Source of the DNA: an uncultured Verrucomicrobia subdivision 3 bacterium
GTDB taxonomy: Bacteria; Verrucomicrobiota; Verrucomicrobiia; Limisphaerales; UBA8199
Reading direction: 5' to 3'
Length of the DNA: 34,189 bases
Assembly: GCA_903913865.1 (NCBI GenBank)
Contig: CAIWMU010000203.1
Coordinates: 1-34,189 of the forward strand
This document shows positions 1 to 34,189 of this stretch, one piece after another. The notes below the pieces were generated by a model. The model ran no database searches. It saw only the letters and a program-made list of their open reading frames with translations, and was not told the DNA's origin. Both the position numbers and the translations under genes were made by a program. The first letter of the stretch is position 1, and the number at the start of each line of letters is the position of its first letter.

Positions 1-356
1 CCAAACCCTCGGGTTCCGGTCAAACTCTCCCTGTATTGAAACAGCAGGCCGAGAGACCCTCAAACCACGCCCAAAATGACTTTAAAACCGGAATGAGCCT
101 ATAAAACCCATCCACTACGCACGCTTGCCGAAGCAACACGCATGTTGGCGGGGGTGGCAATCGGTTTGCGGCGCTGGAGGTGTGGTGCCCATTCAGGGCT
201 TGGGGTTGGGGTGGGCGCACACCGGGCCTTGCAGCCCGCCCTGCAAGGGCAAGACAGGTCCATAGAATCGCCCACACATCACACCCGACAAGGTTCCACT
301 CCTTCCCGGAATCCAGATCGTTCCCTTCCGCATCCACCGCCTCCGGGAAGCCGGTT
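1..356. other. Gene-free left edge with one hairpin
   Basis: No convincing gene was found here. Open frames exist on both strands, but they are Pro/Arg/His-rich, lack family signatures, and one runs antisense into the sensor kinase. A perfect 8-bp inverted repeat with a 6-nt loop lies at 227-234/241-248 (arms CCTTGCAG and CTGCAAGG). It sits about 110 bp downstream of the kinase stop. It has no T-run on the minus strand, so a terminator role is only possible. Confidence 0.5.
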
Positions 357-1874
357 CTACCCTTCAGGAATGCGCCCTGTGTGTGGCAGGGCAGGAGCCG
401 CGGTGGAGGATGATGCGGAGGCAGGGTCTGAGGACACTGTGGGGTGTGTTGGCAGTCGCAGGGTGAAGGTGGTGCCTTTGCCCAGTACGGTGGCCACGGA
501 AAGGGTGCCGCTGTGGGCTTCGACGATGGCTTTTGTGATGGCCAGGCCAAGTCCCGTGCTGCCAGCGGCACTGGAGCGGGCTTTATCGGCGCGGTAGAAC
601 CGTTCAAAGATGTGCGGGAGATCCTCCGGGGCGATACCCTGGCCCATGTCGCATACCGTGAGGAGGATGGAGTCGGCTCCCGGGGCGGTTCTCACCCGGA
701 CGCTGCCTCCGGGGCGGTTGTAGTGGATGGCGTTACTGACGAGGTTGGAGACCGCCTGACCGAGTTGTCCCTCGTTGCCCTCGCATTGTGCCGGTTCGAG
801 GTCCAGGTGCAGAGAAAGGCCCTTTCCGTCAGCGAGAGGGCGCAGAAGTTCCACCGAGTCGCGGGTGATGCGGTCCAGATGGCACGTTTTCTTCAACGCA
901 TCCGCCCGGCCCGAGTCCAATTCAGCCAGGGTGAGCAGAGCCTCGGTGAGGCGGCGCATGTGGCGTGCGGCGCGACGGCTGGCCTCGAAGGCTTCGCGGT
1001 GCTCCTCGTTCGGGCAGTCGCTGTCGAGCCCGTTTTGCGCGTGGGTCAGCATCACGGTGAGAGGGGTCCGGAGTTCATGAGCGGCGTCGGCGGTGAAGCG
1101 GGCCTGGCGGGTGAAGGCGGCATCGAGGCGGGCGAAGGTTGAATTGAGGACCTGCACAAGCTGGCCGAGTTCGCTGTCCGTGTTGCTGGTCTGGATGCGC
1201 TGGGAGAGATCGCCGGTGGAGATCTTGATGGCGGTGGCGCTGATATCCGCCACCGGGCGGAGAGTGCGGGCGGAGACCCACCATCCACCGGTGAGGCCGA
1301 GCAGGAGAACCAATCCGCCGGCGCCCGCGAGCAGCCAGCCGGAGCGGTGCAGGCCTGCAAGCTCCCGGGCGATATCCCGGCCTGCGAGGATGCATACCCC
1401 CTGATGGGAGAAGTGGAAGCACTCCCGCAGGGTTCCCCGCAGGCGGGCACTGTGCGGCTCGGCCACGGGTTCAGGGCAGCGCACGTCGCTTGGCACCGCG
1501 TCGGATCGCGACAGGATCCGCCCATCGGGAAGCCATACGACGTAATAGAAGACGCTGCCGAATGGGCCTTCGAACGTCCGCATCTCCCGTTCCGGCAAAT
1601 GGACGTCCCTCAGGCCCGGTGGAAGCGGTGCCTCCAGCCTCGGCCGGGTTGGAGCTTTCCCGGGATGTGTGGCATCGGCGGCGGTTTCGATGCGAAGTTC
1701 CAGTTCCTGATCGATGCGGCTCAGGATGCGCAGTTCGAGCTCCTGGTCGATACGGCTCAGTTCATCCGCCCGCTGCAGTTCCCAGGCGGTGAACCCAAAG
1801 CCGGTGAGCACGAGAGCGAGGAGCAATCCGTGCCACAGCTGGAGCCGCCAGCGGATGGAGTGGAAGAATTTCAT
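357..1874 (-). CDS. Sensor histidine kinase, CusS/QseC-like
   Basis: Membrane histidine kinase, 505 residues, that should autophosphorylate and pass phosphate to the adjacent regulator. The N-terminus holds a short cytoplasmic stretch and a transmembrane helix (about residues 10-30), then a periplasmic region, a second transmembrane helix near 180-200 (GAGGLVLLLGLTGGWWV), and a HAMP linker. The H-box AAHELRTPL puts the phospho-acceptor at His266. The ATPase domain shows the N-box NLVSNAIHYN, the G1 box DMGQGIAP, the F-box IFERFYRADKA and the G2 box GSTGLGLAI. The start overlaps the regulator stop as ATGA, indicating translational coupling. Odd feature: twelve residues (LSRIDQELELRI) just after the first helix are tandemly duplicated. 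The signal sensed cannot be read from the sequence; heavy-metal-type kinases share this layout. Confidence 0.93.
   Translation of the reverse strand: MKFFHSIRWRLQLWHGLLLALVLTGFGFTAWELQRADELSRIDQELELRILSRIDQELELRIETAADATHPGKAPTRPRLEAPLPPGLRDVHLPEREMRTFEGPFGSVFYYVVWLPDGRILSRSDAVPSDVRCPEPVAEPHSARLRGTLRECFHFSHQGVCILAGRDIARELAGLHRSGWLLAGAGGLVLLLGLTGGWWVSARTLRPVADISATAIKISTGDLSQRIQTSNTDSELGQLVQVLNSTFARLDAAFTRQARFTADAAHELRTPLTVMLTHAQNGLDSDCPNEEHREAFEASRRAARHMRRLTEALLTLAELDSGRADALKKTCHLDRITRDSVELLRPLADGKGLSLHLDLEPAQCEGNEGQLGQAVSNLVSNAIHYNRPGGSVRVRTAPGADSILLTVCDMGQGIAPEDLPHIFERFYRADKARSSAAGSTGLGLAITKAIVEAHSGTLSVATVLGKGTTFTLRLPTHPTVSSDPASASSSTAAPALPHTGRIPEG
1689..1760 (-). repeat. 36-bp in-frame tandem duplication in the kinase gene
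   Basis: Two adjacent 36-bp units (1689-1724 and 1725-1760) differ at five positions, yet both encode exactly the same twelve residues, LSRIDQELELRI. All five differences are synonymous. The repeat lengthens the juxtamembrane segment right after transmembrane helix 1, which has a heptad-like Leu/Ile pattern. Confidence 0.9.
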
Positions 1875-2521
1875 TCGATGCAGTAGCCCTCGCCCCGGCG
1901 TGTGACGATGAAGTCCTGCCCGAGCTTTTTGCGAAGGCGCATCACCTGGACATCGAGCACGTTCGAGAGCGTGTCCTCGGTGTCATCCCCAAGATGTTCG
2001 TAGAGCGCGGCGCGGGTGACGACCTCGCCGCGGTGCAGGGCGAGGTATTCGAGGAGGACATACTGGTAGGCGGTCAGGCTGACCCGCTGGCCAGCGCAGG
2101 TCACAGTGCGGGCGACGGTGTCAATGTGCACATCGCCGATGTCCAGGGTCGTCCCGGATCGTCCGGCGCTGCGGCGGATGATGGCACGCAGGCGGGCGAA
2201 CAGCTCCGGGGGGTCGAACGGTTTGACGAGATAATCGTCCGCGCCGGCGTCGAGGCCGCGCACCCGGTCCGTGCTTCCGCCCCGGGCGGTGAGCATGAGG
2301 ACAGGGGTGGCCTTTGTGGCGCGGAGGCGGGCAAGCAGGTCCCAGCCATTCAGGCGGGGGAGCATGACGTCGAGGATGATGGCGTCGTAATCGGTGGACC
2401 CGGCTTTGTAGAGCCCCTCCTCACCATCGGCAGCGGTATCAACGGCGTAGCCCTGCTTGCGCAGTGCCCGTGTGAGGCCGGCGAGCAGATCCGGTTCATC
2501 TTCGACCAGAAGGAGTCTCAT
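1871..2521 (-). CDS. OmpR/PhoB-family response regulator
   Basis: DNA-binding response regulator of 216 residues when started at the ATG beginning MRLLLVEDEP. A longer frame reaches 2563, but its extra 14 residues precede the canonical receiver start. The receiver domain has the acidic pair E7/D8 with E9, phospho-acceptor Asp51 (IILDVMLP), Thr78 (MLTAR) and Lys100 (YLVKPF), so it is fully canonical. Residues about 125-215 form a winged-helix Trans_reg_C domain (LTAYQYVLLEYLALHRGEVV, then the recognition region SNVLDVQVMRLRKKLG and the wing VTRRGEGYCIE). It is the first gene of a two-gene operon with the kinase. The divergent region upstream contains tandem hexamers suited to binding of dimers of this class, so autoregulation is likely. 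Confidence 0.95.
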   Translation of the reverse strand: MRLLLVEDEPDLLAGLTRALRKQGYAVDTAADGEEGLYKAGSTDYDAIILDVMLPRLNGWDLLARLRATKATPVLMLTARGGSTDRVRGLDAGADDYLVKPFDPPELFARLRAIIRRSAGRSGTTLDIGDVHIDTVARTVTCAGQRVSLTAYQYVLLEYLALHRGEVVTRAALYEHLGDDTEDTLSNVLDVQVMRLRKKLGQDFIVTRRGEGYCIE

Positions 2522-2606
2522 GTGCCTGGGGTCGTTCTTAACAGGGTTGCCACCCCGAGTCACGCTGTTTGACGTTTATCATGCCGGGGATTGTATCAGC
2601 ACAGAG

Positions 2607-2674
2607 ATGAACAGGGGATGAACGGCCCGGTAAAAAAATCCATTCCAATCCATCGCCGTTCATGCAGTGTTCAT
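2607..2674. promoter_or_regulatory. Candidate operator for the response regulator
   Basis: Four copies of one hexamer lie between the divergent regulator and pseudopilin genes. ATGAAC occurs at 2607-2612 and 2618-2623, and its reverse complement GTTCAT occurs at 2658-2663 and 2669-2674. Within each pair the start-to-start distance is exactly 11 bp, the spacing of OmpR/PhoB-class direct-repeat boxes. The two pairs face each other. This supports one operator module per divergent promoter; binding is inferred. Confidence 0.6.
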
Positions 2675-2697
2675 GTGCGGTGTGGTAGGCTGGGCGC

Positions 2698-3549
2698 GTG
2701 AAAAGTGAAAAAAACATGCCGTGCCGTTTGAGGCGGGCCTTCACGCTGATCGAACTGCTTGTCGTGATCGCCATCATCGCGATTCTCGCCGCCATGCTGC
2801 TGCCCTCCCTGAGCCGGGCCAAGGCCAAAGCGCAGGCGGCCGGGTGTGCGAGCAATTTCAAACAGCTCCAGATCTGCTGGCAGATGTATACGGATGATTC
2901 CGGGGACCGCCTGCCGGGGAACACAGCGATGAACGACGGGGACATCGGCAACCGGGAGAACTGGACGGCTGACCCCTTCTCGTGGATGCAGGGGAATGCG
3001 TGGACCGACCCGAACCCCACCAACCTGCAGAGCGGTGTGCTCTACCGCTACAACAAGTCGGAGAGGATTTACCGGTGCCCGGGGGACAAGTCCACCGTCC
3101 GTGACCAGGGCTTGATCCAGCGGTTCCGGAGCATCTCCATGAGCATGTATATGAATTTCCGGAACAAACAGGATGATCCCGGTTATGACATGTGCTGGCA
3201 CCGGCTGGCGCAGGTTCAGCGCCCCGGGCCGAGCAAGGCGGCCGTCTTCATTGAAGAAAACGAAAAGAGCATCCAGCAGAGTGCGTTCGCCATCAATGCA
3301 CCCGACGATCTCACCATGTTCAACACCCCCTTGTGGACGTGGATCAGCTTTCCAGCCACACGCCACGGTAATTCCGGACTGCTCAGCTTCGCAGATGGGC
3401 ATGTCGAGACGTGGCGGTGGCTGGAAGGGAACACGATGGCTGTTGCCCAAAAGAACGACTGGATTGTTGTGCAGCCTGCTGTGGCGAGGACCGACCGCGA
3501 CCTCAGCCGGTTCTTCAAGGTCGTGCCCGAGAAGGTGCCGGTGCAATAA
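2698..3549 (+). CDS. H-X9-DG pseudopilin (type II secretion/type IV pilin-like)
   Basis: Pilin-like secreted protein, 283 residues. The N-terminus has a class III prepilin signal: a basic leader ending in RRA, then [20 protein letters not shown], with cleavage expected before the Phe and the conserved Glu at mature position 5. The remainder is the globular domain typical of the large Planctomycetes/Verrucomicrobia families. The C-terminal motif is exact: His, nine residues (GNSGLLSFA), then Asp-Gly. The start is GTG at 2698; an ATG at 2716 would still keep a basic leader (MPCRLRRA). It is divergent from the two-component operon and shares its candidate operator, so it may be a target. Such proteins occur in many copies per genome; whether this one builds a pseudopilus or only anchors at the membrane cannot be told. 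Confidence 0.9.
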
Positions 3550-3577
3550 ACGGGCACAGCCCTGTGCGGGAACGGGT

Positions 3578-3607
3578 GGCGGGAGACTTCTGAAGGAGCC
3601 CCCCGCC
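3578..3607. terminator. Possible bidirectional terminator between convergent genes
   Basis: A GGCGGG/CCCGCC stem (3578-3583 and 3602-3607) encloses an 18-nt loop. It lies between the ends of the plus-strand pseudopilin and the minus-strand hydrolase. A second small stem, TGTGC-type, sits at 3555-3567. Neither has a clear T-tract, so the call rests on position and pairing only. Confidence 0.3.
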
Positions 3608-3624
3608 GGGTGAGTGGATGCAGT

Positions 3625-6387
3625 TTATTCGATCACGAACCAGGTTACACCCCGGGCTGGCACTTCGACGGGGAGTTGGATGCGGTATTCCCGGTCCAGC
3701 TTCAGCTTTTGGCTCTTTCCATCCTGTTCGCGCAGCGTGGCGGTTGTGGTTTTGCCGGTGTAATAGAGGGGAATCTGGAGGGTCTTGCGGACCTTGTTCT
3801 CCAGGGGGTTGTAAACCATCAGCAGGCCCTTTTCCTTTCCACAGGGGTTGACGTGGAGGATGTAGTCCAGGTCCCGTCCATCGGCGCGGCGGAGGTGGAG
3901 GATGTCGGAATTGAGGACTTCGCGATGTTTCTTGTAGAAGTCCACCCAGTGTTTGACGACCGCCATTGTGGAGTCTGTGTCGTAGAGGCGCGGGCCGCGA
4001 TAACAGGCCATGACCCCGGCACCGAAGAGGTTGGCGAGGCGCTGCCCGTAATGATCCAGATGTTCGCTGAGCGGCTCGATCGTTGCAGCGGCGCCGCCCC
4101 CCTGATATTCCGTGAGCGGGACGAACATCCAGCCCATGGAAGGGGCCTTTTCCCAGGTACCGTCGAAGATGTTCTGGCGCTCGATGATTTCCTGGAATTC
4201 ACGGGGGAGGGACCAGTTCACCTCCCGGTAGCCCATGCCGGTTTTTGTGCTGCCCGAGAGGAAATACCAGTCGGGGATGTTGAGGTAAACCCCATTGGCG
4301 CGGCACCATTTGTAGAGATCGGTGATGGCCTTCCACTGGACCCACTGGGAATCCTCAAACCCCTTGTGAAACGGATGGTTCGTGGAGGCGCAGGTGTCGC
4401 CCGGGTAGGAGCCATCATGCTCCAGCACTGCGAGACCGGTATTGTCCATGAAGGTTTTCAGGTGCTGCAGGTAATCCTGCCCCCAGGTTGCGCCAAGGCA
4501 GGGGGCGACACCGAATGCCGTGGGGCCGACCGTGTTATCTGCGGGAGTTGCGGCGCCCCGGCTGGCGCAGAGGGAATAGCCGCCGAGGACGATGCCTTTG
4601 GATTTTGCGTAATCGGCCAGGGTTTTGAGCCCGGCCTGATAATCCTTGTCGCGGCTTTCGAAATTGAACCCGCTGCCGAAGGTGAGGATGACCATCTCGA
4701 ATCCGACAGCGGCGCACTGGTCGATCGCAAGTTTCACAGCCTCGGGCCGGGCGCTTCGCACATGCATGAGGATGGGGTTCTCGGTTGCCCACGGGGCGAT
4801 GGCGCGATACATGCGGCGCTGGGCGAGACCCTTGCGCTCGCGGTCGGTGCTGTCCTGGGCGAGTTCAAAGGCGCGGAAGCTTTCGAAGCTGCCACCGGGG
4901 GCGATTTCCTGATCGGGACCCTGCGGCGGTTTGCATTCCAGGAGGCAGGGGGTGTTGCGGTTGTAATTCACCTGCGAGAGGTATTCAGGGTCTGATCCCC
5001 AGCGCACGCCCCGGTTGCCCCCCTTGCTGCCCATCCCACCGAAGGCGTAATCCGTCTCCACGTAGAGATTCGGGAGTTCCCAGCGGGGGTTGTCATCCAC
5101 GTAGGATTCATATTCAACGGTGGCGAGGACCTCGCTGATGAAGGAGTTCAGCCGGACAGGGCGGGTGGTGCCATTGCGAATAACGATCCATTTGGAGATC
5201 AGCGGCAGCCCGTCAAACAGTTCATAGTGGACCTCCACGGTGACTTTCCCCTGACCGGACGGGGCGGATTTCACCAGTGGTTTCTCGCTCTGGCCGGGGC
5301 CGTAAATGCGGAAGGCCCGGACGAAGCATCTTTCAAGGTCACCATCGGGGGAGAAATCATCGGCGCGGCCATCGCGGGAAAGTTTTCCGATGCGCACGGC
5401 TGTGGGGTTGCCCGGGGCGGGGGTGTCGCCAATCCGCACCCATTTCCTGCCATTCAGGGAAGCATCGCACAGGATTTTGCCGCTGCGCAGGGTCATTCTG
5501 AGGGTGTAGGGTTTGCCGCCCTCCATTTTTCCAAGCTCCTTTTCCCCACCGCCCCCCAGCAGGCCGAAACAGCCGTGGCCGGGGCGGAGGTAAAACCGCA
5601 CAACCTTCTCCCCGAACACCAGGGCGATGCCCGGACCCCAGCTCGCGCTTTTGTCCGTGCCCGGATCCACCTGACACTCCACGGTGGTGGCCTCCTGTGG
5701 CCAACTGCGCTCTGCGAAGGCGTGGGTGTTCTCCCGGGCCATGATCTCGCCGGGCTTGCCCTCATTTTGAAAGGAGGTGCGGGCATCCTTTTTGCTCAGG
5801 AACAACTTCCACTCTTTGGAGAGTTCGGTGAAGTCGTCGGAGACCATGGCCTCCCGGGGCTGGTCCACTCCGCCGAAACCATCCGGGGATTGAAATTCGA
5901 GGGTGAGCGAGACACCGGGCGGGGGCCAGGGGGCGTCGGCAGGCATCCACTCCGTCCGCTTCTTCCACGCGAAGCGGGCAGTGGTCCGTCCTGTCTTGAA
6001 TCCGGTGAACTGGAAGGCATCCGGATTTGCCTCCAGCGAATTGATCCATCCGGGCTTGAGGAAGTTCTGGACCGGCTGGGTTCCAAGCCCCCCGACTTCG
6101 CAGGGGACCCCATCCAGCACGAGCCGCGCCTCGGGGCGGACGGCACGGATGATGGACTCCCCGGACATCAGGTTCTCGAAGGAAACCGTGGCAGCGTTCG
6201 GCTCCAGCCGGAACACGCGGCGGATCAGGCCGTTCTCGAGCGTGATCTCCCGGTTGGTCTGACCCGGGTGGATTTCCGCCTTGAAGGTGGATCCATCCAG
6301 CATCCAGTCGGCGGCATGGCCGGTCGTGAGGGTGGTGATGAGCCATCCCGTGGCGAGGATCAGTGATTTAACATGTCTCTGTGTCAT
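3625..6387 (-). CDS. Secreted clan GH-D-like (alpha-galactosidase-like) glycoside hydrolase
   Basis: Exported enzyme of 920 residues, probably a retaining alpha-glycosidase. Residues 1-25 are a Sec signal ending TTGHA. An N-terminal super-beta-sandwich (about 30-182 and 366-520) is interrupted by a second beta-sandwich at about 185-365 that resembles concanavalin-like modules (DDFTELSKEW at its start, FVRAFRIYGPG at its end). A TIM barrel follows (about 550-810), with VILTFGSGFNFES, VLEHDGSYPGD near residue 655 and NIPDWYFLSG near 704. The Asp of LEHDG is the best candidate nucleophile by analogy with the GH27/GH36 strand-4 Asp. A C-terminal beta domain ends in VPARGVTWFVIE. Exact family membership is uncertain; GH36 or an unclassified relative is possible. 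It is monocistronic as far as seen, and convergent with the pseudopilin gene. Confidence 0.75.
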   Translation of the reverse strand: MTQRHVKSLILATGWLITTLTTGHAADWMLDGSTFKAEIHPGQTNREITLENGLIRRVFRLEPNAATVSFENLMSGESIIRAVRPEARLVLDGVPCEVGGLGTQPVQNFLKPGWINSLEANPDAFQFTGFKTGRTTARFAWKKRTEWMPADAPWPPPGVSLTLEFQSPDGFGGVDQPREAMVSDDFTELSKEWKLFLSKKDARTSFQNEGKPGEIMARENTHAFAERSWPQEATTVECQVDPGTDKSASWGPGIALVFGEKVVRFYLRPGHGCFGLLGGGGEKELGKMEGGKPYTLRMTLRSGKILCDASLNGRKWVRIGDTPAPGNPTAVRIGKLSRDGRADDFSPDGDLERCFVRAFRIYGPGQSEKPLVKSAPSGQGKVTVEVHYELFDGLPLISKWIVIRNGTTRPVRLNSFISEVLATVEYESYVDDNPRWELPNLYVETDYAFGGMGSKGGNRGVRWGSDPEYLSQVNYNRNTPCLLECKPPQGPDQEIAPGGSFESFRAFELAQDSTDRERKGLAQRRMYRAIAPWATENPILMHVRSARPEAVKLAIDQCAAVGFEMVILTFGSGFNFESRDKDYQAGLKTLADYAKSKGIVLGGYSLCASRGAATPADNTVGPTAFGVAPCLGATWGQDYLQHLKTFMDNTGLAVLEHDGSYPGDTCASTNHPFHKGFEDSQWVQWKAITDLYKWCRANGVYLNIPDWYFLSGSTKTGMGYREVNWSLPREFQEIIERQNIFDGTWEKAPSMGWMFVPLTEYQGGGAAATIEPLSEHLDHYGQRLANLFGAGVMACYRGPRLYDTDSTMAVVKHWVDFYKKHREVLNSDILHLRRADGRDLDYILHVNPCGKEKGLLMVYNPLENKVRKTLQIPLYYTGKTTTATLREQDGKSQKLKLDREYRIQLPVEVPARGVTWFVIE

Positions 6388-6563
6388 AATTGCCAGGCTG
6401 TTTGGTTGTCCGATGCACAGGTGCCGGAAGGACGCGGGGGGTAGCCAGCCGGGACTCCACGCGCATCCCGGGCAGCACCAGTGGGATCGACCCGCAGACT
6501 AGTTGGCGGAGCCGGATGGGCAAGGAATTTCGAGAGGGAGCGATGGTCCCTGAAAACAAAAAT

Positions 6564-6597
6564 GCGGCCGGGAAGCAGACCTCTGCCTCCCGGCCGC
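6564..6597 (-). terminator. Rho-independent terminator of the PKD-protein operon
   Basis: A near-perfect 16-bp inverted repeat (6564-6579 and 6582-6597, one A/C mismatch) begins 15 bp past the stop codon of the PKD-repeat gene. Read on the minus strand it is followed at once by ATTTTTGTTTTCA. Strong stem plus T-rich tail is the classic intrinsic terminator layout. Confidence 0.8.
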
Positions 6598-6612
6598 TTG
6601 AAACTCAGGCGT

Positions 6613-9600
6613 TTAGAGCCGTATGCGGAAGGTGGATGACGCGGCCGTTGCCGACCCGCCCAGCTGGGAGGTGGCGGTGACGCTTGCAGGCATCGTGACC
6701 CCAACCAGAACCAGCTGATAGAGCCCGCCACCCAGATTCTGCATGGGGGTGGCAGGGAAACTCGGGCCGGTGAGGGTGATCACCAGGTTCGGGCTGATGA
6801 CGCTGTCGGTCACGTTGACCGTCAGGCGGCTTTTGCCAGTGCGATACTCGACTGCGGTGATGGTGACGGCATCGGCAATAGGATTGACCGTGACCGTGGT
6901 CGTGGCCTGGGCCACCAGATTTCCGGTATTTCTAACCACCAGACCGAATGTTATGACAGCCGGTTGGTTACCCGCAGCCACTGTGGGTGCGGTGAATGTG
7001 GGATTGGGTGTGTTCGCCCCGGTGAGGGTTACATTGGGTCCCGCAGTTTTGGTCCAGGTATAGGTCAGGTTCTGGGTCGGAATGTTGGGGTCGATTCCTG
7101 TTCCGGTGAGGGTTACCGCCGCCGCGGAGTTCACAGTTTGAGGAGCACCTACTGTAACGGTGGGTGCGAGCAACGGGGCGGGACTGACCGCGACATTCAC
7201 GCTGGAGGTCGAGGAAAGACCAGCACCGTTCCTCACGACCAGTCGGAAGCTCAAGGTCTGGGCGGCTGCGTTGTATGCAACGTGTGGAGCGGTGAAGGTG
7301 GTCAGGGCGGAGGTGGTGCTGGCCAGCGTCACGGCTGTGCCGGCGGTCTGCGACCAGGCGTAGGTGAGCGTCAACCCGTTGGGATCCGAGCTGGTGCTGC
7401 CATTAAGGGTCACCGTTGCATCCGAGGCAACGGTCTGGGCCGTTCCGGCGTTCGCGACTGGTGCTTGAGCAGTGGTGCTTTCAACTGTGACCGTGGTTAT
7501 CGCAGCCAGGGAGGAGTTGAACCCGTTATTGACCGTCAGGCTGAAGCTCAGGACCTCACTCGGCGAACCGGGCACGAGCGTCGGCGCTGTGAATGAAGGG
7601 GTGGCTGTGTTGGCCCCGGTGAGCGTCACCGCAGTTCCCGCAGTCTGGGTCCATGCATAGGTCAGCAGGTTCCCGTTGGGATCGCTGCTCAGGGATCCGT
7701 TCAAGGTCACTGCCGTCGTGGAAGGTACTGTCTGGGCCGTTCCTGCGTTCGCGACCGGTGTTCCGGCGGTGGCCGGCGGGTTGACCGTGATGGTGACGGT
7801 GGATTGAGGGGAGACGCCACCGGCGGCGCTGGTCACCACGAGGCCGAAGGTCAGGGCGATCGCGGGTTGACCAAACTGAACGCGGGGGGCAATGAAGGTG
7901 CTGATCACACTGTTCGGGGTGAGGAGTGTGACGTTGGAACCGGACAGTTGTGTCCAATGATAACCAGTCAGGCCGACGCCGTTCGGATCAAAGCTGGAAT
8001 TGCCGTCCAGAGTGACGAGGGTCTGGGAATCCTTAATCTGGGGAATTCCGGCATTGGCGACCGGGGGTAGTGGGGGAGGTAGCACACCGCCGCAGTTTGG
8101 CGGGATGGGAGTGCCGGGCCAGGGTGAAAGCTGGCCGACGACTTCTCCAGGCAACCCGCCAGGCAGGGGGCCTGAGCCTCTGGCGAGGAACGGGAAGGTA
8201 TCAAAGTTGTTCGGGGGAACGGGGGTGCCGGGCTGATTTTCAGGGAACAGATACTCCAGAATCGGAGATTGATACTGGCCATGAATCAGGCCGTTGCCGG
8301 TGACGGGGTCGCCGCCGATCGGGGTCCAGCCACCCCTGATAACAGCACGAACCATGCGGGTTGCGGGGAGGAATGCACCTGCGGCGGGCATGCTCAAAAC
8401 CTTGTTCGGCGGGCGGAAGCGCCAACGGCCCTGCACTGCGCCACCAGCGGCGGCTCCGGGATCCTGATCAATACTGCCCCAGTTGCGATCTGAAATACCG
8501 CCTGTTGAGCAGTCAACGTCCATGCCGAAGAGGTCAACGATCCGGCTGGCATCAGTTGTGAAGCCTTCAAAACGGGTGCGGACGGCCGCCTCACCCAAGC
8601 CGAGCGGGGTCACACCGCCGACACCGAGAATGGTGACGTCAATGGCGACATAGGCAGGGCTGGTTCCTGGAGCTGTGTAAATGCCAAGGCTGGCTACGAT
8701 TGTGTGGGCGGAAATATAGGTTCCGGCGGTGCCGTTTGCGGGCATCGGTCCGGTGGTGGGGCCACGGGAGGGGTCGCCATCCTGAACGAGCGTTCCGGCA
8801 TAGGTTACGAAATCACCGATGCGGAAGGGGGCCTCAAAGTTGGGGTCGGTCTCATCGCCTCCGGGCACGGCTGGAATGGCCGGGTCGCGCATGGTCCACT
8901 GGGTGAGCGGATTGCCCACGGTGACAAAGTTAAGCAGCGGGAAGACCAGATTGCCGTTGAGGGGACGATTGTTGCGCGGGCGCAACGGATCATCAGGATT
9001 TAGAAAAACCCCTGTGGCCGGGTTCACGAGGGTCGGGTCCAGGAGGACATCCGGGAGACCCATCGGGTAGCCGGTTTCCGACCGGATGGTCGGGTTCTCA
9101 GGATCCAGGGTGAACCGGACATCCGGGGACTGGCCGCGGCTGAAACGGCCCTTGAAGACTCCGGGCTGGCCGGCAACCTCATAGACGGCCGGGTCATTGA
9201 TCCGGACACGGGCGCCGGTGTTGGGGTTGCCGATCACGCCACCGACGCGCATCTCAGCGTTCTCGTAGTCGATGTAATTGATGTAGCCTGAGCCGCCATT
9301 GAGGCCATGCTGGGAAATATCGATCATTCCCGCGATGTAGGTGTTGCCGATCCGGTTGCCGACAACGTGCAGTTCGTAGGTGGTGAGGGGGCTGGGTGTG
9401 CCGTTGGTATCGGACAGGGCCATGCCGGTTTCCGGGATCGTGGCTGTGACTCCAGCGCCGCCGGGCACGCCGTAGGGGGCCGGGGCATATTGGAACAGTT
9501 GCGCCCAGGTGAAGGAGGCGGCCGGGGTCAGGACCAGGACGTTTCTGGGAACGATCACGGTGTGACCATTCACCTGGAGTGTGCCGCCGGACAGGTTGTC

Positions 9601-9747
9601 CGCGGCGTTGTCAACAGTGGCCTCCTGGAGGAAGCCATTCAGGTCAAATTGTGTGCTGGCGGGAACCTGCCCGCGTGCGGATGTGGCACCCAGCAAAAGG
9701 ACCGGGGCCAGGAGGCTGGCTGTGAATTTTAGTAGTTTACTTCGCAT
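6613..9747 (-). CDS. Large secreted protein with four PKD/K319-like repeats
   Basis: Exported 1,044-residue protein, likely cell-surface or extracellular. Residues 1-26 are a Sec signal (LLAPVLLLGATSARG). Residues about 27-560 form a Gly/Pro-rich domain of no family I recognise, with regions such as NGFLQEATVDNAADN and GRWRFRPPNKVLSMP. Four Ig-like PKD repeats follow at about 564-665, 666-764, 765-860 and 861-955. Each starts like PVANAGTAQTV, has SSDPNG and LTYAWTQTAG in the middle, and ends in a TVTV strand. Repeats 2-4 are close even in DNA sequence. An 85-residue C-terminal domain (FRIRL end) resembles none I know. No catalytic motif is visible, so a scaffold, adhesin or matrix role is inferred. 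It lies 75 bp after the P-domain gene in the same direction and is followed by a strong terminator, so the two are probably co-transcribed. Confidence 0.8.
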   Translation of the reverse strand: MRSKLLKFTASLLAPVLLLGATSARGQVPASTQFDLNGFLQEATVDNAADNLSGGTLQVNGHTVIVPRNVLVLTPAASFTWAQLFQYAPAPYGVPGGAGVTATIPETGMALSDTNGTPSPLTTYELHVVGNRIGNTYIAGMIDISQHGLNGGSGYINYIDYENAEMRVGGVIGNPNTGARVRINDPAVYEVAGQPGVFKGRFSRGQSPDVRFTLDPENPTIRSETGYPMGLPDVLLDPTLVNPATGVFLNPDDPLRPRNNRPLNGNLVFPLLNFVTVGNPLTQWTMRDPAIPAVPGGDETDPNFEAPFRIGDFVTYAGTLVQDGDPSRGPTTGPMPANGTAGTYISAHTIVASLGIYTAPGTSPAYVAIDVTILGVGGVTPLGLGEAAVRTRFEGFTTDASRIVDLFGMDVDCSTGGISDRNWGSIDQDPGAAAGGAVQGRWRFRPPNKVLSMPAAGAFLPATRMVRAVIRGGWTPIGGDPVTGNGLIHGQYQSPILEYLFPENQPGTPVPPNNFDTFPFLARGSGPLPGGLPGEVVGQLSPWPGTPIPPNCGGVLPPPLPPVANAGIPQIKDSQTLVTLDGNSSFDPNGVGLTGYHWTQLSGSNVTLLTPNSVISTFIAPRVQFGQPAIALTFGLVVTSAAGGVSPQSTVTITVNPPATAGTPVANAGTAQTVPSTTAVTLNGSLSSDPNGNLLTYAWTQTAGTAVTLTGANTATPSFTAPTLVPGSPSEVLSFSLTVNNGFNSSLAAITTVTVESTTAQAPVANAGTAQTVASDATVTLNGSTSSDPNGLTLTYAWSQTAGTAVTLASTTSALTTFTAPHVAYNAAAQTLSFRLVVRNGAGLSSTSSVNVAVSPAPLLAPTVTVGAPQTVNSAAAVTLTGTGIDPNIPTQNLTYTWTKTAGPNVTLTGANTPNPTFTAPTVAAGNQPAVITFGLVVRNTGNLVAQATTTVTVNPIADAVTITAVEYRTGKSRLTVNVTDSVISPNLVITLTGPSFPATPMQNLGGGLYQLVLVGVTMPASVTATSQLGGSATAASSTFRIRL
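6880..8060 (-). repeat. Tandem PKD-encoding repeats (four units of about 300 bp)
   Basis: Four consecutive units of roughly 290-310 bp encode the PKD-like domains. Short DNA blocks are nearly identical between units, for example GTCTGGGCCGTTCC followed by GCGTTCGCGAC at about 7433-7457 and 7731-7755. This indicates duplication and probably some later sequence exchange between units. Confidence 0.75.
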
Positions 9748-9822
9748 ATGATTGTCTGTTGTCAGTTAATTTTCTTGGTCGGTGGAATCTGGTCTGGATA
9801 AGGTGATTTGTTGTGGTGAGGT

Positions 9823-10803
9823 TTATTCAATGGACAAGGCCCAACCCCGGGCGATCGTCCCCTGGTTCAGATTTTTATCGTCGAGAACGTAGAGTGTCCA
9901 AACGCCATTTGGCAGGGTGCCGTTGAACACTGAGAGTGATGTGGAGTAAGGGCCCGCCGGAGCCGGAGCGGGGAACGGAACGCGGGTGCCCAGACTGGAG
10001 GGCTTGAACACGCCGTTCTTCAGGGGGACTGTCGCCACAATCGATGCTTTGACACTGTCATCGAAAGTGAGGTGTGTGTTCTTCGTGGCAAGCACCCCTC
10101 CGACATCCGCCATGAACAGACACTTTTGACCCTGCGGCCCGACGAGGAGGCAGGCAATATCGCCGACACTTGTGTGGGTGAGGCCCCTCAATTCAACATT
10201 CACTTTGCTGACCTTTGTGCTGAGATTATTGACAGTGATGGTGTTGGCGTAGGGGACGCCCCGACCGGAGAGGGGAATGCTGATGGGAGCCGCCTTGACG
10301 AACTTCAAAGGCGTACCGCCAAGGTTTACCTGGCTTGCGGTGAGGGGAGCGCTGGTGTAGCCACCCAGACCGTCGAGGGTGATTCGGCTGGCATCCACCA
10401 GTGTGCCGCGGGGGCCGCCATCCCAGACGAGCAGGTCGAACGTGATAATTCCATCCGTGCTGTTGTAGGCAACATCAAAACTCAGGGGAATGGCCACAGA
10501 AGCCGTGGCGGGCGGGGTTGTGCGCCTTGGGGACACACCGATCGCGAGCACGTGGCGTCGGTCGATCAACGTCTGCGCCCAGCTCGGGTCATCAAAATTG
10601 GCGAATGTCCCGTTGGTGAAGGTCTCCGGCGGACTGCTATCCATGTAGATTTCGAGGGTGTCGAAATAATTCGTGGGGGAGGACGGGGGTGTGTAGGAGA
10701 TCCGTTGGAGAAAGGCTGCCCCGAACGAGGAACTGGCCAGTCCGAGAAGGAGGCAGGCACAGGCCAGGTGGATTAGTCGATTTCCAAGCCGCTGTGGTTT
10801 CAT
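9823..10803 (-). CDS. Secreted protein with C-terminal proprotein convertase P-domain
   Basis: Exported protein of 326 residues from the ATG starting MKPQRLGNR; an in-frame ATG 15 bp upstream (MHTSK) is an alternative, and neither has a clear ribosome binding site. The signal peptide runs to about residue 29 (LLLGLASSSFGA). Residues about 35-165 form a beta-rich domain without a known family (YFDTLEIYMDSS, GIITFDLLVWDGGP). Residues about 170-326 match the P/Homo B jelly-roll: IPLSGRGVPYANTITV, LTHTSVGDIACLLVGPQG, LPNGVWTLYVLDD and GTIARGWALSIE at the extreme end. In Verrucomicrobiota such P-domains occur on many secreted proteins with no protease domain attached, as here. It is probably first in an operon with the downstream PKD-repeat gene. 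Confidence 0.8.
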   Translation of the reverse strand: MKPQRLGNRLIHLACACLLLGLASSSFGAAFLQRISYTPPSSPTNYFDTLEIYMDSSPPETFTNGTFANFDDPSWAQTLIDRRHVLAIGVSPRRTTPPATASVAIPLSFDVAYNSTDGIITFDLLVWDGGPRGTLVDASRITLDGLGGYTSAPLTASQVNLGGTPLKFVKAAPISIPLSGRGVPYANTITVNNLSTKVSKVNVELRGLTHTSVGDIACLLVGPQGQKCLFMADVGGVLATKNTHLTFDDSVKASIVATVPLKNGVFKPSSLGTRVPFPAPAPAGPYSTSLSVFNGTLPNGVWTLYVLDDKNLNQGTIARGWALSIE

Positions 10804-10818
10804 TTTCGATGTATGCAT

Positions 10819-11619
10819 TATTTTGGTTCTGATTGATTATTGCTGTGTCATGCCGGGACGCTGGCCCGCGCCGCTGGGTGAAATCTCTGCTTCCGAAAGG
10901 CCGGTGGCTGCACGGCAGCCGATGGTGGACAAGGGAATGGTCGGAATCCCCGGCAGGATCCGGACTGCTGAATCTGACGGAATCCCGGGGCTGTGAGGTG
11001 TTACATACCATCCGCCTTGATTACCCGACCTGTTGTGCCTTGTAAGCATTCGTTACGGCCAAGATCCAACACATGAGCTATCCCAACAATGAGACCTTGG
11101 TCGTACAGCCCCCCCGCCACTGGGGGGGGCATCAGGCAGCCTTCCTGCCACACCAGGCGGCGTGGTCACTTTGTCGCTAATAAGTTGAGGCGGAGCATGT
11201 TGTGACGGGGAACATCACATCCAACGTTGCCCGGAACATGTGGGCTTTGGACCGGGTGCATTCTCCAGAAGGGGCTCTGGATTAACAGGTTGGGTGTTTT
11301 TGTGATGTGGCGGGGGCGGATTGGGGTGCAACGCCCTCTCCGTCTTGCATTGGCAGAATGTGCCCTCGGGGGGATGCCTTGTGAGGATGCTCGCGAGTCG
11401 TAACGGTCCTTCAGCCCGGGCAGGTATTCCAGAGGATTTCCTCCCCGGATGCTATTAACTCTCCAAGTTGCCTGTGAGTGAGTTTGCCTCTCTCCCTCCA
11501 GGGTGTTTTGAGGTGCAAGCGCCCAGCCTCGTAACAAATTGCAATACCGCTTACTTGCCTCGCGATGTTGAAATTTTGATGTTCCTAAACCGGAGGGTGG
11601 GTGGTAGGATGGGTTTCAG
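10819..11619. other. 800-bp gene-free region with GC hairpins
   Basis: No supported gene. Frames at 11166-11537 (minus) and 10833-11045 (plus) are Arg/Pro-rich and without domains. A strong hairpin of seven C (11109-11115) and eight G (11122-11129) with a 6-nt loop is followed directly by a second perfect stem, GGCAG/CTGCC (11135-11139/11145-11149). TGTGA and TCACA form an inverted pair with a 9-bp spacer at 11201-11219. The region separates two divergent transcription units and presumably holds both promoters. Confidence 0.5.
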
Positions 11620-13746
11620 ATGAAAACAAAACCCCTCTCGCTAGCCTTTACTGGCATTCTCACCCTCTTTGGCATCACGGCCGCGCCGGCACAAAATCTG
11701 ATTGTGAACGGTGATTTTACGGCGAACGCTGCGGCGTTCACGACGTTTCCCGGCTACGCAACGCCGAATAGTGCGGTGCCCATATCAGATTGGGCGAATG
11801 GTCTTGGAGGCGGCATGGGAGTGAATGGTGCGACGACCGGGGTTGGAGATGTTTTCGGGCCGGCCAATGCTTGCGGGCAGACCTATGCATTCATCCAGGG
11901 AGGGATCGGGGTGCTGATGCAGAATCTTCCGCCCACCTACCTGCCCAACAAGGCGTATCAGCTGAGCTTTGATGCCGCTGCCAGAGGCGGCAACACGGAT
12001 GTCGCATTCCGGGTCCAGATTGGCGATGCCACCCAGAACCATGTCACGACGCAGGTTGGCCCCGTTGAGTTGATCGGCAACCCGGACTCCTTCGTCCACT
12101 ACAGCTATACGTTCACATCACCGGCCGTTTTCGACGGGGCACCCTCGGTTCAGTTGTATGATCTCACGCCGGGGGATAAAACAATGAACTTTGCCAATGT
12201 CGCCCTCGTTCCATGGCCTGAGGTGCGCACGAACCTGTTGACCGACACCTTCACCACGCCTGACACCTTTGTTCTGGGCGACAATCTGGCAACGCGGGAG
12301 ACTGGCACATTGGCCCCGGTCCCGACGTTCGACAGCGTGCAAGGCAGTTTTAACGACACGATCGAAATCAGTGGCAATGCCCTGAAGTTGTCCCGGCTGG
12401 ACGGCAGCGGGGCATTCGTCATGAGCGCATCGCCCGATGTGAACATCCTTCCCTATGAAGTGAACAGCAGCTTCCGGGTGGCGTGCGATATCAAAGTGCA
12501 GTCCGCCGATCCGATCGCCGACAGCTGGGCCGGGCTTGCGGTGAGGGGTGTTTCGCGATTGATGGGGCCGGCACAGGGGAATTGTTTTTCCATGCTGGTG
12601 CGGCCCGGTGGCGGCTATCAGGTCTTTGACGGTGCGAATTCGATCGGTTTCGGCAGCCTCAACGGGAAAACCAATTATCATGTGGTGATTGATGTCCGGA
12701 ACAACGTCGCCCGCATCCTTGTGAATGATCTGCCGCTGCTTTTTGCGGGTGGCCAATACACCCATACGATCACCAACGCGACATCCGGCAACTACATCAG
12801 CTTCGCGAACCATGCCGGCGCTGCCGAAGCGGTTCCCGCGACTGCCACGTTCGACAATCTGTCTGTTTCCGTGGGTGTGGCGCCGCCGCAACCGTTCGTG
12901 CCCACCACTCCATTGCTGGCCGACAATTTCAACAGCGCTGACTCCGAAAGTCTGAACAACAACCTTCCGGCCCGTCAGAGCGGCATTATCGCGACGCGGG
13001 TCTGGGCCACCTCCCAGCTGAATGGTGCGGCGTTTGCCATCAACAACAACTCGCTTCTGATCACCAACACGGGTGACACCAGCACTACAAACAGTTACGG
13101 GGTGGTTTCGACCGTCAACCTGAGGCCCTACCAGAAGTCGGAAGACTTCCGCGTGCGCGTGAAGATTTCACCTGTGGTGGCGAGTGGGGATAGTTGGGGA
13201 GCGATCGTTGTGGGGCAGTCCGATCCCTCCAAATGGATTCTGGAGGGTGACGGGCTCGGTCTCTTCGTGCGCCCGGATGGGTCGTGGGGGGTGACTGCGG
13301 GTCCCAGCGTGGTGTTCACAGGCAACGTGACGCCTGCGGCGACTTATGATGTGGAGATCAACGTGTCCGGGAATATTGCCACGGCGAGGATCAATGGGCT
13401 GGTCATCGCCTCGGGACAGATTCCTCCATTCCCGAGCAACATCGTTTCGTTGACATCCAACGCAGGGCAATCCAACGGCGGGGCGACCGGGGTTGCGGCC
13501 AGATTCGATGATTTTGAGTTTTCGATTCCGGGGCTGACGCTGCTGAACATGCGGAACGTTGCAGGCACGGCGAGCTTCCAGTTCTATTCCGTGACCGGCC
13601 GCGTGTATGGGCTGGAATACAAGGAGAGCCTGACGGATCCGTGGATCTACGCTCTGGATGTCATCGGCACGGGCGGGTTGCAGACCGTCTCGGGGGCGTT
13701 GCCGTTTCCGAAGGCGTTCTTCCGCCTGAAGACGACCTCACCGTAG
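11620..13746 (+). CDS. Secreted multi-module protein with duplicated concanavalin-like domains
   Basis: Exported protein of 708 residues. Residues 1-24 are a Sec signal (GILTLFGITAAPAQ). Residues about 25-195 begin with NLIVNGDFT, the usual opening of CBM4/CBM9-type jelly-roll modules. Two roughly 210-residue modules follow at about 206-417 and 433-637. They align with each other: LTDTFTTPDTFVLGDNL against LADNFNSADSESLNNNL, SADPIADSWAGLAVRG against ASGDSWGAIVVGQ, and SMLVRPGGGYQVF against GLFVRPDGSWGV. The C-terminal 65 residues form a small domain ending KAFFRLKTTSP, like the end of the next gene product. No catalytic residues are evident, so glycan binding is the most likely role. The following gene starts about 140 bp downstream in the same direction and may be co-transcribed. 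Confidence 0.75.
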   Translation: MKTKPLSLAFTGILTLFGITAAPAQNLIVNGDFTANAAAFTTFPGYATPNSAVPISDWANGLGGGMGVNGATTGVGDVFGPANACGQTYAFIQGGIGVLMQNLPPTYLPNKAYQLSFDAAARGGNTDVAFRVQIGDATQNHVTTQVGPVELIGNPDSFVHYSYTFTSPAVFDGAPSVQLYDLTPGDKTMNFANVALVPWPEVRTNLLTDTFTTPDTFVLGDNLATRETGTLAPVPTFDSVQGSFNDTIEISGNALKLSRLDGSGAFVMSASPDVNILPYEVNSSFRVACDIKVQSADPIADSWAGLAVRGVSRLMGPAQGNCFSMLVRPGGGYQVFDGANSIGFGSLNGKTNYHVVIDVRNNVARILVNDLPLLFAGGQYTHTITNATSGNYISFANHAGAAEAVPATATFDNLSVSVGVAPPQPFVPTTPLLADNFNSADSESLNNNLPARQSGIIATRVWATSQLNGAAFAINNNSLLITNTGDTSTTNSYGVVSTVNLRPYQKSEDFRVRVKISPVVASGDSWGAIVVGQSDPSKWILEGDGLGLFVRPDGSWGVTAGPSVVFTGNVTPAATYDVEINVSGNIATARINGLVIASGQIPPFPSNIVSLTSNAGQSNGGATGVAARFDDFEFSIPGLTLLNMRNVAGTASFQFYSVTGRVYGLEYKESLTDPWIYALDVIGTGGLQTVSGALPFPKAFFRLKTTSP

Positions 13747-13781
13747 GGCAGGTGCGGGGCGGGGGGATGGAACCTGGCTCA

Positions 13782-13805
13782 CACGAAGGCACGAAGACAC
13801 GAAGG
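13782..13805 (+). repeat. Short intergenic tandem repeat, 3 x 8 bp
   Basis: Three consecutive 8-bp units CACGAAGG, CACGAAGA, CACGAAGG lie between the two secreted-protein genes, preceded by GAACCTGGCTCA. Similar words (GAACCTGG at 31306, GGCTCAC at 31323 and CACGAAGG at 31338) recur upstream of the rhamnosidase gene. It looks like a dispersed non-coding repeat; function unknown. Confidence 0.5.
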
Positions 13806-13885
13806 GATGCGCCAGAGGGACGTTTTGCGTGTGGTTTGCTTTACATGCGAATCGGGGTTGCCCCACAATGCGGGCACCATTTGTG

Positions 13886-16800
13886 ATGAATTGCTGCCGA
13901 AAGGTTTTTGATCGTCGTCTGGCTGGCCGGATTGTGTGTGTTTGGGTGGTGCTGGTGTTGATGGGCCGGGCTTTTGGCCAGACACTGCCATCCTTCGATT
14001 TCAGCAAACCCGCGGACACAGCCGGCTGGGGGGCGAGCCATGACATCAGTTCACTTTCCACCACCAGCACGGGGTTGCTGGCGCAGATCAGCGGAGCGGA
14101 TCCCTACACGGTGGGGCCCCGGCGGGATTTCCCAACCAACACCCCACTCTGGCTGAGGCTCAAATTGATCAGCGAGATGGGGGGTGGGGCTCAGGTGTTT
14201 TACTACAGCAACGCACCCGCCGAGGCCTCCTCGGTGAGGTTCGCGGTGCCAGCGGGCCAGTGGACCGAAGGACGGGTCCCGGTTCCGGCATTCGGGGGGG
14301 GCTACCGGATGCGGATCGATCCACCGGGAACCAGTGGGCGGGTCACCTTCGCCTCCCTGGGGTTTGAGGTCCGGACTGCCTTTCCCGACATGGATCTTGG
14401 CACGACGCCCGATTCTACAGAATGGACCGCGCAGCATGATATTGCCTCGCTCACGCCATCCACAAACGGATTGGTGATCTCCATCTCCGGCAGTGATCCC
14501 TACATGGCGGGTCCGGCGCGGGATTATCCTGATGGCAAGCTGCTCTGGCTGCACGTGCGCTTGAAGTCCGATCAGTCGGGAGTGGCCCAGGTGTTTTACT
14601 ACCAATCGGGTCCGACCGAGCAAAACGCGGTGCAATTTTATGTCCCCGCTGGCGGGTGGCATGAGGCCGTGGTGCCGATGCCCGCGCTGGGAGCCGGGTG
14701 GAAGTTGCGCGTGGATCCGCCCGGGACGAGCGGAACCTGCACTCTGGGCCGGATCTGGTTCGATGAGCGCGTGATCCACCCGCCGCCTGTATGGCCAACT
14801 CCGGCACTCCGGCCTATTGCCGGAAATGCGCTCCATCTCAAGAGTGGCGAGTTGGAACTATCCCACAATCCCGATGCCTTGGGCTCATTTCAAGTGAGCT
14901 TTGGAGGGAGGCAGGTTGGCGCGGGAAATCCGGAGGCTTTGCTGGGATATGTTTTCAGCAATCGGGCGAGGTGGCTGCCGTTCGGCACCTCTCCGACCCG
15001 GCCGGTAAGTTCCCAGATCTTCACCAATGGGTTCGGGCTGAGGAATGAATTCACGGACGCGGACGGGGCACGTTGGTTTATCGAACAACGTTTCGCCTCC
15101 AACTCCCCCAACGCCCTCGCGGTGGAAATCCGTGTCGGAACGGATCGTGACCGCTCATTGCTCTACCTGCCCGTATTCACCGTTCTGGCCGGGATGGGGA
15201 GCCATGGCACGAACAAAACCCAGGGGCTTCTCGCGGGCCTCGAGTATTTGGAGAACGAACCGAGCAGTTCTGAACTGGATGCCATCGGGGAGGCCGCCCG
15301 GAGGCTGGTTCCGGATGTGAAGAAGGTGACGGTGCCATTGATGGCCATTTCGGCTGAGAACCATTGCCTCGGGCTGTTCTGGGAGCCGCAACCGGACATC
15401 GCTCCCGTGTTTGATTCCCCGGACCGCCAGTTCAACTCCGGCGGGCACCTCATGGGGCTGCTCTGCCCGGGATCTGATGGCTACAACCGGGATCAGGGCA
15501 GTCTGCTGCCCTATTCACCCCGCGTGTTGCGCTCGAATGAAACCTTCGTTGCCCGCTGCACCATTGTGGGCGGTCAAGGGGCCACGATCATTCCGGCGGT
15601 GCAGCAGTATGTGGCATTGAAGGGGTTGCCGGCGTTGCCCCCGGGGGTGCCCGGTGCCTCCAATTACTTTCTGGCGGCCGCCCATGGGTGGCTGGATTCG
15701 GGGATCCGCTCCAACGGCCTGATCCGCCACGCGGTGTGGCCGGGGTTTGGTCCCCAGCCTGCGGCGGATGCGGCAGTGTGGATGCGGTGGCTGGCGGAAC
15801 ATGTGGGGGATGCGCAGCTGGCGGCCAGCCTGTCGAATGTGGCGGGAACTGTTCTGGCCCAGGTTCCGACGTCGTATTTGAACAGCTATGCGGTGGGCCA
15901 CATCCGGTATCCGCTGCCGGCGCTGGTGTTCGGCGGGGTGCTGCAGAATGCGGCGCAGGCGAGAACGGACGGGGCCGGCATGCTGGGGCAGTTCCAGCCG
16001 GACGGGAGTGTGCTCTACGTTGCTCCTGCCGGCGGGACCGATCTGGGCACCACGCATTATGCGCGGGATGCGAACGGGTTGACGGCGACCGTTTTGAAGG
16101 GGTTGTTTGACCAGGCCCTGTTTTCCGGGGACCGGTCCCTCATGGATGCCGCAGTGGGGCACCTGCGGGAGATGGCCAAATTCCGCCACACGGTGCCGCG
16201 CGGAGCGCAGACGTGGGAGGTGCCGCTGCACACGCCGGACATCATGGCCTCGGCATATCTTCTGCTGGTGAACCTGCGAGGGTATCAACTCACGGGGGAT
16301 CCGGACCTGCTGGAGCAGGCGCGTTATTGGGCGTGGACGGGGGTGCCGTTTGTGTACCTGACCCCGCCCGTGGCGGGTTCCACCGGGCTGTATGCGACGA
16401 TTCCTGTGTTTGGATCCACGGCGTGGGTGGGGCCATGGTTTGGCAGGCCTGTGCAATGGTGCGGGCTGGTTTATGGCGAGGCGTTGTATGAACTGGCGGC
16501 GTTGGATCCCACGGGACCGTGGAGGCAGATTGCCGATGGCATCGCGGCCTCTGGAACCCAGGAGATGTTCCCGCCGACTGACACCATCCGCCAGGGCTGC
16601 CTGCCGGATTTTTACCTGCTGCAGGAACAGGTGAGCGACGGGCCGGCCATCAACCCGGGAACGCTTCAATCGCAGGCCATCCAGTTCCACACCGGGGCGC
16701 GGGCCTACACCTTCCGCCCGGTTCGGGAGCACGGGCTGCTGATCCACGCGCCGGGCGCGCTTGGGGAGGTGGTTCAGGAGCAGGATTCCGTTGCGTTCAC

Positions 16801-17203
16801 GCTTACCAATTGGGCTTCGACGCAAACCCGGGTTTTGATGGGCGGTTTTACCAGCATGCCCGGGGTGGTGCTTGATGGAACCAACGTTCCGATCGTGTTC
16901 CCGCACCAGTTTGATGCGACACACGGACTGCTGGTGCTGGGAGTTCGCGGCACGAACCGGGTGCGGATTCTCCACTCCGCCCTGCCACGGCTGGAGATAA
17001 AGCCTTCCGCAACGAACAGCGCCCTGCAGATCTCCTGGCCTGTGGCGAACACAAATTTCGTGCTCCAGCAAACCACCACGCTGCGGGACACCAACAGCTG
17101 GTTGAACTCAACCACGCGGGTCGTTGTCACCGGTGACCTGCGGGTGGCCACGGAGCCTGGCGCGGCACCCCAGCGCTTCTTCCGCCTCAAGAGCACGCCG
17201 TGA
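13886..17203 (+). CDS. Large secreted protein, tandem beta-sandwiches plus toroid-like domain, unknown family
   Basis: Exported protein of 1,105 residues from ATG 13886, which gives a textbook signal peptide (basic KVFDRRLAGR, hydrophobic IVCVWVVLVLM, then GRAFGQ). The frame stays open up to a GTG at 13829 and an ATG at 13868. Residues about 33-167 and 168-300 are two copies of one beta-sandwich: FDFSKPADTAGW against MDLGTTPDSTEW, AQVFYYSN against AQVFYYQS, and RIDPPGTSG against RVDPPGTSG. The centre (about 310-1000) has a beta-rich opening and then helical segments like those of (alpha/alpha)6 enzymes (HYARDANGLTATVLKGLFDQ, WEVPLHTPDIMASAYLLL, YQLTGDPDLLEQARYWAW). The last 70 residues (LQISWP to RFFRLKSTP) match the end of the preceding gene product. 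I cannot assign a glycosidase or lyase family; carbohydrate action is inferred from architecture and context. Confidence 0.75.
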   Translation: MNCCRKVFDRRLAGRIVCVWVVLVLMGRAFGQTLPSFDFSKPADTAGWGASHDISSLSTTSTGLLAQISGADPYTVGPRRDFPTNTPLWLRLKLISEMGGGAQVFYYSNAPAEASSVRFAVPAGQWTEGRVPVPAFGGGYRMRIDPPGTSGRVTFASLGFEVRTAFPDMDLGTTPDSTEWTAQHDIASLTPSTNGLVISISGSDPYMAGPARDYPDGKLLWLHVRLKSDQSGVAQVFYYQSGPTEQNAVQFYVPAGGWHEAVVPMPALGAGWKLRVDPPGTSGTCTLGRIWFDERVIHPPPVWPTPALRPIAGNALHLKSGELELSHNPDALGSFQVSFGGRQVGAGNPEALLGYVFSNRARWLPFGTSPTRPVSSQIFTNGFGLRNEFTDADGARWFIEQRFASNSPNALAVEIRVGTDRDRSLLYLPVFTVLAGMGSHGTNKTQGLLAGLEYLENEPSSSELDAIGEAARRLVPDVKKVTVPLMAISAENHCLGLFWEPQPDIAPVFDSPDRQFNSGGHLMGLLCPGSDGYNRDQGSLLPYSPRVLRSNETFVARCTIVGGQGATIIPAVQQYVALKGLPALPPGVPGASNYFLAAAHGWLDSGIRSNGLIRHAVWPGFGPQPAADAAVWMRWLAEHVGDAQLAASLSNVAGTVLAQVPTSYLNSYAVGHIRYPLPALVFGGVLQNAAQARTDGAGMLGQFQPDGSVLYVAPAGGTDLGTTHYARDANGLTATVLKGLFDQALFSGDRSLMDAAVGHLREMAKFRHTVPRGAQTWEVPLHTPDIMASAYLLLVNLRGYQLTGDPDLLEQARYWAWTGVPFVYLTPPVAGSTGLYATIPVFGSTAWVGPWFGRPVQWCGLVYGEALYELAALDPTGPWRQIADGIAASGTQEMFPPTDTIRQGCLPDFYLLQEQVSDGPAINPGTLQSQAIQFHTGARAYTFRPVREHGLLIHAPGALGEVVQEQDSVAFTLTNWASTQTRVLMGGFTSMPGVVLDGTNVPIVFPHQFDATHGLLVLGVRGTNRVRILHSALPRLEIKPSATNSALQISWPVANTNFVLQQTTTLRDTNSWLNSTTRVVVTGDLRVATEPGAAPQRFFRLKSTP

Positions 17204-17291
17204 GGGCGGGCGGGGCGGGGTTGGTCGGAGGTTCCGGGTTTTGATCCTGAAACTGACGGGATCCGGGACCGGGATGCATCGGGCCGGTTAT

Positions 17292-17612
17292 TTCGAGGTT
17301 GTATTCGGGATGAGACAGACCGAATATGGTATGGAAAACAATATGGCGCACATTACAACCATAGAGCGTTTGGCCCGGCAGGAAGGCCGGCAGGACGGTA
17401 TCCTGGACTTGCTGGAGGTACGGTTTGGGGAGACTCCGGAAGCCATCCAGGCACAGGTGAGGGGGGTGGCAGCCCCCGCTGAACTGAAGGCGATGCTTTT
17501 GAAGGCGGCAAGGGCGGGCAGTCTGGCAGAGTTTGCAGGAGGTCCCGAGCAGTGTGCAGGGTCGGGATGTGGATTTGGCACTGTCACCGACCAGAAAGGT
17601 CTGAACGGATGA
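17292..17612 (+). pseudogene. Truncated 3' fragment of an Rpn-family gene
   Basis: This stretch encodes only the last part of the protein made by the next gene. EYGMENNMAHITTIERLARQEG matches EYEMKNNMEHITTIERLGRQEG downstream in two blocks, and RFGETPEAIQAQVRGVAAPAELKAML matches RFGEAPEAIRAQVREVVAPAELRAML in the same way. Similarity starts near 17292 and stops after SLAEF at about 17535. The nuclease domain is absent. It carries two 12-bp units (17373-17396) where the intact gene has eight. An ATG at 17310 or 17331 could in principle yield a small protein. A relic of duplication or of a deleted paralogue is most likely. Confidence 0.65.
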
Positions 17613-18607
17613 ACCCCATTGATTACGACGGGGCGTGGAAGGAGACCTTGGAGGTTTATTTCAGGCCTTTTCTGGCGTTTTGTTTTCCTGTGGTGGAGCG
17701 GGGGATCGATTGGACGATCGATCCCCTGTTCCTCGACAAGGAATTGCAGGAGGTGGTTCGGGATGCGGAAACGGGATGTCTGCGGGTGGACAAGCTCGTG
17801 AAGGTGCAGACTGTGGATGGTGCCGAGGAGTGGTTGCTGGTGCACGTTGAAGTGCAAAGCCAGGCGGATGGGGATCTGGCCCGGAGGATGTACCGCTATC
17901 ACCACAGGCTTGAGGACCGTTATGGTCGTCCCGTAGTGAGTCTGGCCGTGCTCGGGGATGGGGATCCCGGTTGGCGATCCGGGGTTTTCAGGCAAGGGAA
18001 ATGGGGTTGTTGGAGCCATTTCCGGTTTCCGACGTGCAAGCTGCTCGACCTGCCGGCGATGCACGGAGCTCTTGAGTTATTGGACAATCCTGTTGCGATC
18101 GTGATTGCGGCGCACCTTGCCGCCCAATCCACATACGGGGACATGGCCGCCCGCCACGAGTACAAGTGGAGGTTCGTGCGGGGGCTTTATGAGCGTGGGT
18201 TTGGAAAGCGGGACGTTCTCGAAGTGTACCGGCTGCTGGACTGGCTGCTGGTCCTGCCAGAGGAAAACGAAGTTGCATTCAAGAAGACCGTGGTCGAATA
18301 TGAGATGAAGAACAATATGGAGCACATTACAACCATAGAGCGTTTGGGTCGGCAGGAAGGCTGGCAGGAAGGTCGGCAGGAAGGTCGCCAGGAGGGTCGG
18401 CAGGAAGGCTGGCAGGAAGGTCGGCAGGAAGGCTGGCAGAACAGTGTTCTGGAGTTGCTGGAGGCACGGTTTGGGGAGGCTCCGGAAGCCATCCGGGCAC
18501 AGGTGAGGGAGGTGGTAGCCCCCGCTGAACTGAGGGCGATGCTTTTGAAGGCGGCAGTGGTGAGGAGTCTGGCAGAGTTTTCCAATCCTTCCACATGTCG
18601 TGGTTGA
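17609..18607 (+). CDS. Rpn-family recombination-promoting nuclease / PD-(D/E)XK putative transposase
   Basis: Protein of 332 residues, starting at ATG 17609 (MNPIDYDG) behind AAAGG at 17595-17599; an upstream in-frame start would add 19 residues not typical of the family. Residues about 30-130 carry the PD-(D/E)XK core: RVDKLVKV with Asp61, then VHVEVQSQAD with Glu81 and Gln83, then LARRMYRYHHRLEDRYGRPVVSLAVL. That pattern is characteristic of Rpn/YhgA-like proteins, which cut DNA and promote RecA-independent recombination, and are also treated as transposase-like. The C-terminal part has eight GRQE/GWQE tetrapeptides (about 247-278), then a helical tail. A truncated copy of that tail lies directly upstream. 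The gene sits among unrelated secreted enzymes, suggesting mobility. Confidence 0.85.
   Translation: MNPIDYDGAWKETLEVYFRPFLAFCFPVVERGIDWTIDPLFLDKELQEVVRDAETGCLRVDKLVKVQTVDGAEEWLLVHVEVQSQADGDLARRMYRYHHRLEDRYGRPVVSLAVLGDGDPGWRSGVFRQGKWGCWSHFRFPTCKLLDLPAMHGALELLDNPVAIVIAAHLAAQSTYGDMAARHEYKWRFVRGLYERGFGKRDVLEVYRLLDWLLVLPEENEVAFKKTVVEYEMKNNMEHITTIERLGRQEGWQEGRQEGRQEGRQEGWQEGRQEGWQNSVLELLEARFGEAPEAIRAQVREVVAPAELRAMLLKAAVVRSLAEFSNPSTCRG
18347..18442 (+). repeat. 12-bp tandem repeat, eight units, coding
   Basis: Eight 12-bp units alternate mainly between GGTCGGCAGGAA and GGCTGGCAGGAA, with one GGTCGCCAGGAG and a divergent last unit. They encode GRQE or GWQE in the C-terminal helix of the Rpn-type protein. 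Units are a multiple of three, so expansion or loss by slippage keeps the frame. Confidence 0.92.
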
Positions 18608-18770
18608 TTTGGCGGCGGATGGGTGCGGAATCTGGTGGGATGTGAACCGTGGGATCGGTTCTGTTGGATTGCAACCCAACCAAAGGACAGGGCAAGGTGT
18701 GGCTTTTTAGGGGAAAAAGTCGCCGAAGATTCCGTTTGCGCCGGTCGATGTCGTGCTGAAGACTTGCTGA

Positions 18771-19889
18771 ATGGTTCCGCTGAATATTTTTTTGTCAGGC
18801 TTGAAACATCGCGGCTGGTGCAGATGTGCGGCTGTCACGTTTGCTGCCGTGGTTCTCTTTGGGGCGGGTTCCCAGGCCTGTTTCGGGGTGGAGCAGTATG
18901 CTGATGGGCGGCCGGTGGCCACGCTGCGGCTCCCTGCGAGGGACCACGGGGTGGTGATCCGGCACGGGGATGGTGCGGGAGGTTGCGATGAGATGGGGGC
19001 GCGGGAGGCGATCGTTTTTCAGGAACAGGGGGAGTTTTACCTTCATTATGACGGTGCCGGGAAGGTTGGGTGGCGGACCTGCCTGGCGAGAAGCCGGGAT
19101 CTTGTGCATTGGCGGAAGGAGGGGGTTGTGTTGGATCTTGGCGCTGCGGGGCGGATGGATTCAGCCGCTGCCACTTCTCCCTGGGTGATTCGGGATGGAA
19201 GGTGGTGGCACATGTTTTATCTCGGCACACCCAACACCTCCCCCGCGCCGGATCTGATTCCCTCCTTTCCATACCTGACGCTGAAGGCGCGGAGCCATTC
19301 ACCTGTCGGGCCCTGGGAAAAGCAGTATGATGTCGTTCCTTTCACCACACGGTCCAACACCTACTACTCGGCCACAGCAAGCCCGGGGCACATCCTGAAG
19401 CAGGGTCGCAACTTTCTGATGTTCTTCAGCGCATCCACCGGTTACCCGGGGGTGAAGCGGACCCTGAGCATTGCGCGCACGGCGGACCTGAACGGGGCCT
19501 GGCAGATTGATCCCGAGCCGATCGTGCCCCCGGTCGAGCAGGTGGAAAACAGCTCGCTCTATTATGAGCCTAAAAACCGGACCTGGTTCTTGTTCACCAA
19601 CCACATTGGGACGGATTCGCGCGGTGGGGAATGGACGGATGCGATCTGGGTCTATTGGAGCAAGGATCCGGAGCATTGGGATGCGCGCAACAAGGCCGTG
19701 GTGCTGGACGGGGCCAACTGTTCGTGGTCAAAGAGGTGCATCGGCATGCCCTCCGTGGTGAAGGTTGGCAAACGACTCGGCATTCTTTACGACGCCCCGG
19801 GCGGGGAGAGTCTCAGCCACATGCGCCGGGACATCGGGCTGGCCTGGCTGGATCTGCCGCTCGTGCCACCCACGGAGCGGAAACAATAG
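18771..19889 (+). CDS. Secreted five-bladed beta-propeller glycosidase (GH43/GH32/GH130-like)
   Basis: Exported protein of 372 residues, with a basic N-terminus and hydrophobic stretch (CAAVTFAAVVLFGAGSQACFG). The body shows the repeating pattern of five-bladed-propeller glycosidases: GAREAIVFQEQGEFYLHYDG, SRDLVHWRKEGVVLD, SPWVIRDGRWWHMFYLG, PGHILKQGRNFLMFFSAS, SLYYEPKNRTWFLFTNH and GMPSVVKVGKRLGILYDAP. Such enzymes use three acidic residues around the central funnel. Glu/Asp in GAREA, Asp in SAAATSPWVIRD-type blades and Glu in SLYYEP are candidates, but I cannot fix them. GH43 (arabinan or xylan), GH32 and GH130 remain open. It is the first enzyme after the Rpn gene and runs convergent to the small gene downstream. 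Confidence 0.75.
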   Translation: MVPLNIFLSGLKHRGWCRCAAVTFAAVVLFGAGSQACFGVEQYADGRPVATLRLPARDHGVVIRHGDGAGGCDEMGAREAIVFQEQGEFYLHYDGAGKVGWRTCLARSRDLVHWRKEGVVLDLGAAGRMDSAAATSPWVIRDGRWWHMFYLGTPNTSPAPDLIPSFPYLTLKARSHSPVGPWEKQYDVVPFTTRSNTYYSATASPGHILKQGRNFLMFFSASTGYPGVKRTLSIARTADLNGAWQIDPEPIVPPVEQVENSSLYYEPKNRTWFLFTNHIGTDSRGGEWTDAIWVYWSKDPEHWDARNKAVVLDGANCSWSKRCIGMPSVVKVGKRLGILYDAPGGESLSHMRRDIGLAWLDLPLVPPTERKQ

Positions 19890-19948
19890 GGGTGGCATCG
19901 CGGATCCCCTGCGAGGTGAATTAGTGACTACTCTCCTCTGCCCTCTCC

Positions 19949-20515
19949 CTACTCCTTCTCGAATCTGGCGGTGATTTCATCGGCGTCACCCAGGATGACG
20001 AGAGAATCAAAATTACCGGCTCCACAACGCCTGTGAAGATGCTCCACAATGCGCAAGGCCTGTTCTTCGGTTTCGTAAGGCCCCCTGTGATAAAACGGCT
20101 TGTTGTTCCGCCCGAAGACAAATTGTTGTTTGCACTGGCCGGCCTGGATGCCGCCAAAAACGCGGGCCGCCATTTTGTAATCCGCGTGTGGTGCGAACCC
20201 CAGTGACCCGGCGTATCGGACGGCATCCTCAATCAGTTTTCTGGCGCACTCCGGCTCGACGCTATCCATGGAAAACTCGGAGGTGTAGTATCCCTTGATG
20301 CGCTGCTGGTAGTCGTTTAGATCGCAGCTATCATACCTGGCGTTTTTTATGCCAAGGCAGAGTGCGTCGACAAGAAAGGTGCCTGATTCAACCCAGTGCC
20401 CGCCCCTTTTGAAGCGGGCGACAACCACCCAGCCGATGCCATCCTGAAAAAGGGTCGAACTCCAGATGGCTTCGTGCTTTGGAGCACGGAGGGGATGCGG
20501 TTGATTCTCATTCAT
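19949..20515 (-). CDS. Conserved hypothetical protein, probably cytoplasmic
   Basis: Protein of 188 residues starting at the ATG for MNENQPHPLR; a longer frame reaches 20557 but adds a Cys-rich stretch without support. No signal peptide or membrane helix is present, unlike nearly all neighbours. Features are IWSSTLFQDGIGWVVVARF, GTFLVDALCLGIKNARYD, then RKLIEDAVRYAGSLGFAPHADY and a C-terminal NFDSLVILGDADEITARFEKE. The middle segment resembles uncharacterised bacterial proteins I have seen with LVD-xx-CLG-x-K motifs, but I cannot name a family. It lies inside the glycan cluster on the opposite strand, so a link to polysaccharide use is unlikely. Confidence 0.7.
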   Translation of the reverse strand: MNENQPHPLRAPKHEAIWSSTLFQDGIGWVVVARFKRGGHWVESGTFLVDALCLGIKNARYDSCDLNDYQQRIKGYYTSEFSMDSVEPECARKLIEDAVRYAGSLGFAPHADYKMAARVFGGIQAGQCKQQFVFGRNNKPFYHRGPYETEEQALRIVEHLHRRCGAGNFDSLVILGDADEITARFEKE

Positions 20516-20907
20516 CGTCCCAAAATGGCAACTGCATCGGGGGAATTCAAGGATCACAATGAGGGTTCATGAAAAACAGATGGGGACTGCTTTGTTTCTG
20601 TTTCGCGGGAAGGGCGGAAAGTGCTTCAACTCAACCGGGGTGTCGAATGTGGTCTGGGAAAAGGGATGAGCCCGGTCAACGTCAGCGGGAATCGACAACT
20701 GTTCGACATCCCCTTGTGGAGGCCGTGCGGGGGGCGTTGACGGCAAAACTGCATCGGCAGCCAAGCATGCGGGTGGCCGGAAACAGCAGGGCAATCAAAG
20801 CCGGACGAGGCCTTGTCATGGAGGCCTGTTTTTGAATTGTCGCGAGGCCCGAGCCGTCCACGCGTTTGCCTCCAGACAGAACGGTCCGGGCTTCGCATTC
20901 CTTTGCA
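20516..20907. other. Intergenic region without a supported gene
   Basis: About 390 bp between two minus-strand genes. Short frames on both strands (for example 20569-20835 plus) show no domain, signal peptide or ribosome binding site. It presumably holds the promoter of the downstream small gene; I see no convincing promoter or terminator. Confidence 0.45.
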
Positions 20908-22377
20908 TTATTCGTCATCCGCCTTTTTTCTGGCCTTCTTTGCGGCCCGATCTTCTTTCGGGGCCGGTTTGGCACCCGACTCCTTCAGAACATCCAACTG
21001 CTTCTGAACGTGGGAAACTTCAGCATCAGGCCGCTGAACAGGACCCTCTTTCCCCAGCAGCACCATCTTCCTGTAGAGGTGTCCAGGGACTCTCCCTTCG
21101 CTGAATACGACCATGGCATCAGTCGTGAAATTTTCAATCAAGGCCCCCATTTCGCAACCACCACCGGGTTTTGAAAAAATGGACTTTTCCTTTCCCCAGG
21201 TTCTGCCGCCGTCCGACGTCCGCCACCAGGCGACCTCGTTCCTGTTGTTGCCGCTGTTCAATAGAAGCATCCGCACATCGGCTGTGGATTCGACGATCAT
21301 GTCTCCATCCTGGCCGGCTCCCTCCCCGGGGATGACGGCAATTGGCTGTGTCCAACTGCTTCCGGTCCACCGTGTGTAGCGCACCTGACCTGCCCCGTGG
21401 CGGAACATCACATGGGGATTCCCCTCCTGATCCACATGGCAGGTGCCATGGTTGCAGCGGTCCTTTCCGGAATCAAAAATGAGGGATTTCCGGTCCGCGT
21501 ACTCCCTGGTTACCGGAATCGTCAGCTTTTCTCCGGCGGCGTTCTCCCATGAGTCATCCGCGCCGTTCATTTTCATGTAATAAACGTTGAGACGATCCTT
21601 CGTATGGCCGGGATAGGAGCATGGGTGATAGATATAGGAGGTGGTGATCGTATCCCCCAGGCCCTTGGCGAACCATGCATACCACGCATCGTGCAAAGTG
21701 CCCTTGGCCTGGAGTTTGTGCTTGAGCACCGAGACCGGCCTGGAAAAAGTCAGGCCGTCATCGGACGATTTCTGGTAGACCCAGTCGCTCTGATGTGTTC
21801 CGTGCCGGTAGAACAGATAGATGTCCCCGTCATCCATCTGGACGAACTGCGGATAGGTTCCAAAGGGTGAGATGTTTTCCAGAATCCTCCAGGAGGATAT
21901 GTCCTCCGGATGGCTTGAAACGATGTGTGTGAGTTTGCCTCCATGGCCAAATCCGGCAGAGGTGCCGAAGGCGTTTCTCCCAAGCATCGGATTTCCACCG
22001 TGGGCACCGAATGCGAGATGGATGAACCCGTTGCGATCCACCATCATTGCGGGTTTGCCATGGTTGTCCAACTCGCTGTTATCCACCGGGTCCGGGGTCT
22101 TTCCCATGGGGTTGATCCCTGCCAGCAAGGGGCCCGTCCATTTTTTGGTTGCATGGTTGTATGCGCAAACGTAGGCATCCTCATGCGGTCCCTGGTAGGC
22201 GATATAGGTCGAACCCTTGTAATGTTCCCCGCTCGGATGGTGTATTGTGGAGAGGGGATTGCCAAATCCGTTATCGGTGAAGTAGTCCGCACAGGCTCCC
22301 CGGTCCGCAGATCCTGCGAGCACCGCGCCCCCCAGGAGAAGTTTGGCAAGACGGAGGCCCCAATTTAGAAATTTCAT
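20908..22377 (-). CDS. BNR_4 seven-bladed propeller, PL24/PL25- or GH145-like enzyme
   Basis: Exported protein of 489 residues from the ATG giving MKFLNWGLRL; the signal runs to about residue 30 (GAVLAGSADRGACA). A longer frame to 22425 only adds 16 residues before it. Blade motifs include STYIAYQGPHEDAYV, DNHGKPAMMVDRNGFIHLAFGAHG, DGDIYLFYRHG, DSGKDRCNHGTCHVDQEGNPHVMF and EVAWWRTSDGGRTW. His106, His126, Tyr175 and Arg191 fall in positions and spacings close to the His/His/Tyr/Arg set I recall for PL25 ulvan lyase. Alternatives with the same fold are rhamnose-glucuronate lyases (PL42) and GH145 rhamnosidase. The last 20 residues are rich in Lys, Ala and Asp/Glu, an unusual tail for an exported enzyme. 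It is divergent from the DUF4450 gene, with a shared 280-bp promoter region. Confidence 0.75.
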   Translation of the reverse strand: MKFLNWGLRLAKLLLGGAVLAGSADRGACADYFTDNGFGNPLSTIHHPSGEHYKGSTYIAYQGPHEDAYVCAYNHATKKWTGPLLAGINPMGKTPDPVDNSELDNHGKPAMMVDRNGFIHLAFGAHGGNPMLGRNAFGTSAGFGHGGKLTHIVSSHPEDISSWRILENISPFGTYPQFVQMDDGDIYLFYRHGTHQSDWVYQKSSDDGLTFSRPVSVLKHKLQAKGTLHDAWYAWFAKGLGDTITTSYIYHPCSYPGHTKDRLNVYYMKMNGADDSWENAAGEKLTIPVTREYADRKSLIFDSGKDRCNHGTCHVDQEGNPHVMFRHGAGQVRYTRWTGSSWTQPIAVIPGEGAGQDGDMIVESTADVRMLLLNSGNNRNEVAWWRTSDGGRTWGKEKSIFSKPGGGCEMGALIENFTTDAMVVFSEGRVPGHLYRKMVLLGKEGPVQRPDAEVSHVQKQLDVLKESGAKPAPKEDRAAKKARKKADDE

Positions 22378-22659
22378 TGTTGTTGGTGCAGAACAGCCGC
22401 CAAGGTTTGCCCGCGCGTTACTCAAAGTTTGTGCCCGATCAGGACGGGGGCGACGGGACGATTATTCCCTGCCTCCTTGGTTTGTCGATGCAAAACCGAC
22501 AAGGGGTGTTTGCTCCGGTTGTTCGCGGCCTCCGGCATGCTGGATCATCGACTGCATTCAATTGTTCCGCGAAAGACAAAGTATTTACGCTTCCTCGTTT
22601 CCCCAGTTGACTTCGAACTCCCCAACAACTAAAGGCAGTTGGACACATTGAAGAATATC
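22378..22659. promoter_or_regulatory. Divergent promoter region, lyase-like and DUF4450 genes
   Basis: A 282-bp region between two divergent starts should contain both promoters. I see only weak candidates on the plus strand, such as TTGACT near 22608 and AT-richer sequence around 22585-22597, and no clear palindromic operator. Confidence 0.35.
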
Positions 22660-25600
22660 ATGAGAACGTTCGAAGGAAGCCTCGCGGTCCGTTGGGTGCT
22701 GGCAGTCGCGGTGCTTGTGGCCGGTGCCGGTGGCGCATCATCGAAAGATGTCCCTCCCCAAGCACTCCGCTACGAAGCTGATGGGGAGGCACTGGTTATC
22801 CATAACGGCCGGCATTTCAACAATCGGCCGTTGTATGGCAACCACATCGGCGGTTTTGTGCTGGCGGGCGATCGGCCGTTTTTGAGGATGGCGCAGAGTC
22901 CCTATGTGGATGGCTGTTTCATGGTGGCGGTGGTTCGGGAGGGTAAAGGCGGGTGGCTTGCCGATGCCGGGGATGTGACAACGCGGTATCGATCCGGATG
23001 TGCGGAGTGGACGGTGCGGGACAGCGCCTGGCCGGGGTTGACAGTTCATTGGGCCGGGGTTCCGCTGGCTGAAGGTCCCGGGATGGCGGTGCGGCTGAGA
23101 ATCGAGGGCGGCAAAGCGGGCGATCGGTTGGTGTGGTGTTTCGGTGGTGCGATGCGAAATCTGCCCGGCTTTGCGACAAGCATGAACTGGGGCTGGGATA
23201 TTCTGGGCCATCCGGAATTGCTGACCCGGGGATTCACACCGGAGGACTGCCGCGGAAATAGCATCCGGCTCGTTGGGGATCACTTCGTTCTCCAGCCTCC
23301 AGCCTACGATCCTCCGGGCAGCCAACCCCGCCATACAGTTGTCGGTAGAGGGCCATCCGCATCCCGTGCGGTAGTGGTTGATGCATCGGGATGGCAGGAT
23401 CCGGCGGGACTGGCAGGTGGCGCGGTGGGCGAGCTGCCGATTGTGTGTGGGGCTTTGGACGCGGGGGTGCCGCTCGAGGCATATTGGGCATTTGCGGCGG
23501 GTGAGGATTCGGAGGCGGGCCTGAACAGACGCACCGTGTCACCAGCCGATGCGTTCGCTGCCGGGGTCAAACGGTTGGAGAGTGTCTCGCGGCAAGTGAC
23601 AGTTGAGACGCCGGATGCTCTATTGAACGCCACGGTCGCGCAATCGTGCCTGGCGATGGACGGCATGTGGTATCCGCCGGTTTTCGCGCATGGTGCCATG
23701 CAGTGGAACCTGCAGCTGGTGGGGTGGCGGACTTTGTTCGGAGCCATCGCCTACGGCTGGCATGATCGCGTTCTGGCCCAAGCCCGGTTCTTCATCGACA
23801 AGCAGATCCGCGAGTCGGCCAACCTGCTGGCCAAAGCCGATCCCAAGCTCGGCTACGGGCAGCAGGCCCGGGACTCCCGTTTTTACGGCCGAGGATTCAT
23901 TCCTGACCAGGGCTTCTACGATATGCAGAGCCAGTTTTTTGACCAGGTGCTGCACGACTGGCGGTGGACTGCCGATCCTGTGCTGGAGAAGGTGCTGCGG
24001 CCGGCCCTGGAACTGCATCTTGAGTGGATGAGGGATTGCTTTGATCCGGATGGTGACGGTGTTTACGAAAGCTACATCAACACCTGGCCGACCGATTCAC
24101 AGTGGTATAATGGAGCTGGCACTGCCGAGGAGACCGCCTATGCCTACCGGGGGCACAAGGCGGCGCTGGATATGGCACGCCGTGCAGGTGATGAAAAGGC
24201 CGTGGCTGTGCATCGCGCACGACTGGAGAAGATCCGTAGAGGATTCATCGACAGCCTCTGGATTGGAAGCAAGGGTTACGTCGGTTCCTATCGGGAGCAA
24301 ATGGGCTACAAGCGGTGCAATGAGAATCCATGGCTCTACAGCATCTTTTTGCCCATTGATGCCGGATTGCTATCCCCCCTCCAGGCGGCGCAGGCGCTGC
24401 ACTACACGGAGTGGGGGTTGGAAAACGAGCGGATGCCATATGGCGGTCGCCGGGTGTGGACCTCCAACTGGGTGCCGAGCGTGTGGTCGGTTCGGGAGAT
24501 GTGGCCGGGCGATAACTATCATCTGGCCCTGGCCTATTTTCAGACGGGTCTGGCGGCGGATGGATGGGACATTTTGCGCGGAACGTTCCTGGAGAGTGCC
24601 TGCGCGGGTCCTTCGCCGGGCAACCTGGGTCACAAGATGGGAGGACTGGATTTCAACGACTGCGCCAGCATGTTCTGCCGAACGACGGTGGAGGGTTTGT
24701 TCGGCTACTCTCCGGATTATCCGAATGGCACGGTCTCGATCTCGCCGCAATTGCCGGATGAGTGGAACCATGCCGCCATCCACACGCCGGATGTTTCAAT
24801 CACCGTTGATCGTTCTGCTTCAAGTGTCACCTGCACTGTTGAACTGTCCAGATCGGCATCGCTGGACATCCGTCTGCCTGTTTGCGCCGGTCGTGTTCGG
24901 GAAGTGACTGTGGATGGCGTTCGGGCGCGATGGACGACGGAGCCGGGATTCGAGAGGAGTCTGGTTCGTGTGGTAGCGCCGAAAGCGAGGAAGGCGTGCG
25001 TCGTCGCGAAGTTGGAGCAGGTGCGCCCACCCCAGCCGCCTTCGGTTTTTGCAGTGAAGGCGGGGCGTATCGAATTGATGCCAGCACCCGCGAATCTGGT
25101 GCGGATCGAGGATCCCCAGTCCGTGCTCTCCAATCCAACCGTTCAAGGCGGACGCTTCCACTCCGCCGTGGGCACCAATGAGGGGCATCACATGGTTTTC
25201 GGCTTGGCGAAAACGGGGTCCCTGGAACAGTGGTTGCGCTTCACCGGTAGCGTCGTTGAAGAGGAGGCGGAAAAGGCAAAGGCCGCGAAACGGGTCCTGG
25301 AGATCCCCAAGGATGCGCGGTGGGGTTGTGTGGATGTCGCCAAGTCATTCAATGGCGATGTTCGCAAGATCTACAAGCAGCAATATCTCTCTCCCCGTCC
25401 TCAGACCTGTTCCGTTCGCATTGGATCCGACGGGTATTCACCCTGGACATTCTATTACTGGGGAGGCCATGCGCCGGAGATCGAGTTGGACCAGGTTCCC
25501 CTGCTGTTGAAGGACGACAGCGCCAACCGCACCCCTGCCTACGAAGCGGGTGCCGACCCTTCGCTGGATCTGACAAACGAGGTGACTCTTGAGGCCTGGG

Positions 25601-26616
25601 TGCAGGCCGATCCGATGCCGCAGGCAGGGGGGCGGATTTTGGACAAGAGCAGGCCCGGCACCTACGACGGTTACATGCTCGACACCTATCCCGGCAACTC
25701 GCTCCGGTTGCACACCCCACAGGGAGGTTGCTCGTTTGATGCAAAACTACCCGGAGACAGGTGGACGCATGTCGCGGCTGTTTACAGTTCATCGGGAAAA
25801 ATTGCAAAACTCTTCATGAACGGACAGGAGGTGGCGGGCAGGACCAGCGGGCAATTCCCCCCGCTGAGCACCACAAAACTTCCCTTGAGAATCGGAGTCG
25901 ATCCCGCAGGTGACAGTCGTTTTCTGGGGCGCATCCAAAGGGCCGCTGTATATCGCCGTGCGCTGACGAATGACGAAATCGCACGCCGCGCGGCCGACCC
26001 GGCGCCTCTGGATGGCGTGATCGCCGAGTGGAATCTGGAGGCGAATCCAAAGCCCAGAGTCGAACCGATTGCCGGTCAGCTTGTGCTCCACCGGGTGGGA
26101 ACCGCCTCGAGCCGGATTCAAACACCGCAGGGTGTGCCGTTCACCTGGATGAGCGATGATGTGAACATCGCGTTCACCTCGCAGTGGGACAACTGGCCCA
26201 ACCACATCACCGTCCCGGTAAACCGGAAAGGTGAGGCTGTCTGGTTGTTGGTGTGCGGATCCAGCAATCCGATGCAGTGTGGGATCGCCAACGCGGAATT
26301 GCGGATGCGCTATGTGGATGGAGTGGTGGAGAAGCTGGAGTTGGTGCATCCCCAAAATTACTGGACGCTTTGTCAGCTGGCCACGACGCCCTCCGGGCCC
26401 GGGCAGGACACCCGGAACTATTACAACTATGAGCGGGACGGATTCTGCCTGCCCAAAAATCCTCCGGCCATGGTGGCGCTCGGCCGGAACTGCAACGCCA
26501 ACCTTCTCAACTGGCGATTGCGTCCCGGTGTCGCTTTGGAAAGTGTCACTCTGGAAACTCTTTCGATGGAAGTGGTTGTCGGTCTGATGGGCGTGACCGT
26601 CATGAATCCGGAATGA
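22660..26616 (+). CDS. DUF4450 family secreted protein with nested LamG domain
   Basis: Exported protein of 1,318 residues from ATG 22660 (MRTFEGSLAVRWV, hydrophobic to GAGGASS); the frame also allows a TTG at 22639. The N-terminus YEADGEALVIHNGRHFNNRPLYG is the hallmark of DUF4450. The centre is an (alpha/alpha)6-like region (MWYPPVFAHGAMQWNLQLVGWR, FDPDGDGVYESYINTWPTDS, NWVPSVWSVREMWPGDNYH, SPGNLGHKMGGLDFND). The C-terminal part resumes family features (NWPNHITVPVN, LLVCGSSNPMQ, LELVHPQNYW). A LamG-type jelly roll is inserted at about 963-1108 (SLDLTNEVTLEAWVQ, RWTHVAAVYSSSGK, KLFMNGQEVAG, IQRAAVYRRALTNDEI). Related proteins occur in Bacteroidota glycan loci and are thought to be glycosidases; activity here is unknown. 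The stop is just before the next gene's region, about 200 bp from its best start. Confidence 0.85.
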   Translation: MRTFEGSLAVRWVLAVAVLVAGAGGASSKDVPPQALRYEADGEALVIHNGRHFNNRPLYGNHIGGFVLAGDRPFLRMAQSPYVDGCFMVAVVREGKGGWLADAGDVTTRYRSGCAEWTVRDSAWPGLTVHWAGVPLAEGPGMAVRLRIEGGKAGDRLVWCFGGAMRNLPGFATSMNWGWDILGHPELLTRGFTPEDCRGNSIRLVGDHFVLQPPAYDPPGSQPRHTVVGRGPSASRAVVVDASGWQDPAGLAGGAVGELPIVCGALDAGVPLEAYWAFAAGEDSEAGLNRRTVSPADAFAAGVKRLESVSRQVTVETPDALLNATVAQSCLAMDGMWYPPVFAHGAMQWNLQLVGWRTLFGAIAYGWHDRVLAQARFFIDKQIRESANLLAKADPKLGYGQQARDSRFYGRGFIPDQGFYDMQSQFFDQVLHDWRWTADPVLEKVLRPALELHLEWMRDCFDPDGDGVYESYINTWPTDSQWYNGAGTAEETAYAYRGHKAALDMARRAGDEKAVAVHRARLEKIRRGFIDSLWIGSKGYVGSYREQMGYKRCNENPWLYSIFLPIDAGLLSPLQAAQALHYTEWGLENERMPYGGRRVWTSNWVPSVWSVREMWPGDNYHLALAYFQTGLAADGWDILRGTFLESACAGPSPGNLGHKMGGLDFNDCASMFCRTTVEGLFGYSPDYPNGTVSISPQLPDEWNHAAIHTPDVSITVDRSASSVTCTVELSRSASLDIRLPVCAGRVREVTVDGVRARWTTEPGFERSLVRVVAPKARKACVVAKLEQVRPPQPPSVFAVKAGRIELMPAPANLVRIEDPQSVLSNPTVQGGRFHSAVGTNEGHHMVFGLAKTGSLEQWLRFTGSVVEEEAEKAKAAKRVLEIPKDARWGCVDVAKSFNGDVRKIYKQQYLSPRPQTCSVRIGSDGYSPWTFYYWGGHAPEIELDQVPLLLKDDSANRTPAYEAGADPSLDLTNEVTLEAWVQADPMPQAGGRILDKSRPGTYDGYMLDTYPGNSLRLHTPQGGCSFDAKLPGDRWTHVAAVYSSSGKIAKLFMNGQEVAGRTSGQFPPLSTTKLPLRIGVDPAGDSRFLGRIQRAAVYRRALTNDEIARRAADPAPLDGVIAEWNLEANPKPRVEPIAGQLVLHRVGTASSRIQTPQGVPFTWMSDDVNIAFTSQWDNWPNHITVPVNRKGEAVWLLVCGSSNPMQCGIANAELRMRYVDGVVEKLELVHPQNYWTLCQLATTPSGPGQDTRNYYNYERDGFCLPKNPPAMVALGRNCNANLLNWRLRPGVALESVTLETLSMEVVVGLMGVTVMNPE

Positions 26617-26808
26617 ACCCATGCGCTGTGATCCGGACTGGCATGAATTTGACCTTTCAGAGATTCTCCGAATTTATCGACAGGTGGGGCTTCGGCGCTG
26701 CTTGCGTAGGAAGTAGTGGAGCACACTGGATGATGTCAGGGATGGACATATTGAGAACTCAAGCTGCAGGCGAAAACGGCTTGATTCAGGGAATGGCTCC
26801 GCACCTGC

Positions 26809-26812
26809 GGAG
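26809..26812 (+). promoter_or_regulatory. Ribosome binding site deciding the 26817 start
   Basis: GGAG lies four bases before ATG 26817. The frame is open back to 26613, but only this start places the basic and hydrophobic signal sequence at the protein's N-terminus. It argues against the longer version. Confidence 0.5.
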
Positions 26813-26816
26813 AGTG

Positions 26817-28361
26817 ATGAAGCTCCTTCAGCGTCAGTGCCTGAAGGATCGCTGGCGAAGTTGGGTTTTGGCTAATCTGTCCTTGCTCGTTCTTACGTTG
26901 TTGTTCTGCGTGGGCAGCTGCCCCGGGACTTTGGCCGCCGACGATGGGCTACGGACCGTCTTTCCCGAGGAGGACAGCAGTGCCGTTCTGCACAATCCAG
27001 ACATGGGTTGGGTGGTCTATGAGAACTATCCCGTGGATCCGGATCCTCATGGCAGCTCCACAATGCTGGGTCTGCCGGACGAGCATTTTCCGGACGTGGA
27101 CGTGGTGGCTGTGATGTTTTCCTGGGCGGACATTGAAAAGCGGGAGGGTGTTTACGACTTCGATGCCGTGGACAGAGCCTATGACTATTGGAAAAAACGG
27201 GGCAAGAGTATCCAGTTGCGGAGCAGCACCGAGTCACTTGTGTGGTGGGCCACCCGAAGCCCTCCGGCAGGCACAGGGATTCCGGAGCATGTTTTGGGCG
27301 GGATTGATCCCCTCCAGAAGCAGGTGCGGAATATGGAAGGCATCCCCTACGTCGTTGTGGACGCCAGAAATGTCCACTATCAACGACGGCTCGCGATCTT
27401 CCTCAGGCAGGTGGCCCAGCATTTTGCAAGGGAGCGACCCGTGACACTGGTTGACCTGCGCGGCTTCGGGGTCTGGGGCGAGTGGCACACCGGCTTTCAA
27501 TACCCGGACATGGAAGGGAGGCGCGCCGGTCTGAAGAAGGTGTTGGATATATGGGCGGCCGCTTTTCCAGATGACAGGCTGGCGCTGAGCTATTCCTACG
27601 ATCCGGACGGCCCGAAGGCGCTTTACGCAGGCTCAAACCGGGTCCTCGATCCGACCAGCACAGGCTCCTACCCGCAGTTCTTGCGCTATTCGGCTTTCGA
27701 TCACGGTTTGAAGTTCAAAAATGTCACGTTTCGTCGTGATGGTTGTGGAGGTGCAGTCCATTCCAATGAACGCAAGCTGAACGAAGAGGCTTTCCGCAAG
27801 GGGCGGGCGCCCATGTTCAGTGAGTTTGCGGGCGGTTACGCCAATGCCAGACAGGGGGGAAGCAATTGGGTCACCTGGGTGGTTGAAGACGCGCTGAGCC
27901 TGCATCCGAATTACATCAACCTGCTGGGTTGGCAGGGCGGGGATGCGAGGGATTTTGCCCGGGAACGGCCTGATCTGGTCGCCCGGGGGTTGCGTACCAT
28001 GGGTTACCGTCTCGTTCCTGTTCGCATTTCGTATCCGAGAAGAATAGTTGCGGGCAAACGCTTCGAGATCCTCTTCGAGTGGCAGAACAGGGGGGTGGGA
28101 CGAGCTTTGAGGGACTTCGAACTGCAGGTTTTTGCGCGGGGAAAGGCCGGAGCGTTGGAGGTTGCGGGCTCACAGGTTTTGCCGACGAGCAGATGGGTTG
28201 CTGGTGGTTCCTACACCGCCACATATCGGGGGCGTTTTGACCGGGCTTCGGATGTGTTGGGGGGGGTGTCCTTTGTTCTGCGTGATCCAGTCAGCGGCAG
28301 ACGAATCGCACTACCCCTCAAGCGGGCTGTTGGAGAGAGCCAATATCCGATCGGAATGTAG
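26817..28361 (+). CDS. Secreted TIM-barrel glycosidase-like protein with DUF4832-like end
   Basis: Exported protein of 514 residues from ATG 26817. The signal is MKLLQRQCLKDRWRSW followed by LANLSLLVLTLLFCVG. The first in-frame ATG, 26613, would put 68 residues ahead of it and is unlikely. The barrel starts with LHNPDMGWVVYEN and VVAVMFSWADIEKREGVYDF, the opening style of GH-A clan enzymes such as GH42. Glu222 (GVWGEWHTG) and Glu336 (MFSEFAGG) are good candidates for acid/base and nucleophile on the strands expected. The last 125 residues (LRTMGYRLVPVRISYPRR, FEWQNRGVGRALRDFELQVF) form a beta-sandwich like DUF4832. Substrate unknown; a beta-galactosidase-type activity is one option. It follows the DUF4450 gene in the same direction and may share its transcript. 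Confidence 0.75.
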   Translation: MKLLQRQCLKDRWRSWVLANLSLLVLTLLFCVGSCPGTLAADDGLRTVFPEEDSSAVLHNPDMGWVVYENYPVDPDPHGSSTMLGLPDEHFPDVDVVAVMFSWADIEKREGVYDFDAVDRAYDYWKKRGKSIQLRSSTESLVWWATRSPPAGTGIPEHVLGGIDPLQKQVRNMEGIPYVVVDARNVHYQRRLAIFLRQVAQHFARERPVTLVDLRGFGVWGEWHTGFQYPDMEGRRAGLKKVLDIWAAAFPDDRLALSYSYDPDGPKALYAGSNRVLDPTSTGSYPQFLRYSAFDHGLKFKNVTFRRDGCGGAVHSNERKLNEEAFRKGRAPMFSEFAGGYANARQGGSNWVTWVVEDALSLHPNYINLLGWQGGDARDFARERPDLVARGLRTMGYRLVPVRISYPRRIVAGKRFEILFEWQNRGVGRALRDFELQVFARGKAGALEVAGSQVLPTSRWVAGGSYTATYRGRFDRASDVLGGVSFVLRDPVSGRRIALPLKRAVGESQYPIGM

Positions 28362-28824
28362 GCCCGGCGGAAGAGTCCGGTTTTGGTTCATTGAGGCTCG
28401 CTGCAGCGCTTTGATGCCGTGATGGGTGTTGCGGATTTTCTCCGTTGCGGGGGGGGTGCAAGAAGGACGTTCCTGCCTTCGGGATGACTGTGCTGCTGTT
28501 CAGTCTGTTGGAACGAACAGTCTATCGGGACAACTGTGAAGGCTTGAGCTTGTGTTCCCAAAAGGTGGACATGGAACATCAACCCCCGGAACTCCTGACC
28601 CGCCGCAGATGTTTTGAACCGAGCCGGGTGATCGGGGGGCCTCCCTGAATCGAGCGCGTACGGGGCGGAGTCATGTTCGACCTGGCCAATGCCGGGTCGC
28701 AAGTCGGGAAGCGTGTCCGTTGCGCGCCCCAATGCCACAGGGGGATTTTCGACAAAGACTTTCGCAACCTGCCAGAGATCCGCTACTCTTCCTTTCGTTA
28801 CCTGTGGCAACAATGAATCCTGAG
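28362..28824. other. Intergenic region without a supported gene
   Basis: About 460 bp before the GH63-like gene. Overlapping frames at 28388-28813 (minus) and 28445-28648 (plus) lack any domain I know and neither has a plausible start context. GAAGG and CCTTC flank an imperfect inverted repeat near 28460-28480, and CTGTTC/GAACAG arms lie near 28496-28520. The region may contain remnants of a repeat element, but this is unproven. Confidence 0.4.
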
Positions 28825-28830
28825 AAAGGA
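28825..28830 (+). promoter_or_regulatory. Ribosome binding site of the GH63-like gene
   Basis: AAAGGA lies seven bases upstream of ATG 28838, one of the best Shine-Dalgarno sequences in the window, where most genes lack one. It confirms the Tat-signal start. Confidence 0.7.
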
Positions 28831-28837
28831 CAGATCC

Positions 28838-30199
28838 ATGAATAGAAGAGAGTTTGCGGCCAAAACCCTCGTGGCGGCGATGGGGTCACTGCTTGCTTCC
28901 CGATGGGTTGCGAACGGTGGGCCGGTGACGGGGGGGCTTGCGGTTAACGCCAGGGGGATGTTCGAGTCGAATGATCCGGACCTCATCCGCCTCGCTGAGG
29001 AGGTTTACAACCAATGCGTTCTGGGCAAGATCAAGCCGCCGGAAGGCACCTTGAAACATTGCTGGATGCAGGCTGGCACGGGGGATGCCTTTTATGGGCA
29101 GTGGATCTGGGATGCCATGTTTGTGGTGGACCTGCTGGCGATTCTTCCCGGCCAGGAGGGGTTGATCCGCGGGATCTTTCAGAATTATTGGGATTTCCAG
29201 ACCCGTTGGAACGCGAGGAGACCGGAATATGCACATGGCATGATTGCCTGCATGATCGAACCCAGAAACACCACCGGGTGGAATGAGATGCCGGCCTATT
29301 CGCAGATCCCCATTCTCGGCTGGGGGTTGGAACGTGTTTACAAGCGGAACGGCGACAAGGAACTCCTCCGGAAAAGTTTGGGACCGCTGGAGAGTTTTCA
29401 CGAATGGTATTGGCGTGAGCGGGACGTCACAAACATGGGGCTGGTTGCCGTCGGGTCCTATAGCGAGGTCATTCAGCATGGACGGTATGAAACTTTCGAC
29501 AACGAGGTGAATCTGGATGGCCTGAAGCTGACCCCGCACCCGGTGCGCAAAGGTGCCGGGGAAGGCAACTGGTATGGGGACATCTGTCTGCCCGGGATCA
29601 CCAGTTATCTGGTCAGTTCGGAGTGCAGCCTGGTGCGCCTGGCGAAGGTTCTTGGAGACACCGCGATGGCGAGGCGGCGGCAGCTCCGCATCGCAAAAGC
29701 GGTCGCGGCCATGCGCCGACACATGTGGGACGAGGAAAGCGGAACCTTCCTGGCCGTGAAGCGGGACACCCTTGAAAAGGTCAGGGTCGCGACCATCGGG
29801 AGCTGGATGCCATTGATGTCGAACATTCCCACCCGTGCCATGACGCGGCGAATGGCCAGGGCCTTCATGACCGAGCATTGGCAGACCCCTCTTCCAATCC
29901 CCACTGTGGACCGCAAGGATCCACGCTTCGATCCCCATAGTTACTGGCGGGGGGATGTCTGGCCCGCTCCCAATTATCAGGTGGCCTGTGGCTTTGCCCG
30001 GCACGGGTATCCCCGGATCGCTGCGGATATTGCCGACAAGACCATCGCCAATGCCCTCAAGAACGGAATCAGCGAGCACTACGATTCCGTCACCGGCAAA
30101 CCTCTCGGCGTTCCCTTCCTTGGGATGACCTGCACCATCCTCACCTTGATGCTGGATGGATTGTCCAGTCGCCACAAATTGAAGCTGAGGCACGGTTGA
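28838..30199 (+). CDS. Tat-exported GH63/GH37-like (alpha/alpha)6 glycosidase
   Basis: Protein of 453 residues, probably an inverting glycosidase. The N-terminus MNRREFAAKTLVAAMGSLLAS is a twin-arginine signal (RR-x-F), so it is likely exported folded, unlike the Sec-type neighbours. The body matches the (alpha/alpha)6 toroid of GH63/GH37-type enzymes: GDAFYGQWIWDAMFVVDLLA near residue 80-100, EMPAYSQIPILGWGLERVY, FDNEVNLDG, and the C-terminal SYWRGDVWPAPNYQVACGF with GISEHYDSVTGKPLG. The Asp of WIWDAMF and the Glu of SEHYDS are the catalytic candidates by comparison with mannosylglycerate hydrolase and related enzymes. Substrate is unknown; GH63 members act on alpha-glucosides. A good AAAGGA site precedes it. 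Confidence 0.8.
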   Translation: MNRREFAAKTLVAAMGSLLASRWVANGGPVTGGLAVNARGMFESNDPDLIRLAEEVYNQCVLGKIKPPEGTLKHCWMQAGTGDAFYGQWIWDAMFVVDLLAILPGQEGLIRGIFQNYWDFQTRWNARRPEYAHGMIACMIEPRNTTGWNEMPAYSQIPILGWGLERVYKRNGDKELLRKSLGPLESFHEWYWRERDVTNMGLVAVGSYSEVIQHGRYETFDNEVNLDGLKLTPHPVRKGAGEGNWYGDICLPGITSYLVSSECSLVRLAKVLGDTAMARRRQLRIAKAVAAMRRHMWDEESGTFLAVKRDTLEKVRVATIGSWMPLMSNIPTRAMTRRMARAFMTEHWQTPLPIPTVDRKDPRFDPHSYWRGDVWPAPNYQVACGFARHGYPRIAADIADKTIANALKNGISEHYDSVTGKPLGVPFLGMTCTILTLMLDGLSSRHKLKLRHG

Positions 30200-30431
30200 T
30201 GAACGCGAGGTCGAGCAGCACGGCCTGAGAGATCACGCCCGGGTGGTCTGCCCCCCCAATACCCATCCCCGAGCCATGTATGGGTGGCACATCGTGAGCA
30301 TGAACGGGCACATCCAAGATGTGATCGGTTTTGCGTCGGGTTATGGTTCCCTTCGCCAGCCAGGGGCAACCTCGCAGGCTGGGGCGGATTGCCCGGCTAA
30401 TCCCGATTCTCGTTGGGCTTGTGCAACTTTA

Positions 30432-30467
30432 TTGACAATGACCCATAAAACCATATAGTGACCCATA
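30432..30467 (+). promoter_or_regulatory. Toxin-antitoxin promoter and direct-repeat operator
   Basis: TTGACA (30432-30437) and TATAGT (30454-30459), 16 bp apart, make a near-consensus sigma70 promoter. Two perfect copies of TGACCCATA (30439-30447 and 30459-30467) are spaced exactly 20 bp, one in the spacer and one at the -10/start region. This is where an RHH antitoxin would bind for autorepression. The expected transcription start falls within a few bases of the antitoxin ATG (30469), so the message is probably leaderless. Confidence 0.75.
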
Positions 30468-30468
30468 C

Positions 30469-30759
30469 ATGAAAACGACCCTGGAACTGGACGATGATCT
30501 CCTCACCGAGGTCAAGGCTGTCGCAGCCCGGCGGCGGATCACACTCAAGGCTATTGTGGAACATGCCCTGCGTCGTGAATTGTCTCCTGCGCCGGAACTC
30601 AACAACCCGGATCCGGAAAAATTTGAGGTCGGTCCGCTGGGGTTTCTGGTCCTCAAGCGGAAACCCGGTGAAACCATCACTTTGGAGCAAATTCAGGCCG
30701 TTCAGGAGAGTTTGGACGAGGAGGAATTGCAGCGGGCGATCCATCCCCGCCGGGTATGA
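30469..30759 (+). CDS. RHH-type antitoxin (VapB-like)
   Basis: Antitoxin of 96 residues. The first 40 residues form a ribbon-helix-helix: strand MKTTLELDDDLLTEVKAVAA, then RRRITLKAIVEHALRREL. The remainder should wrap around the toxin. The 3' end overlaps the toxin start as ATGA, so the two are translated together. The direct repeats in its own promoter suggest repression by the antitoxin or the complex. Confidence 0.88.
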   Translation: MKTTLELDDDLLTEVKAVAARRRITLKAIVEHALRRELSPAPELNNPDPEKFEVGPLGFLVLKRKPGETITLEQIQAVQESLDEEELQRAIHPRRV

Positions 30760-31181
30760 TTCACCTGCTCGACATCAACGTCCTATTGGCCCTGTGCGAT
30801 CCCGCCCATCCGCACGCGGCGGCAGCCCGGGACTTCTTCAGTGGCGGCTTTTCCCGCAATGGATGGGCCACCTGCCCGCTCGTTGAGAATGGTTTTCTGC
30901 GCATTCTCGGGTCGCGCAAGTATCCCGGCGGGCCGGGTTCTCCCCAAGGTGCCCGCCCGATCCTTTCTGGCCTGCTGGCCACACCCGGACACCAGTTCTG
31001 GGAGGATGATCTGACCCTCACAGCTGCGAATGTCTGCCTAACTCTCCCCGCCTCGGAAGCCATCACCGACATCTACATCCTCGCGCTGGCCGTGAAACAC
31101 AAGGGGAGGTTTGCCACCTTCGATCAGAGCATCGATGCTTCGCTCGTTCCGGGTGGTCCCGCTGCCCTTTTGAAATTATAA
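30756..31181 (+). CDS. PIN-domain toxin ribonuclease (VapC-like)
   Basis: Toxin of 141 residues, a Mg-dependent RNase expected to cut tRNA or other RNA and stop translation. The four acidic residues of a PIN active site are all present: Asp6 (LLDINVLLAL), Glu44 (PLVENGFLRI), Asp105 (AITDIYILALA) and Asp123 (ATFDQSID). Length is normal and nothing suggests decay. The start overlaps the antitoxin stop by 4 bp. The C-terminal variant TFDQSID is common in TA-family PIN proteins paired with RHH antitoxins. Confidence 0.92.
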   Translation: MIHLLDINVLLALCDPAHPHAAAARDFFSGGFSRNGWATCPLVENGFLRILGSRKYPGGPGSPQGARPILSGLLATPGHQFWEDDLTLTAANVCLTLPASEAITDIYILALAVKHKGRFATFDQSIDASLVPGGPAALLKL

Positions 31182-31514
31182 GGGACGAACCCATCTGAAC
31201 CACTCCGCCCCCCGAAGTTCCTTTATCTTACATATATGCCCAATGTCACATGGGAATGAGCAACCGCTAATGGACGCCAACGCAGGCTAATGGGAGGGGG
31301 GCTCTGAACCTGGTTTTGGATTGGCTCACCTGAAAGCCACGAAGGTTGCGGGTGAACGCAGATTGCGGAAGGCTGCCCTTCTCCCATCTGCGGATGATTC
31401 ACGTCGGGGCTCTTCAGGCGACGTCAAGCAAGCCCGGGACTGACCGTCGATTGGAAAGGCCGGACTAATGACCTTGAAGGCAGCATCAAAAAATCACAGG
31501 ATAGGCTTCAACGA
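31182..31514. other. Gene-free region upstream of the rhamnosidase
   Basis: About 330 bp with no gene. It contains GCTAATGG twice, 20 bp apart (31266-31273 and 31286-31293), and the words GAACCTGG (31306), GGCTCAC (31323) and CACGAAGG (31338) that also occur near 13771-13805. The promoter of the rhamnosidase gene should be here; none is clear. Confidence 0.45.
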
Positions 31515-34088
31515 ATGAAACCTGTTACCCGTTCTCTCCCGGCTGCCAGCCGGGGTGTTTGGATCCTCTTTTTTCTCATCGGCGCCCTTCAGGCGGTTTT
31601 TGCGGATTTTCGTGTGGAGCGACTCCAGTGCGAATATCTGGAGAACCCGCTCGGGATAGACACGCCCCAGCCGCGCCTGAGCTGGATCCTCACCTCAAGT
31701 GAGCGGGGGGTAACGCAGGCGGCCTATCAGGTGCTGGTGGCCCGCAGCGAAGCGGCTCTGCGAAAAGCGCAGGGTGACCTGTGGGACAGTGGCAGGGTGG
31801 AGTCCGGCGAGAGCGCCCAGATCCGGTATTCGGGGCGGGGGCTGGCATCGAGGCAACAGGCCTTCTGGAAAGTGCGGGTGTGGAATCAGACAGGCCGGAT
31901 GAGTGAGAGCAAGCCCGCGCGGTGGGAAATGGGGCTACTGTCTCCGGCCGATTGGCAGGCGCAGTGGATCGCCCGCACTGCGGACACGAATTCGCACCCG
32001 GCGCCGCTTCTACGGCGGGCATTCAAGCTGGATGGCAGGATCAGGCAGGCGCGGGCCTATGTGTGCGGCCTGGGATACTATGAACTTTACCTGAACGGCG
32101 GGAAGGTGGGGGACCATGTCCTTGATCCCGGCTACACGCGCTATGACCGGCGCGCGCTTTACGTGACCTACGATGTGACCAGCCAGCTCCAGCGCGGGGG
32201 AAATGTGGTGGGGGTGATCCTTGGGAACGGCTGGTTCAACTGCCACACCAGGGCGGTCTGGAATTTTCATGAGGCACCGTGGCGGGCCGCGCCCAAGCTC
32301 TTGATCCATCTCCGGGTGGATTATACGGATGGTCGGAGCGAGACAATCGTCAGCGATGACTCCTGGCAATGTTCCACCGGGCCGATCCTGTTCGACAGCA
32401 TTTATGGGGGCGAGATTTACGATGCGCGTTTGGAGCGGAGCGCCTGGGCCACGTCTGGATTTGATGCAACGCGATGGGAGCCGGTGAAGAGGGTTGAAGC
32501 CCCCCCGGGGTTGCTTGCCGCCCAGATGATGCCAGCGATCAAGGTGCACGAGGTGATCAAGCCGGTGAAAATCACGGAGCCGAAGCCCGGCATGTTCATT
32601 GTGGATGTGGGGCAGAGCCTTGCGGGGAGGGTGGAACTTCGTGTGAACGGCCCCGCAGGCACGCGCGTGCAGATGCGCCATGGGGAGCGCCTCTTCCCGG
32701 ATGGCACTCTTGACACCCGGGACATGGAGCAGCACGTCAAGCGGCTGGGTCAGGAGCAGCAGCACCAGACCGACACCTACATCCTGAAAGGAGGCGGCGG
32801 CGAGGAGGTTTATTCATCACGGTTCACTTACCACGGTTTCCAGTATGTGGAGGTGACCGGATTTCCGGGCAGGCCCACGCTCGAAAACTTCCGGGCACAG
32901 TTCATCCATTCCGCAGTGCCCAGGGCGGGTGAGTTCGCCTGTTCCAACCCGATGCTGAACCGGATTCAGCGCGCCACTGAATGGGCTTTTCTCAGCAACC
33001 TGCAGGGGATTCCCACGGATTGTCCGCACCGGGAGAAAAACGGGTGGACCGGGGATGCCCACCTCGCCTGCGAGCAGGCCCAGTTCAATTTCTTTCCTGT
33101 GACGGTGCATCAGAAGTGGATCAACGATCTGGGGGATGAACAGAAGGCCACCGGGGCGCTGCCCGGGATTGTTCCGACGAGCGGCTGGGGCTATGCGTTC
33201 GGCAGCGGCCCCGCCTGGGACAGTGCCTTCATCCTCATTCCCTACTACGAATACCTCTACTACGGGGACACCGAGAACTTCCAGCGGCACTACGACGGCA
33301 TGAAGCGCTACGTTGATTACCTTTCCAGCCGGGCCAAAAACGGGATTGTCAAAATCGGTCTCAACGACTGGGCCCCATGGAAGACCAAGACCGAGGCAGG
33401 TATCACGGATACCGCCTACCACTACGTGGACACCACGATTGTGGCCCTTGCGGCAGGGTTGCTTGGCAATAAGGAGGATGCCCGGAAGTATGAGGCACAG
33501 GCGGCGGCCATCCGGGTTGCGTTCAACAGGGAGTTCTACCACGCGGACACCGGCCTCTATGACAATGGCAGCCAAACCGCGCTGAGTTGCGCACTCTACC
33601 AGGGCCTTGTGGAACCGGAAAACAGGGCGAAGGTGTTGGCCAATCTTGTGGCCGCTGTGGAAAAGGCGGACAACCATGTGGATACCGGGATTCTGGGCAC
33701 GAAATACATGCTCAACACCCTGCTCGAAAACGGCCGGGCCGACGTGGCCTACCGCATGGTCGCCCAGAAAGACCAGCCAGGCTGGGGTTGGTGGCTGGAG
33801 CAGGGGGCTACCACCCTGTGGGAACAGTGGAACGGGACCGAATCACGCAATCACATCATGTTCGGGGATGTCAGCGCCTGGTTCTACAAGGCGCTCGCAG
33901 GCATCCAGCCGGATGCGAAAGCTCCCGGTTTCCGGCACTTCTACATCCGCCCGAACCCCGTCGGGGACATCACCTCTGCGCGGGGGCAATATGATTCAAT
34001 CCACGGGCGGATTTTGAGTGAATGGAGCATCGAGAAGGGCATGTTCAAACGTGTTGCTTCGGCAAGGGTGCGTAACTTTTGGGGGTGA
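31515..34088 (+). CDS. Secreted GH78 alpha-L-rhamnosidase, C-terminus probably shortened
   Basis: Exported inverting alpha-L-rhamnosidase, 857 residues. Signal to about residue 30 (ILFFLIGALQAVFA). Then an N-terminal fibronectin-like module (LENPLGIDTPQPRLSW), the Bac_rhamnosid_N domain (YVCGLGYYELYLNGGKVGDHVLDPGYTRY in two pieces), a concanavalin-like module and the (alpha/alpha)6 barrel. Active site: TDCPHREKNGWTGDA gives Asp502, Glu507 and Asp514, with the same +5 and +12 spacing as Asp567, Glu572 and Asp579 of Bacillus RhaB; Glu770 (LWEQWNG) fits the fourth catalytic residue. After SEWSIEKGMFK the protein ends within 12 residues (RVASARVRNFWG) rather than in the usual PPNTTA-type strand and VxLP end, so the 3' end may be cut by a rearrangement. 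Confidence 0.93.
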   Translation: MKPVTRSLPAASRGVWILFFLIGALQAVFADFRVERLQCEYLENPLGIDTPQPRLSWILTSSERGVTQAAYQVLVARSEAALRKAQGDLWDSGRVESGESAQIRYSGRGLASRQQAFWKVRVWNQTGRMSESKPARWEMGLLSPADWQAQWIARTADTNSHPAPLLRRAFKLDGRIRQARAYVCGLGYYELYLNGGKVGDHVLDPGYTRYDRRALYVTYDVTSQLQRGGNVVGVILGNGWFNCHTRAVWNFHEAPWRAAPKLLIHLRVDYTDGRSETIVSDDSWQCSTGPILFDSIYGGEIYDARLERSAWATSGFDATRWEPVKRVEAPPGLLAAQMMPAIKVHEVIKPVKITEPKPGMFIVDVGQSLAGRVELRVNGPAGTRVQMRHGERLFPDGTLDTRDMEQHVKRLGQEQQHQTDTYILKGGGGEEVYSSRFTYHGFQYVEVTGFPGRPTLENFRAQFIHSAVPRAGEFACSNPMLNRIQRATEWAFLSNLQGIPTDCPHREKNGWTGDAHLACEQAQFNFFPVTVHQKWINDLGDEQKATGALPGIVPTSGWGYAFGSGPAWDSAFILIPYYEYLYYGDTENFQRHYDGMKRYVDYLSSRAKNGIVKIGLNDWAPWKTKTEAGITDTAYHYVDTTIVALAAGLLGNKEDARKYEAQAAAIRVAFNREFYHADTGLYDNGSQTALSCALYQGLVEPENRAKVLANLVAAVEKADNHVDTGILGTKYMLNTLLENGRADVAYRMVAQKDQPGWGWWLEQGATTLWEQWNGTESRNHIMFGDVSAWFYKALAGIQPDAKAPGFRHFYIRPNPVGDITSARGQYDSIHGRILSEWSIEKGMFKRVASARVRNFWG

Positions 34089-34112
34089 AGTGGCTATGGT
34101 TGGTGGCGAACT

Positions 34113-34189
34113 ATGGCAACGAAACGAGATTTTGGTGGTTTTCCTCAACTTCAAACATTGGCAGAGCGGCTGCGGGAGTGGCGATCGAC
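34113..34189 (+). CDS. Possible partial gene running off the window
   Basis: An ATG at 34113 opens a frame that stays open to the window edge, 25 codons reading MATKRDFGGFPQLQTLAER and on to LREWRS. It is too short to identify. It begins 24 bp after the rhamnosidase stop and, if real, could belong to the element that replaced the end of that gene. Confidence 0.25.
   Translation, partial: MATKRDFGGFPQLQTLAERLREWRS

Follow-up and report, generated by a model that had tools for sequence, protein, structure and literature searches.

The intergenic region between a response regulator gene and a divergently transcribed pseudopilin gene, on the stretch of DNA analysed here (34,189 nucleotides, termed the window), is predicted from sequence comparison to be a divergent double operator-promoter of the adjacent response regulator, a reading to which a probability of approximately 0.85 is assigned. 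As more than 90 related loci were found to keep both sites beside the same regulator, it is very probable that this protein activates its own operon as well as the neighbouring gene. The features concerned are as follows.

357 to 1874, minus strand: sensor histidine kinase with HAMP, HisKA and HATPase_c domains, its start and the regulator stop codon overlapping by 4 nt.
1871 to 2521, minus strand: response regulator of the OmpR/PhoB class, 216 aa, recognition helix LDVQVMRLRKKL, assigned with Pfam (Response_reg and Trans_reg_C) and by its orthologues.
2590 to 2595, minus strand: -10-like hexamer TACAAT, 11 nt downstream of direct repeat 1.
2607 to 2623, minus strand: direct repeat 1, GTTCAT-CCCCT-GTTCAT, half-sites at 2618-2623 and 2607-2612, directed towards the response regulator gene.
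2624 to 2657, no strand: spacer of 34 bp with an A7 tract between the repeats, its length varying among orthologues.
2658 to 2674, plus strand: direct repeat 2, GTTCAT-GCAGT-GTTCAT, half-sites at 2658-2663 and 2669-2674, directed towards the pseudopilin gene.
2686 to 2691, plus strand: -10-like hexamer TAGGCT, 11 nt downstream of direct repeat 2.
2698 to 3549, plus strand: H-X9-DG pseudopilin, 283 aa, with a GTG start, an alternative ATG at 2716 and the Pfam domain N_methyl.

The regulator and kinase genes form a minus-strand operon. The regulator possesses the receiver (PF00072, 104 bits) and winged-helix (PF00486, 71.2 bits) domains that place it in the OmpR/PhoB class, while the divergent gene product was identified as prepilin-type from its N-terminal methylation motif (PF07963, 33.5 bits) and the H-X9-DG motif near its C-terminus. 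The kinase was also seen to carry a tandem repeat, LSRIDQELELRI-LSRIDQELELRI, right after its first membrane segment (approximately aa 39-63), of which the kinase of relative G132 (L310) has one copy. Convergent with the pseudopilin gene lies a gene for a large secreted protein resembling glycoside hydrolases (3625-6387, minus strand).

Both repeats lie in a gap of 176 bp, bounded by the ATG of the regulator (2521, minus strand) and the GTG of the pseudopilin (2698). A first-pass annotation of this DNA had described pairs of hexamers with an 11-bp period facing each other in this gap, and both pairs were found to be exact, ATGAAC-N5-ATGAAC occurring as ATGAACAGGGGATGAAC at 2607-2623 and GTTCAT-N5-GTTCAT as GTTCATGCAGTGTTCAT at 2658-2674. 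What is added here is their direction and their placement: read as GTTCAT, each repeat is oriented outward, to its own gene, and lies in direct orientation exactly 11 nt from a -10-like hexamer, the one on the pseudopilin side (TAGGCT) being a weak -10. An operator of the OmpR/PhoB class is marked by a direct repeat of two half-sites with a period of about 11 bp and by the placement of this repeat, in direct orientation, roughly one helical turn before a -10; both features were identified in the window.

Among the first 30 loci that were read, the exact GTTCAT repeat was found in the window only, and conservation was revealed only by the looser form TTMA-N7-TTMA (M = C/A). Clear orthologues of the regulator (57-81% identity) were identified in 124 of the 320 genomes searched in the order, the genome of the window included and nearly all of them drafts; these orthologues stand well apart from other regulators, which share about 50% identity or less. 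The DNA beyond the regulator start was then compared for 130 loci of the same order, consisting of the window and 129 orthologues (approximately 57-81% identity). The repeat with a period of 11 was present towards the regulator in 118 of these 130 loci, on the side facing the divergent gene in 97 and on both sides in 94, while periods of 6-10 and 12-22 were each found in 13 loci or fewer. On the divergent side, the distance between the second half-site and a -10 of the form YANNNT was exactly 11 nt in 74 of 79 sites, and in 44 of those 74 an ATG or GTG followed exactly 6 nt after the -10, usually with AAAA next. The spacing on the regulator side was 11 nt in 63 of 118 loci and 10 nt in a further eight. 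These results support two suggestions of the first-pass annotation, that the repeats form an operator arrangement of the OmpR/PhoB class and that they serve both the regulator operon and the divergent gene, with period, outward orientation and distance to the -10 being conserved with the regulator across the order. Conservation in homologous intergenic regions, which had been proposed as a check, was thus observed among regulator orthologues, although no relative with the same gene pair was found.

The family consensus can be written as CTTMAY-N5-CTTAA(G/T), which resembles a PmrA box, while the typical site of the nearest subgroup is (A/G)TTCAT-N5-(A/C/G)TTAAT, to which the GTTCAT form of the window belongs. 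The half-sites of the window diverge from the family consensus, and the presence of GTTCAT in all four is unique among the loci read. A search with the canonical box and its -10 (CTTMA-N6-CTTAAGGT-N9-YANNNT) returned approximately 70 matches, distributed over 28 of 97 genomes, and the reversed control returned none. Matches were found in 25 of the 35 genomes with the regulator versus three of the 62 without it (Fisher p = 4e-12), and among these three is a genome (G018) in which the beginning of a regulator gene runs up to the limit of the DNA that was read (L300). The TTAAT form was identified in nine genomes, all nine of which encode the regulator. Among 80 more distant regulators (41-60% identity), the site with its -10 was found only in L062, a relative from Planctomycetota with 56% identity, where the regulator is preceded by the same box at the same spacing of 11 nt. 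The arrangement may therefore not be confined to the order.

Comparison to characterized systems points to an operator of a known kind. The PmrA box consists of two hexamers separated by 5 bp that are bound head to tail (PMC3973317), and the PmrA (BasR) box of Salmonella and Klebsiella, a direct repeat of CTTAAG and NTTAAT (PMC3973317), is like the CTTMAY-N5-CTTAAG/T of the relatives described here. Residues His193, His195 and Asn196 of PmrA have been proposed for base-specific recognition (PMC3973317); by helix position, in an alignment made by eye, they correspond to residues 192, 194 and 195 of the present regulator. Unlike the PmrA box, the window has GTTCAT in all its half-sites, two boxes back to back and a probably leaderless target, and the regulator scored 188.5 bits against the NCBIfam equivalog for PmrA (BasR), below its cut-off of 330 bits. 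The best NCBIfam subfamily for both proteins was that of the CusR/CopR heavy-metal regulators and their kinases (TIGR01387, TIGR01386). However, neither was assigned to it, as both scored below the curated cut-offs (205.8 versus 279.2 bits for the regulator and 253.1 versus 292.55 bits for the kinase).

In Salmonella, the distance from a PhoP box to the -10 downstream of it is 12 or 11 nt, and tests at 12 nt showed that the box works in direct orientation only (PMC3335776). Architecture I of these promoters, which includes the phoP promoter itself, has a hexanucleotide direct repeat with a 5-nt separation in direct orientation (PMC3335776), as is the case here, and with its 11-nt spacing to the -10 the box of the window is placed as in PhoP-activated promoters. 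Differences are that the PhoP hexamer is (T/G)GTTTA and that promoters of architecture I carry a single box each. In leaderless promoters of Deinococcus-Thermus, the start codon directly follows a -10 motif and no Shine-Dalgarno sequence is needed (PMC12340547). The -10 adjoins the ORF in these promoters as the -10-like hexamer does here, but in the present case a putative activator box is coupled to it at a fixed spacing. No report of leaderless promoters in Verrucomicrobia was found in the papers searched.

From these comparisons, a mechanism can be proposed in which the phosphorylated regulator would bind as a head-to-tail dimer to each of the 11-bp direct repeats and, standing in place of a -35 element, would recruit RNA polymerase to the -10 located 11 nt downstream. 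One promoter would give rise to the regulator-kinase mRNA, resulting in positive autoregulation, and the other to a pseudopilin mRNA starting at or beside the GTG codon. This GTG lies 6 nt after TAGGCT, and the pseudopilin mRNA is for that reason probably leaderless; the gene begins GTGAAAA. The operator would be ancestral to the regulator subfamily, with the pseudopilin being a lineage-specific target in place of other secreted-protein genes. For a two-component system encoded in the above 124 of 320 genomes of the order, the arrangement offers precise predictions of binding site, promoter and start site.

The first-pass annotation had also expected the region to offer a general clue to the control of pseudopilin genes, and here it went too far. 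Box-bearing genes of relatives, both divergent and distant, were found to encode YHYH, EF-hand, cytochrome-like, CotH/LTD-like, PQQ-like and receiver-only proteins (identified with Pfam for a few and by eye for the others), and no pilin was found among those read. A conserved pairing of regulator and pilin was sought in relatives without success, the pairing being seen once, in the window. The site was absent from 29 pilin-homologue loci of other genomes, no box was found in the DNA before the 18 nearest pilin homologues where this was read, and genome-wide scans gave no matching site at the other pilin homologues of the window's genome (25 matches scored in all). Since the targets of relatives are non-pilin and pilin homologues elsewhere lack the site, the pseudopilin appears, as far as sampled, to be a target only in the lineage of the window. 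It may be seen as a single, concrete example of a gene that has come under a two-component promoter rather than as a general rule. Judged on sequence, the operator is conserved and of a known kind, and the earlier account was right on mechanism and too broad on pseudopilins. No report of a two-component regulon of YHYH and CotH proteins was found in the papers searched.

Statements on the whole genome of the window are derived from pattern searches of a 267-contig draft assembly. The genome search for ATGAAC-N5-ATGAAC that the first-pass annotation had proposed (equivalent to GTTCAT-N5-GTTCAT) returned five exact copies. The two in the gap of the window have a -10; of the other three, which are without one, two lie inside ORFs (L001, L002) and one is near a contig edge, overlapping short ORFs only (L005), and a larger regulon based on exact hexamers was therefore dropped. 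The combined site and -10 pattern TTMAT-N6-TTMAT-N11-YANNNT occurred in the 6.27 Mb genome only at the two places in the window, with no matches for the reversed control. The canonical box was identified upstream of two genes of this genome, one for a secretin-domain protein (contig C42) and one for an LTD/CotH protein (contig C96). The former (L306, 2097-3341) encodes a Secretin_N-domain protein and has a CTTAAGG box 11 nt before a -10, with a GTG 6 nt after the -10, while the latter (L307, 1568-7282) encodes a protein of 1904 aa. Contig C42 also carries a second copy of the regulator family (L306, 4568-5251), an open frame running from a receiver into a kinase fragment with no DNA-binding domain, which is either a decayed gene or an assembly fault.

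Other explanations of the region were considered. It is improbable, though this is the strongest of the alternatives, that the only working operator is the one on the regulator side, for autoregulation, with the divergent site being a relic of a former target and the pseudopilin beside it uncontrolled. The pseudopilin is indeed not a conserved target, a secreted PKD/Lcl_C protein occupying the divergent position in the nearest relative (G132, 81% identity), and the DNA upstream of pilin homologues elsewhere is unrelated and lacks the site. However, decay would be expected of a relic, whereas repeat 2 is exact and its spacing to the -10 has been kept, and the pseudopilin GTG occupies precisely the start position that is conserved in relatives and opens with the same GTGAAAA. 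Somewhat less probable again is that the regulator acts from these sites as a repressor of one or both promoters. A protein bound upstream of a divergent pair can repress, and sequence by itself does not tell activation from repression, but sites 11 nt upstream of the -10 in direct orientation have the geometry of PhoP activation (PMC3335776), and no sigma-70 promoter with a -35 was found, as is expected of activator-dependent promoters.

Binding by a different OmpR-class regulator of the same genome is considered very unlikely. Five further matches to the regulator are encoded there, the best with 42% identity, but the sites travel with this subfamily across the 130 loci and were nearly absent, as described above, from regulators at 41-60% identity. 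The notion of a functionless hexamer repeat that arose by chance draws on the presence of GTTCAT-N5-GTTCAT inside genes elsewhere in the genome and on 20,000 dinucleotide-preserving shuffles of the 176-bp gap, 3.3% of which contained a single exact hexamer repeat at 11 bp. Two such repeats of the same hexamer, facing each other, arose in only 0.055% of these shuffles, and chance is contradicted by the finding that period, orientation and distance to the -10 are conserved across the order, leaving it with a negligible probability. The reading of the region as an operator is well supported by the sequence data.

The recognition helix of the window's regulator contains QVMR in place of HVSN or HVF[N/S/G] and is unique among 118. 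Residues Q192, M194 and R195 were considered as the cause of the GTTCAT form, a proposal weakened by locus L145, which has GTTCAT-N5-GTTCAT on the regulator side together with an ordinary helix (HVFN), indicating that a change of helix is not needed for GTTCAT. A wider proposal, put forward tentatively and more doubtful than not, is that of an undescribed and widespread regulon of the order, with back-to-back PmrA-like boxes and leaderless mRNAs for secreted proteins. In the lineage of the window, the helix (QVMR) and boxes would have changed together and the system been rewired to the pseudopilin; with a canonical box at the secretin-domain gene as well, it might now control part of a type II secretion-like machine.

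A match was also observed between residue 194 and the last base of the second half-site. Serine at this position accompanied a second half-site ending in G (TTAAG) in 69 of 70 rows with Ser, and Phe, Met, Leu or Tyr accompanied one ending in T (TTAAT) in 45 of 48 such rows. This match amounts to approximately three changes on the tree and is thus not statistically independent evidence, making it supportive, rather than proof, of the link between regulator and site. It nevertheless offers a natural series in which regulator and site appear to have changed together.

Follow-up and report, generated by a model that had tools for sequence, protein, structure and literature searches.

The window analysed here is a 34,189-nucleotide stretch of contig CAIWMU010000203.1 from an uncultured Verrucomicrobia subdivision 3 bacterium. 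On its forward strand lies a gene for a large protein, with the following features:

13886..17203, + strand: whole gene, coding for an unclassified, probably secreted protein of 1,105 residues; conserved in 75 loci
13886..13978, + strand: signal-peptide-like N-terminus (residues 1–31), a hydrophobic stretch ending ...GRAFGQ; most of the relatives printed begin likewise
13985..14380, + strand: beta-sandwich 1 (residues 34–165); sandwich HMM match at 35–165, E 2.4e-38, and strands in the model
14381..14785, + strand: beta-sandwich 2 (residues 166–300); sandwich HMM match at 168–296, E 6.2e-44
14816..15580, + strand: predicted galactose-mutarotase-like supersandwich (residues 311–565), from the strands of the model and a VIA Z of 19.1 to 8x1b over 223 residues
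15221..15424, + strand: supersandwich stretch (residues 446–513; GLEYL..E.SS, R473, W499, P512), a candidate substrate-binding wall on the basis of conservation
15653..16693, + strand: predicted (alpha/alpha)6 toroid (residues 590–936), the putative catalytic domain, from the helices of the model and a VIA Z of 18.4 to 2fv0
16196..16240, + strand: motif PRGAQTWEVPLHTPD (residues 771–785), with R772, W777, E778 and D785; the most conserved motif of the family
16595..16609, + strand: conserved G-x-x-P-D (residues 904–908) in the last front loop, with the candidate general base D908
16706..16975, + strand: beta domain following the toroid (residues 941–1030), predicted by AlphaFold2
16991..17200, + strand: C-terminal accessory domain (residues 1036–1105), found at four further places in the same genome

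The reading frame is intact from an ATG at 13886 to a stop codon ending at 17203 (1,105 codons), and a relative with 73% identity (L001) starts at the same place and has a similar signal peptide. A GTG at 13829, upstream and in frame, is also open. The character of residues 1–31 suggests that they form a signal peptide and that the protein is secreted.

An earlier note on this DNA had described a 1,105-residue protein with tandem beta-sandwiches sharing the motifs AQVFYY and DPPGTSG, and both the length and the tandem stand: the motifs occur in both copies (AQVFYY at residues 102 and 234, DPPGTSG at 145 and 277), and the copies are identical at 62 of 133 aligned residues, with an alignment score of 348 where 300 shuffles peaked at 33. 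The sandwich HMM found at least one sandwich in each of the 53 members of the family alignment described below. Because only eight of these carry two and the other 45 carry one, the pair is, on this alignment, a lineage trait, and the family is defined by its core. The sandwich module occurs on other proteins too. Its closest structural counterpart was the CBM22 tandem of Xyn10C (4xup), which likewise has tandem jelly rolls (Foldseek E 4.1e-7); unlike a close homologue, it gave a target-normalised TM of only ∼0.28–0.30, and Pfam searches matched CBM22 or CBM4_9 neither in the protein nor among the 53 members.

Searches by sequence did not place the protein in a known family. Neither Pfam nor NCBIfam returned a family for the 1,105-residue protein at E values up to 10, and the single protein matched none of the PDB sequences. 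Profiles built from the 53 sequences, over the full length or the core, found nothing meaningful among the PDB sequences either; the best match (E 0.93–0.98), to a short stretch of a beta-glucosidase, was rejected. When the 53 members were scanned singly, the matches to Pfam were scattered, weak and at chance level (11 families, each in at most three members), and those to NCBIfam were single weak ones only. The Pfam models for GH88 (PF07470), GH78 (Bac_rhamnosid), GH127 (PF07944) and DUF5695 gave no match to the protein, and GH88 was also absent from the 11 Pfam families touching the 53 members. Comparison by hhalign gave a probability under 5% against GH88, a weak test with only four sequences, and 0.3–0.4% against the single sequence of the window's own GH78. 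The PL27 structure 5no8 was not listed at E values up to 10 when the family profile was searched against all PDB chain sequences. A literature search found no paper on the family.

A single pattern scan gave 75 loci; going by the record titles, 36 are from Planctomycetota, 26 from Verrucomicrobiota in the wide sense, four from Hydrogenedentota, two from Armatimonadota and seven from entries with no phylum name. The 26 wide-sense Verrucomicrobiota loci comprise 16 together with five from Kiritimatiellae and five from Lentisphaerae/Victivallales. The organism's own genome has the core in one copy. Within the same class, 50 of 286 genomes have a match somewhere in the protein, ∼25 of them in the core and the others in the sandwich or C-terminal domain only; in the phylum sample, the core profile found 18 of 288 genomes at E values up to 1e-5. 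Seventy-three loci were weighed for the family alignment (A1), with L074 and L075 outside that set; 17 short or cut reading frames and four near-duplicates (at least 85% identity) were left out. The resulting alignment of 53 members has a conserved core of ∼700 residues. By sequence, this is a conserved family that has no name in Pfam or NCBIfam, and its predicted fold is a known one.

The evidence for the fold comes from one structure-prediction method, AlphaFold2, which gave a confident model for the full-length protein (pLDDT 90.8, pTM 0.86) and for the core alone (residues 301–1034; pLDDT 93.2, pTM 0.94). Residues ∼310–940 are predicted to form a supersandwich followed by an (alpha/alpha)6 toroid, with pLDDT exceeding 90 over most of this stretch. 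In a Foldseek search with the core, the highest matches were the PL27 structures 5nok and 5no8 (E 1.6e-10 and 2.9e-10; TM 0.32–0.35), followed by a galactosaminidase (E 4.8e-10) and a cellodextrin phosphorylase (E 3.2e-9). No single enzyme agreed closely over the whole core, the best TM being ∼0.35 at 11–12% identity. In VIA-align, where Z values differing by 1 or less were counted as tied, the 50 matches listed contain no PL8, PL21 or GH105 enzyme.

PL27 is the closest known system over both core domains. The PL27 enzyme BACCELL_00875 (L-rhamnose-alpha-1,4-D-glucuronate lyase, 5no8/5nok) also has an N-terminal beta-sandwich domain and then an (alpha/alpha)6 toroid, an architecture given for PL27 in the accessible text of PMC8377490, and 5no8 aligned to residues 20–640 of the core model with a VIA Z of 17.0 (471 residues, rmsd 7.3). 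Against this, the identity is 11%, the TM is 0.35, there is no sequence-profile match, and our protein has extra N-terminal jelly rolls; by sequence it is not a PL27 member. The GH88 unsaturated glucuronyl hydrolase 2fv0 matched the toroid well (Z 18.4, 296 residues, rmsd 4.1), but the GH88 alignments cover the toroid without the supersandwich, at 11–13% identity and with no match to PF07470; we take both 2fv0 and 3wiw to be GH88. Conversely, the good match of FpGalactosaminidase (8x1b, 9ayu; presumably GH36-type) was limited to the supersandwich (Z 19.1, 223 residues, rmsd 2.7). The catalytic domain of the GH36-type FpGalactosaminidase is a TIM barrel. The PL26 exo-rhamnogalacturonan lyase 5xq3 likewise matched the supersandwich (Z ∼17, 235 residues), whereas its toroid did not superpose jointly (rmsd 25 over both domains). 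Since GH and PL matches are intermixed, the fold picks no chemistry: the model indicates the kind of enzyme, and does not settle hydrolase versus lyase.

These results bear out three further statements of the earlier note. The part of ∼690 residues that it took for a beta-domain/(alpha/alpha)6 enzyme is predicted as just that; its failure to find a GH or PL family is borne out for Pfam, NCBIfam and PDB sequences; and its proposal of a new carbohydrate-active family is supported by the lack of a confident match to a characterised family and by an enzyme-like predicted fold, whose nearest relatives in the structure search are PL27, GH88, GH36-like and GH94-like enzymes.

Conservation points to a candidate active site. 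The most conserved motif of the family reads PRGAQTWExPLHTPD. Fourteen divergent relatives were picked from 17, leaving out L075, L127 and L133 as broken or partial; the ten listed have 28–42% identity over their best stretch. All 14 retain the supersandwich residues E453, E458, S460, S461, R473, W499 and P512, and toroid residues that include R772, W777, E778, D785, Y824, W851, W858, D874 and D908. D908 is also invariant in alignment A1. On this conservation, E778, D785 and D908 are catalytic candidates.

The long loops of the toroid are residues 605–626, 659–676, 703–729, 767–783, 823–856 and 894–924; on our own reading of the predicted secondary structure, all six would share one face, provided that the helices follow the alternation seen in other toroids. 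These front loops, with three flanking residues, hold 41 of the 62 conserved toroid residues (Fisher p 0.019), or 26 of 39 at a stricter conservation threshold (p 0.056), so that the apparent leaning of conservation towards the loop face is a modest signal. Within the core, pLDDT falls below 50 only at residues 778–782 of the full-length model and 779–781 of the core model. This part of PRGAQTWExPLHTPD is possibly a mobile loop, or else a modelling failure.

The gene lies among glycan genes, as the earlier note had observed: the window holds GH78, MGH1-like, DUF4450/DUF608 and BNR_4 genes and weak GH42 and GH43 matches. As an argument for function this context proved weak. The direct neighbours are an unnamed protein of 708 residues and a gene with sub-threshold matches only (Yae1_N, DUF4351), and none of the window's genes recurs near relatives except generic HK/RR genes and one GH78 match at 21% identity. 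Neighbours of the relatives belong mostly to scattered families. A first tally used 84 of 91 neighbours and gave SSF seven times, Carboxyl_trans six times and DHDPS five times, and among 82 flanking reading frames, tallied from 88 drawn at random out of 236, sulfatase came up three times. A PNP-family gene within ∼8 kb of the target gene in ten loci was taken for chromosomal synteny.

The planctomycete relatives give better context evidence than the window. Of the planctomycete loci, 29 have 1.5 kb or more of upstream sequence. In nine of these a sodium:solute symporter (SSF) lies directly upstream, and in the other 20 it is absent; none of the 34 testable loci outside the planctomycetes, Verrucomicrobiota included, has one. 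In a tenth locus (L017) the symporter is interrupted by the contig end. Upstream sequence extends to 2.8 kb or more in 26 planctomycete loci, six of which have an aldolase of the DHDPS/NAL superfamily there. The aldolase matches 4xky, which we take to be a Bacteroides thetaiotaomicron protein, and YagE, a probable 2-keto-3-deoxy-galactonate aldolase; in the one alignment printed, the L023 aldolase has leucine in the column of the substrate arginine of DHDPS, presumably Arg138.

The best solved relative of the symporter is 5nv9 (222 bits; the next scored 132), the sialic acid symporter SiaT of Proteus mirabilis. In the accessible text on SiaT (PMC5931594), the Neu5Ac carboxylate is bound by Ser60, Thr63 and Arg135, the glycerol tail by Gln82 and Thr58, and the acetyl region by Phe78, Gly81 and Phe243. 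All nine planctomycete symporters retain Ser60 and Arg135 and have serine in place of Thr63, while Phe78, Gly81 and Gln82 are changed and Thr58 is replaced by tyrosine. Position 135, read by eye, is tyrosine in the non-SiaT chains printed (SMCT1, SMVT and NIS twice). The cargo, we infer, is not Neu5Ac but a different carboxylated sugar. The idea of sialic acid itself had come from the SiaT-like symporter and from one sialidase-like BNR_2 neighbour (L023). As a product it was rejected, since the residues of the Neu5Ac pocket are changed in 9/9 symporters, and another acidic sugar is therefore preferred.

We consider that the protein is probably secreted and represents a new CAZyme family with its active site in the toroid. 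The pocket would lie between supersandwich residues 446–513 and the six long toroid loops on one face. One CBM-like N-terminal jelly roll is obligatory in the family alignment and is duplicated in this lineage. With less certainty, the enzyme may be exo-acting and free an acidic monosaccharide (a uronate, an unsaturated uronate or another carboxylated sugar), which in the planctomycete relatives might be imported by the SiaT-like symporter and cleaved by the 2-keto-3-deoxy-acid aldolase; that the substrate is acidic we put at slightly short of an even chance. As to the chemistry, hydrolysis is evenly poised against everything else, beta-elimination is a lesser but substantial possibility and a third kind of reaction has a small share. 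The general base of inverting toroid hydrolases, GH15 among them, lies in the last such loop. D908 is placed like it, and we therefore lean to acid/base hydrolysis, in which E778 would be the general acid and D908 (or D785) the general base.

The main alternative is a polysaccharide lyase, either PL27-like or a PL15/PL17-like exo-lyase, that releases an unsaturated uronate by beta-elimination; the invariant Y824 could then be the base, with R772, H672 and H782 neutralizing the uronate carboxylate. We hold both this identity and these roles to be unlikely, if well short of negligible. PL27 BACCELL_00875 does lead the Foldseek matches over both core domains with the same domain order, but the galactosaminidase and the cellodextrin phosphorylase score nearly equally. 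GH88 unsaturated-glucuronyl hydrolases head the toroid-only VIA matches, and an acid-sugar transporter and an aldolase adjoin some of the planctomycete genes. Exo-lyases with a toroid and a beta-sheet that feed a symporter-based alginate pathway have been described (accessible text of PMC12336832 and PMC8778563). However, no Asn-His pair is invariant as it is in PL17, and the three invariant front-face carboxylates (E778, D785 and D908) would be superfluous for a lyase.

Other identities seem far less probable. The similarity of the toroid to cellobiose 2-epimerases and AGE-family enzymes (Z 16–17.5 in VIA) would allow an isomerase, epimerase or other non-hydrolytic toroid enzyme of that type, which is very unlikely given that the signal-peptide-like N-termini, obligatory CBM-like module and supersandwich fit the cleavage of an extracellular polymer. 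We give just as little credence to a non-catalytic glycan-binding or surface protein: the sandwich fold resembles CBM22 tandems and the module is shared with other proteins, but conservation peaks in the toroid loops, not in the sandwiches. Least credible is an arabinofuranosidase-like enzyme related to GH127 (HypBA1, PF07944) that has lost the usual motif. The six-hairpin toroid is common to both, one stretch shows weak profile similarity (hhalign with the toroid, probability 79%, E 1.5e-5) and the divergent member L097 has a sub-threshold match to PF07944 (E 2.3e-4). The aligned stretch, however, is a generic helical-hairpin repeat that precedes the GH127 catalytic part, and the Cys-Cys pair found in 20/20 GH127 relatives (C425-C426), presumably the catalytic/zinc site, is missing from the core of our protein, whose only adjacent cysteines are residues 3–4 in the signal region. 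A GH127 identity was rejected on these two grounds.

Glycan genes are abundant in PVC bacteria, and many of them have no assigned target. A well-conserved secreted family with a confident model, nameless in Pfam and NCBIfam, is well placed to be recognized as a GH or PL family of its own. With a symporter and an aldolase beside some of the planctomycete genes, the likely substrate comes down to a carboxylated sugar, and the activity is therefore directly testable. In its fullest and distinctly speculative form, which we think rather improbable, our proposal is of a new multi-phylum CAZyme family that frees a carboxylated sugar outside the described pathways, with a mobile E778 loop closing over the substrate, a remodelled SiaT-like symporter importing the product and a dedicated aldolase splitting it. 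If true, this would be a complete new route of acidic-sugar scavenging in Planctomycetota, and Verrucomicrobiota would use the enzyme alone.

The N-terminal sandwich of the target protein was also found joined to DUF5722 domains in two other loci, L105 (1-2313, minus strand) and L106 (1390-3354, plus strand). Because of these fusions, this type of sandwich is a shuffled, unnamed CBM-like module.

Upstream of the SiaT-like symporter, URO-D-family genes were seen in three planctomycete loci:

L024:5065-6168, URO-D-family gene
L052:4313-5395, URO-D-family gene
L071:4183-5313, URO-D-family gene

The GH127 model gave seven matches at E <= 1e-10 in the genome to which the window belongs (G000), and several relatives' genomes contained as many matches or more.

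Other proteins encoded in the window also stood out, and the target gene itself ends in a domain that carries no Pfam name:

3625-6387, minus strand, large, secreted-looking protein of 920 aa; no Pfam match above the cut-off
11620-13746, plus strand, large, secreted-looking protein of 708 aa; no Pfam match above the cut-off
16991-17200, plus strand, C-terminal domain of the target protein, ∼70 residues (1036-1105)
22639-26616, protein of 1,325 aa in which DUF4450 is joined by a laminin-G domain and by a GH116-like DUF608 stretch whose match stays below the threshold

Four further copies of the C-terminal domain occur elsewhere in the same genome, and within the class many genomes carry it on other proteins. 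It may be a domain that these proteins share for sorting or attachment.
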